Below are positions 1 to 57,928 of a DNA stretch of 57,928 nucleotides, piece after piece; positions within the stretch are counted from its first letter, which is position 1; each line of letters opens with the position of its first letter. Under the pieces are notes generated by a model. That model was not told the origin of the DNA. It made no database searches and saw nothing but the letters and a program-made list of their open reading frames with translations. Source of the DNA: a virus; the IMG/VR virus record IMGVR_UViG_3300009002_000002, positions 1-57,928 of that record; one strand, 5' to 3'. A program made the translations under genes and the position numbers.

Positions 1-1043
1 AAGCCGTTATTAAGAGCAGGAGCGTAGTCAAGTACACCAGCCATTTGAAGAGCAGAAGCTACATCAGATGAACAGATTACGATGTTACCTTTACCACGGC
101 GAGTAGCTTTAGCAATTGCATTAGCTTCACGCTCGATTTGGAACATCAAGCCTTTGAACTTCTCAACAGACCAACGGCCATTTGAGTCAACATCTAGGTT
201 GAATACGCCTTTAGCGGCAGTACCGTCTTGACCACCAGCTTTAGCGGCAATATATACAGTACGAACAACTTCACGGTTGATTTCAGTAAGCAACTCAGCA
301 GAAAGCATATTAGCAAGTTCAGTTTCAGCGTCAAGACCGTGGATTGCTTTAAGGTCTTGTGCTAATTCTGAAGAGTACTCAGCTTTCAATGCACGAGATA
401 CAGCAGTTACAGCAACTTTGTCAATCTTGAATGACATTTCAGAGATTGCGTCATTTTCAGTAATCGGTGTAGCAGTATCAGCAGTGCCGTCAACATTAGC
501 GATTTCTGAACCACCTTGTGCTTCAGCTTGTGCTGTAGTACTACCAGTAGTTACAGTGAATCCACTTGCGATTTCACCAGTACCAGCATTCAGCGTGCCG
601 TCACCAGTTACGCCAGTGCCATCAGCATTCTTAGAAGCGTAGCCAGTTTTAACAGTGTCAAACAATGCTTCACCGCCTGAACCGTCCTGTGCGCCATAGT
701 TTGATTTCATAGCGAACACTAGTCCAGTAGGACCAGTCATTGGCTGAACACCAACGATATCGTATGCTACCAAGTTAGGCATTGCACGGCGTACAAGTGA
801 GATAAGTACAGGATCGTAAGTATCTACATTGCCAGTACCAGCACTTGATGTGCCCATGCTGTTAGTTGGAGCCGCTTCAGCAAGTACGCCAGTACTGCCT
901 AAGCTTGAACCTTCTCTAATAGAAGCTTCAGTGTTTTCCAAAAGAGTAGCTGTAACAGCCTCTTTGTGATTGTCAGAAATAGCGGGAAGAGCGGAATGCT
1001 CAAGCACTGGTGCCCACTTTTTCATTAGTTCTTCATTTCTCAT
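1..1043 (-). CDS. 23: Major capsid protein gp23 (C-terminus beyond window)
   Basis: Forms the hexameric shell of the T4-type head. The frame reads from ATG 1043 to the window edge: 347 residues are visible, and about 100-150 more are expected from the roughly 520-residue T4 length. The N-terminus starts MRNEELMKKWAPVLEH, the usual gp23 pro-region. A prohead-protease site LAE|A falls after Glu56 (nt 876), close to the T4 cleavage after Glu65, so the mature shell protein should begin at Ala57. The visible end reads VLDYAPALNNG, also gp23-like. A late-promoter box lies 38 nt upstream and a GGAGAA ribosome site precedes the start. It follows the scaffold and protease genes as in T4. Identification is from gene order and remembered family sequence. 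Confidence 0.95.
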   Translation of the reverse strand, partial: MRNEELMKKWAPVLEHSALPAISDNHKEAVTATLLENTEASIREGSSLGSTGVLAEAAPTNSMGTSSAGTGNVDTYDPVLISLVRRAMPNLVAYDIVGVQPMTGPTGLVFAMKSNYGAQDGSGGEALFDTVKTGYASKNADGTGVTGDGTLNAGTGEIASGFTVTTGSTTAQAEAQGGSEIANVDGTADTATPITENDAISEMSFKIDKVAVTAVSRALKAEYSSELAQDLKAIHGLDAETELANMLSAELLTEINREVVRTVYIAAKAGGQDGTAAKGVFNLDVDSNGRWSVEKFKGLMFQIEREANAIAKATRRGKGNIVICSSDVASALQMAGVLDYAPALNNG

Positions 1044-1080
1044 TATGGTTCTCCTTTATTTGAGATTTTTAACTTATTAC

Positions 1081-1088
1081 TATTTATA
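1081..1088 (-). promoter_or_regulatory. Late promoter box for gp23
   Basis: TATAAATA on the minus strand, 38 nt before the gp23 ATG, in the gap after gp22. It is identical to the T4 late promoter -10 element recognised by gp55-RNA polymerase. Confidence 0.8.
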
Positions 1089-1095
1089 AAATTTG

Positions 1096-2013
1096 TTATT
1101 TCGAAAAGCGGTTAAGCGATTGAGTGTACCTAGCGATAGATGGATCCATAGCAGGCGTTACTTCTTCCGCAGTCTCTTCTTGTAGAAGATCAGTTTCTTC
1201 TTCCTTAGCAACTGGAGCAGACTCTACAAAGTAGTTGTCTTTGATGGCTTCTAATTTCTTAGTGTAGTCATCAGTTGATTCGAAAGAAATACCTTCTGAG
1301 AGAACACGCAATTTTTCTGCTTGAGTGTCTGTTAATTCCTCAGAAACATTTTTGAATGCGACTTCTAGATCAGCTTGTGACTTAGCTTCTTTGATTTCCA
1401 TCATTTCTTCTACTAACTCATTATACTTAACTTTAGACTCTTCAAGAGCAACTTCAAGTTCAGCATTATGATCAATAGTTTCTTGATCGATTTCAAGGTT
1501 ATGCTCAGTTACAAGACCTTTGATGCTATCGAATAGAGATTCAGCAACTTCTACTTTAATGTTGCTTTCAACTGCTACTTGATTATCATCCATCCAGTTT
1601 TCGATAACATAATCTAGATACTGGTCTACTTTTTCTACAATTTCTTCAACAGACTTTTCAACTTGCTCTTGAAGATCGCTTTCAAATTTTTCTTCCAAAG
1701 TTGCTGTTTCCGCTAGGATTTTCTCATGTACAGCGGCTTCGAATACTGCTACAGCAGAAGATTTAAAGTCTTCAGAAAATTCTGAACCTTCAAACAAACG
1801 CTCTACAGCTTCTGACATTCCACCAGTTACATTGCCTTCTGGAGTTTTTTCTTCAGAATCCTTAGCAACTTCGCCTTTATCTTTCTTTTTTGCTTTCGAC
1901 TTGTCTGATCCGCCCTCTGGAGTTACGGGATCGGCTGCTACTGCATCAGTACCAGTCTCCTTCGCTTCCTCGAGGTCTAGATCAAGATCAACGCCTTTTT
2001 CTAATTCACTCAT
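1096..2013 (-). CDS. 22: Prohead scaffold core protein gp22
   Basis: Main internal scaffold on which the capsid assembles; it is later degraded by gp21. The 305 residues are very acidic and rich in Glu, Lys and Ala, with long helical, coiled-coil-prone stretches from about residue 80 to 260 and few aromatics, as expected for gp22 (269 in T4). The N-terminal 60 residues are a charged, Gly/Pro-containing linker. A protease-type site LFE|G occurs at Glu75. The gene lies between gp21 and gp23, with its own late box 41 nt upstream and an AGGAGAAG ribosome site. Position and composition support the call more than any motif does. Confidence 0.88.
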   Translation of the reverse strand: MSELEKGVDLDLDLEEAKETGTDAVAADPVTPEGGSDKSKAKKKDKGEVAKDSEEKTPEGNVTGGMSEAVERLFEGSEFSEDFKSSAVAVFEAAVHEKILAETATLEEKFESDLQEQVEKSVEEIVEKVDQYLDYVIENWMDDNQVAVESNIKVEVAESLFDSIKGLVTEHNLEIDQETIDHNAELEVALEESKVKYNELVEEMMEIKEAKSQADLEVAFKNVSEELTDTQAEKLRVLSEGISFESTDDYTKKLEAIKDNYFVESAPVAKEEETDLLQEETAEEVTPAMDPSIARYTQSLNRFSK

Positions 2014-2053
2014 TTAACTTCTCCTTTTAAAGTAATTAATGTGTCAATATTAC

Positions 2054-2061
2054 TATTTATA
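2054..2061 (-). promoter_or_regulatory. Late promoter box for gp22
   Basis: TATAAATA on the minus strand, 41 nt before the gp22 ATG, between the gp21 stop and gp22. Confidence 0.75.
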
Positions 2062-2067
2062 ATAATT

Positions 2068-2745
2068 CTATTTTGACAAAGAACGAACAAACTTCTCAAA
2101 CAAAGCGGCCGCTTTAATCTCTAACTCAGCAGTAGAGACTTTAGCAGTCTGTTTGATTTCTTCTTCGATCTCGTCAAATGTATTCGCTACTTCCCATGAA
2201 GAAGAAGCTACATCGTAAATCCAATCTACACCTTCCATCACTCCCTTAACGAAAGCATCTGGCGCTGATGGATCAGCTACAATATCCCCTGCGGTGGCTA
2301 ACATGAAATCTTTCTGTACTTCCATGATACCACTCTTATTCTGTTTGATAGAACCCATACCACGAGATGAAATACCAAGAGTGCCATCTTCATCCATGAT
2401 GTTCTTTACGATTTTGCCCATTGGCGTGTCCATTACTTTAGCACGACCAACGATATTAGCACCGTCTTGTCTTAACTCTGTGAACATATGAGATACACGA
2501 TCAAGATTAATCGTTGGACCTGCAGGGTGACCAAGTTCGCCATAGGCTCTTTTCTTCTCTACATATGTCTCGTTATATCTTTTTACTTCATTAGCAAGAA
2601 TCTCTTTAGGATACATACGACCATTACGGTTCTTGATGTCGCCTTGCATAATGATGCCTTCGATGAAGTAGTCTTTCTGACCATCTTCTTTGGCTTCACA
2701 GATATATTGTACATCTTCAACGATTTCTTTGATTAGTAAACTCAT
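2068..2745 (-). CDS. 21: Prohead core maturation protease gp21
   Basis: Serine protease that matures the prohead by cutting gp23, the scaffold and itself. The protein has 225 residues (212 in T4). Expected catalytic landmarks are visible: His73 in ELGHPAG, Ser126/Ser127 in GISSRGMG, and a downstream acidic segment GDIVADPSAPDA near residue 150. The N-terminal segment FIEGIIMQGDIKNRNGRMYP is typical of the family. An ICE|A sequence at residue 17 could be the self-cleavage site. It sits 9 nt after the gp68-like gene and appears to be co-transcribed with it, since no late box lies in the gap. Confidence 0.93.
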   Translation of the reverse strand: MSLLIKEIVEDVQYICEAKEDGQKDYFIEGIIMQGDIKNRNGRMYPKEILANEVKRYNETYVEKKRAYGELGHPAGPTINLDRVSHMFTELRQDGANIVGRAKVMDTPMGKIVKNIMDEDGTLGISSRGMGSIKQNKSGIMEVQKDFMLATAGDIVADPSAPDAFVKGVMEGVDWIYDVASSSWEVANTFDEIEEEIKQTAKVSTAELEIKAAALFEKFVRSLSK

Positions 2746-2754
2746 ATCTTCTTC

Positions 2755-3405
2755 CTATTTGCCTGCTGAGAATGCAAACTTAGCAACATCTTTAAATGTT
2801 CTGCTGTTGTCTAGCATATTCAACACTTTCTTTTGGTTTGTGCTGTTCAATTGTTTGATCATAGAAACAATCATAGAGGCAGTTGTTAAATCGACTTTTT
2901 GCTTTTTGCCGTCTTTAAACTTAACCTGACCAATGCTTTTAGTCTTAACAATTTTTTCTAAGTCTGAAAGAACGCCTTCTGTTTTGTAACCTTCTTCTAA
3001 CTCTTCGTCTTCTTCCGACTCGTCTTTCATTGCCATCTTAGTGGCAGTTGCGTACATAACATCAGTAGCTTTGTCACCGTAACGATCTTTGAACTCGCTC
3101 ATTTTTTTCTTGAGTTCTTTAACGATAACTTCACGCTTCTCTTTTTGAGCATCAGTCATCTCTGCTTCAGATACAGTGCCCTCTTGTACAGACTCATAAA
3201 CTTCTTCATCTTCGCCTTTTTGAAAGTCTGCGAGACGATTGCCAGATACATCAAGTACTTCTGCTTGCTTGTATCCATCTGGAAGTTCTTTAATATCTAC
3301 AAGGTGCTTATCTACAAAACTTTGAATACCTGCTGAAGTAGCAGAGTCGATTTCTCCTGTAGGCTTGCCGACTGTTTCTACTGTGAACTGCTTAAAAGAT
3401 TTCAT
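2755..3405 (-). CDS. Prohead core protein in the gp68 position
   Basis: 216 residues, acidic, between gp67 and gp21 where T4 has gp68 (141 residues), so probably an internal head-core protein removed by gp21. The N-terminus MKSFKQFTVE is a short amphipathic helix that I recall at the start of many head-core proteins in marine T4-like phages. Residues about 105-127 contain KDRYGDKATDVMYATATKMA, a helix I also recall as recurring in this phage group. Candidate protease sites are VQE|G at residue 75 and VSE|A at 80, both with Val rather than Leu/Ile at P3. Residues 130-145 are an acidic run. Homology to T4 gp68 itself is not evident from the sequence; the call rests on position and composition. 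Confidence 0.65.
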   Translation of the reverse strand: MKSFKQFTVETVGKPTGEIDSATSAGIQSFVDKHLVDIKELPDGYKQAEVLDVSGNRLADFQKGEDEEVYESVQEGTVSEAEMTDAQKEKREVIVKELKKKMSEFKDRYGDKATDVMYATATKMAMKDESEEDEELEEGYKTEGVLSDLEKIVKTKSIGQVKFKDGKKQKVDLTTASMIVSMIKQLNSTNQKKVLNMLDNSRTFKDVAKFAFSAGK

Positions 3406-3418
3406 TTTGATTCCTTTA

Positions 3419-3610
3419 TTATTCTGATTCTACTTCTACGCTTGCTTCTGCTTCAACTGGCTCGCCAGCTTCTGCGGGAGCGCCAAACATAGAATCGTAT
3501 TTTTGTCCGATAGCCGCTGTCATTTTATCCGCCATAATACCATTAAACGAGGATTCAAATGAACCAGCATCTTTATCCATCGCATTTTTAATCAAATCAC
3601 TAACACTCAT
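3419..3610 (-). CDS. 67: Prohead core protein gp67-like
   Basis: 63 residues; starts MSVSDLIKNAMDKDAGSFE and ends in an acidic Ala/Glu/Val-rich tail. T4 gp67 (80 residues) is likewise a small acidic core peptide precursor, encoded just after portal gp20 and needed for correct head shape. Here it follows gp20 in the transcription order and precedes the gp68-like and gp21 genes, with its own late box 24 nt upstream and an AAGGAG ribosome site. Called from size, composition and place. Confidence 0.75.
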   Translation of the reverse strand: MSVSDLIKNAMDKDAGSFESSFNGIMADKMTAAIGQKYDSMFGAPAEAGEPVEAEASVEVESE

Positions 3611-3633
3611 ATCTATCTCCTTACTTATATCTT

Positions 3634-3641
3634 TATTTATA
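3634..3641 (-). promoter_or_regulatory. Late promoter box for gp67/68/21
   Basis: TATAAATA on the minus strand, 24 nt before the gp67 start, in the 49-nt gap after gp20. It probably drives the gp67-gp68-gp21 unit, because no box is seen before the latter two. Confidence 0.75.
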
Positions 3642-3659
3642 TTTTATTACAATTACTGA

Positions 3660-5213
3660 TTAAAATCCGCCATCATCTGCAATATTATCTTCTGCATCTT
3701 CAGCATCTTCTTCATCTTGACTTATCTGATCTCTCATGGTTTCGATTTCATCTTCGTTCATCATGAGAACATTTTTTCTTACCCATTCTGCTGAGTAGTA
3801 CTTACCAACATAGTCGTCAATGTCTCGGAGAAGATTCAATCTTTCTCTCAAGACTTCACTTTCTTTCAATTCTTCAAAGTAGTTGTCTTGCATGAAATCA
3901 TATCTGATAGAGGCTTGAATCTCGCCCCACTCTTCAGGTTTAATGATTCCTTTGAGTATCAACTGCTTCTCAAGAACTTTATCAAACAGTGTAGAGAATC
4001 GTGATCTCAATCTGCTGATAAACTTACTAAACTTAATCTCATCTCTAGATATCTCTGTTGCTCTACCTAAAGAGAACCCAGTATCTGTTTCCATGCGAGA
4101 GATAGGCACATTCAGAGCCTTAAACAATCTCTTCTGGAAATATAATACATCGTCTAGTTCTCCTAGATTTTGACCACCAGGTAATGTAGTGATCTCTGTA
4201 CCTTTTCCGCCTTCTCTTCTTGGCAACCAAAAATCGTCAGTCATACTCATATGTCTACGATCATCTTTAACATCACCAGTACTTGCATCATAAACTAAGC
4301 GATTCTTGTGCTTAGTCATCATATCTCGTAGATACTGTTCTGCTTTCATCTTAGGCAGATTACCTACATCGATATAAAAAATTCTTCTTTCAGGCGCTCT
4401 AGATATTCTGTAAATAACTACAGCATCTTCCATCATTCTTAACTGATTTAAAGGTTTGATTGCCTTATGTAAGTTAGAGATGATTAATGAATTGTTCTCA
4501 TTAAGTAAACCTGAATTAGCATTTACAATTGAGTCTTTAGCAATCTTTAAGCCTTGCAGGTCAGAGTTGTTTCCTACTCCCTGCATACTACCACTTTGTG
4601 CTAAAAATCCTTTTTCACTGTAAACATAGTACTCGTTTTTTACTCTCTTATTTAAAAACTTATTGTTTCCAGATTGAACTGATCCAGATTGCTCTTTCTC
4701 AAACTCTCTAACTTTACGAATCTTTCTTGGATCGATATAGCGCAACTCTTGAATACCTTTTCGAGGTTGCTTAACATCAATCATAACATGGTAGTTGATT
4801 CTTCCATCAACATACCACTTTTGGAAAGTATCGTAACCAGTAGAAGAAAAGTCTAACAACTTCAATACAGTGTCAAACTCTTCTCTAATTTTCTTTCTGA
4901 TGTTGTCAGCTAAATCGACATCATCTGTAATACACTCAACAACTTTTTGATCTGACGAAATGCTAATCGCTTCGTTAACAATGTCATCAACTGCTTGTGA
5001 TACTTCTGGTTGCTGTAACATTCCTCTATATTTCTGTACAAGTTCTGCTTCTGATCTTGCACTACCTGCTAGGTCTAGATAGCTACTAGCGGCAGTACCT
5101 GTTGCCGCAATATCAATAGAGCCATCGTCAGCCTCTGGCGAGATGAAAGATGGTATGTTTTTTTCTTCCTTTTCGCCTTTGCGTTTGATTTCGAAACCAA
5201 ATAATTCAGCCAT
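3660..5213 (-). CDS. 20: Portal vertex protein gp20
   Basis: Dodecameric portal that nucleates head assembly and passes DNA. It has 517 residues (524 in T4). The beginning MAELFGFEIKRKGEKE and the internal stretches YVDGRINYHVMIDV, LRYIDPRKIRKVREFEK and WLPRREGGKGTEI are portal hallmarks of the T4 superfamily, including the region used for marine g20 diversity surveys. The C-terminus is strongly acidic (EEDAEDAEDNIADDGG), as often seen in this family. The gene lies between gp19 and gp67, as in T4. The 61-nt gap before it lacks a perfect late box and holds a hairpin instead. Confidence 0.96.
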   Translation of the reverse strand: MAELFGFEIKRKGEKEEKNIPSFISPEADDGSIDIAATGTAASSYLDLAGSARSEAELVQKYRGMLQQPEVSQAVDDIVNEAISISSDQKVVECITDDVDLADNIRKKIREEFDTVLKLLDFSSTGYDTFQKWYVDGRINYHVMIDVKQPRKGIQELRYIDPRKIRKVREFEKEQSGSVQSGNNKFLNKRVKNEYYVYSEKGFLAQSGSMQGVGNNSDLQGLKIAKDSIVNANSGLLNENNSLIISNLHKAIKPLNQLRMMEDAVVIYRISRAPERRIFYIDVGNLPKMKAEQYLRDMMTKHKNRLVYDASTGDVKDDRRHMSMTDDFWLPRREGGKGTEITTLPGGQNLGELDDVLYFQKRLFKALNVPISRMETDTGFSLGRATEISRDEIKFSKFISRLRSRFSTLFDKVLEKQLILKGIIKPEEWGEIQASIRYDFMQDNYFEELKESEVLRERLNLLRDIDDYVGKYYSAEWVRKNVLMMNEDEIETMRDQISQDEEDAEDAEDNIADDGGF

Positions 5214-5233
5214 ATTTTATCCTCTAACTCTCA

Positions 5234-5253
5234 GGGAGAGTTTATTCTCTCCC
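5234..5253. other. 7-bp hairpin between gp19 and gp20
   Basis: GGGAGAG and CTCTCCC form a perfect 7-bp stem around a 6-nt TTTATT loop. No U-run follows on the minus strand, so it is not a standard intrinsic terminator. It may attenuate transcription or protect the gp19 mRNA end. The loop and its flank read AATAAACT on the minus strand, a weak late-promoter look-alike for gp20. Confidence 0.5.
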
Positions 5254-5274
5254 CTTAAATTATCGTTATCAATT

Positions 5275-5829
5275 TTACTCGTTTGTACCGCCGTCTCCGG
5301 TGACACCACCAGAAACATTCCACCAATCATACTGGAAAGTAACATCGAATCTTTCGATGTCATCAGTTGTACTCCAGTCTGTAGTGATTGCACCGATAGT
5401 AGTCGGGAACAATCCGTTAAAGTTATAAGTTCTCAGTGGTCCACCAGTTTTTGAATACTGTGTGATCTGCGCTTGAGCCTTATACTCTGAAGCACTTGCT
5501 GTGCCTAATTGCGTAACATTTCCTTCGTGGGAATTGATTGAAGCCATCCATTCTTCCATAGCGTTACGGATAAGAAAGTCTTCATCGTTAATGATAGTTA
5601 CAGTCCACTCAGCGAATGTTCTGTCTCCCGCTACTTTGACCTTACGACCAAAGTATGGAATCTCAATTACGCCCATTGTTGCTTCTGGGATCTGTGCCGC
5701 CTGTACCATAAACGGTGTCTTTAAATCAGCAACTCCATTGATAGGATTAGTAATCGCTACTTGGAATAGTGATGCCTTGGCACCCCCGAAGGTCAGTTGG
5801 CTTTTAATTTCATTGATGTTGAAAGCCAT
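5275..5829 (-). CDS. 19: Tail tube protein gp19
   Basis: Hexamer-forming inner tail tube subunit. The protein has 184 residues (163 in T4). It begins MAFNINEIKSQLTFGGAKAS and contains FMVQAAQIPEATMG, IPYFGRKVKVAGDRTF and EWTVTIINDEDF, the conserved tube core. The C-terminus FDVTFQYDWWNV is followed by a short Gly/Thr tail. It follows sheath gp18 with a 32-nt gap that carries an AATAAATA late box and an AAGGAG ribosome site. The high expected abundance of tube protein fits a private promoter. Confidence 0.96.
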   Translation of the reverse strand: MAFNINEIKSQLTFGGAKASLFQVAITNPINGVADLKTPFMVQAAQIPEATMGVIEIPYFGRKVKVAGDRTFAEWTVTIINDEDFLIRNAMEEWMASINSHEGNVTQLGTASASEYKAQAQITQYSKTGGPLRTYNFNGLFPTTIGAITTDWSTTDDIERFDVTFQYDWWNVSGGVTGDGGTNE

Positions 5830-5855
5830 TGTTTATATCTCCTTGTTATTTAATA

Positions 5856-5863
5856 TATTTATT
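5856..5863 (-). promoter_or_regulatory. Late promoter box for gp19
   Basis: AATAAATA on the minus strand, 27 nt before the gp19 ATG and overlapping the gp18 stop codon; one base from the consensus. Confidence 0.65.
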
Positions 5864-8180
5864 AAGCCTGACCAACGATCTCATTGAACTCTACGCCTGA
5901 TCTAACAGCTACAAAGTTCAACTGGATGAAGTTGATAGAACGAGCTGGCTTGATATAAATATCGCCAACAAATTGGTTACCGTCGATAACGCTTTGACCG
6001 TTGTTTGATTCATCACAAACTACTTTAAAGTCATAGATGCCTCGTCTACCCTGTACATCTCTCAAGAATGGTTCAACCAAGTTTACAAATTGCGCTCTAG
6101 TGAACTCATCGTTAAACTCGAATAATGTTGATTTAGCCGCTCTACCAATAGTCTTTTCAAGAACAATAAACAATCTACGAACATTAATTCTATCGAATGC
6201 ACTAGTAACTCCTGTAAATGTCTTATCTCCAAACAGTACAGTACCTTGACCTGGTTGTGTAATTACTGGGTTAATACCTTTCTTGTATAGTAAATCTCTT
6301 TCTGCTTTATTAGGATTAACTTGCAATTTAACAACATTCTTAACATTACCTCTCTGATAGCCAGCAGGCGAGAACCATGGATCTCTTAGATCGTCTGTTC
6401 TAGCACAAAGACCAGCAATGTCTCCATTCAAAGGGATATAAGCGTATGTGTCGTTATACTTGTCATACTGATACTTATAACCACTATCGACAACGGAATA
6501 AGAACTTGATGTTAGATTACTAGCGAAATCTACGATATTAGCTACAGTCACATCAGCTAATTCAGGAGAGATGAACGCTACACAGTCTCTGCGAACATCA
6601 GCAACATTATCTACGATATAGTTAGCTAATGCATGAGTTTTCGCTTTACCTTGAAGTACAAAAGAAATATCTACATCAGCAGGATCCTTATAAAGATCAT
6701 AGCCCAATGCTAATTCGCCAATAGTAGCCGCAACTTCATCGTTACCGTCAGCACCACCAGTCATTATTTTACTTGATCTGACTAGCGTGAATCCTGTAGC
6801 ACCAATATCAGCATCAGAAATTTTAATCCAATTAGACTTTTGCTCTAGAACAGTTCTAGCATAGTTAGAAGAGCCATCAGGCTTAACAGCCGAAGGATCT
6901 TCTGAGAGTCCTTCATAAATCTCTAGGACTGCTCCTGCTGTGCCTGTTAGTTTTCCGTCTGCATCCTTAACAACTAAGTGTATAGATCCTGCACCAGGAG
7001 CACTATCGAATAAATCAGCATCTCCCCACTGCACATCATAATTATTATCTTGAATATTACCTACGATACCTTTAAATCTTTCAGTGAAGTTAACCGTTAT
7101 GCTCAGGTCAGTAAATGGTTTTAACTTAGAATCTGTGCTAGTCGTTGATGGTCTAGATGTAAGTAGAATATTCTTAGGCGATGCGTCTGTGTGAGCCTCA
7201 GCATCCGCAAGTGTTGCCGCTAATTTAAGAGCATCTGTAGTAGTTCCAGTAATAGAACCACCAGTAACGAAAGCTGAACCAGCTGAAGCTGTTACAGGAA
7301 TTACAAAATATGTTCTGCCGTCTACTAGACCGCCAATTACACCGGCTGTTTCAGCACTATACTGAACTGCTTGACCCTTAGTAAAGCCATGACCCGCAAG
7401 ATTGATTATGTTAGCATGAATTTTCTCAGCCGCATCAGATTGATCACCATCGATTACTATACCAGAATCACTCGTACCTGTAGGTGCCGCATCAGATTCG
7501 AAACTCTTAACTGTAGCATCTGTAGCAACAGTACCGCCTACTGTACTAGGAGCATTAGCTGATAAAGTCATTTCTTGTAACACATTGCTAGAACTATCTT
7601 TAAGAACAATCTTAGTGCCTTTCGTCAAAAGGTCTCTAGATACGCTACTGATCTCAGTAATGCTGGCTTGCTTTCTGCCCTCTAGTGAATCTGTGATAGC
7701 AATTTTACCCATAGCAAAATTACCACCACTTGGTCTTGTAGCATTAAATTTAACACCAGTATGACCACTACCACCTGTGTTGTCAACTAAGTCTGCTGAA
7801 CAATATGATACTTCAATAGAGTTTCCTAGAAGACCTTTATACTTAGCTTTGAATTGTTCGTCTGATTCCGAGGCTTCTGCAAGACCTGCAGTGTCTACAC
7901 GAGTTACATATAATGCATCGCTATATCCTAAGAAGTTTGCCGCGGTGTAGAATGTTTCTACATTAGACCATGTAGTTCCATAGGTCGCTCCGCTATAAAT
8001 TTTAACTGGTGCACCAAATCGATCCACTAGTTGTTGCTCAGAAGAGATAAGTACTCTTTCTCCTACTGGCCCCCATCGAAATACGCCTGCGATTGCGCCT
8101 TCGGTTGTACCAACCGCTGGAACTGCATTCGTAAGGTCGACTTCGCTGACATTAATGCCTGGACTTGTTTGAAAAGCCAT
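5862..8180 (-). CDS. 18: Contractile tail sheath protein gp18
   Basis: Forms the contractile sheath. It has 772 residues, about 110 more than T4 gp18. The start MAFQTSPGINVSEVDLTN and the C-terminal core (GAVFRWGP-type N-domain, LRDPWFSPAGYQRG, GINPVITQPGQGTVLFGDKT, NVRRLFIVLEKTIG, RRGIYDFKVVCDE) are canonical sheath sequence. The extra length lies in the exposed middle, where nt about 7255-7400 encode HGFTKGQAVQYSAETAG followed by GGLVDGRTYFVI, a module type also found in fibre proteins of this window. Late boxes lie 52 nt upstream and, within gp17, about 208 nt upstream; an AAGGAG ribosome site precedes the ATG. Confidence 0.97.
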   Translation of the reverse strand: MAFQTSPGINVSEVDLTNAVPAVGTTEGAIAGVFRWGPVGERVLISSEQQLVDRFGAPVKIYSGATYGTTWSNVETFYTAANFLGYSDALYVTRVDTAGLAEASESDEQFKAKYKGLLGNSIEVSYCSADLVDNTGGSGHTGVKFNATRPSGGNFAMGKIAITDSLEGRKQASITEISSVSRDLLTKGTKIVLKDSSSNVLQEMTLSANAPSTVGGTVATDATVKSFESDAAPTGTSDSGIVIDGDQSDAAEKIHANIINLAGHGFTKGQAVQYSAETAGVIGGLVDGRTYFVIPVTASAGSAFVTGGSITGTTTDALKLAATLADAEAHTDASPKNILLTSRPSTTSTDSKLKPFTDLSITVNFTERFKGIVGNIQDNNYDVQWGDADLFDSAPGAGSIHLVVKDADGKLTGTAGAVLEIYEGLSEDPSAVKPDGSSNYARTVLEQKSNWIKISDADIGATGFTLVRSSKIMTGGADGNDEVAATIGELALGYDLYKDPADVDISFVLQGKAKTHALANYIVDNVADVRRDCVAFISPELADVTVANIVDFASNLTSSSYSVVDSGYKYQYDKYNDTYAYIPLNGDIAGLCARTDDLRDPWFSPAGYQRGNVKNVVKLQVNPNKAERDLLYKKGINPVITQPGQGTVLFGDKTFTGVTSAFDRINVRRLFIVLEKTIGRAAKSTLFEFNDEFTRAQFVNLVEPFLRDVQGRRGIYDFKVVCDESNNGQSVIDGNQFVGDIYIKPARSINFIQLNFVAVRSGVEFNEIVGQA

Positions 8181-8231
8181 TGTTGATTTCTCCTTGTTTA
8201 TTTTGTAAGTTATAAACTTCTATATTCTCTA

Positions 8232-8239
8232 TATTTATA
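8232..8239 (-). promoter_or_regulatory. Late promoter box for gp18
   Basis: TATAAATA on the minus strand, 52 nt before the gp18 ATG, in the 70-nt gap after gp17. Confidence 0.75.
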
Positions 8240-8250
8240 ATAATAGTAAT

Positions 8251-9873
8251 CTAGTGCAACCAGGAATCATCTCCGTCTGGCGCAACAACCACTTGTCTAG
8301 GCTCGTCAGATTCGTAACTATTAAATCCAATGGGTAATAAACTTTCCATTAGTTCTTCTTCGTTTCTTTGACGCAGTTTATCTACAGTATTTATATCTGT
8401 AATTTCTTTGAAAAAGCCCTGATCTGACATCCAGGCAAAGAGTACTAGACCCATTGCTAGATCATCGTGTTTTCCAGATTCAGCCTGATAACTATTACCT
8501 CTACGAGAGAATGTAGAAAGTTCATTAACTGTTTGAAAATCGTTTACAATCAGTTGGTCCTGCTCAATGAGCATCTTCAGCATATTACAGCCTATCGTCT
8601 TAACTGATTTTGTCGTTCTTATTCCTTTATCTGAGTTTTTTGAGAATCCTGTCGATATTCTTTTACCAGATCGACCCGCAGACTCAGTAAACATCAGAGT
8701 TTCACATTCATATTCATAGTGTAGCACTTCTGCTACTTGTTCACCTATATCATTTACTTCCACTAAAACATATGCATCATTGTAACTCTTTGTGCTTCTG
8801 TGTATTACTTGAGCATAGTCAATGGGCGTAATTGTATTGTCTTTATATACACAAACTTGTTTATACGGCATGGTTGTCACATCAATAATGTGAAATGCCG
8901 AGTAATCTAATCCTTTACCTCTTGAAACATCAACAACACAACAGTAAATGTGTCCTTTTTCGGGTTTCTCGTATACTTTCATGAGTGATGTTTCGTGTAT
9001 AGGAGTCTTTGTTACTAAAGTCTTTAGCTTCGATCCTTCAATCAGTGTGCCCGATGATCCTAGAAATCCACACTCAAATTCTTGTGAGAACTTCTGTGTA
9101 TCGCCTTCCATTGCGGCAAGTGTCTCTTTATGCCACGCTTTGTCTCGACCAGGTACTTTTTGCCAGGGAACCTCAACATATTCGAAACCATTAGTGTCTT
9201 CTTTTGCACCTTGGCAAGTCTTATAAAAGTGATTCAAACCGTTTGGTGTAGATGTGTACAACATCTTTGTGGTTTTACCAGAAGATATCGTTGGAAACAC
9301 TGAAGCAAAGAACTCATCCCAGTTCTCTACGAAAGCAGTCTCATCAATATACAAGAACGAAATCGATTTACCACGAATCGCACTTGATGAAGTTGAGCCA
9401 GCAATAATCTTACATCCATTCTCAAATTCAACAGAACCCTTGTTCCATTCAATGACTCCTTGCTGTAACCACTTGGGCAATGCTTCATATGCAATCTTGA
9501 TTCGATCTAGAATCTCACGAGCCGCATCACCTTTGTTAGCAAGTAAAGCACAAGTCTTATGCTCATTAAATAGAACATAGTGTAGAATCACAGCAACAGC
9601 GGTTGTCGTTTTACCTGCCTGTCTTGATGTTACAACTGTTACTCTACGATTGTTTGTTATCTTTTCAACAATCTCTTTCTGATAATCGTACAATGCGATA
9701 GGTATTAATCCTCTATCCACATGAACGATTTGAATATACTTTTCTGCGAAGTATGTTGGATTCTGAGCGCACTTGATGAATTCACCAACCATATCTGGAG
9801 TAAACTCGATAGGAGTACCCTTTCTCTTCAGATTGATGTTTCCATTATATCCACGATCTAACATATTACTCAT
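8251..9873 (-). CDS. 17: Terminase large subunit gp17
   Basis: Packaging motor and nuclease. The protein has 540 residues (610 in T4). The ATPase domain shows Walker A SRQAGKTT at 83-90, Walker B ISFLYIDE at 171-178 (Asp177, Glu178) and the coupling motif LYTSTPNG at 205-212. The C-terminal RNase H-like nuclease shows Asp315 in VVDVSRGKG, Glu372 in VEVND and Asp470/Asp471 in KHDDLAMG, the expected metal-binding acids. The gene overlaps the end of gp16 by 8 nt, indicating coupled translation of the two terminase subunits. All key residues are intact. Confidence 0.97.
   Translation of the reverse strand: MSNMLDRGYNGNINLKRKGTPIEFTPDMVGEFIKCAQNPTYFAEKYIQIVHVDRGLIPIALYDYQKEIVEKITNNRRVTVVTSRQAGKTTTAVAVILHYVLFNEHKTCALLANKGDAAREILDRIKIAYEALPKWLQQGVIEWNKGSVEFENGCKIIAGSTSSSAIRGKSISFLYIDETAFVENWDEFFASVFPTISSGKTTKMLYTSTPNGLNHFYKTCQGAKEDTNGFEYVEVPWQKVPGRDKAWHKETLAAMEGDTQKFSQEFECGFLGSSGTLIEGSKLKTLVTKTPIHETSLMKVYEKPEKGHIYCCVVDVSRGKGLDYSAFHIIDVTTMPYKQVCVYKDNTITPIDYAQVIHRSTKSYNDAYVLVEVNDIGEQVAEVLHYEYECETLMFTESAGRSGKRISTGFSKNSDKGIRTTKSVKTIGCNMLKMLIEQDQLIVNDFQTVNELSTFSRRGNSYQAESGKHDDLAMGLVLFAWMSDQGFFKEITDINTVDKLRQRNEEELMESLLPIGFNSYESDEPRQVVVAPDGDDSWLH
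8388..8395 (-). promoter_or_regulatory. Possible second late promoter upstream of gp18
   Basis: A perfect TATAAATA lies inside the 3' end of gp17, about 208 nt before gp18. It may add to sheath expression, or it may be chance in AT-rich coding DNA. Confidence 0.35.
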
Positions 9874-10279
9874 CTTTTTCTTTCATGTCCTTTAACAACT
9901 GCTGTAGTTCATTTGTCGAGCCAACAAACAGATTGTTATTAGTGGTCAGACCTTTAGGTGCTGTCTCAATATTCTCTGACTCCACTTTAATCTTGTCAGT
10001 AGACATCTTAACAAGGTCTTTGTTTGCGTCAACAAGCGTCTTCATGATAGTCGATACGACTTCATATGCTCTCGGATGCTCTGATGCTTTTGCTACATCG
10101 AGCATTTGCTCTAACGCCTCTGTTCCAGATTCGATTACATTATAGAAGTTGCTTCTAGCATACTCATAATCTTTATCTATCTTGTCGTCAGTGGGAACTA
10201 CTGTTCTTTCAATCACTTTCCCTTCAACTACATCATTCAGAGGCTCAAGTCCTAGACTTTTACCTATTTCATCATTCAT
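9866..10279 (-). CDS. 16: Terminase small subunit gp16
   Basis: Regulator of packaging and of gp17 ATPase. The 137 residues (164 in T4) are mostly helical, with a central coiled-coil-prone stretch (YARSNFYNVIESGTEALEQM and AYEVVSTIMKTLVDANKDLV) and a C-terminus LQQLLKDMKEKDE. No catalytic motif is expected. The gene lies between gp15 and gp17, with a 9-nt gap before it and an 8-nt overlap with gp17. Called from position, length and the YNVIESGTEAL-type segment that I recall from other T4-like small terminases. Confidence 0.9.
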   Translation of the reverse strand: MNDEIGKSLGLEPLNDVVEGKVIERTVVPTDDKIDKDYEYARSNFYNVIESGTEALEQMLDVAKASEHPRAYEVVSTIMKTLVDANKDLVKMSTDKIKVESENIETAPKGLTTNNNLFVGSTNELQQLLKDMKEKDE

Positions 10280-10288
10280 AACATACCT

Positions 10289-11248
10289 TTATGTATTTTC
10301 AATATCTGTTATAATTGTCATTCCTTGCCAACTATCATTCTCGTTTATATCAGCAGGGACAGGGGTTGCTGTTGCTCCCGCAGGGGCATTAGTTGCTGGG
10401 TTTGCTGGTGCTGTAAATGTACCGCCTATTTTGTAAACTACTGAGGTAGTGCTAAGATATGTGTTCCAAGCTGTTTGATTTTCACTACTTGTACCGCTAC
10501 CTAGATCATATATTCTATAGCTAGTACCCGTAGTTAATCCAGATAGTGCCTGAGGGACAGCAGGGGTTATATCTAGTTGCTCTCCACCCGCAGTTATTGG
10601 TGGAAGATCGGGATACAAATCAACATCAACAAACTTAATTTGCTTCTTAGGAGATGTTGGACCAAAGAAGAATGCTTTCATTGTAAAGTTAAGTGTCCAA
10701 ATCAACGCTCTTCGTGTTTGAAAGTCTGCCTCATATGTGTCTTCTTGCGATACACCAGTCAACACAACTGGAATATCGACATAAGTGTTTAACTCGTCTA
10801 TCATCTTAACGCTTACTGTGCAATCTGGCTTAAAGTATGGTAATATTTGCTCAAGAATTTTCATTCCATCTTCATTGTATTTTGTCATGATGTTTAGTTG
10901 AAATTCTATATCATACGGAGCAGGAGCAAACATCGTACTTACTCTTCCATCAGAAGTCGGTGACCCTTTAACCTGTGTCGTCAAACTGGTTAGTTTTCGC
11001 TCAGAACTGTAGTTCATACCAGTAATTTCAAATGACATTCTTGGTAAAGTAATTGCAGGAGCATTGAGATTCGGATCTTGTTCTAGTTTAGCAAGAATCT
11101 TCTGCATGGGTGCATAGTTAATAGGCACCTTCATCTTTTGAACTGAAGTTGATCCGCTCTTTCTTTCGATTTGAAGATTGTTAAACATCGTGCCGAATAC
11201 GGCTACATATCTTCTCGTTGATTCGTTGTAAAAATGAGTACCGTACAT
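10289..11248 (-). CDS. 15: Tail terminator / sheath stabilizer gp15
   Basis: Hexamer that caps the top of tube and sheath before head joining. It has 319 residues (272 in T4). The N-terminal 200 residues are canonical: MYGTHFYNESTRRYVAVFGT, VPINYAPMQKILAKLEQDP, ITLPRMSFEI and FTMKAFFFGP. Residues about 236-300 (nt 10349-10543) carry GTSYRIYDLG and IGGTFTAPANPA, a module repeated in fibre and baseplate proteins of this window and apparently appended here. The start overlaps the gp14 stop as TAATG, so translation is coupled. Confidence 0.95.
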   Translation of the reverse strand: MYGTHFYNESTRRYVAVFGTMFNNLQIERKSGSTSVQKMKVPINYAPMQKILAKLEQDPNLNAPAITLPRMSFEITGMNYSSERKLTSLTTQVKGSPTSDGRVSTMFAPAPYDIEFQLNIMTKYNEDGMKILEQILPYFKPDCTVSVKMIDELNTYVDIPVVLTGVSQEDTYEADFQTRRALIWTLNFTMKAFFFGPTSPKKQIKFVDVDLYPDLPPITAGGEQLDITPAVPQALSGLTTGTSYRIYDLGSGTSSENQTAWNTYLSTTSVVYKIGGTFTAPANPATNAPAGATATPVPADINENDSWQGMTIITDIENT

Positions 11249-12288
11249 TAGAGGTCTAAGTCTCCGAATGGATTAGTTTCAGTAAAGTCTATTAGATTAT
11301 CAGCGAAAGTTCCCACTGTGGTGTTATCTGCTAATGCGTCATATGCTTCTACATTATCAATTCTAGAAGCAACTAATGTTATCGTTCCATACTCTGTGCC
11401 GTCATCAGTTCTGTAGTAATATTCGCCAGGGGCTACAGCATTAGTGCCCGTAGTAGTTGGAGTAAAGGTCGTTTTCGCACCAGAACCTCCCAATGTGCCT
11501 GCTGTAACTTGTCCTGCAACTAGAACATCTGTAGAAGGATCTGATGTCGTGTATATCTGTAATCTTTTAGCAGAGTTTGTCAAATCTGTCTGATCAAATA
11601 CATATGTTCTGCCTATCTCAAGTTCTATAGAAAGATTTTTAACATGACTTGCAAATGGAAGTTTAGTAGTATCCATCAATAAGAATCCATTGTCGTACTT
11701 GACTCCGTATGTCACAGAATCAGATGGAACAAATAGATCAACTTTATCAAATGCTTCATCAATGAACTTTTGACCCGTAGTAAATCTTTCTCCGCTGAAC
11801 TCAAAGAGTTCTGCTCTGAGATCATACATTTGAATGGAGCCCATTTGATAGAAGATTGACTCGTGTTCCACATGCTGGATTTCAAATATCTTATTATTCA
11901 ATGGAAGATAAATTAAATCGCCTTCTCTAGGCCTAGTGTTAGACTCGTTTGTTCCAATTTCAGATTCATATGTTCTTTTAGCTATTGTCATGGTAATGGA
12001 GTCACGAATTTCAAGACCAAATTTAGATAAGAAGTCGCCTTCTCCTTCGAAGCCATCAACACTTTTCACATACATTTCTGCCATATATGCATCATTAAAT
12101 GTCGATAAGTCGTCTTCGTTCAATATATCATCTCTAATGACTCTAACTCCATTCTGTAGTGTAGATAGTGTTCTAGGAATATACCACACATCCATGCCGT
12201 AGACTTTTATCGACTCAATAACCAAGTCTTCGATGAGAGTCTGCTCCATCGAGTTCTCGAAGTTTTCAAAATAATAGTTTTTAGCCAC
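11248..12288 (-). CDS. 14: Neck protein gp14
   Basis: Head-completion/neck protein joining portal and tail. It has 346 residues (256 in T4). Conserved features are YYFENFENSMEQTLIEDLV, YGMDVWYIPRTL, FNDAYMAEMYVKSVDGFEG and FLSKFGLEIRDSIT. The start codon is GTG (nt 12288); no ATG lies nearby and an AGGA ribosome site is 7 nt upstream. Residues about 215-300 (nt about 11400-11660) are an insertion with GRTYVFDQTDLTN, GTLGGSGAKTTFTP and APGEYYYRTDDG, which resembles a cupredoxin-like phage module. The gene is flanked by gp13 (4-nt gap) and gp15 (1-nt overlap). Confidence 0.93.
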   Translation of the reverse strand: MAKNYYFENFENSMEQTLIEDLVIESIKVYGMDVWYIPRTLSTLQNGVRVIRDDILNEDDLSTFNDAYMAEMYVKSVDGFEGEGDFLSKFGLEIRDSITMTIAKRTYESEIGTNESNTRPREGDLIYLPLNNKIFEIQHVEHESIFYQMGSIQMYDLRAELFEFSGERFTTGQKFIDEAFDKVDLFVPSDSVTYGVKYDNGFLLMDTTKLPFASHVKNLSIELEIGRTYVFDQTDLTNSAKRLQIYTTSDPSTDVLVAGQVTAGTLGGSGAKTTFTPTTTGTNAVAPGEYYYRTDDGTEYGTITLVASRIDNVEAYDALADNTTVGTFADNLIDFTETNPFGDLDL

Positions 12289-12292
12289 TTTT

Positions 12293-13327
12293 TTATCCTA
12301 TCATATCGACAGACGGTAGAGAATAGCTATTAGACATTTCTTCTTCTAGCCTCTGTATCTCTTCTCGTGCATCGCTTAAAATTTGTTCTCCATTGAACTG
12401 AACACCACCAGGCAATGTCATGCCGTTGAACTTAGTGAGATTTGATCCCCACTGATATTTAATTTTTGCTGTTGCATAGTTTTGCAAGAAACGATCTTTC
12501 CACACATCTGCGTATGTGTTAGGATCTACAACCTGATATGCTTCTATCACAATGTAGTGTCCTACTGTTAGATTGCTCCAGTCCATATCTAGATTGATTC
12601 GATCTAAATGACGATTATATCTTAGAGGCACTGCGCCAACAAGTAATTCTTCTATGAGTTGCATATGTTGCATCGACATCTGAAAGTTTAAAAGAGGTCC
12701 CATGTTAATATCATGTAGATTATGTAGTACATACTGATATTTTGCATTGAAAATACCACTACCCAAAGATACATTAGACTCTGGAGAAAATACATTGATT
12801 GCACCGATGATGTTTTCTGGTACAGAAATATACTCAAGTTCGAATGTGCCTTGATGAATAGCAGTAATCGATGTAGCAGATCCACTAGCTGTACTACCAA
12901 CTTTAGTCATAAATGTATCGCTAGTAACATATTTACCCACATTAAATTGTCCACTAGTAGGCTTTTTAAAGAATAATCTTTTCTTACCGGCAGTGTTGTC
13001 CACAGCAATGACAGTTGCAGATGCTGTTCCGTCTGTAGCACCTGAGTCGCCATTTTCTACTTCTTTAATCACATCTCCAACTTTAAAATGTGGAGTACTG
13101 TCGGGATCAAGTTCAATACCATCTGCGACAGTAACGCTAGAATTTGTTACTTGATGCTTAACATATGTCTTTTCAACACCATCAAAATGATAATCTGCAT
13201 AGTATGACAGTGCCTCGTCAACACGATCATCTACTTGATCTTGATCGACATTGATTTCAATAACTGGTTTACCCAGCTTTCTCAAACAATATTCTTTAAA
13301 TTCTGCTTTAGTTGTAGGCTGTGCCAT
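12293..13327 (-). CDS. 13: Neck protein gp13
   Basis: Head-completion/neck protein. It has 344 residues (309 in T4). The start FKEYCLRKLGKPVIEINVDQ, followed by DDRVDEALSYYADYHFDG, is diagnostic. The C-terminal half contains MDWSNLTVGHYIVIEAYQV, DVWKDRFLQNYATAKIKYQW and the typical end REEIQRLEEEMSNSYSLP. Residues about 60-160 hold an insertion of VGDVI and GKKRLFFKKPTSGQF type that accounts for the extra length and looks like a beta-rich interaction module. It heads the gp13-14-15-16-17 unit, with a late box 33 nt upstream. Confidence 0.94.
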   Translation of the reverse strand: MAQPTTKAEFKEYCLRKLGKPVIEINVDQDQVDDRVDEALSYYADYHFDGVEKTYVKHQVTNSSVTVADGIELDPDSTPHFKVGDVIKEVENGDSGATDGTASATVIAVDNTAGKKRLFFKKPTSGQFNVGKYVTSDTFMTKVGSTASGSATSITAIHQGTFELEYISVPENIIGAINVFSPESNVSLGSGIFNAKYQYVLHNLHDINMGPLLNFQMSMQHMQLIEELLVGAVPLRYNRHLDRINLDMDWSNLTVGHYIVIEAYQVVDPNTYADVWKDRFLQNYATAKIKYQWGSNLTKFNGMTLPGGVQFNGEQILSDAREEIQRLEEEMSNSYSLPSVDMIG

Positions 13328-13359
13328 GTTTATATCCTAAAATTTGTTGGTAATTATAG

Positions 13360-13367
13360 TATTTATA
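13360..13367 (-). promoter_or_regulatory. Late promoter box for gp13-17 unit
   Basis: TATAAATA on the minus strand, 33 nt before the gp13 ATG. It is framed by 7-bp inverted arms TTATAGT (13354-13360) and ACTATAA (13369-13375). Confidence 0.78.
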
Positions 13368-13377
13368 CACTATAAAG

Positions 13378-14481
13378 TTAAGCTAAGTTCTCTACTGTTC
13401 CATAAATTTTTCGTAGTCTTATTGTATGATATTGTCCTATCTTATCATTATACAGTCTAGACTGCACAAGTATGTCAGTCTTTGTGGTTGTTTCTGGTAA
13501 TATTATATCGAAATTTTGTGAGAAATTGAGGTCGCCATTAACTGCGTAGGGTCCTGTATGATACAGATCAAGCTGATAAACTTTAGACTCGTTTACTATC
13601 TCATAGAACTGTCCAGCAGAAGTAAACCTTTCAGCACTAAAATATACTGTGTCTCCTTGATTGAAATCGAAACCAGGTGTGTCCACAAAGCCTGTATTAT
13701 ATTTAATCTCAGTTTCATCCAGATAAGAGTTATAGAAAAAAGTTTCTATGTCCATGTCATTGAAGCCGGCTGATGTAGATGCTATCTTACCAAAATAGGT
13801 AAGCTTGTCAGTGACATTACCCGCTATTCGCAGTTTTCTTGCTATTGTCGAGCCAAGTTCTGTCAAATCGACTGCTGTCGTACTGAACAACACAGTACCC
13901 ACAGCAATTGCATCAGCACCTTTAGACTTAGCAACTAATCTGTACTGTATATCAAACTCTGCATCAGAGGCAACCCCGCCGGCTGATACATACCAATCAT
14001 AATTGATATTAACTCTTTGTCTTTTTGTTGTTCCTGAATATGGTGCGGGTATACCTAAAGGATTAGAGTTAGCATAATCACTACCGAAGTGGGTGGTATA
14101 ACTACCAACATCCTCGGCAAAATTTTGTGTCTGACCACTTGTAGGATTTAAGGTACCCTGATAATCACTTCTTCGTATACTAAATCTTTTTACGAATGGA
14201 TATGTCTCGGTCTTTACACTATTAATCAAAGTTGTAAGACTTCCACCATCTTTCCACTTTTGAGAAGACCCGTCATAGTACAGATATGCACCATTTTCTG
14301 GATTCGTTATATCCGTATTTGATAGCGAATCTAATGTCAGATTAGACGGATCTACTTGAAAGTTATCTACTACTAAGTTTCCGTCTATATCCAATTTTGC
14401 GTCTAATGACTGTGCTTGACTAACCTGTGCCACAAGATTTTGATTAGTAGATACTGATCCGCTAATCTCTTCATCACTCAT
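13378..14481 (-). CDS. Structural protein, fibre/whisker-like, unknown role
   Basis: 367 residues between the neck genes and the fibre cassette. The N-terminal half contains SLDAKLDIDGNLVVDNFQVD and NPENGAYLYYDGSSQKWKDG, phrases typical of phage fibre and appendage shafts. The C-terminal half is a beta-rich domain with many aromatic residues (FSIRRSDYQGTLNP, TVYFSAERFTSAGQFYEI), suggesting a knob. No enzyme motif or membrane segment is seen. The start overlaps the stop of the preceding 136-aa gene as TAATG, so the two are coupled. A neck whisker or collar fibre is a reasonable inference from its place beside gp13, but the family is not one I can name. Confidence 0.7.
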   Translation of the reverse strand: MSDEEISGSVSTNQNLVAQVSQAQSLDAKLDIDGNLVVDNFQVDPSNLTLDSLSNTDITNPENGAYLYYDGSSQKWKDGGSLTTLINSVKTETYPFVKRFSIRRSDYQGTLNPTSGQTQNFAEDVGSYTTHFGSDYANSNPLGIPAPYSGTTKRQRVNINYDWYVSAGGVASDAEFDIQYRLVAKSKGADAIAVGTVLFSTTAVDLTELGSTIARKLRIAGNVTDKLTYFGKIASTSAGFNDMDIETFFYNSYLDETEIKYNTGFVDTPGFDFNQGDTVYFSAERFTSAGQFYEIVNESKVYQLDLYHTGPYAVNGDLNFSQNFDIILPETTTKTDILVQSRLYNDKIGQYHTIRLRKIYGTVENLA

Positions 14482-14891
14482 TACTTGGTTATCCCTGCTG
14501 TAACGGTCACTGTCCCTTGCACGACACGAGTGACAACATTCGGTGTGCTATTGTCAGCTATTTCTACATCATATAGATATCTACCTGCTTCTATATTTGC
14601 TGTTCCTACTTGTGCTGGCTGTGCTTGAACAAAACCAGCTTGACCTCTAGTGCCAGATTCTGCTGTTGCAACTTTAGCCCCACTGCTCAAAGTTAGAACA
14701 ATTTGTCCCAAGTTATCGTTATGTGTACATATAAAAGATGCACTTGCGGTTGATTGACTAGGGTTCTTTCTCATTTGTGCATGAATAAGATGATGTGTAA
14801 GGTTATATGCCTGCCCATCTGCCGCTTTTAGATCAATAGTAGCAGTAAAATCTGCACCTTGATCGACTGTTAAATTTGCTTTAATTGCCAT
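14481..14891 (-). CDS. Small beta-sandwich virion protein
   Basis: 136 residues from ATG 14891, chosen because GGAG lies about 8 nt upstream and a late box lies 27 nt upstream. A longer in-frame reading to 15137 would run back through the promoter and into the opposite-strand gene. The sequence MAIKANLTVDQGADFTATID, then LIHAQMRKNP and AGRYLYDVEI, ending VTRVVQGTVTVTAGI, matches a small phage structural family I recall from marine T4-like phages, with an upper-baseplate/BppU-like Ig fold (inference). It is likely a spacer or adaptor for an appendage. It is transcribed away from the plus-strand gene at 14965 and coupled to the 367-aa gene after it. Confidence 0.78.
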   Translation of the reverse strand: MAIKANLTVDQGADFTATIDLKAADGQAYNLTHHLIHAQMRKNPSQSTASASFICTHNDNLGQIVLTLSSGAKVATAESGTRGQAGFVQAQPAQVGTANIEAGRYLYDVEIADNSTPNVVTRVVQGTVTVTAGITK

Positions 14892-14915
14892 GTAATTTCT
14901 CCAATAGATACTACA

Positions 14916-14931
14916 GTTATTTATAAATAAC
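14916..14931. promoter_or_regulatory. Palindromic divergent late promoter
   Basis: GTTATTTATAAATAAC is a perfect 16-bp palindrome. It contains TATAAATA on the plus strand (14922-14929, 35 nt before ATG 14965) and on the minus strand (14925-14918, 27 nt before ATG 14891). The two boxes overlap by 4 bp, so one site serves both divergent genes and two polymerases could not occupy it at once. Confidence 0.85.
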
Positions 14932-14964
14932 AGAATAACCCTATAAGAACTAATTGGAAGAACT

Positions 14965-17900
14965 ATGTCAAGAACAAAGTATATAAAATTTGGTGCTAGA
15001 GCAGACAAAAACTTATCAGATTTACCTAATCCTACTCTAGCACTAGATAATATATTAGATAATATATCTGTGCAGGTAGACAGTGACGGTAATCCTTTAA
15101 GGTTCACATCTGCCGATCTTCTTCCTTTAGTAGGCATCGCTCAGGGTCCTTTAGCAGATAGAGTCGATGCAAACGGAAACTCGACAGAGTTTACCCAACT
15201 AGCAAACACTACAGTAGAGGGCACGCTAGTAGGTTCTGATAATACATCTGTAATCATTGAGCCCAGAGTAACAATTCAAGACCATATAAACAACTTTAAA
15301 GTGTCGCTAGGTGATCCGCCATGGATAAATGGCGGCATAGGACCTAGCGCAACTATAGCGTCAGTGGAAAGACTTAACGGTAATACGATAAACTATCCAG
15401 AATCTTTGATTAATGCAACTCAGTCTCGCCAAGGAAACGAATACAGGGTTCTTGCTGGCGATGCGACCATGACATTTGATAATTTGCAACTCGTATGTGA
15501 TTCCCTGTATGGCGATACCACTAGCACTACTAGAATTACTTCACCTGTAGGCAATGGCGTATTAGAAACAACAACTATAACTAATGGTTTGCCGTGTGTC
15601 ATCACATCATCTGGATCTTTTGACTTCACAACAGTAGGAGCAAGCACAGCTAATCCTCCTGTGGGAACAAGATTTTTACCAACATCGAGCGGCACTGCAA
15701 CGGGCGGATCTAAGGTAATATCGAGTAAAGCACTAGGCTCTCTTGTGCAGAATAAGATGTATACTATCACTAGAGTGGGTAGTGTGTCTGCAAACGCCTC
15801 TGAGTGGACAGCGATAGGAGTGACTGGTATACCGTATGTGGGTCAGCAGTTTATTTGTAGTAAAGCGCCCGCAGATCAGACAACAGTTGCAGATGCTTTC
15901 GCATTAGAGCATTGGTCTATAGGAGATCGTTTAACACATACTGTTGCAGAAAACTTCTCGGCGAACATTGGAGGAATACCCGTAAAAATCAATCTGAAAA
16001 ACCAGACATTGCCTTCGGGTGAGGGATCGACTACATTAGATCCAAATTCAGCAGATTTACCGGTAAGTCAATTCTACACTAAGAAAGTTGATACTGCCAA
16101 TCTATCGGACCTAATCACAAATGCAGACTTCTGGAGCGATGGTAAGTTAAAACTAACTGGTCCACTTCATCCAGACTTTAGTGATGTGACTGGTGGAGCA
16201 GTTTGGGAAGGATATCAAAGCGGATTCTTTTCCCCAAAGTTTTTCACAAATGCTTTTTTTGCGATAGAAGAAGATGTCAACGAAGATGATAATTGGACAC
16301 TCATCAAAGGCATAAATGCATTCGAATTTGAAACATTGAGAGAGGTTTCGTGGTCGACTGTGAATAATGTTACGAGACTTACTCTTCATGAGGCAAACGA
16401 CTGGAAAAGAATATGTGTAAATCATGCCTGTTCTATCAATGGAGTTGAGACTCTTGTCGCTAAAGTATATCAAGAATTTGATACTGCTCACGGTAAATAT
16501 AGGTATTACGCAGACTTAGATCAAGACACAGGATCTACTGGATATGACTATATGTCTTTTTCATATGACCGATCAGAGCATGATCTGCATACAGGCAACA
16601 CAGTAATCTTTACTCCGCCAGCAGAAGGTAAAAGAAGAAGAGTTAGATATAGTGCTTGGTGGTACACGCCAAACGATAACGACCAAGCGCAATACTTAAA
16701 TGAGAAATTGTTTGAACATGACAACATCAGTGGATCACCTTTATCGTATGCATACTTCTATCCTGATAATGGAGAAACTGAAACTTTTGGAAGATATACT
16801 TTTCCATATTTTGTTGACAATCATGCAAAAGTTACGAAACAAGAGACTAACTCAAAGCTAACTGTTGATAATACTATATCCTTGCTACTTTATAGCGCAA
16901 AACAGGCAGCGGCTGATGTGTTTAACCACTCATCTGGAGCGGCGACAATATCGATACATCACTTTAAGCACACCAACTCTACAGGAAAACTAGAAGTTGA
17001 CACAGAGGTAGGTACTGGATCTCCATTCTCGACATCATCAGTGGGCGATGTCATAACAATCTTGCCTTCGTATGTCGATACTGATGATACTACTAGAGAG
17101 TGGACAAATGCTTCAAATAAACTCTGGTCTTTTCAAATACTTGATTTGGTTAGTTCTAATAAAGCGTTCGTGTCTCAAGTCTTAGGCTCAGGAGCAGGTG
17201 TTGCGGCTACAACAACTCTGAGATTCATCTCTTCAAAAAACGAAGGATTAGTTGGAGTATACAAAGCAAAAAGACTAAGCGACACATCTATAGAAATTAG
17301 ACTCGTTGATGGAGTAGCTGGATCTTTTCAAAGGAGCGTATTGGATATAGTAGAAGGCGACTTACTATATTATGGAGAAGTTCCAAAGTCTACGGCCACG
17401 GGATCGCTTTCTGTATCTGATAAGCCATATTTGATAGAAAAGGTTGTAGAGTCTGGTGGAGTAGCTACTTTGACAGTAGCGGATCATCCATCTCTGGCCA
17501 CTGATGTTTTGGCCACGCTAAATTTTGGAGTTGCACACATATACTCAAGCAGAGGGCTGAACGATGTAACAGGCGTTTACGAGTGTGGTGGAGTATTTGG
17601 AGTAGAAGTAGCGAGCAACAACACTCTCAGCGATGGAAATTCTAACAGCGAAATAACACTAACAGCTACAAACTATAGTAGAATCGCTGTTAATGATAGA
17701 GTGTACTTTGAGTCTTCAATACCACAGGCGACTCAGCCTGGTTTAGTAGGCGAAGCTACGCTAGTAGCATCAACACCCGGATCTAATAAAATAACTCTAA
17801 AGAATGAGAGTGGAGCAACAGTCAATATTACAGCCGATGTTAATGCGGGAGCGACTATTATTATCGTTCCTCATACAAACTATTCCAGTTCAGTTACCGA

Positions 17901-18522
17901 ACTGAGAAAGAATAGAGAGTATTGTGTTATTCCTTTGAATACTGCTCCACCTTTTGGTAGCTATGCTGAAGGCTTGCAGACGACAGATAGTTTTCCAAAC
18001 TTAGAAGTCAAAGAGTTAGCGTTTAAAGAATTTTCATATGGTACGAGTAGGGATATAACATTCACCAGTGCCGCTTTATCAGGTGGTTATTTGTATAATT
18101 ATCCCGCTTCATTAAATCTTTCAACTAGTCCTACCGAGCTTCAGGTAGGTGACTTTATTAAAGCTGAAGGCACTGATACAAATGGTGTGCTTAGTCAGTT
18201 TTCTAATGGAATTATATACAGAATAGGCAGTTTAGGCATAGGCAACAATGCATTGTTGCAATATTGGAATACAAATCAGTGGTCTAATGTGAGTGGTACT
18301 GGCACTTTGGATGGTATAACATTCACACGATTGGGCTCTGCACTATCATTAGAAGATATTAAATTTGCTGAGACAACTGGTCAGTCTGCAAATAGAGGTA
18401 GTGAGACATCTAACCAAGCGCAGGAACCAGATGGTTATATTGAAATCTGTTATACTCCTTCAGGCGGTTCAGAAGAAACTTATAGAGTGCTTGCGAATAG
18501 TAGAGGCAATAAACCAGCCTAG
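14965..18522 (+). CDS. Large fibre/adhesin-like structural protein, inverted gene
   Basis: 1185 residues; the only supported gene on the plus strand. The N-terminus ADKNLSDLPNPTLALDNI is a fibre-anchor motif of the NLSDL...AxxNLG type, also seen in the two minus-strand proteins nearest its 3' end. Two tandem YxI...G...VGxxF modules lie at nt about 15577-15720 and 15741-15900, and a third at 18200-18350. The middle (residues 380-650) is rich in Trp/Tyr and acidic residues, possibly a binding domain. The C-terminus ends GGSEETYRVLANSRGNKPA. A GGAAG ribosome site and a private late box precede it. The stop overlaps the opposing gene. The role in host attachment is inferred. Confidence 0.75.
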   Translation: MSRTKYIKFGARADKNLSDLPNPTLALDNILDNISVQVDSDGNPLRFTSADLLPLVGIAQGPLADRVDANGNSTEFTQLANTTVEGTLVGSDNTSVIIEPRVTIQDHINNFKVSLGDPPWINGGIGPSATIASVERLNGNTINYPESLINATQSRQGNEYRVLAGDATMTFDNLQLVCDSLYGDTTSTTRITSPVGNGVLETTTITNGLPCVITSSGSFDFTTVGASTANPPVGTRFLPTSSGTATGGSKVISSKALGSLVQNKMYTITRVGSVSANASEWTAIGVTGIPYVGQQFICSKAPADQTTVADAFALEHWSIGDRLTHTVAENFSANIGGIPVKINLKNQTLPSGEGSTTLDPNSADLPVSQFYTKKVDTANLSDLITNADFWSDGKLKLTGPLHPDFSDVTGGAVWEGYQSGFFSPKFFTNAFFAIEEDVNEDDNWTLIKGINAFEFETLREVSWSTVNNVTRLTLHEANDWKRICVNHACSINGVETLVAKVYQEFDTAHGKYRYYADLDQDTGSTGYDYMSFSYDRSEHDLHTGNTVIFTPPAEGKRRRVRYSAWWYTPNDNDQAQYLNEKLFEHDNISGSPLSYAYFYPDNGETETFGRYTFPYFVDNHAKVTKQETNSKLTVDNTISLLLYSAKQAAADVFNHSSGAATISIHHFKHTNSTGKLEVDTEVGTGSPFSTSSVGDVITILPSYVDTDDTTREWTNASNKLWSFQILDLVSSNKAFVSQVLGSGAGVAATTTLRFISSKNEGLVGVYKAKRLSDTSIEIRLVDGVAGSFQRSVLDIVEGDLLYYGEVPKSTATGSLSVSDKPYLIEKVVESGGVATLTVADHPSLATDVLATLNFGVAHIYSSRGLNDVTGVYECGGVFGVEVASNNTLSDGNSNSEITLTATNYSRIAVNDRVYFESSIPQATQPGLVGEATLVASTPGSNKITLKNESGATVNITADVNAGATIIIVPHTNYSSSVTELRKNREYCVIPLNTAPPFGSYAEGLQTTDSFPNLEVKELAFKEFSYGTSRDITFTSAALSGGYLYNYPASLNLSTSPTELQVGDFIKAEGTDTNGVLSQFSNGIIYRIGSLGIGNNALLQYWNTNQWSNVSGTGTLDGITFTRLGSALSLEDIKFAETTGQSANRGSETSNQAQEPDGYIEICYTPSGGSEETYRVLANSRGNKPA
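18519..18522. other. Convergent stop codons sharing CTAG
   Basis: The plus-strand gene ends in TAG at 18520-18522 and the minus-strand gene in TAG at 18521-18519, both within one CTAG. No terminator hairpin separates them, so late transcripts from each side should run into the opposite gene. Confidence 0.9.
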
Positions 18523-19673
18523 ACCTTTTTAGTAAGCATAAAGAATTGTTCGCCATTTACAGTTATAGGAATTTTATGCGTAAATGCCGCAATAGTTAGT
18601 TGTTCTGAGGCATTACCGTCGATATGTGTCACAGCATCAACTACAGATGATCCGCTTTTTTTGATCAGTTTGGGCCTTAGACCTCTTTCGCTTGTACTAG
18701 ATCCACCACCATCTGGAGAAAAAACTAACTTAGTTATTTGAGACTTAGCTGAAGTTGTTTTTAATCCAGTTTTAGAAGCATCGAAGGTTATTGTTGCTTC
18801 TTCCCAAGGATTATCAGATCCAGAGAATGCTCTAATTTCGCCACCAGTAGCTGTATTGTAGATGAATAGTCCTGGAGCGGCGGCACTATTATTATATATG
18901 GCAGTCTGCGAATCGTTTGTGATTCTAATATTGCCCTTAAATCTAAGCCTATCTTCAAAGAACGATGCCCTGTCTGTAAGTATTGTCCTAGTCTTTTTGG
19001 CCTCTAGTCTGCCAACTGCTCCAGCGATATAGCTAATTTGGTCGTATGTTCCAAAGTTGTCGTAAATGCCCACCTGCCCACCGGCTTCACCTACAGAGCC
19101 TCCACCATCATCTCCAGCATCGTCAGCGTCTGAGACTCCTACCTCTTCAGTTTCGCTCACAGTATCGTCTGTGACAAGTCTGGGAGTACTCATATTGACT
19201 AGATTAGTAATAGTTATAGTATCTTGTCTCGTGAGCGTTAAATTGCTTATCTGCGATGCATTTAATCCTGAAAATGGAGCAGAGTATTCTCCTGCATTAT
19301 ACGGTGATGTTGCACTGGCAGCGACTACCAAGCGGAACTCGTCTACTCCATTACTGTCTACTACTATGTAAGGATAAAGATCAGTTCCGTCATTGAATGA
19401 TATTTTAGTCCCGTTAGAGAATGCTCTTTTATTATTAATTAGATCAGTCTTAACTGTTTTAAAATTAGAATCTGTAGTATCGTCAAATATACTAAAGTCT
19501 GCTCGACTTATAGTGGTGTCGTTTATAAGCTTAGACTTAAATGCGTTATTTCCATCAAACAAGAGTATATCTTGGCTGATATTCACGCCACCTAAATTAT
19601 CTAATATGCTTCTATCAGATGAAGTTGTTATACTTTCTGATAGATTATTATTTCTTACAAACCCCTGTGACAT
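18519..19673 (-). CDS. Fibre-associated structural protein
   Basis: 384 residues. The N-terminus GFVRNNNLSESITTSSDRSI followed by LDNLGG is a fibre-anchor phrase of the type found at the head of neighbouring fibre genes. Residues about 165-205 are an acidic Gly/Asp linker (DADDAGDDGGGSVGEAGG). The C-terminus ends in HKIPITVNGEQFFMLTKK, a closing segment I recall from marine T4-like structural proteins. The profile is beta-rich with no enzyme motif. It is the last gene of the minus-strand tail operon before the inverted gene, 12 nt after the leucine-rich-repeat gene. Probably an accessory fibre or tip component. Confidence 0.65.
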   Translation of the reverse strand: MSQGFVRNNNLSESITTSSDRSILDNLGGVNISQDILLFDGNNAFKSKLINDTTISRADFSIFDDTTDSNFKTVKTDLINNKRAFSNGTKISFNDGTDLYPYIVVDSNGVDEFRLVVAASATSPYNAGEYSAPFSGLNASQISNLTLTRQDTITITNLVNMSTPRLVTDDTVSETEEVGVSDADDAGDDGGGSVGEAGGQVGIYDNFGTYDQISYIAGAVGRLEAKKTRTILTDRASFFEDRLRFKGNIRITNDSQTAIYNNSAAAPGLFIYNTATGGEIRAFSGSDNPWEEATITFDASKTGLKTTSAKSQITKLVFSPDGGGSSTSERGLRPKLIKKSGSSVVDAVTHIDGNASEQLTIAAFTHKIPITVNGEQFFMLTKKV

Positions 19674-19685
19674 TTTTCTTTCCTA

Positions 19686-22600
19686 TTACGAGTCTAAAAG
19701 TATTGACCAACCAGCATTCTGTCTCAAGTAGTCCAGTTTAGCTTGGGTTGAATTGTCGCCTGATGTTCCGTCAAACTTAGAAGATTCTCTTAGTCTATCT
19801 GGACCACTTTGCCCCTTTAAGTTAATAGTGACTCCACCTCTATTGTTTGCGTTGTAGTTAGCTATGAGATCGATTAGAAGAGTTCTCAAGCAAGAAGCTT
19901 CTAATAAATTATTTCTAAAGTCTACATTTTTCATCGATACTGCTGTAGCTAAGTTTCCTTCAGTGTATGTCGTCATTAAATTGTTATAGCCTTTAATCTG
20001 TTCAACCTTGACAGCAGTTGAAAAGTCTGGTATTGATCCAGTGAACTTATTATTGTATGCAGTCCATCTTTCTAATTTAGGAGCATCAAGCGGAGGACAT
20101 TGTCCTGTAAAGTTGTTCCAATATATGTACATATATTTGAGATTAGTCATCTGCTGGTTGAATATTGGAAATGCTCCATTAAGACCTAAAGCCCTTACCG
20201 AAGCATGAACTGAGTAAGGAACAACTTCACCTGGCACAGGCGATGTTTGATCACCTTGTCCTGTGGAGATAGCTGTTGTAATAGTCGCATTATTATATTC
20301 TATCTTTTGTCCTAAGTACGGTGCTGAATTACCGCCTACTGTAATAGCGTTCCAGTCTGTGTTACCTAGCTTCATTATCCTATACACTCTACTTCTTAGA
20401 TATGTATTTGGATTTCCAGCCGCTATAGGTATGTGTCGCTTTGTGAATGCGTCACCGCCACTTGGGTTAGTTCCTGTCGCATTGCCATATATGTCGCCAT
20501 TTATAATCTTGTTCTCTGCATCGGTCTGTCCTGCAATCCAACCTATAGCTTTATAATCATTAGTCGTAAGTTTATCTTTATTGCTACCGCCGAAGCCGCT
20601 AGCATCAACACCATCATTGCTAAGTTGCGTATTAGAGATATAATATATCTGCTTCGCTTGAGCCTGATAAGTTCTCATCCAAGCGGCATTGTATCCTAAG
20701 TGTAAGTATTTAAGTTGTTTGAAGCTATTGAATACATTAGGAAAAGTGCCTCTAAGATTACAACTATAAAAATACAAGACTTGCATTCTGTCGTTTACTG
20801 GCCATACAAAGTTAGCAGAAGGTGTGCCCTCTTCATTATTTCCTTCTGCTACAAATGTCCCTGATCCATATCTATTATTAGCGACCCTAAATCCATAGAA
20901 ATTAGGATTTGCATTCGCTAAAGCTTTACCGTTATTAACGCTTGTTGCTCCGCCAATACCACTGGTGCCAAATGTGTCGGTCGTAAACTGATTAAGCTGG
21001 TCTCCACCAACAGTGAAATTATTGATTTTATCACTACCGCTAAACATATCGTCTGTGATTCTGCCGTTAGGTCCTCCTCGACCCCAAACTAACATATTCA
21101 CATATTGCAAGTTAGGCAAATTCTTGAATGTTCCAGCAGTTTCAAAGTTTCCGGTGCTTCCTATTAATTGATACATTAGTATATGCGTAAGGCTTGTACA
21201 TCCTGTAAACTTACCATTAATTGTCGTCTCAGCAGGTTCGTATCGACTGTCGATTGTGCCTTGCCAATGATAGTAGCGATATAAACTCGTGTTGTCGCTA
21301 ATGTCTACGACATTATGAGGATTATATCTACTATAGAAATATCTCCAGTTGACAGTTCCTTCAAATTTCGGAATTGCCATGTCTGCCGAAGATTTAGTTT
21401 TAGCCGCAGCCGCAGTTATTGTTCCATCTATACTAGCAGTATCCGAATAGTGCGGCGTTTCTGAATTTGATATCATAGGAGTAGAGTCAGCATACCAATA
21501 GTAAAGCTGTCTAGAGTTATATGAACCAGGAGAAAGTCTACTATAAGACTGATTATATATTCTATAAGTTGTTATACCTTTCGTTGTGCTGGCCATGTAA
21601 GCTTTATCGGTAGATGTGTCCCACTGAGTCAAAGAGTGTAGCTTACCGTGTCCATCTCCACCTTCGCCACTCATAAGTTTTCTACCACCAGTTGATGATG
21701 TAGTTGTTGCATTTGTAGATGTATCATACAACTCTATGACATTATCATTAATTCTACGAACATAATATGTCGTGTTAGCAGACAATGAACTTATAGGTTG
21801 AGCCATAGTTCCTGTACTATCAGCATGATAGTCGTATTTTACTGGAGTACCATTAGTGGTAAAACCATGTCCCTGAATATACATTTGATTAGATGATGCA
21901 GATGACGCCCATGATGTGTCAGTCTCGACTGAAAAGAAAACTTTCTTTTTAGGATTATATGTCGCAGGACTAACTGTTGCAGTCTGAGGGCGTTGCAATT
22001 CTCTAGTATAGCTTGAACTGACATCTAAATATATAAGATTTTCATAATCTTCAAGGTCTATGTTACTGTTATCTGAAAAGCAACCATTCGCAATCAGATA
22101 TTTCAAAGTAAGTGGCAATCTATTACATTGCTGTGACGAGTTACCTGTGTTTTCACGACCTGTTACGCCTAGTAGAGCATCGTTACCTCTTCCTAAGTTG
22201 TTTCCTGTAATATATAATCTTTCTAGTTTGGGCGCTAGACCTGCTCCACCGTCAAACCCCTGTTTAGCGGCTGTGCCGTCTGATCTAAATTCAGGAATAA
22301 CTGAAAAGTCGTTAAAACCTATGTCCAGCCAATTTAGATTAGGCAGAGATACATTTGTCCACTTAGCTATATTAGCTTCACGCATTTCAAGTCTAAGAAT
22401 ATTTGCAGGAGGATAGAAGAACTCAATTTTTCTTCTAGAATATCCAGAAGGAGCTATCGAATATGATACAGGACTGGATAGAGTTCCTGTTCCTAGACTT
22501 GCTGTATTATTTGATCCGTCTCCAGAGTTATATGATCCTGCAGGCGAAGTTAGATTTGTGATTCTCCAAGTAATAGGAATAGTGCCTTCTGCATCAGTTA

Positions 22601-23273
22601 TAGGAGTTACTGCGGCCTTGAATAGTATTTCTTCAAATATGCCTTCCCACTCTAATGGTATACCCTTCATCATATATAATGACTCTTCTCCAGTTTCGCC
22701 TGGCATATCCATTTTTAATACATGAGTAGCCACTTCTGCTCTGAAGGTTTTTGGTATAGGGGCAGTTGTAGTAGATAACTTAGTGAAAGCAAGCCTATCT
22801 CCCACTATCTTGATATCTCCGCCATATAAAATGTAGCTGTCTGGCGTAGGATTACCAACTGGCGACCAAGATGACAATCTAGAAGTGGATATATCGGCCG
22901 AGCTTTCTACCCAATTACCGTTGACTGGAGTTTCGCTAAATTTTAAATAGTTATACTTGAGCGCACCGCCAACAAGTTTATTAGTGTTTAGTCTAAGATT
23001 AAATTTAAGAGGAGTTGTGATATCATTAATTCCCAAAAAGGCCACTTCAGTAGCATCGGCAGCACTCGATAAAGACTCTAACTCCTTTTTCTGGTCACTA
23101 GTCAGATTAGCCATATTATGAAAATCATTAATGCCTACGCCAACCCCAGCACTAGTGAGTCCTGAGATTAGATCGAAATCTGCTCTATTTAATCCTAAAT
23201 TCTTTAAAGCTTCTCTTGAATCATCGATATCATTCAGAGCCTTAGCGACATTTAGACCTCTATAAATCGGCAT
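19686..23273 (-). CDS. Leucine-rich-repeat tail adhesin
   Basis: 1195 residues. The N-terminal KALNDIDDSREALKNLGL is a fibre-anchor motif. Many leucine-rich-repeat units follow: LNWLDIGFNDFSVIPEF (near 314), LERLYITGNNL, LKYLIANGC, NLQYVNM (near 720), LKYLHLGYN (near 855), then NLKYMYIYWNNFTGQCPPL and NNKFTGSIPDF (about 1045-1083). The latter pair is the plant-type NxFTGxIP subclass. The C-terminus has DYLRQNAGWSILLD, a common capping end. Two inserted modules interrupt the repeats (nt about 21655-21880 and 20220-20410). A receptor-binding role is inferred from the fold and location. The start overlaps the previous stop as TAATG. Confidence 0.8.
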   Translation of the reverse strand: MPIYRGLNVAKALNDIDDSREALKNLGLNRADFDLISGLTSAGVGVGINDFHNMANLTSDQKKELESLSSAADATEVAFLGINDITTPLKFNLRLNTNKLVGGALKYNYLKFSETPVNGNWVESSADISTSRLSSWSPVGNPTPDSYILYGGDIKIVGDRLAFTKLSTTTAPIPKTFRAEVATHVLKMDMPGETGEESLYMMKGIPLEWEGIFEEILFKAAVTPITDAEGTIPITWRITNLTSPAGSYNSGDGSNNTASLGTGTLSSPVSYSIAPSGYSRRKIEFFYPPANILRLEMREANIAKWTNVSLPNLNWLDIGFNDFSVIPEFRSDGTAAKQGFDGGAGLAPKLERLYITGNNLGRGNDALLGVTGRENTGNSSQQCNRLPLTLKYLIANGCFSDNSNIDLEDYENLIYLDVSSSYTRELQRPQTATVSPATYNPKKKVFFSVETDTSWASSASSNQMYIQGHGFTTNGTPVKYDYHADSTGTMAQPISSLSANTTYYVRRINDNVIELYDTSTNATTTSSTGGRKLMSGEGGDGHGKLHSLTQWDTSTDKAYMASTTKGITTYRIYNQSYSRLSPGSYNSRQLYYWYADSTPMISNSETPHYSDTASIDGTITAAAAKTKSSADMAIPKFEGTVNWRYFYSRYNPHNVVDISDNTSLYRYYHWQGTIDSRYEPAETTINGKFTGCTSLTHILMYQLIGSTGNFETAGTFKNLPNLQYVNMLVWGRGGPNGRITDDMFSGSDKINNFTVGGDQLNQFTTDTFGTSGIGGATSVNNGKALANANPNFYGFRVANNRYGSGTFVAEGNNEEGTPSANFVWPVNDRMQVLYFYSCNLRGTFPNVFNSFKQLKYLHLGYNAAWMRTYQAQAKQIYYISNTQLSNDGVDASGFGGSNKDKLTTNDYKAIGWIAGQTDAENKIINGDIYGNATGTNPSGGDAFTKRHIPIAAGNPNTYLRSRVYRIMKLGNTDWNAITVGGNSAPYLGQKIEYNNATITTAISTGQGDQTSPVPGEVVPYSVHASVRALGLNGAFPIFNQQMTNLKYMYIYWNNFTGQCPPLDAPKLERWTAYNNKFTGSIPDFSTAVKVEQIKGYNNLMTTYTEGNLATAVSMKNVDFRNNLLEASCLRTLLIDLIANYNANNRGGVTINLKGQSGPDRLRESSKFDGTSGDNSTQAKLDYLRQNAGWSILLDS

Positions 23274-26200
23274 TATTGTTCCTTAATAGTTAAAGCAAGT
23301 TCTATTGTACCTGCGGCAGTACTGGAATCCAGTTCTGTTGCTGTAAAGTATAGTGCAGTATTATTTAATAATCCTGGAGACAAAGCTTTTCTGTCTTGAG
23401 CAAATATGTTATCCAAGTCTATCTTAGCTGGATCATTAGCCTCTACATAGAAAGAATATATAGTATTTCCTGATCTAAGAGGCTGTAAGCAACTTTTATC
23501 GATTCTTATTCCAGAGGATCTATCGTCTTCATTGAAAGAGCATGGAGTGAGTGTAGAATTAGATGTCGCTTGTCCACCGTGTCCTGGTAGTGTTCTATCG
23601 GCCACAGGAATAACATTATCTATCGTTATAGCACTATTGTAATTACTATCATCTGTCTTAAATGTCGGTGTGTGTACTATGGTTGTTCCGTCTTCAAAAA
23701 TTTCTTCTATAACAATATTATTTATTCTAGCTTGATCCTGTAATGAAAAAACTGGATACAAAGGCTGATCATTAAATGCCATAGCTTGAGATACACTAAA
23801 CTCGTGACTTGGAAACAGAGGTTCTCCATTATCGTTAAATGATTGTGCTTGCCAGTCGTCAAATAGCGTCACTACTTTAGTTTGAATAGTCTTCACATCT
23901 CCATCGGCACTACTGGTACTTGCTCCAAGATTTGTTATATTTGCGTCAACATAAACATATCTGTTGCCTGTGGCAGGAGTAATTACTGGACTCTTAAAGA
24001 AGAATCCTGAGCCTACGAACTGTGAACCGATTTCTGATATTCCTGTTGTAGGATCAGGTTCACCGCTCGATAATTGACCCGTAAACTTTATATGTGTATT
24101 GCTAGGAACATTAGACGAGGTAAAAATTAGCCTTTTAAATGTAGAGTATTGGCTTCCATCAGCATCAATGTAGTTTCCTAATGCGGCAAGTGCTGTAAAT
24201 TCTTGAACTTCAACCTTTCCTTGAATGGTTGAAATGAATCCAGACTGCGTAGGATCTCCTACAGGAATAGAATTTCTAGGATCAACTTCAAATATACCTC
24301 TACCATAAGCTCCATGCCACTCATATACTTCAGCTTGCTCTCTTTCGAGAAATCTAACTCTGTCGTGAGAATACTCTAAAACGGGAAACTCTTCTTTATC
24401 AAACTCTTTGAAGTTACCAGCAGAGACTTCGAAGTGTAGTCTATCAAATGTATCTACTCCGTCGGGCTCAACTGGTTTATGAGGAGTAATTGTTACTCCG
24501 AACTCTGCAAAATGTTTACTGCCATAATCTCCATCTTTCTTATCTGGATTTAACCAATGAATTTTAAATCTATTCGCTGTAATAGGAGTATCAGAGCCTA
24601 CGACTGTGTGCTTGTTAACAAGTTTGCCGGAAAACGGTACACTTCTATCTAACACAGATTCGTCAACCTTAAGAGAATCTCTAACAGGTATGTTCGAAAG
24701 TAATCTAAAATCATTTCCAGGCATATTTCTTCTAATTACTGGAGAGGATTTAGCACTTGCGACAGATGTGTCTACATATGTATTATAAACTCCATCAGCT
24801 ATAATTTTAGCATACTTGTCTTCTGTGTTCAACTTATAAACAAGTTCAGCAGTAACTGCATTAGCTTCTGCTATGGAAGTAGCAGTAAATGCATCCGCTA
24901 ATTGTAGTACAGTATTAGAGGTAATCTTAGAGACTTTATGCTCCGTCGTTGTGTCTGTACCTATTAATAATATATCTCCTACTTGAACATCAGTCTGAAA
25001 TTGTGTGTTTGTCCCATTCAGTGTAGTTTCATTGTTATCTATGTATACAGTACCAGTTATATTGGGAGTAGCGGGCTGTATAATCTGTATAGATGTGTCT
25101 CCGCCTGCATACTGAAAAGTCAAATCTCTTGTTCTTGGATTTCTTCCATTCATGTGTATAGATGGAGCATAGTGATAGTGTACTCCATCTCTAGAACCTT
25201 TTATCTCTACTAGATCAATCCGACAATCCTTTGTCGTAGTTACTGACAGTGTAGAAGGATATGACTTTTTAGTATTTACAACAGAAATGCCGTCGCTATT
25301 TAAAATTTTATCTTTAGGAAGTAGTCCTAACAGAGGAGTATTTTTTGTATGCGCCTTAGGAATAGACGATGTTGTAGACAGGCTCTGAGTACCTTCATCT
25401 CCGCCATCAATGTAGTAACTACTGCCATATTTGAATAATGATATGGGACTTCTTAGCGTTGCTGTGTTTGTAGAGTATATACAGTATTTAAACTTAAAGT
25501 CTGGATTCTGTAATATGGGCTGCCCCAATCCGTTTTCTATAACGAGAGTGTGCATGAGAGCCCATCTAGCGTCTCCGTTTCCAGAAGGTATGTAAGCATA
25601 GAATTTAGCACCGATAGCACCATACCAAGAAAACTCGATCTTGTACATTGTAACATCTTCGAATGAAAGTATGTAGCCAGAATCTCCTACACCAAGTAAG
25701 GCATCTCCATTCCACTTTGATCTTGGAATAATAGTCTCGTATAATTTTGTAGTGTTGCCTATTCCCCTGACATACTTGGGCTCTGAAGATTGATCGTCAG
25801 CAGTTAGTCCCTGTCTAGTCAACAAATCTAAGGGCAGAGGTATTGTGCTTCGTCTAACTATATTAAACTGTGATCCTTTCAACTGAAATAGATACTGATC
25901 TGTATCGTTAGCACATCCTAATTCGCAAACAGTAGCGGAAGAAATAGGATCATTCGTCATTCTAGAGCCGAATGTGAATCCACTAGCACGACCAGGTTGA
26001 TATCTAAACGCTCTCTTACTTTCTAATTGTGCTACCTGAAAGGTATTACTATTGCCTCCAGGTAAACACTCATTTGTTGCAAATGAGACAATTTTATTAT
26101 ATCTACTATCTTCTTTAAATTTTCCGTGAACATTATTTTCAGGATAAAATGCTGTTCCATCTTTGATCATTTCAAAGAAGAATGTCCATCTTTCTATATC

Positions 26201-26992
26201 GTCAAATGAGTCTTGAATATCATCTTTGCCATAATCGACATCGAAAAAGCCGTTGTTGCCATCGAAAGTAACATATGAGCCTAAATCTAACAGGGTAAGA
26301 CCAGTGCCACTAAGAATAGTCGCAGGCTTAGAACTATCAATCACATTCGCACTTGTTGGCTCTAAGAAATTCTTTTTAGCAAACTCTGTGAATCCTCTGG
26401 AATCGAATAGTGTATATAGCCATCTTCCCAAAGCAATGAAGTTCATATATTTCTCAAAACCAGCAGTAGGAGTAGTCGATAGTTGCGATCTAGGACCACT
26501 AGGATAGGAATACTGTGAAGGAAATGCTCTTAGATAAAGAGCCTGCTCTGTAGAGCCTTCTCTAAACTCAGGATTAGTTCTTCTGCCGTGAATAGGGTGT
26601 CTCTTTTGATACCACTGATATGGCACTGTAGCATTACTAAAGGTGTACTGTGACCAGGCGTCCTCGTCTAAGCCATAAGTAGCGACATCAGAAAATAGAG
26701 AGAGTTGTTCTTCTGCTCTGGGAATACCTAAAAGGGAAGAACTAACCTGAGATGTTTCTGGAAAAGCCTCTACTATAGGAATAGAGCCGCCGTCTGTAGG
26801 CGTATTGTTTGCAAATACCGATAGCGCATTGGCGCTATTCGCAAACTGCGAGATAACGGCATCTTCTTCTGTTACAAGCGGATTACCTGCCGCATCAAAA
26901 AGCTTCGTGCCCTCGATGTCTACAAGTTGCGTGTACGCTTTCCCGACTGGAGATGGTACTTTGTCCAGTCCAATCTTTATCTGCTTTGCCAT
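23273..26992 (-). CDS. Large virion structural protein, RYQPGR family (paralogue B)
   Basis: 1239 residues. Shares with its upstream neighbour the segments SLLGIPRAEEQLSLFSDV, SKRAFRYQPGRASGFTFG, VTMYKIEFSWYGAIGAKFYA and YGSSYYIDGGDEGT, so the two are tandem paralogues. The N-terminal 50 residues (MAKQIKIGLDKVPSPVGKAY) are unlike the neighbour's and probably set a different docking site. An internal module FQTDVQVGDILLIG...VLQLADAF is a common phage beta-unit. I recall such RYQPGR proteins as abundant virion proteins of marine T4-like phages but know no assigned function. It is 3 nt from the previous gene and overlaps the LRR gene by one base. Confidence 0.75.
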   Translation of the reverse strand: MAKQIKIGLDKVPSPVGKAYTQLVDIEGTKLFDAAGNPLVTEEDAVISQFANSANALSVFANNTPTDGGSIPIVEAFPETSQVSSSLLGIPRAEEQLSLFSDVATYGLDEDAWSQYTFSNATVPYQWYQKRHPIHGRRTNPEFREGSTEQALYLRAFPSQYSYPSGPRSQLSTTPTAGFEKYMNFIALGRWLYTLFDSRGFTEFAKKNFLEPTSANVIDSSKPATILSGTGLTLLDLGSYVTFDGNNGFFDVDYGKDDIQDSFDDIERWTFFFEMIKDGTAFYPENNVHGKFKEDSRYNKIVSFATNECLPGGNSNTFQVAQLESKRAFRYQPGRASGFTFGSRMTNDPISSATVCELGCANDTDQYLFQLKGSQFNIVRRSTIPLPLDLLTRQGLTADDQSSEPKYVRGIGNTTKLYETIIPRSKWNGDALLGVGDSGYILSFEDVTMYKIEFSWYGAIGAKFYAYIPSGNGDARWALMHTLVIENGLGQPILQNPDFKFKYCIYSTNTATLRSPISLFKYGSSYYIDGGDEGTQSLSTTSSIPKAHTKNTPLLGLLPKDKILNSDGISVVNTKKSYPSTLSVTTTKDCRIDLVEIKGSRDGVHYHYAPSIHMNGRNPRTRDLTFQYAGGDTSIQIIQPATPNITGTVYIDNNETTLNGTNTQFQTDVQVGDILLIGTDTTTEHKVSKITSNTVLQLADAFTATSIAEANAVTAELVYKLNTEDKYAKIIADGVYNTYVDTSVASAKSSPVIRRNMPGNDFRLLSNIPVRDSLKVDESVLDRSVPFSGKLVNKHTVVGSDTPITANRFKIHWLNPDKKDGDYGSKHFAEFGVTITPHKPVEPDGVDTFDRLHFEVSAGNFKEFDKEEFPVLEYSHDRVRFLEREQAEVYEWHGAYGRGIFEVDPRNSIPVGDPTQSGFISTIQGKVEVQEFTALAALGNYIDADGSQYSTFKRLIFTSSNVPSNTHIKFTGQLSSGEPDPTTGISEIGSQFVGSGFFFKSPVITPATGNRYVYVDANITNLGASTSSADGDVKTIQTKVVTLFDDWQAQSFNDNGEPLFPSHEFSVSQAMAFNDQPLYPVFSLQDQARINNIVIEEIFEDGTTIVHTPTFKTDDSNYNSAITIDNVIPVADRTLPGHGGQATSNSTLTPCSFNEDDRSSGIRIDKSCLQPLRSGNTIYSFYVEANDPAKIDLDNIFAQDRKALSPGLLNNTALYFTATELDSSTAAGTIELALTIKEQ

Positions 26993-26995
26993 AAA

Positions 26996-29900
26996 CTACT
27001 GCTCTTCCCATGTTACACCTAAGCTTATAGGATCTTCATCCGCAACAACGGCGGCTGTATCCGAATCTACTGCAAAATATAAACTATCAGCTATATCTGT
27101 TAGAGGAAATGATAGATATTCTTTATTATAATCGAAGTAAGTTCCCAGATCAAATTGCTCTGTTCCCTTTCTCAAATATAGTGTAGCCACATTAGTTCCA
27201 GTATCTGGAATAGGAACGACTGGATCAGTTGCGATGTTCAAAGAACTTAATCCTTCAATAGTAGTCGAACTCTTAGTTACTGCTGTTGTTGGTTCACCAG
27301 TTTTTAAGAATCTCAAATCAGGTAAGAAGTCTTCACTAATAGTAAGAGTTACTGTACCCTCAAAAGTTTCTAACATTTCAAAGTAGTATTTATCTCCTTC
27401 TTTAGAGAGTTCTCCAAAGGCTGTAATACCTTGTGCCGCAATTCTGCCTCTAAACCAACCATAAATCTTCTCGCCATTTTGTAGATATGGATGAGTAGCA
27501 TTGTCTGTAAACGGCAACTCTGTGTTAGTGTTGTCGATTGTATATTCGCTAGTCAGTCTAAATTCACTACCTGTAGTGTTAGGAGTAACCTGAGTTTGGA
27601 ATATAGGAGTTTTCTTAAATCTCAATCTAACAGTATCGGTGGCTGACGATGAGTTATTAGTCGAAAGTTTAGTAGGATAAACCTGTACTCTGTTTCTTAC
27701 AGCATTGCCTTCTCGTGTACTTAGAATAACTTTCTTTGTCTCTAGTCCATAAACTGTTGCCGCTCTATCGGGCATAATCTTAATGTTTGCTACAGCGTTA
27801 TCACTTAATCCCTTGTTTAAGAATAGTCTGCCTGTAGTAGGTTCAGCCCAAACAACTCTAACATTCTGATCTAGATCACTATTCGTCTTGATTGAAGCTC
27901 CGATAAAGAATCTAGCATCAGTATGAGTAATACTACCACCAGAAGGAGTGTGTGCGGCGTTATGTATCAAACTAGGTACAGTTAAACCGCCTAATGTTTG
28001 ATTAGTTTCATATGCACCAGTTTTACCATCTACAGCAGATCCTGTTATACTGAACTTCTTACCTAAAGCACCCATTTGCGTTGCATTGTTATAGCTGTAT
28101 AGACGGACAGTACCTCTATCTCCACCATCGATATAGTATGAAGCACCATACTTAACAATGTTGTGCGATATTGTTCCGTAGCCTTGATCTGTTTGTGCCG
28201 AAGTGGCATCTTCTCCATCACCACCACAATACAGACTACCACCACCGTAAGTTGTGTAAGTAATTGGCAGTGTTGCGTTACCAAGAGATGCAATCTTCAA
28301 CTGATTCGATGCTCTTAGGTGATGCACTCGTACCCATCGTGCTTCACCGTTACTTACTGGAACATATGCCAAGAACAATGCGCCAACAGCACCATACCAC
28401 GAGAACTCAATTTTAAGCATCGTTACTTTAGTGAAGTCAAAATCGTAAACACTATCAGTACTTTCTTGAACCCCAGAAGCATTGGTAAAGTTTTCGCCAG
28501 GTCTCACAGTACCAGCCGAGCCAGTCGCTACATCACTGTAAACTCTGTTTCTGATACCCTTTCCGGTTTCTGCGGAAACAGTATCTTCTGGATATTGATA
28601 TGCTGTCGTGCCTGTCGCTTTGCGGCCGTCTAATGTATCATGGCTAAATCTTGAACGAGGTACACGATACTCGTAAACTCCGTAGTATTCAGGTTTAACA
28701 TTATTCTTAATCCAATTCACATACTCTGGATAGAAGTTTACATTATCGATATGAGATCGTATTGTATCAACATTTGTTCCGACTGTTGGAGCTAATGCGG
28801 TGTTGATGAATCCGATTGTGTTATTGTCGTCAATACCAGAACTCAACAAATTATCGTCTGCCGAGTACATATAAGGAAATACAGGTCCCTTAGGCACTGA
28901 ACCCATATTTGAAACTGTAGTAGACTTAAATATTCTTTGACCGGTTATAGTGCCATCCCCTAAGGTGGCGGCAAAGTCTGTAGTCGCCTTGCTGGTCATA
29001 ATCTCAGAAGTAAACGCTGTATTATTGATCGCAGGCAAGTTGTAGTCGTTAGGGAACATAAACGGTACAACAGTCTCTATGAAGAATGATCCTACACTAG
29101 GAGCAACGGCTGAAACTACAGTTGTTCCCGATGAAATAGACTCTCGTGTACCTGCTTGGGCGGCAGTCACCGATACCACAGTGTTGTCTGTTATTTTAGT
29201 TAAAACAAACTCTGTTGCTTTGGGATTAAGTATTCTAGCTACTCTACATACTGCTCCATTTGCAACTGAGTCCACTGAAGCAGGGCTTGAGTTGCTCCAA
29301 CTAAGCTTGATGTGCTGACCATAAGTCACACTGCCTGAACTTAATCTGAATGTAGCGGCATCAGTTGCTGGTGTAGCACCAGGTATAACACTAACTTTAA
29401 TCTTTTTAGATTCTTTTAGTAGGGATGGATCATAGACAGCCGCATGAGTGTGAATAAGTCCATCTCTCATCGCAACCAAGTTTCCTGCAAAGCCTCTATT
29501 GCCTACAGTGCCACTTTCTTTATTCTCTATTTTAAAGTTGTTAACAACCTTGTCTGAAAGAGTGTTTAAATTAAGATATGTTGATGAAGTTGCTGAATAA
29601 CCAGCAGACTTCAAATCTTTCAACATAATTGATTGCAATAATTGGTGTCTGTCGATCTCGCTTATATATGGATTGCCAGAATCTGTTTTTTGCTGTGAAT
29701 AAACTGATAATCCTGTGCCTCGGAAGAACATTTGACAGTTATAAGTAGTCTCTGCATTACCTCCTCCGCTTAGATCATTCTTATATCCATCAATTATATA
29801 TCCTACATCTCGCTGACACTTGTTCTGAATAAATTTCTGAACTTCTGCATCATCTAATGTCGTTAAGTAGTGTAGCCCAGTGCCAGTATCTGCGCCTGTG

Positions 29901-31525
29901 CTACCATTAGTGCCAGTATTAGCATCATTACTACTTGGACCAAAGTCAGGTACATTGTATGTTATAGTATTACCAGTAGGTGCAATGTTAGCCGGGTAAG
30001 TGCCTGTTCCAGTTTCTGTAACAGTAACATAGTAAGCCCAGAAATGCTTCTTAACTTCTATAAATGCGTCAAGTCTGCCTTCGGTAGAATTTCTTGCTCC
30101 ATATTCTGTATTAGCAGTTATTAGTTGAGGTTCAAAATCGTCATCACCAGAAGTGCCAGTTCCATTGAATGCCGCAACAATGATGTCTTGTAGAGCATCT
30201 AACTTAGTTTTACCGGCAGCGGTGAATCCTATAGTAGTACCTGCCGCGGCAGGTATGGTGCCGCTATAGCTTCCTGTTGAACTACTGCTTATGTTTGAGG
30301 TTGCTAAATTATACAGTTTGCCTGTAGTGAATATACTTAAAAGTCTCTGATGTAAAGGGCTTTCAAATAAACTGATCTTAGGAAACTTACCCACTTTCGT
30401 AGCTTCCCAGTTACTTATTGCTGAGCCGTTACCGTCAGACAATGCAAAGTTTGTTGTATTCCACTTAACATGAGCAACAGACTCGTTACTATTGGCTGTG
30501 TCCGAATATTCAAGATCGAGCAACATGAAATCGATCCAGTAGTCTAGATCACGCTTACATTTTTTCTCCATGTCTGCGGCAGTAAAGCCACTAATACCAG
30601 ACAAAGCATTATATGCTGTAGCCAAGTCTGCGTAGTAGCTTGTACCAGCTAAAGCACCGGAGTTGGTGCCATCTGAGAGAGTTACTCCACCATTCTCAAC
30701 CGTGTTAGTGTCTCCACTATAATGTCTTTCATTTTCAGCAAGAACATTCTCTACTATCGCATATCTATTTTCAATCAGAACTTGTCGATCAGTAACATAA
30801 AATCCTTCAGTAGAAGCTTCTGTTTCACTTGCTCCTTGACCTATAGCCTTATAATCGTCTGTCTGTGTTGCAGATACTGTACCTGGTGTTGCTCTTGAAT
30901 CGCCACTTCTTAAAACAGTTGTGCTTGCGACACCAAATGGAGTTACAGGGAAGTTTGCAACAGATTGTGTTCTACGAACACACGAGAAGTTGTCGCCTTG
31001 ACCGTTGTTTCGAGTTTCCCAATAGTAACCGTCATACTTGTCGTAAATACCATACTTACGAATAGCAGGATTTCTAGCAAACTCAGCAACACTCACAGAA
31101 CTTCTAATACCAAATGTAGCCGCTGATACACGACCTGGCTGATATCTAAAGAATCTTTTTGATGTTAGTACAGAAACTTTATTACGAGAAGCTTCTACTA
31201 AAGCACCAGCTTCTGTAGGAAGATGCTTTACACCATCACCAGTAACATGATACTCAGGAGACATTGACCATTCTGTCGGGTTAACATCATAAGTGTTTAC
31301 ATCAGCAAAGATACCTAGAGCAACTTCTGCTCTTGGAATACCTAGAAGCGATAGCGCAACCTCCGACTGTACTTTATTTTGCTCTTCTACTGGAATTGCA
31401 GTCTGATCAGAGGCCATTACTACGGGTATTGACTTATCCGCTGTCTGCGCTCCAGGAGATACAGGAGTGGTTCTACCTACATTTACTACGCTTGAATTTT
31501 GGTTTACATTAGTTATGCTTGACAT
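26996..31525 (-). CDS. Large virion structural protein, RYQPGR family (paralogue A)
   Basis: 1509 residues. Core segments SLLGIPRAEVALGIFADV, TSKRFFRYQPGRVSAATFG, VTMLKIEFSWYGAVGALFLA and YGASYYIDGGDRGT match paralogue B. It is longer mainly because of an insertion (nt about 29400-30750) with two diverged CxRDxxYxID units: CKRDLDYWIDFMLLDLEY (near 30550) and CQRDVGYIIDGYKNDL (near 29805). The N-terminus TPVSPGAQTADKSIPVVMAS is a phrase common in phage structural proteins. A large peripheral baseplate or fibre component is inferred. A possible AATAAATA late box lies 51 nt upstream. Confidence 0.75.
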   Translation of the reverse strand: MSSITNVNQNSSVVNVGRTTPVSPGAQTADKSIPVVMASDQTAIPVEEQNKVQSEVALSLLGIPRAEVALGIFADVNTYDVNPTEWSMSPEYHVTGDGVKHLPTEAGALVEASRNKVSVLTSKRFFRYQPGRVSAATFGIRSSVSVAEFARNPAIRKYGIYDKYDGYYWETRNNGQGDNFSCVRRTQSVANFPVTPFGVASTTVLRSGDSRATPGTVSATQTDDYKAIGQGASETEASTEGFYVTDRQVLIENRYAIVENVLAENERHYSGDTNTVENGGVTLSDGTNSGALAGTSYYADLATAYNALSGISGFTAADMEKKCKRDLDYWIDFMLLDLEYSDTANSNESVAHVKWNTTNFALSDGNGSAISNWEATKVGKFPKISLFESPLHQRLLSIFTTGKLYNLATSNISSSSTGSYSGTIPAAAGTTIGFTAAGKTKLDALQDIIVAAFNGTGTSGDDDFEPQLITANTEYGARNSTEGRLDAFIEVKKHFWAYYVTVTETGTGTYPANIAPTGNTITYNVPDFGPSSNDANTGTNGSTGADTGTGLHYLTTLDDAEVQKFIQNKCQRDVGYIIDGYKNDLSGGGNAETTYNCQMFFRGTGLSVYSQQKTDSGNPYISEIDRHQLLQSIMLKDLKSAGYSATSSTYLNLNTLSDKVVNNFKIENKESGTVGNRGFAGNLVAMRDGLIHTHAAVYDPSLLKESKKIKVSVIPGATPATDAATFRLSSGSVTYGQHIKLSWSNSSPASVDSVANGAVCRVARILNPKATEFVLTKITDNTVVSVTAAQAGTRESISSGTTVVSAVAPSVGSFFIETVVPFMFPNDYNLPAINNTAFTSEIMTSKATTDFAATLGDGTITGQRIFKSTTVSNMGSVPKGPVFPYMYSADDNLLSSGIDDNNTIGFINTALAPTVGTNVDTIRSHIDNVNFYPEYVNWIKNNVKPEYYGVYEYRVPRSRFSHDTLDGRKATGTTAYQYPEDTVSAETGKGIRNRVYSDVATGSAGTVRPGENFTNASGVQESTDSVYDFDFTKVTMLKIEFSWYGAVGALFLAYVPVSNGEARWVRVHHLRASNQLKIASLGNATLPITYTTYGGGSLYCGGDGEDATSAQTDQGYGTISHNIVKYGASYYIDGGDRGTVRLYSYNNATQMGALGKKFSITGSAVDGKTGAYETNQTLGGLTVPSLIHNAAHTPSGGSITHTDARFFIGASIKTNSDLDQNVRVVWAEPTTGRLFLNKGLSDNAVANIKIMPDRAATVYGLETKKVILSTREGNAVRNRVQVYPTKLSTNNSSSATDTVRLRFKKTPIFQTQVTPNTTGSEFRLTSEYTIDNTNTELPFTDNATHPYLQNGEKIYGWFRGRIAAQGITAFGELSKEGDKYYFEMLETFEGTVTLTISEDFLPDLRFLKTGEPTTAVTKSSTTIEGLSSLNIATDPVVPIPDTGTNVATLYLRKGTEQFDLGTYFDYNKEYLSFPLTDIADSLYFAVDSDTAAVVADEDPISLGVTWEEQ

Positions 31526-31534
31526 TTGTTTTCC

Positions 31535-34500
31535 CTATTTAATGAGCCCTTGTGCAATCACAAAGTCGTCAACTGTATTTATTGTTCCTGTGCCGTTAGT
31601 TCCCTTAATAAGATTGGTTCCTAGTGCGCCTTCACCATCACCGTCTGCGGCTGGAGAATTAGCATCTCCCAATAGATTATAAAAAGTTAAGAATACATTT
31701 TTCTTAGTGGGCTCACCGGTAATAGTTTGTATATCTGTTATTTGTGCATATATTGGATTACCTGACACAGCACCACCAGAAATAGTAAACCCAGTGTGAG
31801 CATTTAGTTCTATTTCCATGCCTTCTGTGATATTTATAGGATTATTGACAACCATTCTATACTGAGGACTGTTCTTTAAACTAGTGTCATTTAAAGTAAA
31901 ACCACCTGTCACCGTCGTGGGCGAAGCGCCTGCTTTATACACATACCAGGCACCAGATGCAATAGTTCCTATTGAAGCAAAGTATCTATAGCTTGCTGAC
32001 CAAGCTACGCCTAAGTGTTTAGATCCTGTTGGATAACCAGCAGTGCCAACTTTTGCGTCATACTTCTGCTGTAGTTGTGAAGGAGAAAATACGCCTGTGT
32101 ATAGAAGAGCCTTATTGATATCAGTAAGTTTAAACTGGAATTCACCTAAAGCCCTTTCTTCAGGAGTCTTACCAACATCTGTAATGATTGGAGAAACTTG
32201 GTTATTAAGGCCAGCAAAGTCTTCTGCGCTTACTATTCCATTAGTGCCTGTTACTGCCGTACCATTATATTTGAAGTATTCTCCTACCATGCCAATTTTA
32301 GCGCCTATAGAAGTCCAGTTCATACTAGTGCCAACATTTTTAATTATATAACGCTTGTTCAATACAAGAGGTATACTAGGAGCAGGAACGATTTGTAATG
32401 TACCCGAACCCTGACTGCTAAGTCCTTGCAGACTAGCGAATGTGCTAGGAGCTGTGTAAGAATCATATAACTCGACTTCATTACCTATAACTTTAGCAAA
32501 ATAATCTCCGTCTGTGCTAGTGCCTAACGCATTCGAGCCGGTGGCTAGTCTTATTCTAGAGCCATTAGGTATTGTATAATCAGTTATAGTAATACGATTA
32601 GTTCCTGTATTTACATTACTATTTACAAATGACATTGAAGGACCTGTTTGAATATCCACTACATTAGGTCCTGCATCTACAGCATATGGTAAAGTTGATC
32701 CGTTACTCAACTGCTGTATGAGATTTAATCTGTAGACTAATTCTCCATCAACAGTGCTTATAGAAGTCTTAGTTAAATTGAATGCTTCTCCATTTTCTTG
32801 ATATGCATGAGTACTGCTCAAATATTCACCTGCATCAATAAATCTATCAAGAGGAATATTGATAGAATCGTATTCCGTATTTAATATATCTGGACTAGAC
32901 AAGAATTCATTTGCCGCACCTATAAGAACATTAGGTGAAGATACCATGAATGTAGAACCAGCAATGAGTAGGCCTGAACCACAAGCTTTAACAATATTGT
33001 TAGCGGCCATGCCTTCTGTCGTAACAGAGAGGTCTACAGAATCTGTATAATTTTCAAACCTACTAGAAGTAACTATAGTAGATATTCCATCTGACGCATA
33101 AAGAGGGTTAAATACATTAACATCACTCACGCCACTATTTCTAATTTCGCTAGTGCTAATTCTTAAATTTTTAGGACTATTTGCATATATTCCACCACCA
33201 ATAACATTCAAGACTCGACATCTATCTAACAGTAAGTCATTAGGAGAAGTGCCGAAATCTAAAATATAATTTAATGAATTGTCTGTTCCATCATTGACAA
33301 GACACTGGCTTGTTAAGCTTCCATCGAAGTCTACTCCATATATTGAAATAGTTGTAGAGTTAGTAATCGTTTGCGACTTGATAAGAGAGTTGTCTTGATT
33401 ATCTCCGTTCATTTGTGACCAAGGTAGCTTCTTAATTTTAGTGATGTTAGCTGTTCCCACAATACCAAAGTTATCTGGAACCGAAAGATGTGATGCCACA
33501 TATGTTTTACCATTTAGCGTAATACTCTTATTTCCTGAAGACGATCTAGACTGAATCGACTCATTGATCTTAGATGTATCGTTGTGTGCAATTTGTACAG
33601 AGTGTGGAGAAGCGTTACAATAAACTTGTGTTGTTGTGTCTGTTGCACTATCGCCTAATGTGATGTCGAAGTAGCTTGCTCGCACATCAATAGACTTAAT
33701 CGAAACATCTATCCATCCTCTTTGAGCAACCGAATGCTCAGTTAAAGGAAAATGTGTTATCGCAGAATAAGTGTTATCTGTAGAATTTTTTCCACTCCAA
33801 GAAGTATAGTCGAAGAGGTGGTAGTCTTGCCATAATCCGCCATCAAAGCTTTTAGGTCCTAGTACTGCTAGTAGTTTGAATGTGCCGCCATCAATTGATC
33901 TATATACGACAATACCCTGATTAGTGCCAGCACTCATACCAGTAAATTTAATGAAATTATCTGTGTTAAATCTGGGCAAAGGATCTGTATAGGTACTGCC
34001 ACCATCGGCAGTATATCTGATAACCTTCGTTGATGCAGAGCCCAAAGCTCCTATTCTACCATCTTTAAGATCGAAATATGCAAACTTATAAGCCAAAGTT
34101 TTATTGTTAGCTGTATTGCCTGCTATGTCTTCGCTAAATCCAGATTGACCTTGAACTGTAAGAGTAGGAGTAGGATTTCCTACTATAGCCGTTGTTGAAT
34201 CTGAAGCTCCATATATTCTTAGATTTTGTCCTACAGAGAAGTTCTTGCTTAAGGTAGCGTTCGATACTCGTATAACACTAGAGAGATCATTGGCGACACC
34301 CTGAAAAACACCAGAGACATCTACTAGACTATCAATAACAACACCTCCATCAAAAGTGTCGCTAAATTGATTAAATAGTCCTGGGAATTTAGCAGTAACT
34401 CTACTATCTGCTCTAGTATCTGTGTAGTATAAGTTGCTTATGCCTTCTTCGAGGTGATCTGTATTAGGAGTTATGGAAGTAGAGCCTGTACCAGTAACTA

Positions 34501-34891
34501 ATATTTTATTCTGTGTCGTATCAAACGAGATGAAGTTGCCAGAGTTAGCGAAGCCAGTTAGATCAGTAGGAATTGTCGGCGGATTTGAAATATTTGTATA
34601 GTCTACGAAGTATGCGCCATCTCGATATGATCCATTGTAATACAATCCTCCAGCATTTAGAGAATTACTCAAGCTAGGAGTAGAACTATTTACAGCGTTT
34701 AGCTTAGTTATGATATTAGTAGCTTTCGATTCTATGTTCGCATCAGAAAGAACTGCATCTGTAACATTACCAAATGTTATCTTGGATGATGTTGAATTAG
34801 ATATGTCAGTTACAGCAAACAAATCTCCAGAACTAATTCCGGCTGCCGTTATTGATGTTAACTCACTTATCTTCTTTGTGTTATCTGGCAT
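31535..34891 (-). CDS. Tail spike/fibre with central beta-helix
   Basis: 1118 residues. The N-terminus NTKKISELTSITAAGISSGD, followed by DLFAVTDISNSTSSKITFGN, is a fibre-attachment motif. Residues about 480-670 look like a right-handed parallel beta-helix of the pectate-lyase type: short strands with turn Asn/Gly/Ser, such as GVDFDGSLTSQCLVNDG, RCRVLNVIGGGIYANS, SSRFENYTDSV and SPNVLIGAANEF. Such spikes often bind or cut surface glycans, but no catalytic residues can be named here. Inserted modules follow at nt about 32405-32590 and 32220-32370. It lies 22 nt after the collar-type fibre gene in the fibre cassette. Confidence 0.75.
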   Translation of the reverse strand: MPDNTKKISELTSITAAGISSGDLFAVTDISNSTSSKITFGNVTDAVLSDANIESKATNIITKLNAVNSSTPSLSNSLNAGGLYYNGSYRDGAYFVDYTNISNPPTIPTDLTGFANSGNFISFDTTQNKILVTGTGSTSITPNTDHLEEGISNLYYTDTRADSRVTAKFPGLFNQFSDTFDGGVVIDSLVDVSGVFQGVANDLSSVIRVSNATLSKNFSVGQNLRIYGASDSTTAIVGNPTPTLTVQGQSGFSEDIAGNTANNKTLAYKFAYFDLKDGRIGALGSASTKVIRYTADGGSTYTDPLPRFNTDNFIKFTGMSAGTNQGIVVYRSIDGGTFKLLAVLGPKSFDGGLWQDYHLFDYTSWSGKNSTDNTYSAITHFPLTEHSVAQRGWIDVSIKSIDVRASYFDITLGDSATDTTTQVYCNASPHSVQIAHNDTSKINESIQSRSSSGNKSITLNGKTYVASHLSVPDNFGIVGTANITKIKKLPWSQMNGDNQDNSLIKSQTITNSTTISIYGVDFDGSLTSQCLVNDGTDNSLNYILDFGTSPNDLLLDRCRVLNVIGGGIYANSPKNLRISTSEIRNSGVSDVNVFNPLYASDGISTIVTSSRFENYTDSVDLSVTTEGMAANNIVKACGSGLLIAGSTFMVSSPNVLIGAANEFLSSPDILNTEYDSINIPLDRFIDAGEYLSSTHAYQENGEAFNLTKTSISTVDGELVYRLNLIQQLSNGSTLPYAVDAGPNVVDIQTGPSMSFVNSNVNTGTNRITITDYTIPNGSRIRLATGSNALGTSTDGDYFAKVIGNEVELYDSYTAPSTFASLQGLSSQGSGTLQIVPAPSIPLVLNKRYIIKNVGTSMNWTSIGAKIGMVGEYFKYNGTAVTGTNGIVSAEDFAGLNNQVSPIITDVGKTPEERALGEFQFKLTDINKALLYTGVFSPSQLQQKYDAKVGTAGYPTGSKHLGVAWSASYRYFASIGTIASGAWYVYKAGASPTTVTGGFTLNDTSLKNSPQYRMVVNNPINITEGMEIELNAHTGFTISGGAVSGNPIYAQITDIQTITGEPTKKNVFLTFYNLLGDANSPAADGDGEGALGTNLIKGTNGTGTINTVDDFVIAQGLIK
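31576..31583 (-). promoter_or_regulatory. Possible late promoter for paralogue A
   Basis: AATAAATA on the minus strand, inside the end of the spike gene and 51 nt before the next ATG (31525); one base from consensus. Confidence 0.45.
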
Positions 34892-34913
34892 TTTCTTTTT
34901 TCCTTACCTTTAA

Positions 34914-36299
34914 TTAGTCTGCTAGTCTTTCCCAGATGTAAACTACAGCACTTCTATTAAGAATGTTCATGGCAGTGCCGCTACCTGTATTTGATGTTCT
35001 AGTACTGTTATTAGTGTTCTTGTTGAGATGGTCTAAACAATCTCCAGAACTTACATTATAATTTTGTCCCCCAAAGAATATACTAGTTCCTTCTGTTCTA
35101 ATGTTGGTGTCGTGCTGATGGCTAGGCATCTGAGATACGGTCTGAGTTATATGGTTTGAACCAGAAGTTGATGGAACACTTGTGGCACTAAATAGTGCTA
35201 CTTTTCTTGAGGAGTCACCACTGGTCACTGAAGAAGCCCTAGAGATTTTAATTTGGTTAGATGTTGACTCTGTAACTTCGAAGTTACCATTTCCACCAGC
35301 ACCGAAGCCTGTAAGGGAGACTCTATCTCCTACAGAAAACCCATGAGTAGATACGCTGAAATTGAGTGTGGTAATGCCTGCAGATGCTGAAGCACTTGAG
35401 ATAGCCATGCCTTCATCAAAACCAACAACTGATCTACCTTCTGCAAATCTTGCCCAATTGCCTGGTAAACCAAGACTAGTAGGAGTGCTATTCGCTGTAG
35501 TGTAATACAATGAGCCAACTGGATAAACAGCATTCAGTACTTGAGTCACAGCAGTAGCGTTTAGAGAATTTGTTATTGATGCTGTTCCTGTAACATTACC
35601 TGTTATAGTGCCTGTTACACCTAATGTGCCAGCAATTGTCGCATTGCCAGTGCCTGTAATTGTAGTAAAACCACCTGCAGCCTTTACGCTTGCGCCAATT
35701 GTTGTGCCGTCAATGTTACCACCGTTGATATCGACACTAGTGAATGCCCCTGTAGATGCCGTGTTTGCTCCAATAGCAGTGCCATCAATAGCACCTCCAT
35801 TGATGTCTACAGTGCCAAATGTTGCTGTTTGATTAGATGTTAGTGTTCCAGTCAACGAAACATTCGCAGGCAACATGGCATTACTTATTTTAAGACCACT
35901 CGATGTTGTGATTCCAGAAGCGGCAATAGTAAAAGTTCTAGTTCCGTCTCCTATCACAAAAGCAGTTTGTGAAGCTGATGTGGCAACTGACCAAGTATTC
36001 GTACCACTTTCTTTAAACTGTAGTTTAGCTTCACCCGTTGAGTTAACAGTTAATGTATCTGTGTTTTCTATCTCGCCAGCAAAAGTAACTTTTCCACCAG
36101 ACACTGGAGAAATGTTGTTTGTAGTTAAAACATTACCAGTATTTACTAGTGAAAAGTTTCCAGTAAGCGACACATTTCCAGTATTATTTGCATCAATCGT
36201 TACAGCAGTGTCTGCAAAGCTAATAAGAGCGTTAGTTTTAGCTACCCACTCCGAAAATGTATTAGAATTTGAAATTGTAGGTGTTAAGTTTATACTCAT
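34914..36299 (-). CDS. Tail fibre with repeat shaft and split collar domain
   Basis: 461 residues, low-complexity Thr/Gly/Ser/Asn shaft. Residues about 163-212 contain two copies of VDINGGxIDGTxIG (FGTVDINGGAIDGTAIGA and TSVDINGGNIDGTTIGA). The C-terminus is a phage collar-type domain: YPVGSLYYTTANSTPTSLGL, NWARFAEGRSVVGFD, then MPSHQHD and the terminal AVVYIWERLA. The domain is interrupted by an HGFSVGDRVSLTGF module (residues about 300-345). This architecture is usual for distal fibres or short-tail-fibre tips; receptor binding is inferred. The start overlaps the 63-aa gene by ATGA. Confidence 0.82.
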   Translation of the reverse strand: MSINLTPTISNSNTFSEWVAKTNALISFADTAVTIDANNTGNVSLTGNFSLVNTGNVLTTNNISPVSGGKVTFAGEIENTDTLTVNSTGEAKLQFKESGTNTWSVATSASQTAFVIGDGTRTFTIAASGITTSSGLKISNAMLPANVSLTGTLTSNQTATFGTVDINGGAIDGTAIGANTASTGAFTSVDINGGNIDGTTIGASVKAAGGFTTITGTGNATIAGTLGVTGTITGNVTGTASITNSLNATAVTQVLNAVYPVGSLYYTTANSTPTSLGLPGNWARFAEGRSVVGFDEGMAISSASASAGITTLNFSVSTHGFSVGDRVSLTGFGAGGNGNFEVTESTSNQIKISRASSVTSGDSSRKVALFSATSVPSTSGSNHITQTVSQMPSHQHDTNIRTEGTSIFFGGQNYNVSSGDCLDHLNKNTNNSTRTSNTGSGTAMNILNRSAVVYIWERLAD

Positions 36300-36487
36300 G
36301 TTGTTATCTCTTTAACAGTTTTTTCTAAAAGCGTCATTGCCGACTCTAGTTTACAGAGTCTCTGCTCTAATCCTCTGATGTATTTATCTTGTTCTCTTTT
36401 AGCTATCGCTTGATGATAAGCCGCTCTATCGGTGCTCACAACACCCGATCCACTATTTGACCTAGATAAAGCTTCTGATTTGATCAT
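36296..36487 (-). CDS. Small coiled-coil protein beside fibre genes
   Basis: 63 residues, MIKSEALSRSNSGSGVV start and a C-terminal heptad region LEQRLCKLESAMTLLEKTV. Both ends overlap neighbours as ATGA (36487-36484 with the DUF4815 gene, 36299-36296 with the fibre gene), which strongly supports translation by coupling. I recall short proteins with this start in other marine T4-like phages at the same place. It may be a trimerising or chaperone-like helper for fibre assembly; that role is inference. Confidence 0.82.
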   Translation of the reverse strand: MIKSEALSRSNSGSGVVSTDRAAYHQAIAKREQDKYIRGLEQRLCKLESAMTLLEKTVKEITT

Positions 36488-39400
36488 GTCAATGCTATCG
36501 CTCTGTAATCAAAAATGTGCGGGAACAAGTTGATGTCGGGAGTTATTCCACTTAATTCTGGAGTATTTAACTCAGTAATACTATTTGCTCCATGTCGCAT
36601 TACAAACTTTAATTGGAAAGTCTTATATTTTGTATGTACATCATAAGGCGCAGTCGTAAGTTCTTCGTCAAAGTTGTATTCAAACTCTCTATAATCTCTC
36701 GTATTACTAGTATTCGAATATAAATCCGGACTATCGTTTCTAAGCTGTAGCCAAGGTCCTTGCTCTTCAACATTTTCAGGATAAACAAATCTTCCGTAAA
36801 CATCAATAAGTGTGCCTGCTGGTCTGTATGCCGCTAGATACACTCTCATGCCTACAGCGTCTAAGTCTTCTTCTAGAATAACTTCTTTAGTGATCCAAGA
36901 AGAACTTGTCGATTCTGTATCAGTAATTCTATATTGATATGCAAACAGTTCTGATATTTTTGAATCGATGATCGGTGATGCAGAGGTTAATCCATTATTA
37001 GACAGATCAATTTTAATTTTAAAGTCTTCTGCTACAGAGTTGCTTACCATATAACTCTTACTCATAATAGTTCTAAGATTATTAGGAGTATATACATTAG
37101 ACCTTCTGTCGATACTTTTATCTACTACACCGTTCTGTTTTAATAGCGAAAGCGAAGTAGATGTATTTATCGAATCGCTGATGTAAACTTGTGTCTGGAA
37201 GTAACTAATCTTCTCATTTGTTACAGCAGAAATTTTAGCAGTAGCGCCACTATCTGCGCCTCTAATAACTTGATCGTTAGGTCTAGCTGTGCCAGGTCCA
37301 GTGTTGAATGTACCTCCGGCAACGAACTGATATCCTACAGTAGGTGTTACACTATCGGGAACACCTGCTAAACGCCAGTGAGCAGTTGTTGTAGTAGGAC
37401 TTCCTAAATCTACAATTGTATAAGTCGTACCAGCTTGTAGATTTCCTATAGTAACAACAGGACTATCATCTAGATAATTTGTCGATGATGCACTACTTTC
37501 TTTCAAGAATATTTTATCGGGCTTTCTAGAATTAAAGTGAGAAACTTTACCCGCTACACATAATGTTGCAGTAGCAGAAGTAGTAGTTTCAAAATAAGAT
37601 GTATCTAGTGTAAATACTTTAGTTGTTGATAAAGTATCAACATTCAGCACCTTACCTACAACAAACTCTGTACCAGTATTGTTTTCTATATGTAGATAAT
37701 CTCCTTGAGATATTCCTGGTGTTCCTTGAATAGTAATTACATTTTTCTCATTTCCTGAAACACTAACAGTAAAGATTTCAGTCTTTTTAACATATGCTAT
37801 TTCATCTAATTCAAAGTTGAGCGTAGTATCACGAACTGATAGGAACTCAAGATCATTAGGAGATAGATTAACTGAAGCCGCTGAAGTCGAGAAATCATAT
37901 CGATTTATATTAAACTTAATATCTTCGTCTTGATAAGATTTCCAAGCACTATCGTTTGTAGAGGTAAACAGTACACCATCGCCCCAATCGTTAGTAACTG
38001 CTACTGAAGATGCGACAGTTCCTTTTGATAGGCTAGTCTCTCCGACTTTAGAAGTATAGATCAAATAATCAGGAGAGTTTGCGTCAGGAATAACAACAAA
38101 TGCGTACTCGGTGTCAGCATTAAGTCTAACAGGATTATCGAATGTAAACTTAGTTGAGGTGATGCCCGTTGCACTAACACCAACTTGTGAAGAGTTTAAA
38201 TGTTTACTTGCGAAAGGCAATACTCTCTTAGAAGGATATCCGTTCTCAACCTCTCGAATCTGTAATGTAACACCTGTAGTGGAACTCTTCTGCTTGAAGT
38301 ATACATCGATGTCGCTGATTAAAGCAATGTTAGCATCATTGGTACTAGAAGCTTTTACTTTGAAAGTTTGTGCAATAGGATCACCAACTTGTCTCTGGAT
38401 CTCTCGTGTCACAATATCAACTTTAGTATCGAAGTCTACAGTCCGTGTAGTCATGCTCACATCGCTCTTATTGACTGCGAAGTTATAGCCTCTATAAGTT
38501 GCTCTAGCATATGAAGTAGAAGCTGAGTCTATACTTGAGTATTGATCAACATCAACAATCTCAAGAACATTCTCTCCTACAAAGAATGTTTCAGCAGGTA
38601 TAACGAATACAGCAGACAGTGTTCCATTTGCGTCACTTCTTACGACTGAACCCTTACCGATTCCGCTTGCTGTTGAGTGCCACTGTCCAGTTGAAACCTG
38701 ACTCACATCTAAAGTTGAACTGTTACTTAACCCAAATGGTATGACTGGTCCAGGAGCAACATGAGCATCAACAGACTTCTGATCAAAGAAGAAGTAGTGA
38801 CGAGTACTAGGCCTCAAACCTGTGATGAGAACCTTAATAGTTTTTCTTCTCAAGTAAGGCTTCATGTTTACATCTGTAACAAAGTTGCCTATTGCCTGAT
38901 TAATATCGCTTGTAGAACTTGTCAAGCTAGTCTGTTCAATAGTTTGCTCAAACTGACCCATGATAACTCTTCGTCTAGGTCTAGTTGTGCCTATTCGCTC
39001 TTCCGAAATAATTTCTTCGCTAGTCAAAGGCATAATTTCTTGAATTGTATCAACTAAGTCTAACATAGGTCCAGCAATATCTATTTCGATATTGATTTCA
39101 GGATTTTTAGTAACATCATATCCAGAATCGAATGGAGGATCAATTATTGCCTTGCCATCATAGCTATAGAAGTTAGAAACACAGTTTCTAAATGTAGTTG
39201 CATAAGGCTGACTTATAACTTCTACATTTGTACCTGTACTTGCGATAGTCACTACATCAGGGAATGAAAGTTGTACACCTGTTCCAGAATCTACTTTAAG
39301 GTCTAAAGGAAACTGTGTGACAGAAGGAGAAACTACAGTTCTACCTTTGTCAAGAGTAGCCTTAAATGACGAATCTGAAATCTCTGCTAAATTTAAGTCT

Positions 39401-42045
39401 TTGAACGAATCTGCTAATATTCCATTTTTAAATCTGTTTGCTCCTAAAGCATCAGTAATTAACAAATCATTAGTGGCTTGTTCTAACATACTTAATGAAA
39501 CGATATTAACTAGAGAATCTATTTTTTTCTCTATTCTTCCTATATCTTCCATCTTATAATTTTTAGTCGAAACATCAGAAACAGTTATTTTTTCTGATCC
39601 CGTAATTGCGCTTGTGTTTCCTGGTATTCTAACATTAGCGATAGTATATAATCCCTGACTGTCGGGCACGCTAGGATTCTCACTTTCACCACCGTTAAGT
39701 AGCTTAATATTTGAATACTCATCTAAAACAACACTATCTACTCTAGACATATGATAACTCTGATCTGAAGAGATGGTTGCGTTAACAGAAGGCACTATTG
39801 CTCTAGGATCAATATTCAGTGCAGAACTGATCACTAAAGGAGCATTAGTTGTAACACTAGGGTTGACTAACTTTGTGGCGTATGGTCTAAAGTCATAAGA
39901 GTTGATAAGGTTATGCTCTTTAGCATCTTTAGCAGTATAGTTTTGCACAAGGTTAAGATTGTCTGTAAATGAAGAGTGACTATAACTACCTACTGTTAAG
40001 AAGCCTCCTCCAATAGATGTGCTTCTGGAAATATACTTAAACCTAATCAATAGATCGTTATCGGCTAAAGATTCTCCAGCCTTTAACTCTAAGTATGATA
40101 AATCATAGAATCCATCTTTCTGATTATTCACTAGTCTGAATTTAGATGTAACATCTGTAGGATTGTTTATTATTCTTCCGAACTTATCTTGAACGCTTAA
40201 TAACTGTACCGCATTAGGCACACCCAGTAGAGCCTTTCCTGAAGCAAATACTACTTTGACATATCCAGTATCTAATTGAAGAGTGTCGGCAACCAAAGTG
40301 TCTACTCTGTTGTAGTAAAGAGTGTCTATAGCGGCTGTTGTTGTTACAGTTACATCGCCTGAACCAGTTCCAGAATAATTGGCACTAAGAATAGGCTCAA
40401 CTTGGTGAGTTGCAGTAATAGCAACTATATCTGTATTCAATGGAGAGCCATCAGTTGTACCAAGTACTACAGAAGTTCCGATACCTGTGCCTGTGCCTCC
40501 GTGTCTAACTCTTCTAGTAACTTTAATATTCTGCATAGAGTTCATACTGCTCTTACCAGTATCGAATATCATTGCACCTTTATTCGAATCGTAAAGATGG
40601 GCAGCATCTGAACCGGTGGCAACAACTTCACTTGGGTTCGAATTAGTTTTCTTAGCTAGGGGTATTGCATTTGCCGCATCATTAGCTAGACCTATTTTAT
40701 TAGGAGCAGTAGAAATCTGACCAGATTCCTTTACGATAGCGTAAACATATATTTTACCAAAGTTACCATTTGTGTCTGGAGAATTAGTTGCATGAACTAT
40801 ATTTGCGACAGAACAAGTACCCACTAAAGTTGTATTATTATATAATGAATATCTAGTGCCAGATCCGCCATTAATCTCAAGGTCGTGAAGTATAGCATTA
40901 TTATTACTAGAATACTTGTAATATTGTCCGTACTCTATTCCAGTTATCTGCCCGCTCTTACTTTGAGTTAAACTTACTGGAGTTATTGGAAGTTTAGTCG
41001 GAGACACATTGGTAATTTCTTTGCCGTAAACATAAGCTTTACCTGGAGAAACGACAGCGAATGCAGTATCGTTTTCTCTCTCTAGAGTGACTCTCAGACC
41101 ATTAGTGACATAGTGTCCAGACTCATCATAAGTTCTTCTTGCTAACTCGTTTCCAACAACATTGAACTCAGTTCGGTCACGAATACGAACAGGCTTACCG
41201 TTAACATATCTTATTAGAGAAAAGAACTCAGTAGGCTCTGAAGCACTTGCATAGGAGACTAGTGTAGGCACAAGTTGAAGTCTGTCAGCACCAGGAGCAT
41301 TTTCGTTATTGAATCCTGAAGCATTATCTAGAAGAGTTGTGTCGTTATCAGAATCAATTAAATTTTCTTTAACTGTGAATCCAACAGAAACAGCACCAGG
41401 AGTATTACTATACTTAGATACGATGATGAATTGATTATCTACGAAGATGAAATGTCCTTTCTGATAGATAACACCTTCTTCGCACGATACACCAAATGAT
41501 CTACCTTCATGGTTTGCTACTGTAGCGACGGTGACAGTCTGAACAACATTCGAGTTAGAGTCTAATATCTCTAAAGCTTCACCTTGAAGGAATCTTTTAA
41601 CATCTGTTTGATTGTCTTGAGATGTGTTTAAGTATTTGATAAAGAATGTCTTTAAGTCTGGATCTTGAGTCTGAAAGCCATTCTGTCCTTTAATGATTTC
41701 AGCTTGTAGTCCTGAAGTAAGACCTTTTGCTATGAATGTCGTAGATGTTCCGTCATCTGAAACAATCTGATCATAGACTGCAGGATTAGAGAATCCAGTT
41801 TTATCGTTTAACTTCACATAAAACAAGTCATCACGAGCAGTCAAGTTAATACCGCTAATGATAGTGCCTTCTTTATATACATTTGATCCGAATCGCTCTA
41901 CCTGCTTTTGCAAAATAGTTTGAAGCTGAGTTAATTCTCGTGCTTGTACAGCCTTAGCCGGCTTAAACAAGACACGGTTAAACTGCTTTGCTTCATCGAA
42001 ATCATCGTAGTACGGATCTACATTTAAGTCTGTGTTGATACCCAT
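36484..42045 (-). CDS. DUF4815-type giant baseplate/fibre protein
   Basis: 1853 residues, the largest gene here. The N-terminus YYDDFDEAKQFNRVLFKPAK followed by AVQARELTQLQTILQKQVER is the signature of DUF4815 proteins in marine T4-like phages, probably a wedge or proximal fibre part filling the gp9/gp10 position. Later parts include ATHQVEPIL-, QIREVENGYPSKRVLPFA- and DEEIAYVKK-type segments common to that family. An inserted AGTTYTIVDLG...VGYQFVAGGTF module sits at nt about 37268-37450. The C-terminus ends INLFPHIFDYRAIAL. GGAAAGAG precedes the start. It lies 20 nt after gp8. A perfect late box lies 149 nt upstream. Confidence 0.82.
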   Translation of the reverse strand: MGINTDLNVDPYYDDFDEAKQFNRVLFKPAKAVQARELTQLQTILQKQVERFGSNVYKEGTIISGINLTARDDLFYVKLNDKTGFSNPAVYDQIVSDDGTSTTFIAKGLTSGLQAEIIKGQNGFQTQDPDLKTFFIKYLNTSQDNQTDVKRFLQGEALEILDSNSNVVQTVTVATVANHEGRSFGVSCEEGVIYQKGHFIFVDNQFIIVSKYSNTPGAVSVGFTVKENLIDSDNDTTLLDNASGFNNENAPGADRLQLVPTLVSYASASEPTEFFSLIRYVNGKPVRIRDRTEFNVVGNELARRTYDESGHYVTNGLRVTLERENDTAFAVVSPGKAYVYGKEITNVSPTKLPITPVSLTQSKSGQITGIEYGQYYKYSSNNNAILHDLEINGGSGTRYSLYNNTTLVGTCSVANIVHATNSPDTNGNFGKIYVYAIVKESGQISTAPNKIGLANDAANAIPLAKKTNSNPSEVVATGSDAAHLYDSNKGAMIFDTGKSSMNSMQNIKVTRRVRHGGTGTGIGTSVVLGTTDGSPLNTDIVAITATHQVEPILSANYSGTGSGDVTVTTTAAIDTLYYNRVDTLVADTLQLDTGYVKVVFASGKALLGVPNAVQLLSVQDKFGRIINNPTDVTSKFRLVNNQKDGFYDLSYLELKAGESLADNDLLIRFKYISRSTSIGGGFLTVGSYSHSSFTDNLNLVQNYTAKDAKEHNLINSYDFRPYATKLVNPSVTTNAPLVISSALNIDPRAIVPSVNATISSDQSYHMSRVDSVVLDEYSNIKLLNGGESENPSVPDSQGLYTIANVRIPGNTSAITGSEKITVSDVSTKNYKMEDIGRIEKKIDSLVNIVSLSMLEQATNDLLITDALGANRFKNGILADSFKDLNLAEISDSSFKATLDKGRTVVSPSVTQFPLDLKVDSGTGVQLSFPDVVTIASTGTNVEVISQPYATTFRNCVSNFYSYDGKAIIDPPFDSGYDVTKNPEINIEIDIAGPMLDLVDTIQEIMPLTSEEIISEERIGTTRPRRRVIMGQFEQTIEQTSLTSSTSDINQAIGNFVTDVNMKPYLRRKTIKVLITGLRPSTRHYFFFDQKSVDAHVAPGPVIPFGLSNSSTLDVSQVSTGQWHSTASGIGKGSVVRSDANGTLSAVFVIPAETFFVGENVLEIVDVDQYSSIDSASTSYARATYRGYNFAVNKSDVSMTTRTVDFDTKVDIVTREIQRQVGDPIAQTFKVKASSTNDANIALISDIDVYFKQKSSTTGVTLQIREVENGYPSKRVLPFASKHLNSSQVGVSATGITSTKFTFDNPVRLNADTEYAFVVIPDANSPDYLIYTSKVGETSLSKGTVASSVAVTNDWGDGVLFTSTNDSAWKSYQDEDIKFNINRYDFSTSAASVNLSPNDLEFLSVRDTTLNFELDEIAYVKKTEIFTVSVSGNEKNVITIQGTPGISQGDYLHIENNTGTEFVVGKVLNVDTLSTTKVFTLDTSYFETTTSATATLCVAGKVSHFNSRKPDKIFLKESSASSTNYLDDSPVVTIGNLQAGTTYTIVDLGSPTTTTAHWRLAGVPDSVTPTVGYQFVAGGTFNTGPGTARPNDQVIRGADSGATAKISAVTNEKISYFQTQVYISDSINTSTSLSLLKQNGVVDKSIDRRSNVYTPNNLRTIMSKSYMVSNSVAEDFKIKIDLSNNGLTSASPIIDSKISELFAYQYRITDTESTSSSWITKEVILEEDLDAVGMRVYLAAYRPAGTLIDVYGRFVYPENVEEQGPWLQLRNDSPDLYSNTSNTRDYREFEYNFDEELTTAPYDVHTKYKTFQLKFVMRHGANSITELNTPELSGITPDINLFPHIFDYRAIALT

Positions 42046-42065
42046 GGATTATTCTCTTTCCTTAA

Positions 42066-44084
42066 TTAAAAGTCAAATATGAACTTAATTTTTTCTTTTG
42101 TGGTTGCCTTTCTCTCTATAGGAGAAAAGTCTATGTAATGTAGAAGTTCTCCTGTATATGGAGAATAAGCTCCATATTCAATATCGTTGAAAGTATTTAT
42201 AGTTAATGTATTACCACTTTCTGAATTAGCTGTAGGTTTAATCTGTATTTTTCCTGGTAAGAAATTATTTCTGTGATCGCCTACATTATCTACTATATGA
42301 ATCTTAGTGCTAGTTGTATATTTACTCTCGTGTACAAGTCCTTTTACAATCTCTATGTCTTTGTCTGGATCATTACTATCGACTGCACTTGAGATTTTAC
42401 CAGTCTTAGATGAATCGACTACTGTGCTATTTGCTGTAAAAGTAGTTCCTATTTTCACTGCTCCATCTACTAGATCACTCGAAGCGACTCCCATTACGGT
42501 CTGCCATTCATCACCGCTTAGATTTCCTAGATCAGTAATAATATATTTTCGGCCACTAACCTTATCGACAACATCAGAAGTCTCTACAAACTGCTGAACA
42601 TAGTAGCCAGCAACTGCAACAGCAGTCGAATTACCAGAAACAGTGATAGATGTGCGATTATCAAAAGAAGAAGGAGAAGTAGTCACAGTCGTATATGGTC
42701 CAGATCCTGATAACTTACTGAACCTTGGATTTTTTAGAAGACCTACCTGTGTGTAAAAGTTCGTATCAGGAGTTGTGGTGTCTTCTCCTGAAAAATTAGT
42801 TACGATTGCAAGTCTACTCATTGCCATTTCGTTAATTGGATTAGATCCGTGACCACCAGTAGGAGAAACGACAACACGAAGCGTAGTAGGACTAGTGTCT
42901 GTTAATCCTTCTGGGTTGAGAACTCTAGCTGTTGCGAACTTATACTTAGTTCCTTTAGTCTCGTAAGCAACTCTAGTTAAAGTGCCAAATCTATCTATGA
43001 CTCCGTATCCTAATGCTCTAATTCCTCCTGCTTCAGGACTAGTGATGACGACTTTAGGAACTAGTTCACAGTTTACAGGTAAAATATCTGTAGTCTTAAC
43101 TTGTACAATAATTTCTGATGTGCCTGAATTAGACTCAGAGTTTAAAACAGAATATAGTTTTCCAGCATTATCTCCTGTAGATGCTCTAAGATACATATGC
43201 TTGTAGTGATCACTAGTGTTCGAAAGTACAGAATTGTTCTGTGCGCTTAGCCTGATAGACTTTCTGCCTTGACCAAGATCAGACTGGGTGCTTACAGAAA
43301 CTTTAGAATTATTTACTCCAGTATCAAAAACAAATTGATTGAAATGATTAGTAGGAGTAGCTTCTACAACAATTTGAGATATTCCCTCTTTCGCATTTGC
43401 AATAACATTCAAATCGCCATAGCTAGTGGGTAAAGGCAAACTGTTTGATGTTTTATAAACATTGGCTTCTGAAGCCACTACCGTAAACATATATTGCCAT
43501 ATATACTTGTCGCTAGTTTCTACGGATTGATATCCAGTATTAGACAAATCTGCAACAACAGATTGTGGACTAGTGGTTGAAGTAGAATTGTTATTATTTT
43601 CTATACATTTAAACACTAAGTAGTCATCTTCTCCGCTTTTAATGGTGACTACAGTATTCATGTCTTCAATATCCTTAGTGTCATCGTAAGCATCATACAC
43701 TGTGCTTGGAGTCCATGGATTCTCATAGAACATATATCTAGCATTGTTGTTGTCTATCTTGTTACCAAATATAATCTTTCTCTGGAAGTCTCTCTTATCT
43801 TTTTGAGTATTCTGAATAGTGGGAACAGTATCTACATTAGACAATGCTCTAGATGCCATGATATAATACTCTGCTTCGGGTCTAAGGGCGTCTAGTTTAT
43901 TGTCTACGATATTTCTAATTTCAGTAATGTTGGAGGCGCTCAATGCGCTACTGAGACTAGAACTGTTGAGCGTAGCCAAGTCTGTCTCAAACTGAGAACT
44001 TAAAATGCTGTTCTGACCCTTAAAAGAATTGAACAATTCATTTGTTGTTTCGACTTTAAAATTTTCTGTTATGATTTTTGCCAT
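42066..44084 (-). CDS. 8: Baseplate wedge protein gp8-like
   Basis: 672 residues from ATG 44084, chosen because GGAAG lies 5 nt upstream; the frame's earlier TTG (44135) would overlap the YHYH gene and has no ribosome site. T4 gp8 has 334 residues. Family features are the start IITENFKVETTNELFNSF, the YENPWTPSTVYDAYDD segment, YIWQYMFTV and the very end KIKFIFDF. The central extra length includes VISLxxxGxxYxxA-type and SGRKYIITDLG...VKIGTTFTA modules (nt about 42380-42560). It lies between the YHYH-like gene and the DUF4815 gene. Confidence 0.85.
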   Translation of the reverse strand: MAKIITENFKVETTNELFNSFKGQNSILSSQFETDLATLNSSSLSSALSASNITEIRNIVDNKLDALRPEAEYYIMASRALSNVDTVPTIQNTQKDKRDFQRKIIFGNKIDNNNARYMFYENPWTPSTVYDAYDDTKDIEDMNTVVTIKSGEDDYLVFKCIENNNNSTSTTSPQSVVADLSNTGYQSVETSDKYIWQYMFTVVASEANVYKTSNSLPLPTSYGDLNVIANAKEGISQIVVEATPTNHFNQFVFDTGVNNSKVSVSTQSDLGQGRKSIRLSAQNNSVLSNTSDHYKHMYLRASTGDNAGKLYSVLNSESNSGTSEIIVQVKTTDILPVNCELVPKVVITSPEAGGIRALGYGVIDRFGTLTRVAYETKGTKYKFATARVLNPEGLTDTSPTTLRVVVSPTGGHGSNPINEMAMSRLAIVTNFSGEDTTTPDTNFYTQVGLLKNPRFSKLSGSGPYTTVTTSPSSFDNRTSITVSGNSTAVAVAGYYVQQFVETSDVVDKVSGRKYIITDLGNLSGDEWQTVMGVASSDLVDGAVKIGTTFTANSTVVDSSKTGKISSAVDSNDPDKDIEIVKGLVHESKYTTSTKIHIVDNVGDHRNNFLPGKIQIKPTANSESGNTLTINTFNDIEYGAYSPYTGELLHYIDFSPIERKATTKEKIKFIFDF
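42194..42201 (-). promoter_or_regulatory. Possible late promoter for DUF4815 gene
   Basis: TATAAATA on the minus strand inside the end of gp8, 149 nt before ATG 42045. The distance is longer than for other boxes here, so support is modest. Confidence 0.35.
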
Positions 44085-44100
44085 TATTCTTCCGTTCCTA

Positions 44101-44991
44101 TTAAGCTGTACGCTGTTCTCTAGTGCTTGGGCCAACTATATATGGATATTCAGGTATGTTAAGATTGATATCCGAAAATGTTAAGAAGTATGCATATGTT
44201 CCAGACTTAAAATCTGGAGTTATACAATATCTTCCGTTAAACTCATCAAGAGTTCCTGTTGCGCTTTGTGGACTATACTGATAATCTTCTACAAAAGATC
44301 CTGCAGAAACTTCACTATAATCGTATGTTCTTCCTTGTGCCGGAGTACCGAGCAATGAGTACGAACTTCTCATTCTAATTACTGGACTTGTTGCGTCATC
44401 GGGATTACTAAATCCGTATGGTCCATATATGGGATATCCATCAAACGCAAATCCCACTATCTTAGAATGTCCTGAAGTAACAGTATCGCTCGCATATGTT
44501 GCTCCATGTCTTAGCTTGTCAGCACCGAAGCTTCCATACATATTTGTAGAACTATAGTAAGGATTAGCATTAAATAACTTAGTATTACCTACCATTCCTT
44601 TACTATAAAACGCACCACTTCTATATGTATACTGTCCATTTTCGTCAGGTTTGCCGTGACACTGATCGACTATAAAATCGTTAGGAAGAGCAATCTCGTT
44701 CCAGGTGAAGTTCGTAGGAGCACTTTTATTGCTCACTGGTAAACTTCTAATAGTAGATGCTGACGAAAGAATAGGTACGCCATTAGTTGTTATTCCTATT
44801 GAAGTGCCCACTACTATCTGTTCTGGATCTCGTGTACTACTGCCAGCTCGATATGTGAAAGTGAAGCTATGCGATTGATCCAATATACTAGCATTAGGAA
44901 AACTTCTCGTCTGTGATCCATCATTCACAAAGTTAGTGCCTGCCTTCAATGGATACGGATCGCCGTCTGATGTTATCTTCAATGTAGCCAT
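44101..44991 (-). CDS. YHYH-family virion protein
   Basis: 296 residues. The family core is visible: VDQCHGKPDENGQYTYRSGA at 108-127 and KIVGFAFDGYPIYGPYGFSN at 177-196, with RSSYSLL and RTYDYSEVSAG following. The eponymous YHYH is replaced by YTYR (121-124) although the Cys111 and the Asp-Gly-Tyr-Pro-Ile-Tyr-Gly stretch are kept. Such proteins occur in cyanophage baseplate regions; a metal- or surface-binding role is only suspected. It sits between the 1570-aa wedge protein (3-nt gap) and gp8 (16 nt). Confidence 0.85.
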   Translation of the reverse strand: MATLKITSDGDPYPLKAGTNFVNDGSQTRSFPNASILDQSHSFTFTYRAGSSTRDPEQIVVGTSIGITTNGVPILSSASTIRSLPVSNKSAPTNFTWNEIALPNDFIVDQCHGKPDENGQYTYRSGAFYSKGMVGNTKLFNANPYYSSTNMYGSFGADKLRHGATYASDTVTSGHSKIVGFAFDGYPIYGPYGFSNPDDATSPVIRMRSSYSLLGTPAQGRTYDYSEVSAGSFVEDYQYSPQSATGTLDEFNGRYCITPDFKSGTYAYFLTFSDINLNIPEYPYIVGPSTREQRTA

Positions 44992-44994
44992 AGT

Positions 44995-47900
44995 CTATTG
45001 CTCCTGTATTCCTATTAATTCAGCATCGTCTGTATATATACCTGTCTGTCGTATAAGTAAATGCGGACCGCCAGTTAAACCAGACAGATCGATTGGAGTA
45101 TCACCTGTGCCGTCACCTATAGGAGTCTTAGATAGCTGAAAGGTATCGTTCGTGACATTTACAACATAGTAATACTCATACTCAGCCGCTCTATTAGCTG
45201 AAGTATTTCCTATTAGATTGCCTGAACTAGTGCCGCTATACTGATAATACTGTACTATAGTGTCATCTATAAGCCCATGACTACTCTTCGTCACATTCAG
45301 AGAACTAATATCACTAGCACTAAACTGTACCAGAGAGTCTGTAATTTCTGCGATTTGGCAATTTCCCACTCTTGCTCCATTAGTCGTAATATTACTAGGA
45401 GCATCAGCTTTAAATATAGTTCCCAGTCTTGGCCAAGTTGCAGGAAGTCCGCTAGAGGCTTGAGTTTCAGAACCGTCTATTATGTTAGACCATATCGCAC
45501 TAGCAGTCACTCTATTAGTACCAGCAGTATTGGTGCCTATATTCATAGATATATTTGCAGTAGCTGTGTTGTCCATGTCTTCAAGGTTTTCGATAGAGTG
45601 TACTACATAGAACTTATCAACAACTGGATAATTCGAGATAATGCTATCAGTGGTACTACCTCCTGCAGTAAGGGTGTATGTGTTACTAGAGGGTCTGATA
45701 GCCTGCGGACTATATGTGTCACCCGTATAATGAGGAGATACAAATATAGAATCTTTATAAGATACCTTTCCTGTTCCTAAACTACTTCCGTTCACTGAAG
45801 CCGTGAACACTGTACCCACAGGCACACTTGTTTTAGTGAACTTCACTAGGTCTATAACAGCAGGAGCATTTGGAAGAAAAATATCATAATTAGTGCTACC
45901 TGTGAATGCACTTGTTATAGCAAGTCCGTCGGTAATAGTATTCAAATTGGCTAACAATTCCGGACTTATTGGATCTAAACCAGTTACTTGCCTAAATGCT
46001 TGTAGAGCATCTATTGAAGTAATAGTGCCGCTATTATTGAGATCAGTAACAAGCGAAGAATAACTACCTAAAACTCTTGTCCAAAAATTATACCACTCTA
46101 ATCGGGTATTAGAATCTAGGAACTGAACATCGTTCCAAGAAGCACTTCCTATGTCTGAGATAACATAAGAAGAACCGAGTTCTATATTATATCTACCCTG
46201 TACTACCTCAGAGTTTATAGGAACTCCTACAGTAGACCACTGAGCAGAAGTTGTGTCTCCTAGGAATGTGACAGTATATTCTGTTCCTGCAACAATATCA
46301 GCAATTCCAATTTGCTTAACTGTTGCAAGTTGTTTTCCTTGAATGTTGAATGTAGATATCTCTAAGTTCAAATTATTATCTAATGCGTTGATAGTATTCA
46401 CTAGGGGCTTACTAAACAACTTAGTCCCTGCTACGCCCACAGTTTCGCTAATCAAAGATTCATACCTAGAGGGATTTATTATAGAAGATATCTCATATGA
46501 ATATTCTTGATAGTAATCATTGTCATGTAAGTTCTTAGAAGCCTCACTCAAGAAAGATGTTTTAGAACTCCACTTACCGCCAGTCTTACCTTGACCTAAT
46601 GATCTTAGTGTGGCTGTCGCAACATTTTTATTGTAGTTAGTTGAAGTGGGCTCATTATTAACCAGACTAACTACTTCACGATCTGAATATCTGTATCCAG
46701 TTTTAGTTACAGCTACTTCTTCTATTTGTCCTGACTGAAACAGTGCTTTACCTTTTATGTCAGCGTTTGCTCCCATAGGTAAAGAGTTGAGGTCTTCGAG
46801 TATATTTGTAATTCTCTTCTTAAATCCACCTACCTTAACAGGAACAATGACAGTACCCTTATCGCTAGAGCCTATAGCGGCACTGATTGCTGATGCAGTA
46901 GTTGATGTGAATATTTCTCCAACCTTTGGCGCAGAAGAAGCTCCCACAGCTACCCAGTCCGAAGGACTTGTGTTGCCCAAAGATACGATCTGATACTCTT
47001 GATTTGGTTGCATAGTAGCTAAACTTCTGTTGCCTTCAAACCCATAAAACGATAGAGGTCTAAAGTAGAAGTCGTTACCGTCTCTTTTAAGAAACTTCGC
47101 TTTAACTTGATATTCTTTTGTATCGCCTGTAGTGAACTCAAAGGTACAGTCACTATTTTCATAGTTAGACCCAGTAGATGTTGTTCCCAAGCTTTCAAGA
47201 AGTATAGACCCGTCTGCTTCGGGATCATCGTGCAATCTATTGCCTGTTTGGTTTATCTGTAGATCAACTACCTTAATATCCTGAGTTACAATATCTCCTG
47301 CAGAAATATCAAAATCGACTGTATCAAAGTTTAACACTACATCTTTTTTGTTGAACTTTGATATGTTAGTATTCTCAATAGAGATTCCCACATCATTCTG
47401 GTAATCGACACCGCTGTTCAAAACATTCAACTCTGATATAGATCCTATCTTGAGAGTAATAGGATTAAAAGCATTGCCTAATGTGGTACCGAGGTTCTCA
47501 TTGCCTGATCCAGACATTCCGTAATCATCATTCGCAGTGCCTGCGGCGCCACCAGGTTGTCCAGCAGGTATATCTAGAGGTGTTAATGCGAAGTCTCCGA
47601 TCAAGTCTGGAATAAGAGTTACTGTCTCTACATTTGAAATAGATCCTATTTCAAAATCTCCAGTTCTATTTGATATTCCGAATGACTGAAATCCAATATT
47701 ATCAAGAAAGACTTGTTTGCTTATATCGGTCACACTAGAGTCATATCTAGCCAAGTCGCCTCTATATCTTTTAAAAGAGAATGATGGAGCAAGTACTGAG
47801 GGAGTTGAAACTACTGACCCAGACTTATCAGGGATGCGAAGAGTTGTACTACTAGTGTCGATATCGTTTGCATCAAACCTAAACCTGTTAAGATGATAGT

Positions 47901-49707
47901 TCTGCATTACAGTATTGGATAAATTGCCTTGAGCGACAACCTGAAATTTGTTAGTATTGGCGAAGGTGCTGAAGTCGAAGTTCTGATTCGCTTGGAATAT
48001 TTCTCCTTCCACACCTGCTGCCGTAGAAGCTCCGTAAGTCGACCAATTACCTGTCCCATGACCGTTATCCCATATCATGTAGTACTGGTTATTAACAATG
48101 TTTTGCTGTGTTGTTGGTCCACCCACCTTAGTTCCGCCAATTAACATCTGAGGGAATATATCTGCTTTGCTTAGTCCAAGAAATAGTGCCTCAAGATAAA
48201 ATTTCCACTGATCGACTAATATTGAATTATGACCCGCATCATATAAATCGGGATTAAATACTGGAAGATTGTTAGACAGATTCAATACATTGATGTACTC
48301 TTGCGTAATTTGTCTACTAGCAACACCTACTGTAGCGATGGAAGTACTTGCTGGAGTAGTGTTGTCCATATCATCAGAAACCAAAAAGCCCAGACTTCTT
48401 GATGATACTTGATTTGAATTTGAGTCAGTAGGAAATGCCTGATTAGGTAACTGTAAAGCTTTATATAGTGCAGTATATTCTGAGCCTAAATATTGAGGAG
48501 CCAAGACACCTTGAGCGTTGAACAATGCTTTGTGTGCAACATTTCTCATAGACTCTAAGTAAACATTAGTGACAGTACCTGAAGTGGTACCTGCTACAGG
48601 GACTGCTGTCTTATTTAAGTAAGTCTTAACAGTAGCATAGTCATCGCTATAAAGAAACAAAAGGGGGTGTTCGTATTGTATAACTTTTGCAGAACCTGTG
48701 ATAGAATACTTAGTTCCCGTAGAAGATCCTGTGTAAGAGAGTCTAGTGCCGTTTGCTATGATTACATCACCACGCTCTATATCAACTGGTGTAGTAGAAC
48801 TTAGAACCATTACTTGGTTACTTATTCCTATCTCGTTCTTTGCAGTAAGTGTCACAGAATTAGGATCAACATAACCAAAGCCGCCATCGACCACAGTAAA
48901 GTCTATAACACCAGTAGGAGTATCACTAATCTTCGTGACTCTTCCTTCTGCTTCTACACCAGCACCGCTTGATACGATTTTTACTTTATCACCAACTACC
49001 TGATCAGGCAATCTGACTGAACTTTGCGTATCTATAGCCACTGAACTAATAGAACCAGAAATGAGTCTCCCGACATTATTAACTGTTTCAGATCCGTCAT
49101 CTGCTGTTGTAACGATCTGTATACCGTCAGAGTTCACAAATTGACCTGCTATGTTCGATAGATAGACAACAGGTACTAAGGCTCCGCCAAAGTTAACAAA
49201 GATTACTTCATCAACAAATGCTGTAGCAAGAGAAACATCACCTCGTAATCTCTGTCCCTTTTGAACTGGATAATCATCTACAGTAAAGACTGGTACCATC
49301 TCTAGATAAGCATCACCACCCCAGATAGAATCCGAGGGTCTTAATACAGCAGTACTAGGATAGAATACTTCGATGTCTTCATCAAAGAACATACGGAACA
49401 TTAGTTCAAGACTTTCTTGAGTACCCTTTCTTCGGTACATATCTTGAATATGCTTAATGATGTATCTTGTGTCAAGTGCTGTATCAATAGGTAGATCAGC
49501 TAGAAACTTCTTCTTATAGTAAATGAGGAATGTAGATAGAGTAGTGTCGATATCACGAAGCTTGGGAATATTACGATCCATCTTCTCATCAAGGTGTTTA
49601 TAATAGGCCTCTACAAACGATACAAGAAAATCACCATCTTCTTGATAGATCGAAGGAAATTGATTGCTTATTCCTGAGTAGACAGCATCTCTTATATCTA
49701 AGGCCAT
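44995..49707 (-). CDS. Giant baseplate wedge-type protein (gp7 position)
   Basis: 1570 residues after gp6, where T4 keeps gp7 (1032 residues). The N-terminal domain DAVYSGISNQFPSIYQEDGD, AYYKHLDEKMDRNIPKLRDI and YRRKGTQESLELMFRMFFDE is a recognisable marine T4-like wedge start. Beyond residue 250 it is a string of beta modules: three GGFGYVDP/NSGVDYQND/KTGYRYSDRE units, three or four YxI...W...G modules (nt about 47940-48100, 46845-47013, 46100-46310), a dockerin-like loop (about 45996-46045) and an HGL-type module near the C-terminus (about 45095-45300). Homology to T4 gp7 itself is not shown; the position suggests the same wedge role. Confidence 0.75.
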   Translation of the reverse strand: MALDIRDAVYSGISNQFPSIYQEDGDFLVSFVEAYYKHLDEKMDRNIPKLRDIDTTLSTFLIYYKKKFLADLPIDTALDTRYIIKHIQDMYRRKGTQESLELMFRMFFDEDIEVFYPSTAVLRPSDSIWGGDAYLEMVPVFTVDDYPVQKGQRLRGDVSLATAFVDEVIFVNFGGALVPVVYLSNIAGQFVNSDGIQIVTTADDGSETVNNVGRLISGSISSVAIDTQSSVRLPDQVVGDKVKIVSSGAGVEAEGRVTKISDTPTGVIDFTVVDGGFGYVDPNSVTLTAKNEIGISNQVMVLSSTTPVDIERGDVIIANGTRLSYTGSSTGTKYSITGSAKVIQYEHPLLFLYSDDYATVKTYLNKTAVPVAGTTSGTVTNVYLESMRNVAHKALFNAQGVLAPQYLGSEYTALYKALQLPNQAFPTDSNSNQVSSRSLGFLVSDDMDNTTPASTSIATVGVASRQITQEYINVLNLSNNLPVFNPDLYDAGHNSILVDQWKFYLEALFLGLSKADIFPQMLIGGTKVGGPTTQQNIVNNQYYMIWDNGHGTGNWSTYGASTAAGVEGEIFQANQNFDFSTFANTNKFQVVAQGNLSNTVMQNYHLNRFRFDANDIDTSSTTLRIPDKSGSVVSTPSVLAPSFSFKRYRGDLARYDSSVTDISKQVFLDNIGFQSFGISNRTGDFEIGSISNVETVTLIPDLIGDFALTPLDIPAGQPGGAAGTANDDYGMSGSGNENLGTTLGNAFNPITLKIGSISELNVLNSGVDYQNDVGISIENTNISKFNKKDVVLNFDTVDFDISAGDIVTQDIKVVDLQINQTGNRLHDDPEADGSILLESLGTTSTGSNYENSDCTFEFTTGDTKEYQVKAKFLKRDGNDFYFRPLSFYGFEGNRSLATMQPNQEYQIVSLGNTSPSDWVAVGASSAPKVGEIFTSTTASAISAAIGSSDKGTVIVPVKVGGFKKRITNILEDLNSLPMGANADIKGKALFQSGQIEEVAVTKTGYRYSDREVVSLVNNEPTSTNYNKNVATATLRSLGQGKTGGKWSSKTSFLSEASKNLHDNDYYQEYSYEISSIINPSRYESLISETVGVAGTKLFSKPLVNTINALDNNLNLEISTFNIQGKQLATVKQIGIADIVAGTEYTVTFLGDTTSAQWSTVGVPINSEVVQGRYNIELGSSYVISDIGSASWNDVQFLDSNTRLEWYNFWTRVLGSYSSLVTDLNNSGTITSIDALQAFRQVTGLDPISPELLANLNTITDGLAITSAFTGSTNYDIFLPNAPAVIDLVKFTKTSVPVGTVFTASVNGSSLGTGKVSYKDSIFVSPHYTGDTYSPQAIRPSSNTYTLTAGGSTTDSIISNYPVVDKFYVVHSIENLEDMDNTATANISMNIGTNTAGTNRVTASAIWSNIIDGSETQASSGLPATWPRLGTIFKADAPSNITTNGARVGNCQIAEITDSLVQFSASDISSLNVTKSSHGLIDDTIVQYYQYSGTSSGNLIGNTSANRAAEYEYYYVVNVTNDTFQLSKTPIGDGTGDTPIDLSGLTGGPHLLIRQTGIYTDDAELIGIQEQ

Positions 49708-49710
49708 TTA

Positions 49711-51471
49711 TTATGTCTCTAGTGTTTTAGCAGTTACAAATACATCTTCGCCACGAATCACAAGTATACGATCTTTCGGTGGCTTAATATCTTTATCTAC
49801 TGTGTTAGCAGTAAACTTAATTGCTTTGTTCTGGAATGAACTAATTGTAAGATTTGACAACTTAACAGCACCTGTGCTATAATTGATAGTACCTACTGAA
49901 GACTTAAACACTGACTCACTATCTACTTCAGCAGTCACTAGCATGATGTTACCATTACCATCGTCTTGTGCTGATACTAATGTACCATCAACAGTAAACT
50001 TAGTAGACTCTACAGCAGGCTTAAATGTATTAAAGCCAAGTGAAGCATCAAATGGATATGGCTGTACTAATGCAGTCTCAAACGAGAACGATGGACTACT
50101 CGAAAAGTTCAAAGCAGGAACATATTCAATGATAGGCTTACTTACGATATCAGTTGATATGATCGACACATCAAGATCATCTAGATAAGCCGCTAGGCGT
50201 GACTGTCGTAATGTCTTATTAAAGTCATTTAGATTGTTACTGTTGTAGTTAATGATACCAGCATTCACTTCGCTCTGAATCTGTGCCGCACTCTTATTTG
50301 TTAAGTTAGTATCATAAACAACCTTAACTACTGTATCGACATACAAGAACTTCGCAACAACAAACACAGGCTCAATCGTAAGCGGAGTCTTATCTCGTAG
50401 ATAGCCTTTAAAGTTTGCAATCTCGTAATCAGCCGCACCTTCACCACCTGTTACATCAACTGAGATAATCACCTTTCCGAATTGAGGGGGTGAAACTTCA
50501 TCACCACCATACACACTAATCGCTTGAATGTTTGGAAATCTAGCACGAAGCAGAGTCTCATAGTCTCGCTTAGTAACTGCTCTTTCTTGAACCTGCAAAG
50601 CCTTTGGAGCAAAAGTTCTAATCGACTCAATATCTTCCGCCAGAGAGCCGCCATTTGTAGTATTCGTGAGAGTCACTGTGATCGATGTCGAGCCGCCAAA
50701 GTTGCCAAGAGTCAAAGAGCCTACACCATTCGCAAGAGGACCTGCAGTTACTCTATAGGTCGCTACAATGGAATCAGTAACAGTAGGTTGTACACCAAAC
50801 TTATTCTCACCAAACTGAATAGAATACTTACCATCATTCTCGGGTTGTAGATAGAATACTTTATCTGTAGCACCCACACCAAAGATATCGCTTCTATAAG
50901 TGTATGTCTCACCATTTACTTTTAACACAAGACTTCTTGTATCAATGGTAGCATTTGATAGTAGTGTATCAGTACTAGAGAGAGTCTCTTTAATCATACG
51001 ACCTTCGAATACATCAACACTGTTTACTTCATATACAGTATCATTAGTTGCAGTACGAGATGCTGTGTATGCTTTGTCAGTAATGAAGTTATATGTCTTA
51101 TTACCACAGCGACCAATAAAGGCAGTGTGCATAGGTATAGTAAAGTAGTTACTGTTTAGATTAGGTGCTATGACACGAAGAGATACTTTAGTACTAGAAC
51201 TTCGTGAAGATGTTGGCAGATAGTTAAGTTCCTTGGCATGAGAGATCACACTATTACGCTGACTAGCACTATCAAGAAACATCTCTGAGATGGCCATGTT
51301 ATAGTAATAGTTATTATAGTATGAGTTATACGATAGAACATCTAACAATACATTCATGTTAGATCCTTCGTAGTCATAGTCTTTAAACTTATCTTGATTC
51401 TTTAGAAAGGTCTTGAGTGCTTCCTTAGTTTCATTAAAGTCTAGATTTGTAATTGGTGACAAGTCTGCCAT
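49711..51471 (-). CDS. 6: Baseplate wedge protein gp6
   Basis: Core wedge subunit, J-like family, forming the baseplate ring that drives sheath contraction. It has 586 residues (660 in T4). The N-terminus LDFNETKEALKTFLKNQDKF with YEGSNMNVLLDVLSYNSYYN, then MFLDSASQRNSVISHAKELN, is diagnostic. The middle has AVTKRDYETLLRARFPNIQA and the typical GVQPTVTDSIVATYR. The gene starts 1 nt after gp25, as wedge genes do in T4 (25-6). A GATAAATA late-type box lies 49 nt upstream inside gp25. Confidence 0.96.
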   Translation of the reverse strand: MADLSPITNLDFNETKEALKTFLKNQDKFKDYDYEGSNMNVLLDVLSYNSYYNNYYYNMAISEMFLDSASQRNSVISHAKELNYLPTSSRSSSTKVSLRVIAPNLNSNYFTIPMHTAFIGRCGNKTYNFITDKAYTASRTATNDTVYEVNSVDVFEGRMIKETLSSTDTLLSNATIDTRSLVLKVNGETYTYRSDIFGVGATDKVFYLQPENDGKYSIQFGENKFGVQPTVTDSIVATYRVTAGPLANGVGSLTLGNFGGSTSITVTLTNTTNGGSLAEDIESIRTFAPKALQVQERAVTKRDYETLLRARFPNIQAISVYGGDEVSPPQFGKVIISVDVTGGEGAADYEIANFKGYLRDKTPLTIEPVFVVAKFLYVDTVVKVVYDTNLTNKSAAQIQSEVNAGIINYNSNNLNDFNKTLRQSRLAAYLDDLDVSIISTDIVSKPIIEYVPALNFSSSPSFSFETALVQPYPFDASLGFNTFKPAVESTKFTVDGTLVSAQDDGNGNIMLVTAEVDSESVFKSSVGTINYSTGAVKLSNLTISSFQNKAIKFTANTVDKDIKPPKDRILVIRGEDVFVTAKTLET

Positions 51472-51472
51472 G

Positions 51473-51880
51473 TTATCTTACCCTATTAAGATCGATTGTA
51501 ACTGATGAGAGTGTTGTAGTATTTATCGTGTTGAATACAATCTTTACTCTCAAGTCGTTTGTGTCTGTGTTCGCTTGTATCTCTACACCTTGTACTACAC
51601 AGCGTGGTTCATATGTTCGTAGTGTAGTCTTTATGTTCTGTTCTAGTATCAGTATGGTGTTAGCGTCAATGTTCTCGAATAAAGAACCTCGTATATCACA
51701 CCCTATATTAGGTTGCATAAGTCTTTCACCACGATCAGTCAGTACTAGATTCTTAATGCTTTCTTTTACTGAATTCTCATTGATCACACGAGATACATCG
51801 GTCCTACCAGGTACTGTCTCTAGATTCCTTGTGAAATCAGAGAAGAACTCTTGTGATCTTGTGCGTGGCGTTAATGACAT
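51473..51880 (-). CDS. 25: Baseplate wedge protein gp25
   Basis: 135 residues (132 in T4). The gp25-like fold is clear: SVKESIKNLVLTDRGERLMQ followed by PNIGCDIRGSLFENI, then EPRCVVQGVEI and the terminal beta strands. It clamps gp6 to the sheath and is a universal contractile-injection baseplate part. A perfect late box lies 20 nt upstream, and gp6 follows after 1 nt. Confidence 0.97.
   Translation of the reverse strand: MSLTPRTRSQEFFSDFTRNLETVPGRTDVSRVINENSVKESIKNLVLTDRGERLMQPNIGCDIRGSLFENIDANTILILEQNIKTTLRTYEPRCVVQGVEIQANTDTNDLRVKIVFNTINTTTLSSVTIDLNRVR
51520..51527 (-). promoter_or_regulatory. Possible late promoter for gp6
   Basis: GATAAATA on the minus strand inside gp25, 49 nt before the gp6 start; one base from consensus. 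Confidence 0.45.
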
Positions 51881-51900
51881 TTGTTTTACCTTTTATAGTG

Positions 51901-51908
51901 TATTTATA
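51901..51908 (-). promoter_or_regulatory. Late promoter box for gp25
   Basis: TATAAATA on the minus strand, 20 nt before the gp25 ATG, within an imperfect inverted repeat TAGTG...TACTA like the one around the gp13 box. Confidence 0.75.
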
Positions 51909-53804
51909 CTAATCTGTAGGCCTTAACAGACTAAATGGTTGCTCTTCTTCTTGTGTTATGCTATTATTATCAAAGAAGCTAAATGTACCATCAGCCTGTT
52001 CTTCTGCTTTAAAGGTAGACTTATCAAAGAAGCGAAACTCTTCTGCAGGTTCCATTCTCTTTCTATAGCCATCCTTTCTATGTGTATTCATCATAGCTTC
52101 GTATTGTATGATATCCGCAGCCTCAGCAATCTGGTGTATTGAAGCAAATCTTGGATCATCAGTTGTAGCTACAAAGCCTTCTCTATTGCCTACATGAAGC
52201 AAGAGATAGTTCTTTGTCACACCTATACCAGTAAAGCCTGCTCTACTGGCCGCAATGATAGTCTCATCTCTATTCTCTTCAGTGATATCTAACTGTACAG
52301 CAAAACCAGAATACTTATGATGATAGCCATCACTACCCTGCTTTCTTATTTTACCTGCTGTTCTTGCTTGAACTCTAGTCGAAGTCTGTACTTGGCCCTG
52401 GCGTAGAGTATATTTATTACCTGTGATATGTGAGATTCTAAGTAACTTAGCTAGTACAGGATTAGCAATACCTTGCCACTGTTTACCATCAACCACTTTA
52501 GTCGAAAATGTAATCAATGGCCCTGGTCCTATACCCTCGCTACTCATAGCATTAATCGATCTAGTCTCATCAGCAGTAATATATGGTGAGGTTACATAGT
52601 CTACATTCGTAGGTATAGCAAGATCGCCTGTACTAGGATCAACATAGCCTAGTTCACCAGGCTGACGATATCTTACTTCGTTCTTATAGAATCCGCTTCT
52701 TGCTTTAGTCTCATCAGGCACTCGTACAACATATCTATTTGGATTATTATCACTCGCAAAATCATTGATATTACTTGTAACTTCTTCTTTTATTTCTTGA
52801 GCAACTTCTTTCTCGACACGAGTGGCACCAGCATTCTCTGCTTTCTTTTGTTCTATCTTATCTACTGTGTCAAGTACCTTCTTCTCTTGTGCTACTACCT
52901 TGGCCACTTCTGCTATCTCATCAGCAGGAGCAAATAGAATAGCTGTGATAGTCTCTGTAAGGTTACATAGTTGATACATGATTAACTGAACATTAGCTAG
53001 TGTAGGTCTTTCAAAGTTGCCAATCATCTCACTAATGAATGCTGATAGATCATCCTTAATGCGATTCATGTTCTCTTCAGAGAAGAAGTCTTGAATCTCA
53101 TCCTTCATCTTAGTGAGTTGAGTGAGTATCTTATCACCAGCATTACCTATAGTAGTTGTAATGTCTTCAATGGCCTTTTTTATAGCGTCATCGATCTTCT
53201 TTGTTATTCTATCTACTACATCTGTGATAGTCTCTATTAACTTATCTTTAATCTCCTCAAGAGTGATCATCTGTAGCTTTGATATAGCTAACTTCTTGGG
53301 ATCTAGATCGCCTAGCTTGAGACCATTCAGCTTAGTTATAGCAGAGTCTATCATAGTAAAGGCAGCGAGTAATTCCATTAGACTATTACCGAACTTGCCA
53401 CATAAGCCTTCACTGATAGTCTTACCTAAGTTCTCTTCATAAAAGAAGTCTAGATCGCTTACTGTATTAGTTAGTACTGTGTTTGAGAGTGACTTTGCAT
53501 CATATACGGCAATACTGTTCAATATATCTACTGTATCGATGTTATTCGTAAGAATATAGTCAGCTATCTCTGTGACCGTAAGAGGAAACTGGTCAAATCT
53601 TGCTTTAAGAGTAGGAGTGTCGCTCAAGTCTACTGATTCTAGTATACTATTAAGACTATTTGTTATACTTACAATCGTCTCACGATCTAATTGGTCAATA
53701 GGATCTCGTACAAGTAGAGCAGAGAAGTCGATAGGACCAACGCCAGCAGTCGTTACAGTATTCTGAGATGATAATGGTGTTGTATTACTACATTCTATCG
53801 ACAT
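51909..53804 (-). CDS. Baseplate hub-associated protein with M15-like domain
   Basis: 631 residues between gp5 and gp25. Residues about 130-360 are long amphipathic helices (KDKLIETITDVVDRITKKID, ILTQLTKMKDEIQDFFSEEN) with coiled-coil character. Residues about 455-545 resemble the M15 D-Ala-D-Ala peptidase fold: TRVQARTAGKIRKQGSDGYH, HKYSGFAVQLDI, AGFTGIGVTKNYLLLHVGN. The His, Gly-x-Ala and late His are present, but spacing is altered (two extra residues before the Asp) and the usual HxD reads HVG, so activity is doubtful. It could supply, or be a relic of, the peptidoglycan-cutting function absent from gp5 here. An upstream AATAAATA box lies 83 nt away. Confidence 0.7.
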   Translation of the reverse strand: MSIECSNTTPLSSQNTVTTAGVGPIDFSALLVRDPIDQLDRETIVSITNSLNSILESVDLSDTPTLKARFDQFPLTVTEIADYILTNNIDTVDILNSIAVYDAKSLSNTVLTNTVSDLDFFYEENLGKTISEGLCGKFGNSLMELLAAFTMIDSAITKLNGLKLGDLDPKKLAISKLQMITLEEIKDKLIETITDVVDRITKKIDDAIKKAIEDITTTIGNAGDKILTQLTKMKDEIQDFFSEENMNRIKDDLSAFISEMIGNFERPTLANVQLIMYQLCNLTETITAILFAPADEIAEVAKVVAQEKKVLDTVDKIEQKKAENAGATRVEKEVAQEIKEEVTSNINDFASDNNPNRYVVRVPDETKARSGFYKNEVRYRQPGELGYVDPSTGDLAIPTNVDYVTSPYITADETRSINAMSSEGIGPGPLITFSTKVVDGKQWQGIANPVLAKLLRISHITGNKYTLRQGQVQTSTRVQARTAGKIRKQGSDGYHHKYSGFAVQLDITEENRDETIIAASRAGFTGIGVTKNYLLLHVGNREGFVATTDDPRFASIHQIAEAADIIQYEAMMNTHRKDGYRKRMEPAEEFRFFDKSTFKAEEQADGTFSFFDNNSITQEEEQPFSLLRPTD

Positions 53805-53821
53805 TTATTTCACTCTTTTTG

Positions 53822-53849
53822 TTGACAAATAGGCCAATTGTGTTATACT
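53822..53849 (+). promoter_or_regulatory. Near-consensus sigma70-type promoter on the plus strand
   Basis: TTGACA (53822-53827), 16-nt spacer, then TATACT (53844-53849) preceded by TG at the extended -10 position. It points into the antisense of gp5 and no plus-strand gene follows. Either a real antisense/early promoter or chance. Confidence 0.4.
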
Positions 53850-53886
53850 AGTAGTTGCAAGTAAAGGATTTATTCCACTCCCGTTG

Positions 53887-53894
53887 TATTTATT
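53887..53894 (-). promoter_or_regulatory. Possible late promoter for the M15-like gene
   Basis: AATAAATA on the minus strand, about 83 nt before ATG 53804, overlapping the gp5 stop. Confidence 0.45.
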
Positions 53895-55467
53895 ACTCAT
53901 CATCTGATCTCATAAAGCCACTAAGAGCCTGCCACCATCTCTTTGTCTTCGCAGGAAGTGGAGAAGTGGCAACATTAGTAATCTCTTGAGGCTTGACAAC
54001 CTTCGCTATCTCTGTTACACTAATATCAGGTATCGTCTGAGTACCTTTTTGCACTAACTGTGGTGCTAACGAAGCAGTAATTGCACCAGCCGATGCCGTT
54101 CCTGTTGCGGCTGCTGTACCATTACCAATCAGAACAGAAGCGGCTGGTATTACTGAGTCAAGTGATACTGCGGCTGTTGCACCTAATCCTAATGTACCAA
54201 TAGAGTATAGATTCATTGTAGCACCAGATGAGATACCGACAGCACCCGTACCGTTAATACCAAGCGATCCTAGCGTGTTTAGATTCATCGTAGCTATGGA
54301 GTCTATTCGTAGTGAGGTTTTACTGTGGATGTCAATACCATTATGGCCAACATCAGGTATTGGTAGTAGTTGAGAACTTACTGCTGGCAGACCTGTTGTA
54401 TGTATCTTCGTATATGAAATACTGTTGAGATTCATCTTATACGAGTCTACATGGAAGTCACCCCCATTTCCAGCTACATTACCTGGCATTAGACACTTGA
54501 AGTACATACCACCTAGAGTTGTTAACGCTTTCAGATTAGTATTCGCAACCATATTAATGTCATCTGCTGTAGCAAAGAGTCCAATACCAGCACCAGATAC
54601 ATTCACTTTCACACCTGCATCAAGGTTTATATTTCGTGCGGCACGAACATTAAAGTCTGTACACTCTATATCTAATCGGCCATTCACACTGATCTTACCA
54701 GACTTGCCTACTTTCAGAGTATAGTCTTCGTCTATTGTACTATGAGAAGAACCTCTAACATAGCTTGACTCTACACCCTGAGTTGTGTTATACTTGTCAG
54801 CAAATGACTTAACAAAGATAGTACCATTCGCATCAATCTGGAATACGGAGCCAGAGGAGTGGGAGATAAGAAAATAATCAGTTGCTTCACCATCTTCACC
54901 AGATCCTAGTACAATAAAGTTATCTCCATCAGAAGACTTTATCACTCTATTCTTATAGTTATTACCAGGCATCATGATAGGTGGCTCATCAAACGAATCA
55001 CCATCTGCTTGAGGAATATTAGTGTTAGCAAAGACTCGCTGTGCTAATGTTTGTCCTTGGCTAGCTCCTTCACCACCTTGATATCGATGTAGATCAGGCT
55101 TACCAAATTGATTCACGACTTCAGGTGGTAGATAGCCATCTTCTCCTGGCTCACCACTACCCGCAGGCATTTGTAGATGTTGCCCCGGCAATCTACCCAT
55201 AATCATAGGCTGTTGCGCTTCTGCACCATCTATAAAGAAGCCAAATACCCAGTCACCCACAGAAGGAATAACAGGCGATACACCATATGATCCATCTAAT
55301 ACTGAAGCCCATGGCAGGTGGTCAGTAGGAACACTATCAGTATCGCTCTCACTATTTCGAGGAGGATGAATACCAAACGCTCTTACTTTCACTCTACCAT
55401 TGTTCGTAAGGTCATTGTTTGCTTCAACAACTCCTACAAAATGGAGCATATTACTAAATCCACTCAT
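53893..55467 (-). CDS. 5: Baseplate hub/spike protein gp5 without lysozyme domain
   Basis: 524 residues. The N-terminal OB-fold domain (residues about 8-100) reads FVGVVEANNDLTNNGRVKVR, LPWASVLDGSYG, GDWVFGFFIDGAEAQQPMIM and GRLPGQ, typical of gp5/VgrG. A region of short strands from about 195 to 400 (SSGSVFQIDANGTIFVKS, KVGKSGKISVNGRLDIECTD, ARNINLDAGVKVNVSG) is the needle beta-helix. T4 gp5 carries a lysozyme between these; here the linker (100-190) has no such domain. The start overlaps a 26-codon frame by TAATG. It forms the membrane-piercing spike with the gp27-like hub. Confidence 0.93.
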   Translation of the reverse strand: MSGFSNMLHFVGVVEANNDLTNNGRVKVRAFGIHPPRNSESDTDSVPTDHLPWASVLDGSYGVSPVIPSVGDWVFGFFIDGAEAQQPMIMGRLPGQHLQMPAGSGEPGEDGYLPPEVVNQFGKPDLHRYQGGEGASQGQTLAQRVFANTNIPQADGDSFDEPPIMMPGNNYKNRVIKSSDGDNFIVLGSGEDGEATDYFLISHSSGSVFQIDANGTIFVKSFADKYNTTQGVESSYVRGSSHSTIDEDYTLKVGKSGKISVNGRLDIECTDFNVRAARNINLDAGVKVNVSGAGIGLFATADDINMVANTNLKALTTLGGMYFKCLMPGNVAGNGGDFHVDSYKMNLNSISYTKIHTTGLPAVSSQLLPIPDVGHNGIDIHSKTSLRIDSIATMNLNTLGSLGINGTGAVGISSGATMNLYSIGTLGLGATAAVSLDSVIPAASVLIGNGTAAATGTASAGAITASLAPQLVQKGTQTIPDISVTEIAKVVKPQEITNVATSPLPAKTKRWWQALSGFMRSDDE

Positions 55468-55547
55468 TAATCTTTATCCTCTAGTTTCAAATAGATCGTA
55501 TAACTTATTGATATGATTAACAAAATTCCTATTAGATCAGGGCTCAT
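55467..55547 (-). CDS. Hidden 26-residue single-span membrane peptide
   Basis: This frame exactly fills the gap between the two hub genes. Its ATG overlaps the gp27-like stop as ATGA (55547-55544), and its TAA overlaps the gp5 start as TAATG (55469-55465). The peptide opens MSPD, has one hydrophobic run LIGILLIISISYTIYL (residues 5-20) and a charged tail KLEDKD, so it should span a membrane once. AAAGGGTGG upstream could serve as ribosome site. The same ATGA style joins the 63-aa gene to its neighbours. Function unknown; a small membrane helper of lysis, injection or assembly is possible. An alternative is that it only carries ribosomes to gp5. Confidence 0.6.
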   Translation of the reverse strand: MSPDLIGILLIISISYTIYLKLEDKD

Positions 55548-56872
55548 GATAAGCCACCCTTTGTAATCAATACAGATTGCTTATACTCATCACCAGTAAA
55601 CCTATGGTCAATGTTCATCACAAGATACTTACCACTTCTCTGAGTATCAGTCTCTCTAGTACCCGCTACAGTATTACTAAACTTATATAGGTCAAGGTTA
55701 ATCACCATGCCAGGGTATAATGCAATACGGCCATTGATCTCTATAGTAAAGGCATTCAGATTCATATGATAGTCCACAGCAGGCTTCGTTGTATAGTTCT
55801 CGTAGAAGTGCTGATAAGGCTTATCCAGATCACCTTTATTCTGGCCTATCTGCGGGAAGTCAGTAATCAGTGTCGTAGAAGGTGCCAATGCAGAAGGCAT
55901 ATAGGAATCTATGAACTCTTGAGAGTGTGTTAGCTTTAGGTCCTCTGGTGCCTTGTAATCTTTGTACTCGCTTGTGTAATCATACTGGCGTGAGATACGG
56001 GTCCTGTTCAGTATATCAAGTTCGGTAACATTACGCCTATAGGCACCACCCTTCATTTCAGCGAATGAGTCTGCCTTCTTGCCATATCGGACATCGTTTA
56101 TGCTCTGTTGCGCTTTCAGCTGGCCTGTGCCTGTGTTGTCATCTAACACACGGTAATTAAAAAATAAGCGATTCCTTTCTTCATTAGATATCCCCTCAAA
56201 ACCGCTGTATTTATCGGTCAGGTACTCGCTCGTACAGAAATAATACTTCTCTCTTGTCTCAAAGAATCTATATAACGAACTCTTATTACTACCACTATAT
56301 GCTCTTCTAGATAAAAATTGCATTGCGGCATCTGGCCTTAGATTAGGTATGACTAAAGTTTGTTCTCCATCTGTTTCTTCTATCTCTATGGCTTTCTTAC
56401 TATCAGAATAATACTCATTAAAGATTGTATTGACCATATCACTGATCTTTTGTTTACCAAATGATCTTTTAATCTCCTTTCTATCAGAGGATAGCTTATC
56501 TACAGTAGTAAAGTCTAGTGTATATTTCATCATTCTATCGTTGACACTGTTCTCTGGTCCTATGTTATCTACTCCATATATGATAAAGTCATAGGTTTTA
56601 GTATCTCCGTAGAAGTCTGACCATGTAATTTGTAATGATTCTTCGCCTCGAATGGGAACATCTTCTAATAGATTGTTGCTTTCATTAACTGTTAGCCTGC
56701 CTGAGATATAGGGACTGTCAATACTCTCTTGAAATGTCCAATTTACCACTACCTTTGTGATGTCTATATAGTCCGCCTGATTCTTTTGACTGGCACTCTC
56801 GACACCTGCAAATAAAGGTCGTACCTTTACTGATACGAGTTTGTGGAATCCCGCTTGGGCTTGTTTAGTCAT
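55544..56872 (-). CDS. 27: Baseplate hub protein gp27-like
   Basis: 442 residues (391 in T4). It forms the trimeric tube-like hub on which gp5 sits, related to gpD/VgrG N-terminal domains. Visible features are TKVVVNWTFQESIDSPYISG and RLTVNESNNLLEDVPIRGEE at the start, KQKISDMVNTIFNEYYSDSK, LIPxxRPxAAMQFLSRRAYS-like NLRPDAAMQFLSRRAYS, and the end SGKYLVMNIDHRFTGDEYKQ, a classic gp27 finish. The start overlaps gp53 by 8 nt. It is followed by the tiny membrane frame and gp5, making a hub operon. Confidence 0.88.
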   Translation of the reverse strand: MTKQAQAGFHKLVSVKVRPLFAGVESASQKNQADYIDITKVVVNWTFQESIDSPYISGRLTVNESNNLLEDVPIRGEESLQITWSDFYGDTKTYDFIIYGVDNIGPENSVNDRMMKYTLDFTTVDKLSSDRKEIKRSFGKQKISDMVNTIFNEYYSDSKKAIEIEETDGEQTLVIPNLRPDAAMQFLSRRAYSGSNKSSLYRFFETREKYYFCTSEYLTDKYSGFEGISNEERNRLFFNYRVLDDNTGTGQLKAQQSINDVRYGKKADSFAEMKGGAYRRNVTELDILNRTRISRQYDYTSEYKDYKAPEDLKLTHSQEFIDSYMPSALAPSTTLITDFPQIGQNKGDLDKPYQHFYENYTTKPAVDYHMNLNAFTIEINGRIALYPGMVINLDLYKFSNTVAGTRETDTQRSGKYLVMNIDHRFTGDEYKQSVLITKGGLS

Positions 56873-57422
56873 GCAATACTCTTTCTAATTGATCAGTAAT
56901 TGTCGGCAATAAGGCTTTATTTACGAGGACTATCTGGCGGCGGCTCTCGTTGAGTGCGAATTCATAGTCATATACACGGACTGGGTAGTATTCTGCTTTC
57001 TCTGTTGTTGAGGAATTAAGGTACGAGGCACGATTTAAAGTAATATTTGGATCGGAATGCGACTGATAGTGTATAATATTTGCACCGATGGTACTATTTT
57101 TTGTCCACTCAAGAACTGCATCACCTGTTGTACCTGCTTGAGTAGCATAATGTACTTTAATATATGCATCTAAATCTTTTTCTGTCTTAGGCCATTGTGT
57201 ATATGGATCAACAATATTGTTTGATGATAGTACCAGCCATGCATAGTCAACTGAGTCGTAGTAATAAAATGCTACATCTTCGGGCTTCTCACCCTCCTCA
57301 ACTGTATAATTCATATATGCAAGCGCAGAAGCCTTGACTAAAGTATCGAGTTGAGCCTTACGAGTGATATCAAGGACTGTTTTACCCTTAAATTCAGTTG
57401 TAGGAAACTTTGAGAAATACAT
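56865..57422 (-). CDS. 53: Baseplate wedge protein gp53
   Basis: 185 residues from ATG 57422, preferred because GGAG lies 7 nt upstream; a GTG four codons earlier (57434) lies inside the previous gene. T4 gp53 has 196 residues. The characteristic core is EKPEDVAFYYYDSVDYAWLV followed by LSSNNIVDPYTQWPKTEKDL, equivalent to the RPEELA...LYWVLL...N.DPYYGW segment of T4. It binds gp6/gp25 in the wedge. It overlaps the gp27-like start by 8 nt. Confidence 0.93.
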   Translation of the reverse strand: MYFSKFPTTEFKGKTVLDITRKAQLDTLVKASALAYMNYTVEEGEKPEDVAFYYYDSVDYAWLVLSSNNIVDPYTQWPKTEKDLDAYIKVHYATQAGTTGDAVLEWTKNSTIGANIIHYQSHSDPNITLNRASYLNSSTTEKAEYYPVRVYDYEFALNESRRQIVLVNKALLPTITDQLERVLHD

Positions 57423-57423
57423 A

Positions 57424-57915
57424 TTATGCTCCACCCTGGGTAAATGTTACGCCTTCAATGCCTGAAACACCAGTAGAAATCTGAGTATCAGTAAATCCTT
57501 GGGCTTTTAATTCAGCTATTGTCGCTACTCTCGTTTCAATAGCACCACTTGCTAATGTTTTTGTGATAGTAACCTCATCACTTGAAGGATTAGGACTATC
57601 AATAGGTTGAAAACCCGTAGGAGTATTCACTATAGACGCATCATATTCAGGTGTTTCTCCATCAGACTGAAGATTACTTGTTATAGCAGAGTCTAATTTC
57701 TCGCTGATTGCTTCTTCTAATAGATCAGATGGTGCATTATCGTCAGCAGTATGAATAAATGCCTCATTTAATGTCATTGTAATACGCATCGCAGAAGATT
57801 TACAAACTATTTGAATTGCAATTCCGTTTGGCGTATAATCTACACTAAATTGTGAGGTCATAGAGGACTTAAATCTTAAATAATATGCATAGTCTACACC
57901 ACATAAAAAAAACAT
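57424..57915 (-). CDS. Hypothetical protein upstream of gp53 (start uncertain)
   Basis: 163 residues if read from ATG 57915, but the frame stays open to the window edge, so the true start may lie outside or at ATG 57861 (145 residues, MTSQFSVDYTPNGIAIQIVC). Neither visible ATG has a clear ribosome site. The protein has a short beta N-domain, an acidic helix SDLLEEAISEKLDSAI and a C-terminal LASGAIETRVATIAELKAQG segment followed by FTDTQI. I do not recognise it. It ends 1 nt before gp53, so it belongs to the same operon, probably a baseplate or head-completion component. Confidence 0.6.
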   Translation of the reverse strand: MFFLCGVDYAYYLRFKSSMTSQFSVDYTPNGIAIQIVCKSSAMRITMTLNEAFIHTADDNAPSDLLEEAISEKLDSAITSNLQSDGETPEYDASIVNTPTGFQPIDSPNPSSDEVTITKTLASGAIETRVATIAELKAQGFTDTQISTGVSGIEGVTFTQGGA

Positions 57916-57928
57916 ACAAAACGCTGGA

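Follow-up and report, generated by a model that had tools for sequence, protein, structure and literature searches.

A 26-codon gene for a putative single-span membrane peptide, traded as a cassette between the gp27-like and gp5 genes of T4-like phages

Within a 57,928-base contig fragment of a marine T4-like virus (hereafter the window), a frame of only 26 codons lies between a gp27-like and a gp5 baseplate hub gene and, on the evidence of codon substitutions across its relatives, is a genuine, unannotated gene under protein-level selection. The product is probably an accessory micropeptide, translationally coupled and spanning the membrane once; its gene is carried as an exchangeable micro-cassette, and we infer a cellular role for the peptide. 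A gene of this size falls below standard gene-calling limits, and this one is clearly protein-selected amid a virion operon of a well-studied kind. The junction has the following features:

55544..56872, minus strand: gp27-like baseplate hub protein, the upstream neighbour, 442 aa (phrog_350 and fold)
55544..55564, minus strand: 3′ end of the gp27-like gene, ACAAAGGGTGGCTTATCATGA, with a Shine-Dalgarno-like AAAGGG and the overlapping ATG of the micropeptide (sequence)
55467..55547, minus strand: micropeptide gene (family A), 26 codons, with a single hydrophobic span (open frame with ATGA and TAATG overlaps, codon selection)
55488..55535, minus strand: hydrophobic span LIGILLIISISYTIYL, 16 residues, L5-L20 (Kyte-Doolittle mean)
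55475..55482, minus strand: AGAGGATA, Shine-Dalgarno-like site of gp5 within the codons of the charged tail (sequence)
53893..55467, minus strand: gp5-like baseplate hub protein with an OB domain, the downstream neighbour, 524 aa (phrog_430, Pfam)

Read on the minus strand, positions 55547..55467 run from ATG to TAA and encode MSPDLIGILLIISISYTIYLKLEDKD. The start is shared, through the ATGA at 55547-55544, with the stop of the gp27-like gene, and the stop, through the TAATG at 55469-55465, with the start of the gp5-like gene; a preliminary description of this DNA had given the arrangement correctly to the base, along with the hydrophobic run and the charged C-terminal tail, KLEDKD. The tail codons double as the Shine-Dalgarno of gp5 (AGAGGA/AAGGA/GGGGA, 6-11 nt before the gp5 ATG), and in other alleles the equivalent site is AAGGA, GGGGA or GGAG. 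The exact fit of the frame to the gap is by itself weak evidence for a gene, since a Markov model of the same composition, applied to the single sequence, yields a gap-filling open frame by chance in 15% of cases; a gap-filling frame that is equally hydrophobic arises under this single-sequence model in 0.4%. Despite the 15% figure, a chance open frame is ruled out by the codon statistics across relatives.

The hub identity of both neighbours, as originally proposed, is confirmed, that of the upstream gene by fold and that of the downstream gene by Pfam. The gp27-like protein matches phrog_350 ('tail protein', E 6e-57) and has no sequence match in Pfam or PDB. Its structure, predicted from 28 sequences (pLDDT 84, pTM 0.85; an earlier model from 13 sequences, with a pLDDT of 47, was too poor for use), matched T4 gp27 in Foldseek searches (2z6b_D, E 1.5e-16; 1k28_D; 9mkb_iC, TM 0.62) as well as other gp27/VgrG-type hub proteins. 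A profile of gp27 gave zero matches in bacterial and archaeal genomes. The gp5-like protein matches phrog_430 (E 5.6e-32) and Pfam Gp5_OB (E 1.1e-6).

Junctions between gp27 and gp5 were gathered from IMG/VR by gp27 and gp5 searches, and in the window's clade the junction is found in one of five states. The first, family A, is a peptide of 24-29 residues akin to that of the window and occurs in 42 other IMG/VR contigs; the slot then has 30 distinct DNA alleles, window included, all of which keep the start overlap and the open frame, and the indels among them are always multiples of three. The second state is a divergent hydrophobic peptide (L015/L016), and the third, family B, is an unrelated insert seen in 15 contigs (9 distinct sequences). 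The fourth is a remnant of 13 codons (L014/L045), in which an in-frame deletion relative to L017 took out the span, and the fifth is the empty state, without an insert (L010 and L099). These states switch several times on the tree. In relatives that carry no insert, the end of gp27 lies directly before gp5. In the sister groups (L100-L122, L205-L210, L218-L219, L224-L234) no peptide lies between the two genes, which overlap or come close to abutting. The nearest isolate, Sinorhizobium phage phiN3, likewise has no insert, and its two genes overlap by 8 nt. The most fitting interpretation is therefore that the peptide gene was inserted into a junction at which gp27 and gp5 had overlapped. All of the loci matched in a peptide-profile search of viral contigs (22/22) were in the gp27/gp5 slot, and no homologue of the micropeptide was found in isolate phages, Pfam, PHROGs or PDB. 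Judged from these searches, it is a new family of short, putatively membrane-spanning phage peptides, found only at the gp27/gp5 junction.

Selection on the peptide was assessed along a minimum spanning tree of the family A cores, with a null in which the same substitutions were placed at random. Among 26 distinct cores, the proposed frame makes 72 of 176 substitutions synonymous, where 44.5±5.0 are expected, and among 28 distinct cores the number was 78 against 47.0±5.6, a value as high being reached in 0/3000 shuffles; these synonymous counts are modest because the peptide is short. Of the other five frames, rc frame 1 was marginal (P=0.04) and the remaining four gave P>0.4. Replacements keep hydropathy (mean |dKD| 1.77 against 2.78±0.18 expected, z about -6, 28 cores), and four residues, L10, S13, Y16 and Y19, are invariant in family A. 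The best 15-residue Kyte-Doolittle mean lies between 1.93 and 2.33 in 30/30 family A alleles; the medians in the other two frames are 0.0 and 0.26, and the divergent L015 form reaches 1.42. Between the window and L042, all 26 residues are identical and every DNA difference is synonymous, and the gp27 proteins of the two are 66% identical. Selection evidently acts at the protein level for a hydrophobic peptide. The conserved run is long enough for a membrane, and its hydropathy suggests insertion as a single-span membrane protein.

The earlier proposals of an undetected gene and of a one-span product are thus borne out, the first by a synonymous excess specific to the proposed frame and the second by a hydrophobic span that all full-length family A alleles retain. 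It had also been suggested that the gp27/gp5 gaps of relatives be searched for a conserved short hydrophobic frame with a synonymous bias; such a frame was found, kept open through many synonymous changes rather than broken within conserved DNA.

One alternative is that the peptide is inert and that the insert is a translational spacer, with nothing mattering beyond its coupled open frame and the ribosome-binding site of gp5. The retention of the start overlap and open frame throughout the alleles would fit such a spacer, as would the encoding of the gp5 Shine-Dalgarno by the tail codons and the fact that the family B inserts are likewise open (9/9) despite an absence of coding selection. A spacer would, however, need no conserved hydrophobic span, and the signal of selection persists when the Shine-Dalgarno is left out: over nucleotides 1-51 of the core, 67 substitutions are synonymous against 38.4±4.9 expected, and upstream of the gp5 ribosome-binding site the mean |dKD| is 1.71 against 2.86±0.19. 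The spacer is accordingly considered improbable.

It is less plausible still that the slot holds a non-coding DNA or RNA element (a promoter, a terminator or a structured RNA) that is open by accident. Antisense sigma70-like promoters do occupy the slot in other relatives, and the slot DNA is highly similar between some distant phages, but the window's own slot (55467-55547) contains no sigma70-like promoter at up to 2 mismatches. Moreover, family A substitutions favour codon positions 3 and 1 (85 and 67, versus 24 at position 2), and there is just one frame in which they are synonymous. RNA folding in four family A alleles was no better than in shuffles (z -0.11 to +1.1), leaving a structured RNA unsupported.

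Family B (...TSIIT....LSTNILKEFDS) serves as a useful internal control. Its inserts show no coding signal (16 synonymous substitutions versus 15.7 expected) and conserve, on the other strand, a TTGACA-16-TATAAT with a variable spacer; to judge from this pattern, family B is a sigma70-type promoter cassette that happens to be open. The idea that all slot inserts are one gene was ruled out on these grounds. An antisense promoter is also seen in the window at the far end of gp5:

53822-53849, plus strand: antisense sigma70-like promoter, TTGACA-16-TATACT, at the junction of gp5 and the following gene (53805-53892) (sequence)

The open frame 53903..53805 at this place is a small-gene look-alike and was rejected as a gene, being a promoter cassette. 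Many relatives in the clade have one or two copies of the antisense promoter at the gp5/following-gene junction, pointing back into the late genes. In four longer relatives (L236, L237, L238, L239) the start of the late block lies upstream of the gp27/gp5 junction, by a few kb, and the genes beyond it are on the opposite strand, so that the antisense promoters point toward that block. An exact TTGACA-18-TATAAT is present at 49854-49883 (plus strand), antisense in the 3′ part of the gp6-like gene, with a chance expectation of none in the window. In L020 and L023, a piece of ~50 nt (AGCCAGGTCGACCAGGTTRTAACCCGGTGA...) adjoins the promoter cassette at both junctions of the same phage, and in L022 tandem GATCCAGG repeats occur at the second junction. 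The T4 late promoter motif TATAAATA occurs in the window ten times on the coding (minus) strand and twice on the other strand, and is absent from the slot (55467-55547).

Comparison of the window with its close relatives indicates that the gp27/gp5 slot is a cassette site at which alleles are exchanged independently of their flanks. Over 6.4 kb, the window matches L001 at 96% identity (98% in gp27); the two are about 99% identical on both flanks of the junction and about 70% identical inside the slot, and the edges of this divergence fall at the ATGA of gp27 and at the ribosome-binding site/ATG of gp5. The sisters L009 and L042 differ in their inserts, one having family B and the other family A. 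Conversely, the window and L036 are 100% identical in the peptide core and 57% identical at their gp27 C-termini. Across 28 contigs, peptide similarity correlated with that of gp27 or gp5 at r 0.19 each, against r 0.75 for gp27 versus gp5, and in a control for length 0/134 windows of 22 columns in gp27 were as weakly correlated as the peptide, although a weak correlation with gp5 (r 0.21) is likewise seen for the final 22 residues of gp27, and 8% of variable gp5 windows reach values as low as that of the peptide. Because this statistic is imperfect with respect to the gp5 windows and the gp27 end, the L001 case is the cleanest proof of exchange.

These patterns bear on the suggestion, made in the preliminary description, that a peptide produced together with the membrane-piercing hub is a T4-type virion or lysis component. 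As a virion component it would sit in or on the gp27-gp5 baseplate hub and enter the host membrane at DNA injection. The gene does lie between both hub genes and overlaps each, its neighbours are confirmed hub proteins, and the peptide is hydrophobic and conserved. However, it is not present wherever the hub genes are, being absent from the sister groups and phiN3 and lost within the clade, and in close relatives it is missing, truncated or replaced; the searches that found no homologue in isolate phages or the family and structure libraries also count against a virion part. Its alleles, furthermore, are unmatched to those of gp27 and gp5, and a protein in close contact with the hub would not be expected to move so freely. 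The suggestion of a virion component was left unsupported, and a place in the virion is unlikely.

An accessory membrane role is most likely, as suggested by the dispensability and exchange of the gene: a peptide whose losses, replacements and swaps do not track gp27 and gp5 is better seen as an accessory membrane factor than as a fixed part of the virion. The micropeptide gene would have inserted at the gp27/gp5 junction, where in sister lineages the two genes overlap directly. Ribosomes ending gp27 would re-initiate at the overlapping ATG by means of the AAAGGG in the last codons of gp27, and the micropeptide, given its composition, would enter the host inner membrane late in infection. Its own last codons, in which the signal is seen directly, would supply the Shine-Dalgarno for gp5; with this site inside it, the insert would be self-contained and gp5 translation left intact. 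The cassette of ~75 bp, for which exchange itself is shown, may be swapped by recombination in the conserved ends of the flanking genes. As an accessory membrane factor, the micropeptide might act, for example, in superinfection or lysis timing, and exclusion of competitors or lysis timing may be taken as the first candidate roles. The more specific proposal that it is an exclusion determinant, its alleles being swapped because a different membrane peptide protects the infected cell from relatives or evades exclusion by them, is doubtful; if true, the gene would be unusually small for one that sits in a structural operon and trades alleles in this way.

Both the short phage gene and the exchangeable cassette are kinds already known, and the interesting parts here are the size, the place in the hub operon and the trading between near-identical phages. 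Short phage proteins missed by gene callers have been described (Fremin, Bhatt and Kyrpides 2022, cited in PMC11323111). Like the proteins of that set, as they are presented in the citing paper, the micropeptide is very short, unannotated and recognisable by conservation and codon-level selection; unlike them, as presented there, it is part of a structural hub operon, shares bases with the gene on each side and is traded as a cassette. A second parallel is with the PeSLs, mobile regulatory cassettes of T4-type phages (Arbiol et al. 2010; Comeau et al. 2014; cited in PMC4503421), which are outlined in the latter source as short intergenic units swapped among T4-like phages and carrying sigma70-like early promoters (PMC4503421). 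Like a PeSL so defined, the window's insert passes between related phages without its flanks, and the family B inserts found at this slot in other phages are PeSL-like. Unlike a PeSL, the window's insert has neither a promoter nor a stem-loop terminator (its folding equals that of shuffles), and it encodes a selected peptide.

The same junction also takes accessory genes in other phages: CP12 and CpeT in Synechococcus phage ACG-2014b, a 111-aa protein in Pelagibacter phage Mosig and a 75-aa protein in Caulobacter phage Cr30. These cargo genes are longer than the micropeptide gene and belong to other families, and inspection of the two cargo proteins that were translated revealed no hydrophobic span. 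Small single-span membrane proteins made by phages include the pinholins and exclusion peptides. The micropeptide is like them in being short and phage-made with one hydrophobic span, and unlike them in being shorter than the best-known examples and in having no match in the family libraries. Such micro-genes, as this case shows, are traded in the manner of cassettes, at a place that holds promoters or nothing in relatives. If the peptide is membrane-active, exclusion or lysis factors of marine T4-like phages that have so far been overlooked might be sought at the gp27/gp5 junction.

Other frames in the window merit brief mention. The only large plus-strand frame, 14965-18522 (1185 aa), has no Pfam match and overlaps the start of the minus-strand gene 14481..15137. 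Two frames of 63 codons, both on the minus strand, lie in gaps between large genes, one at 3419-3610 and the other at 36296-36487; the latter, which shares a few bases with the gene on either side, is probably a genuine short gene.
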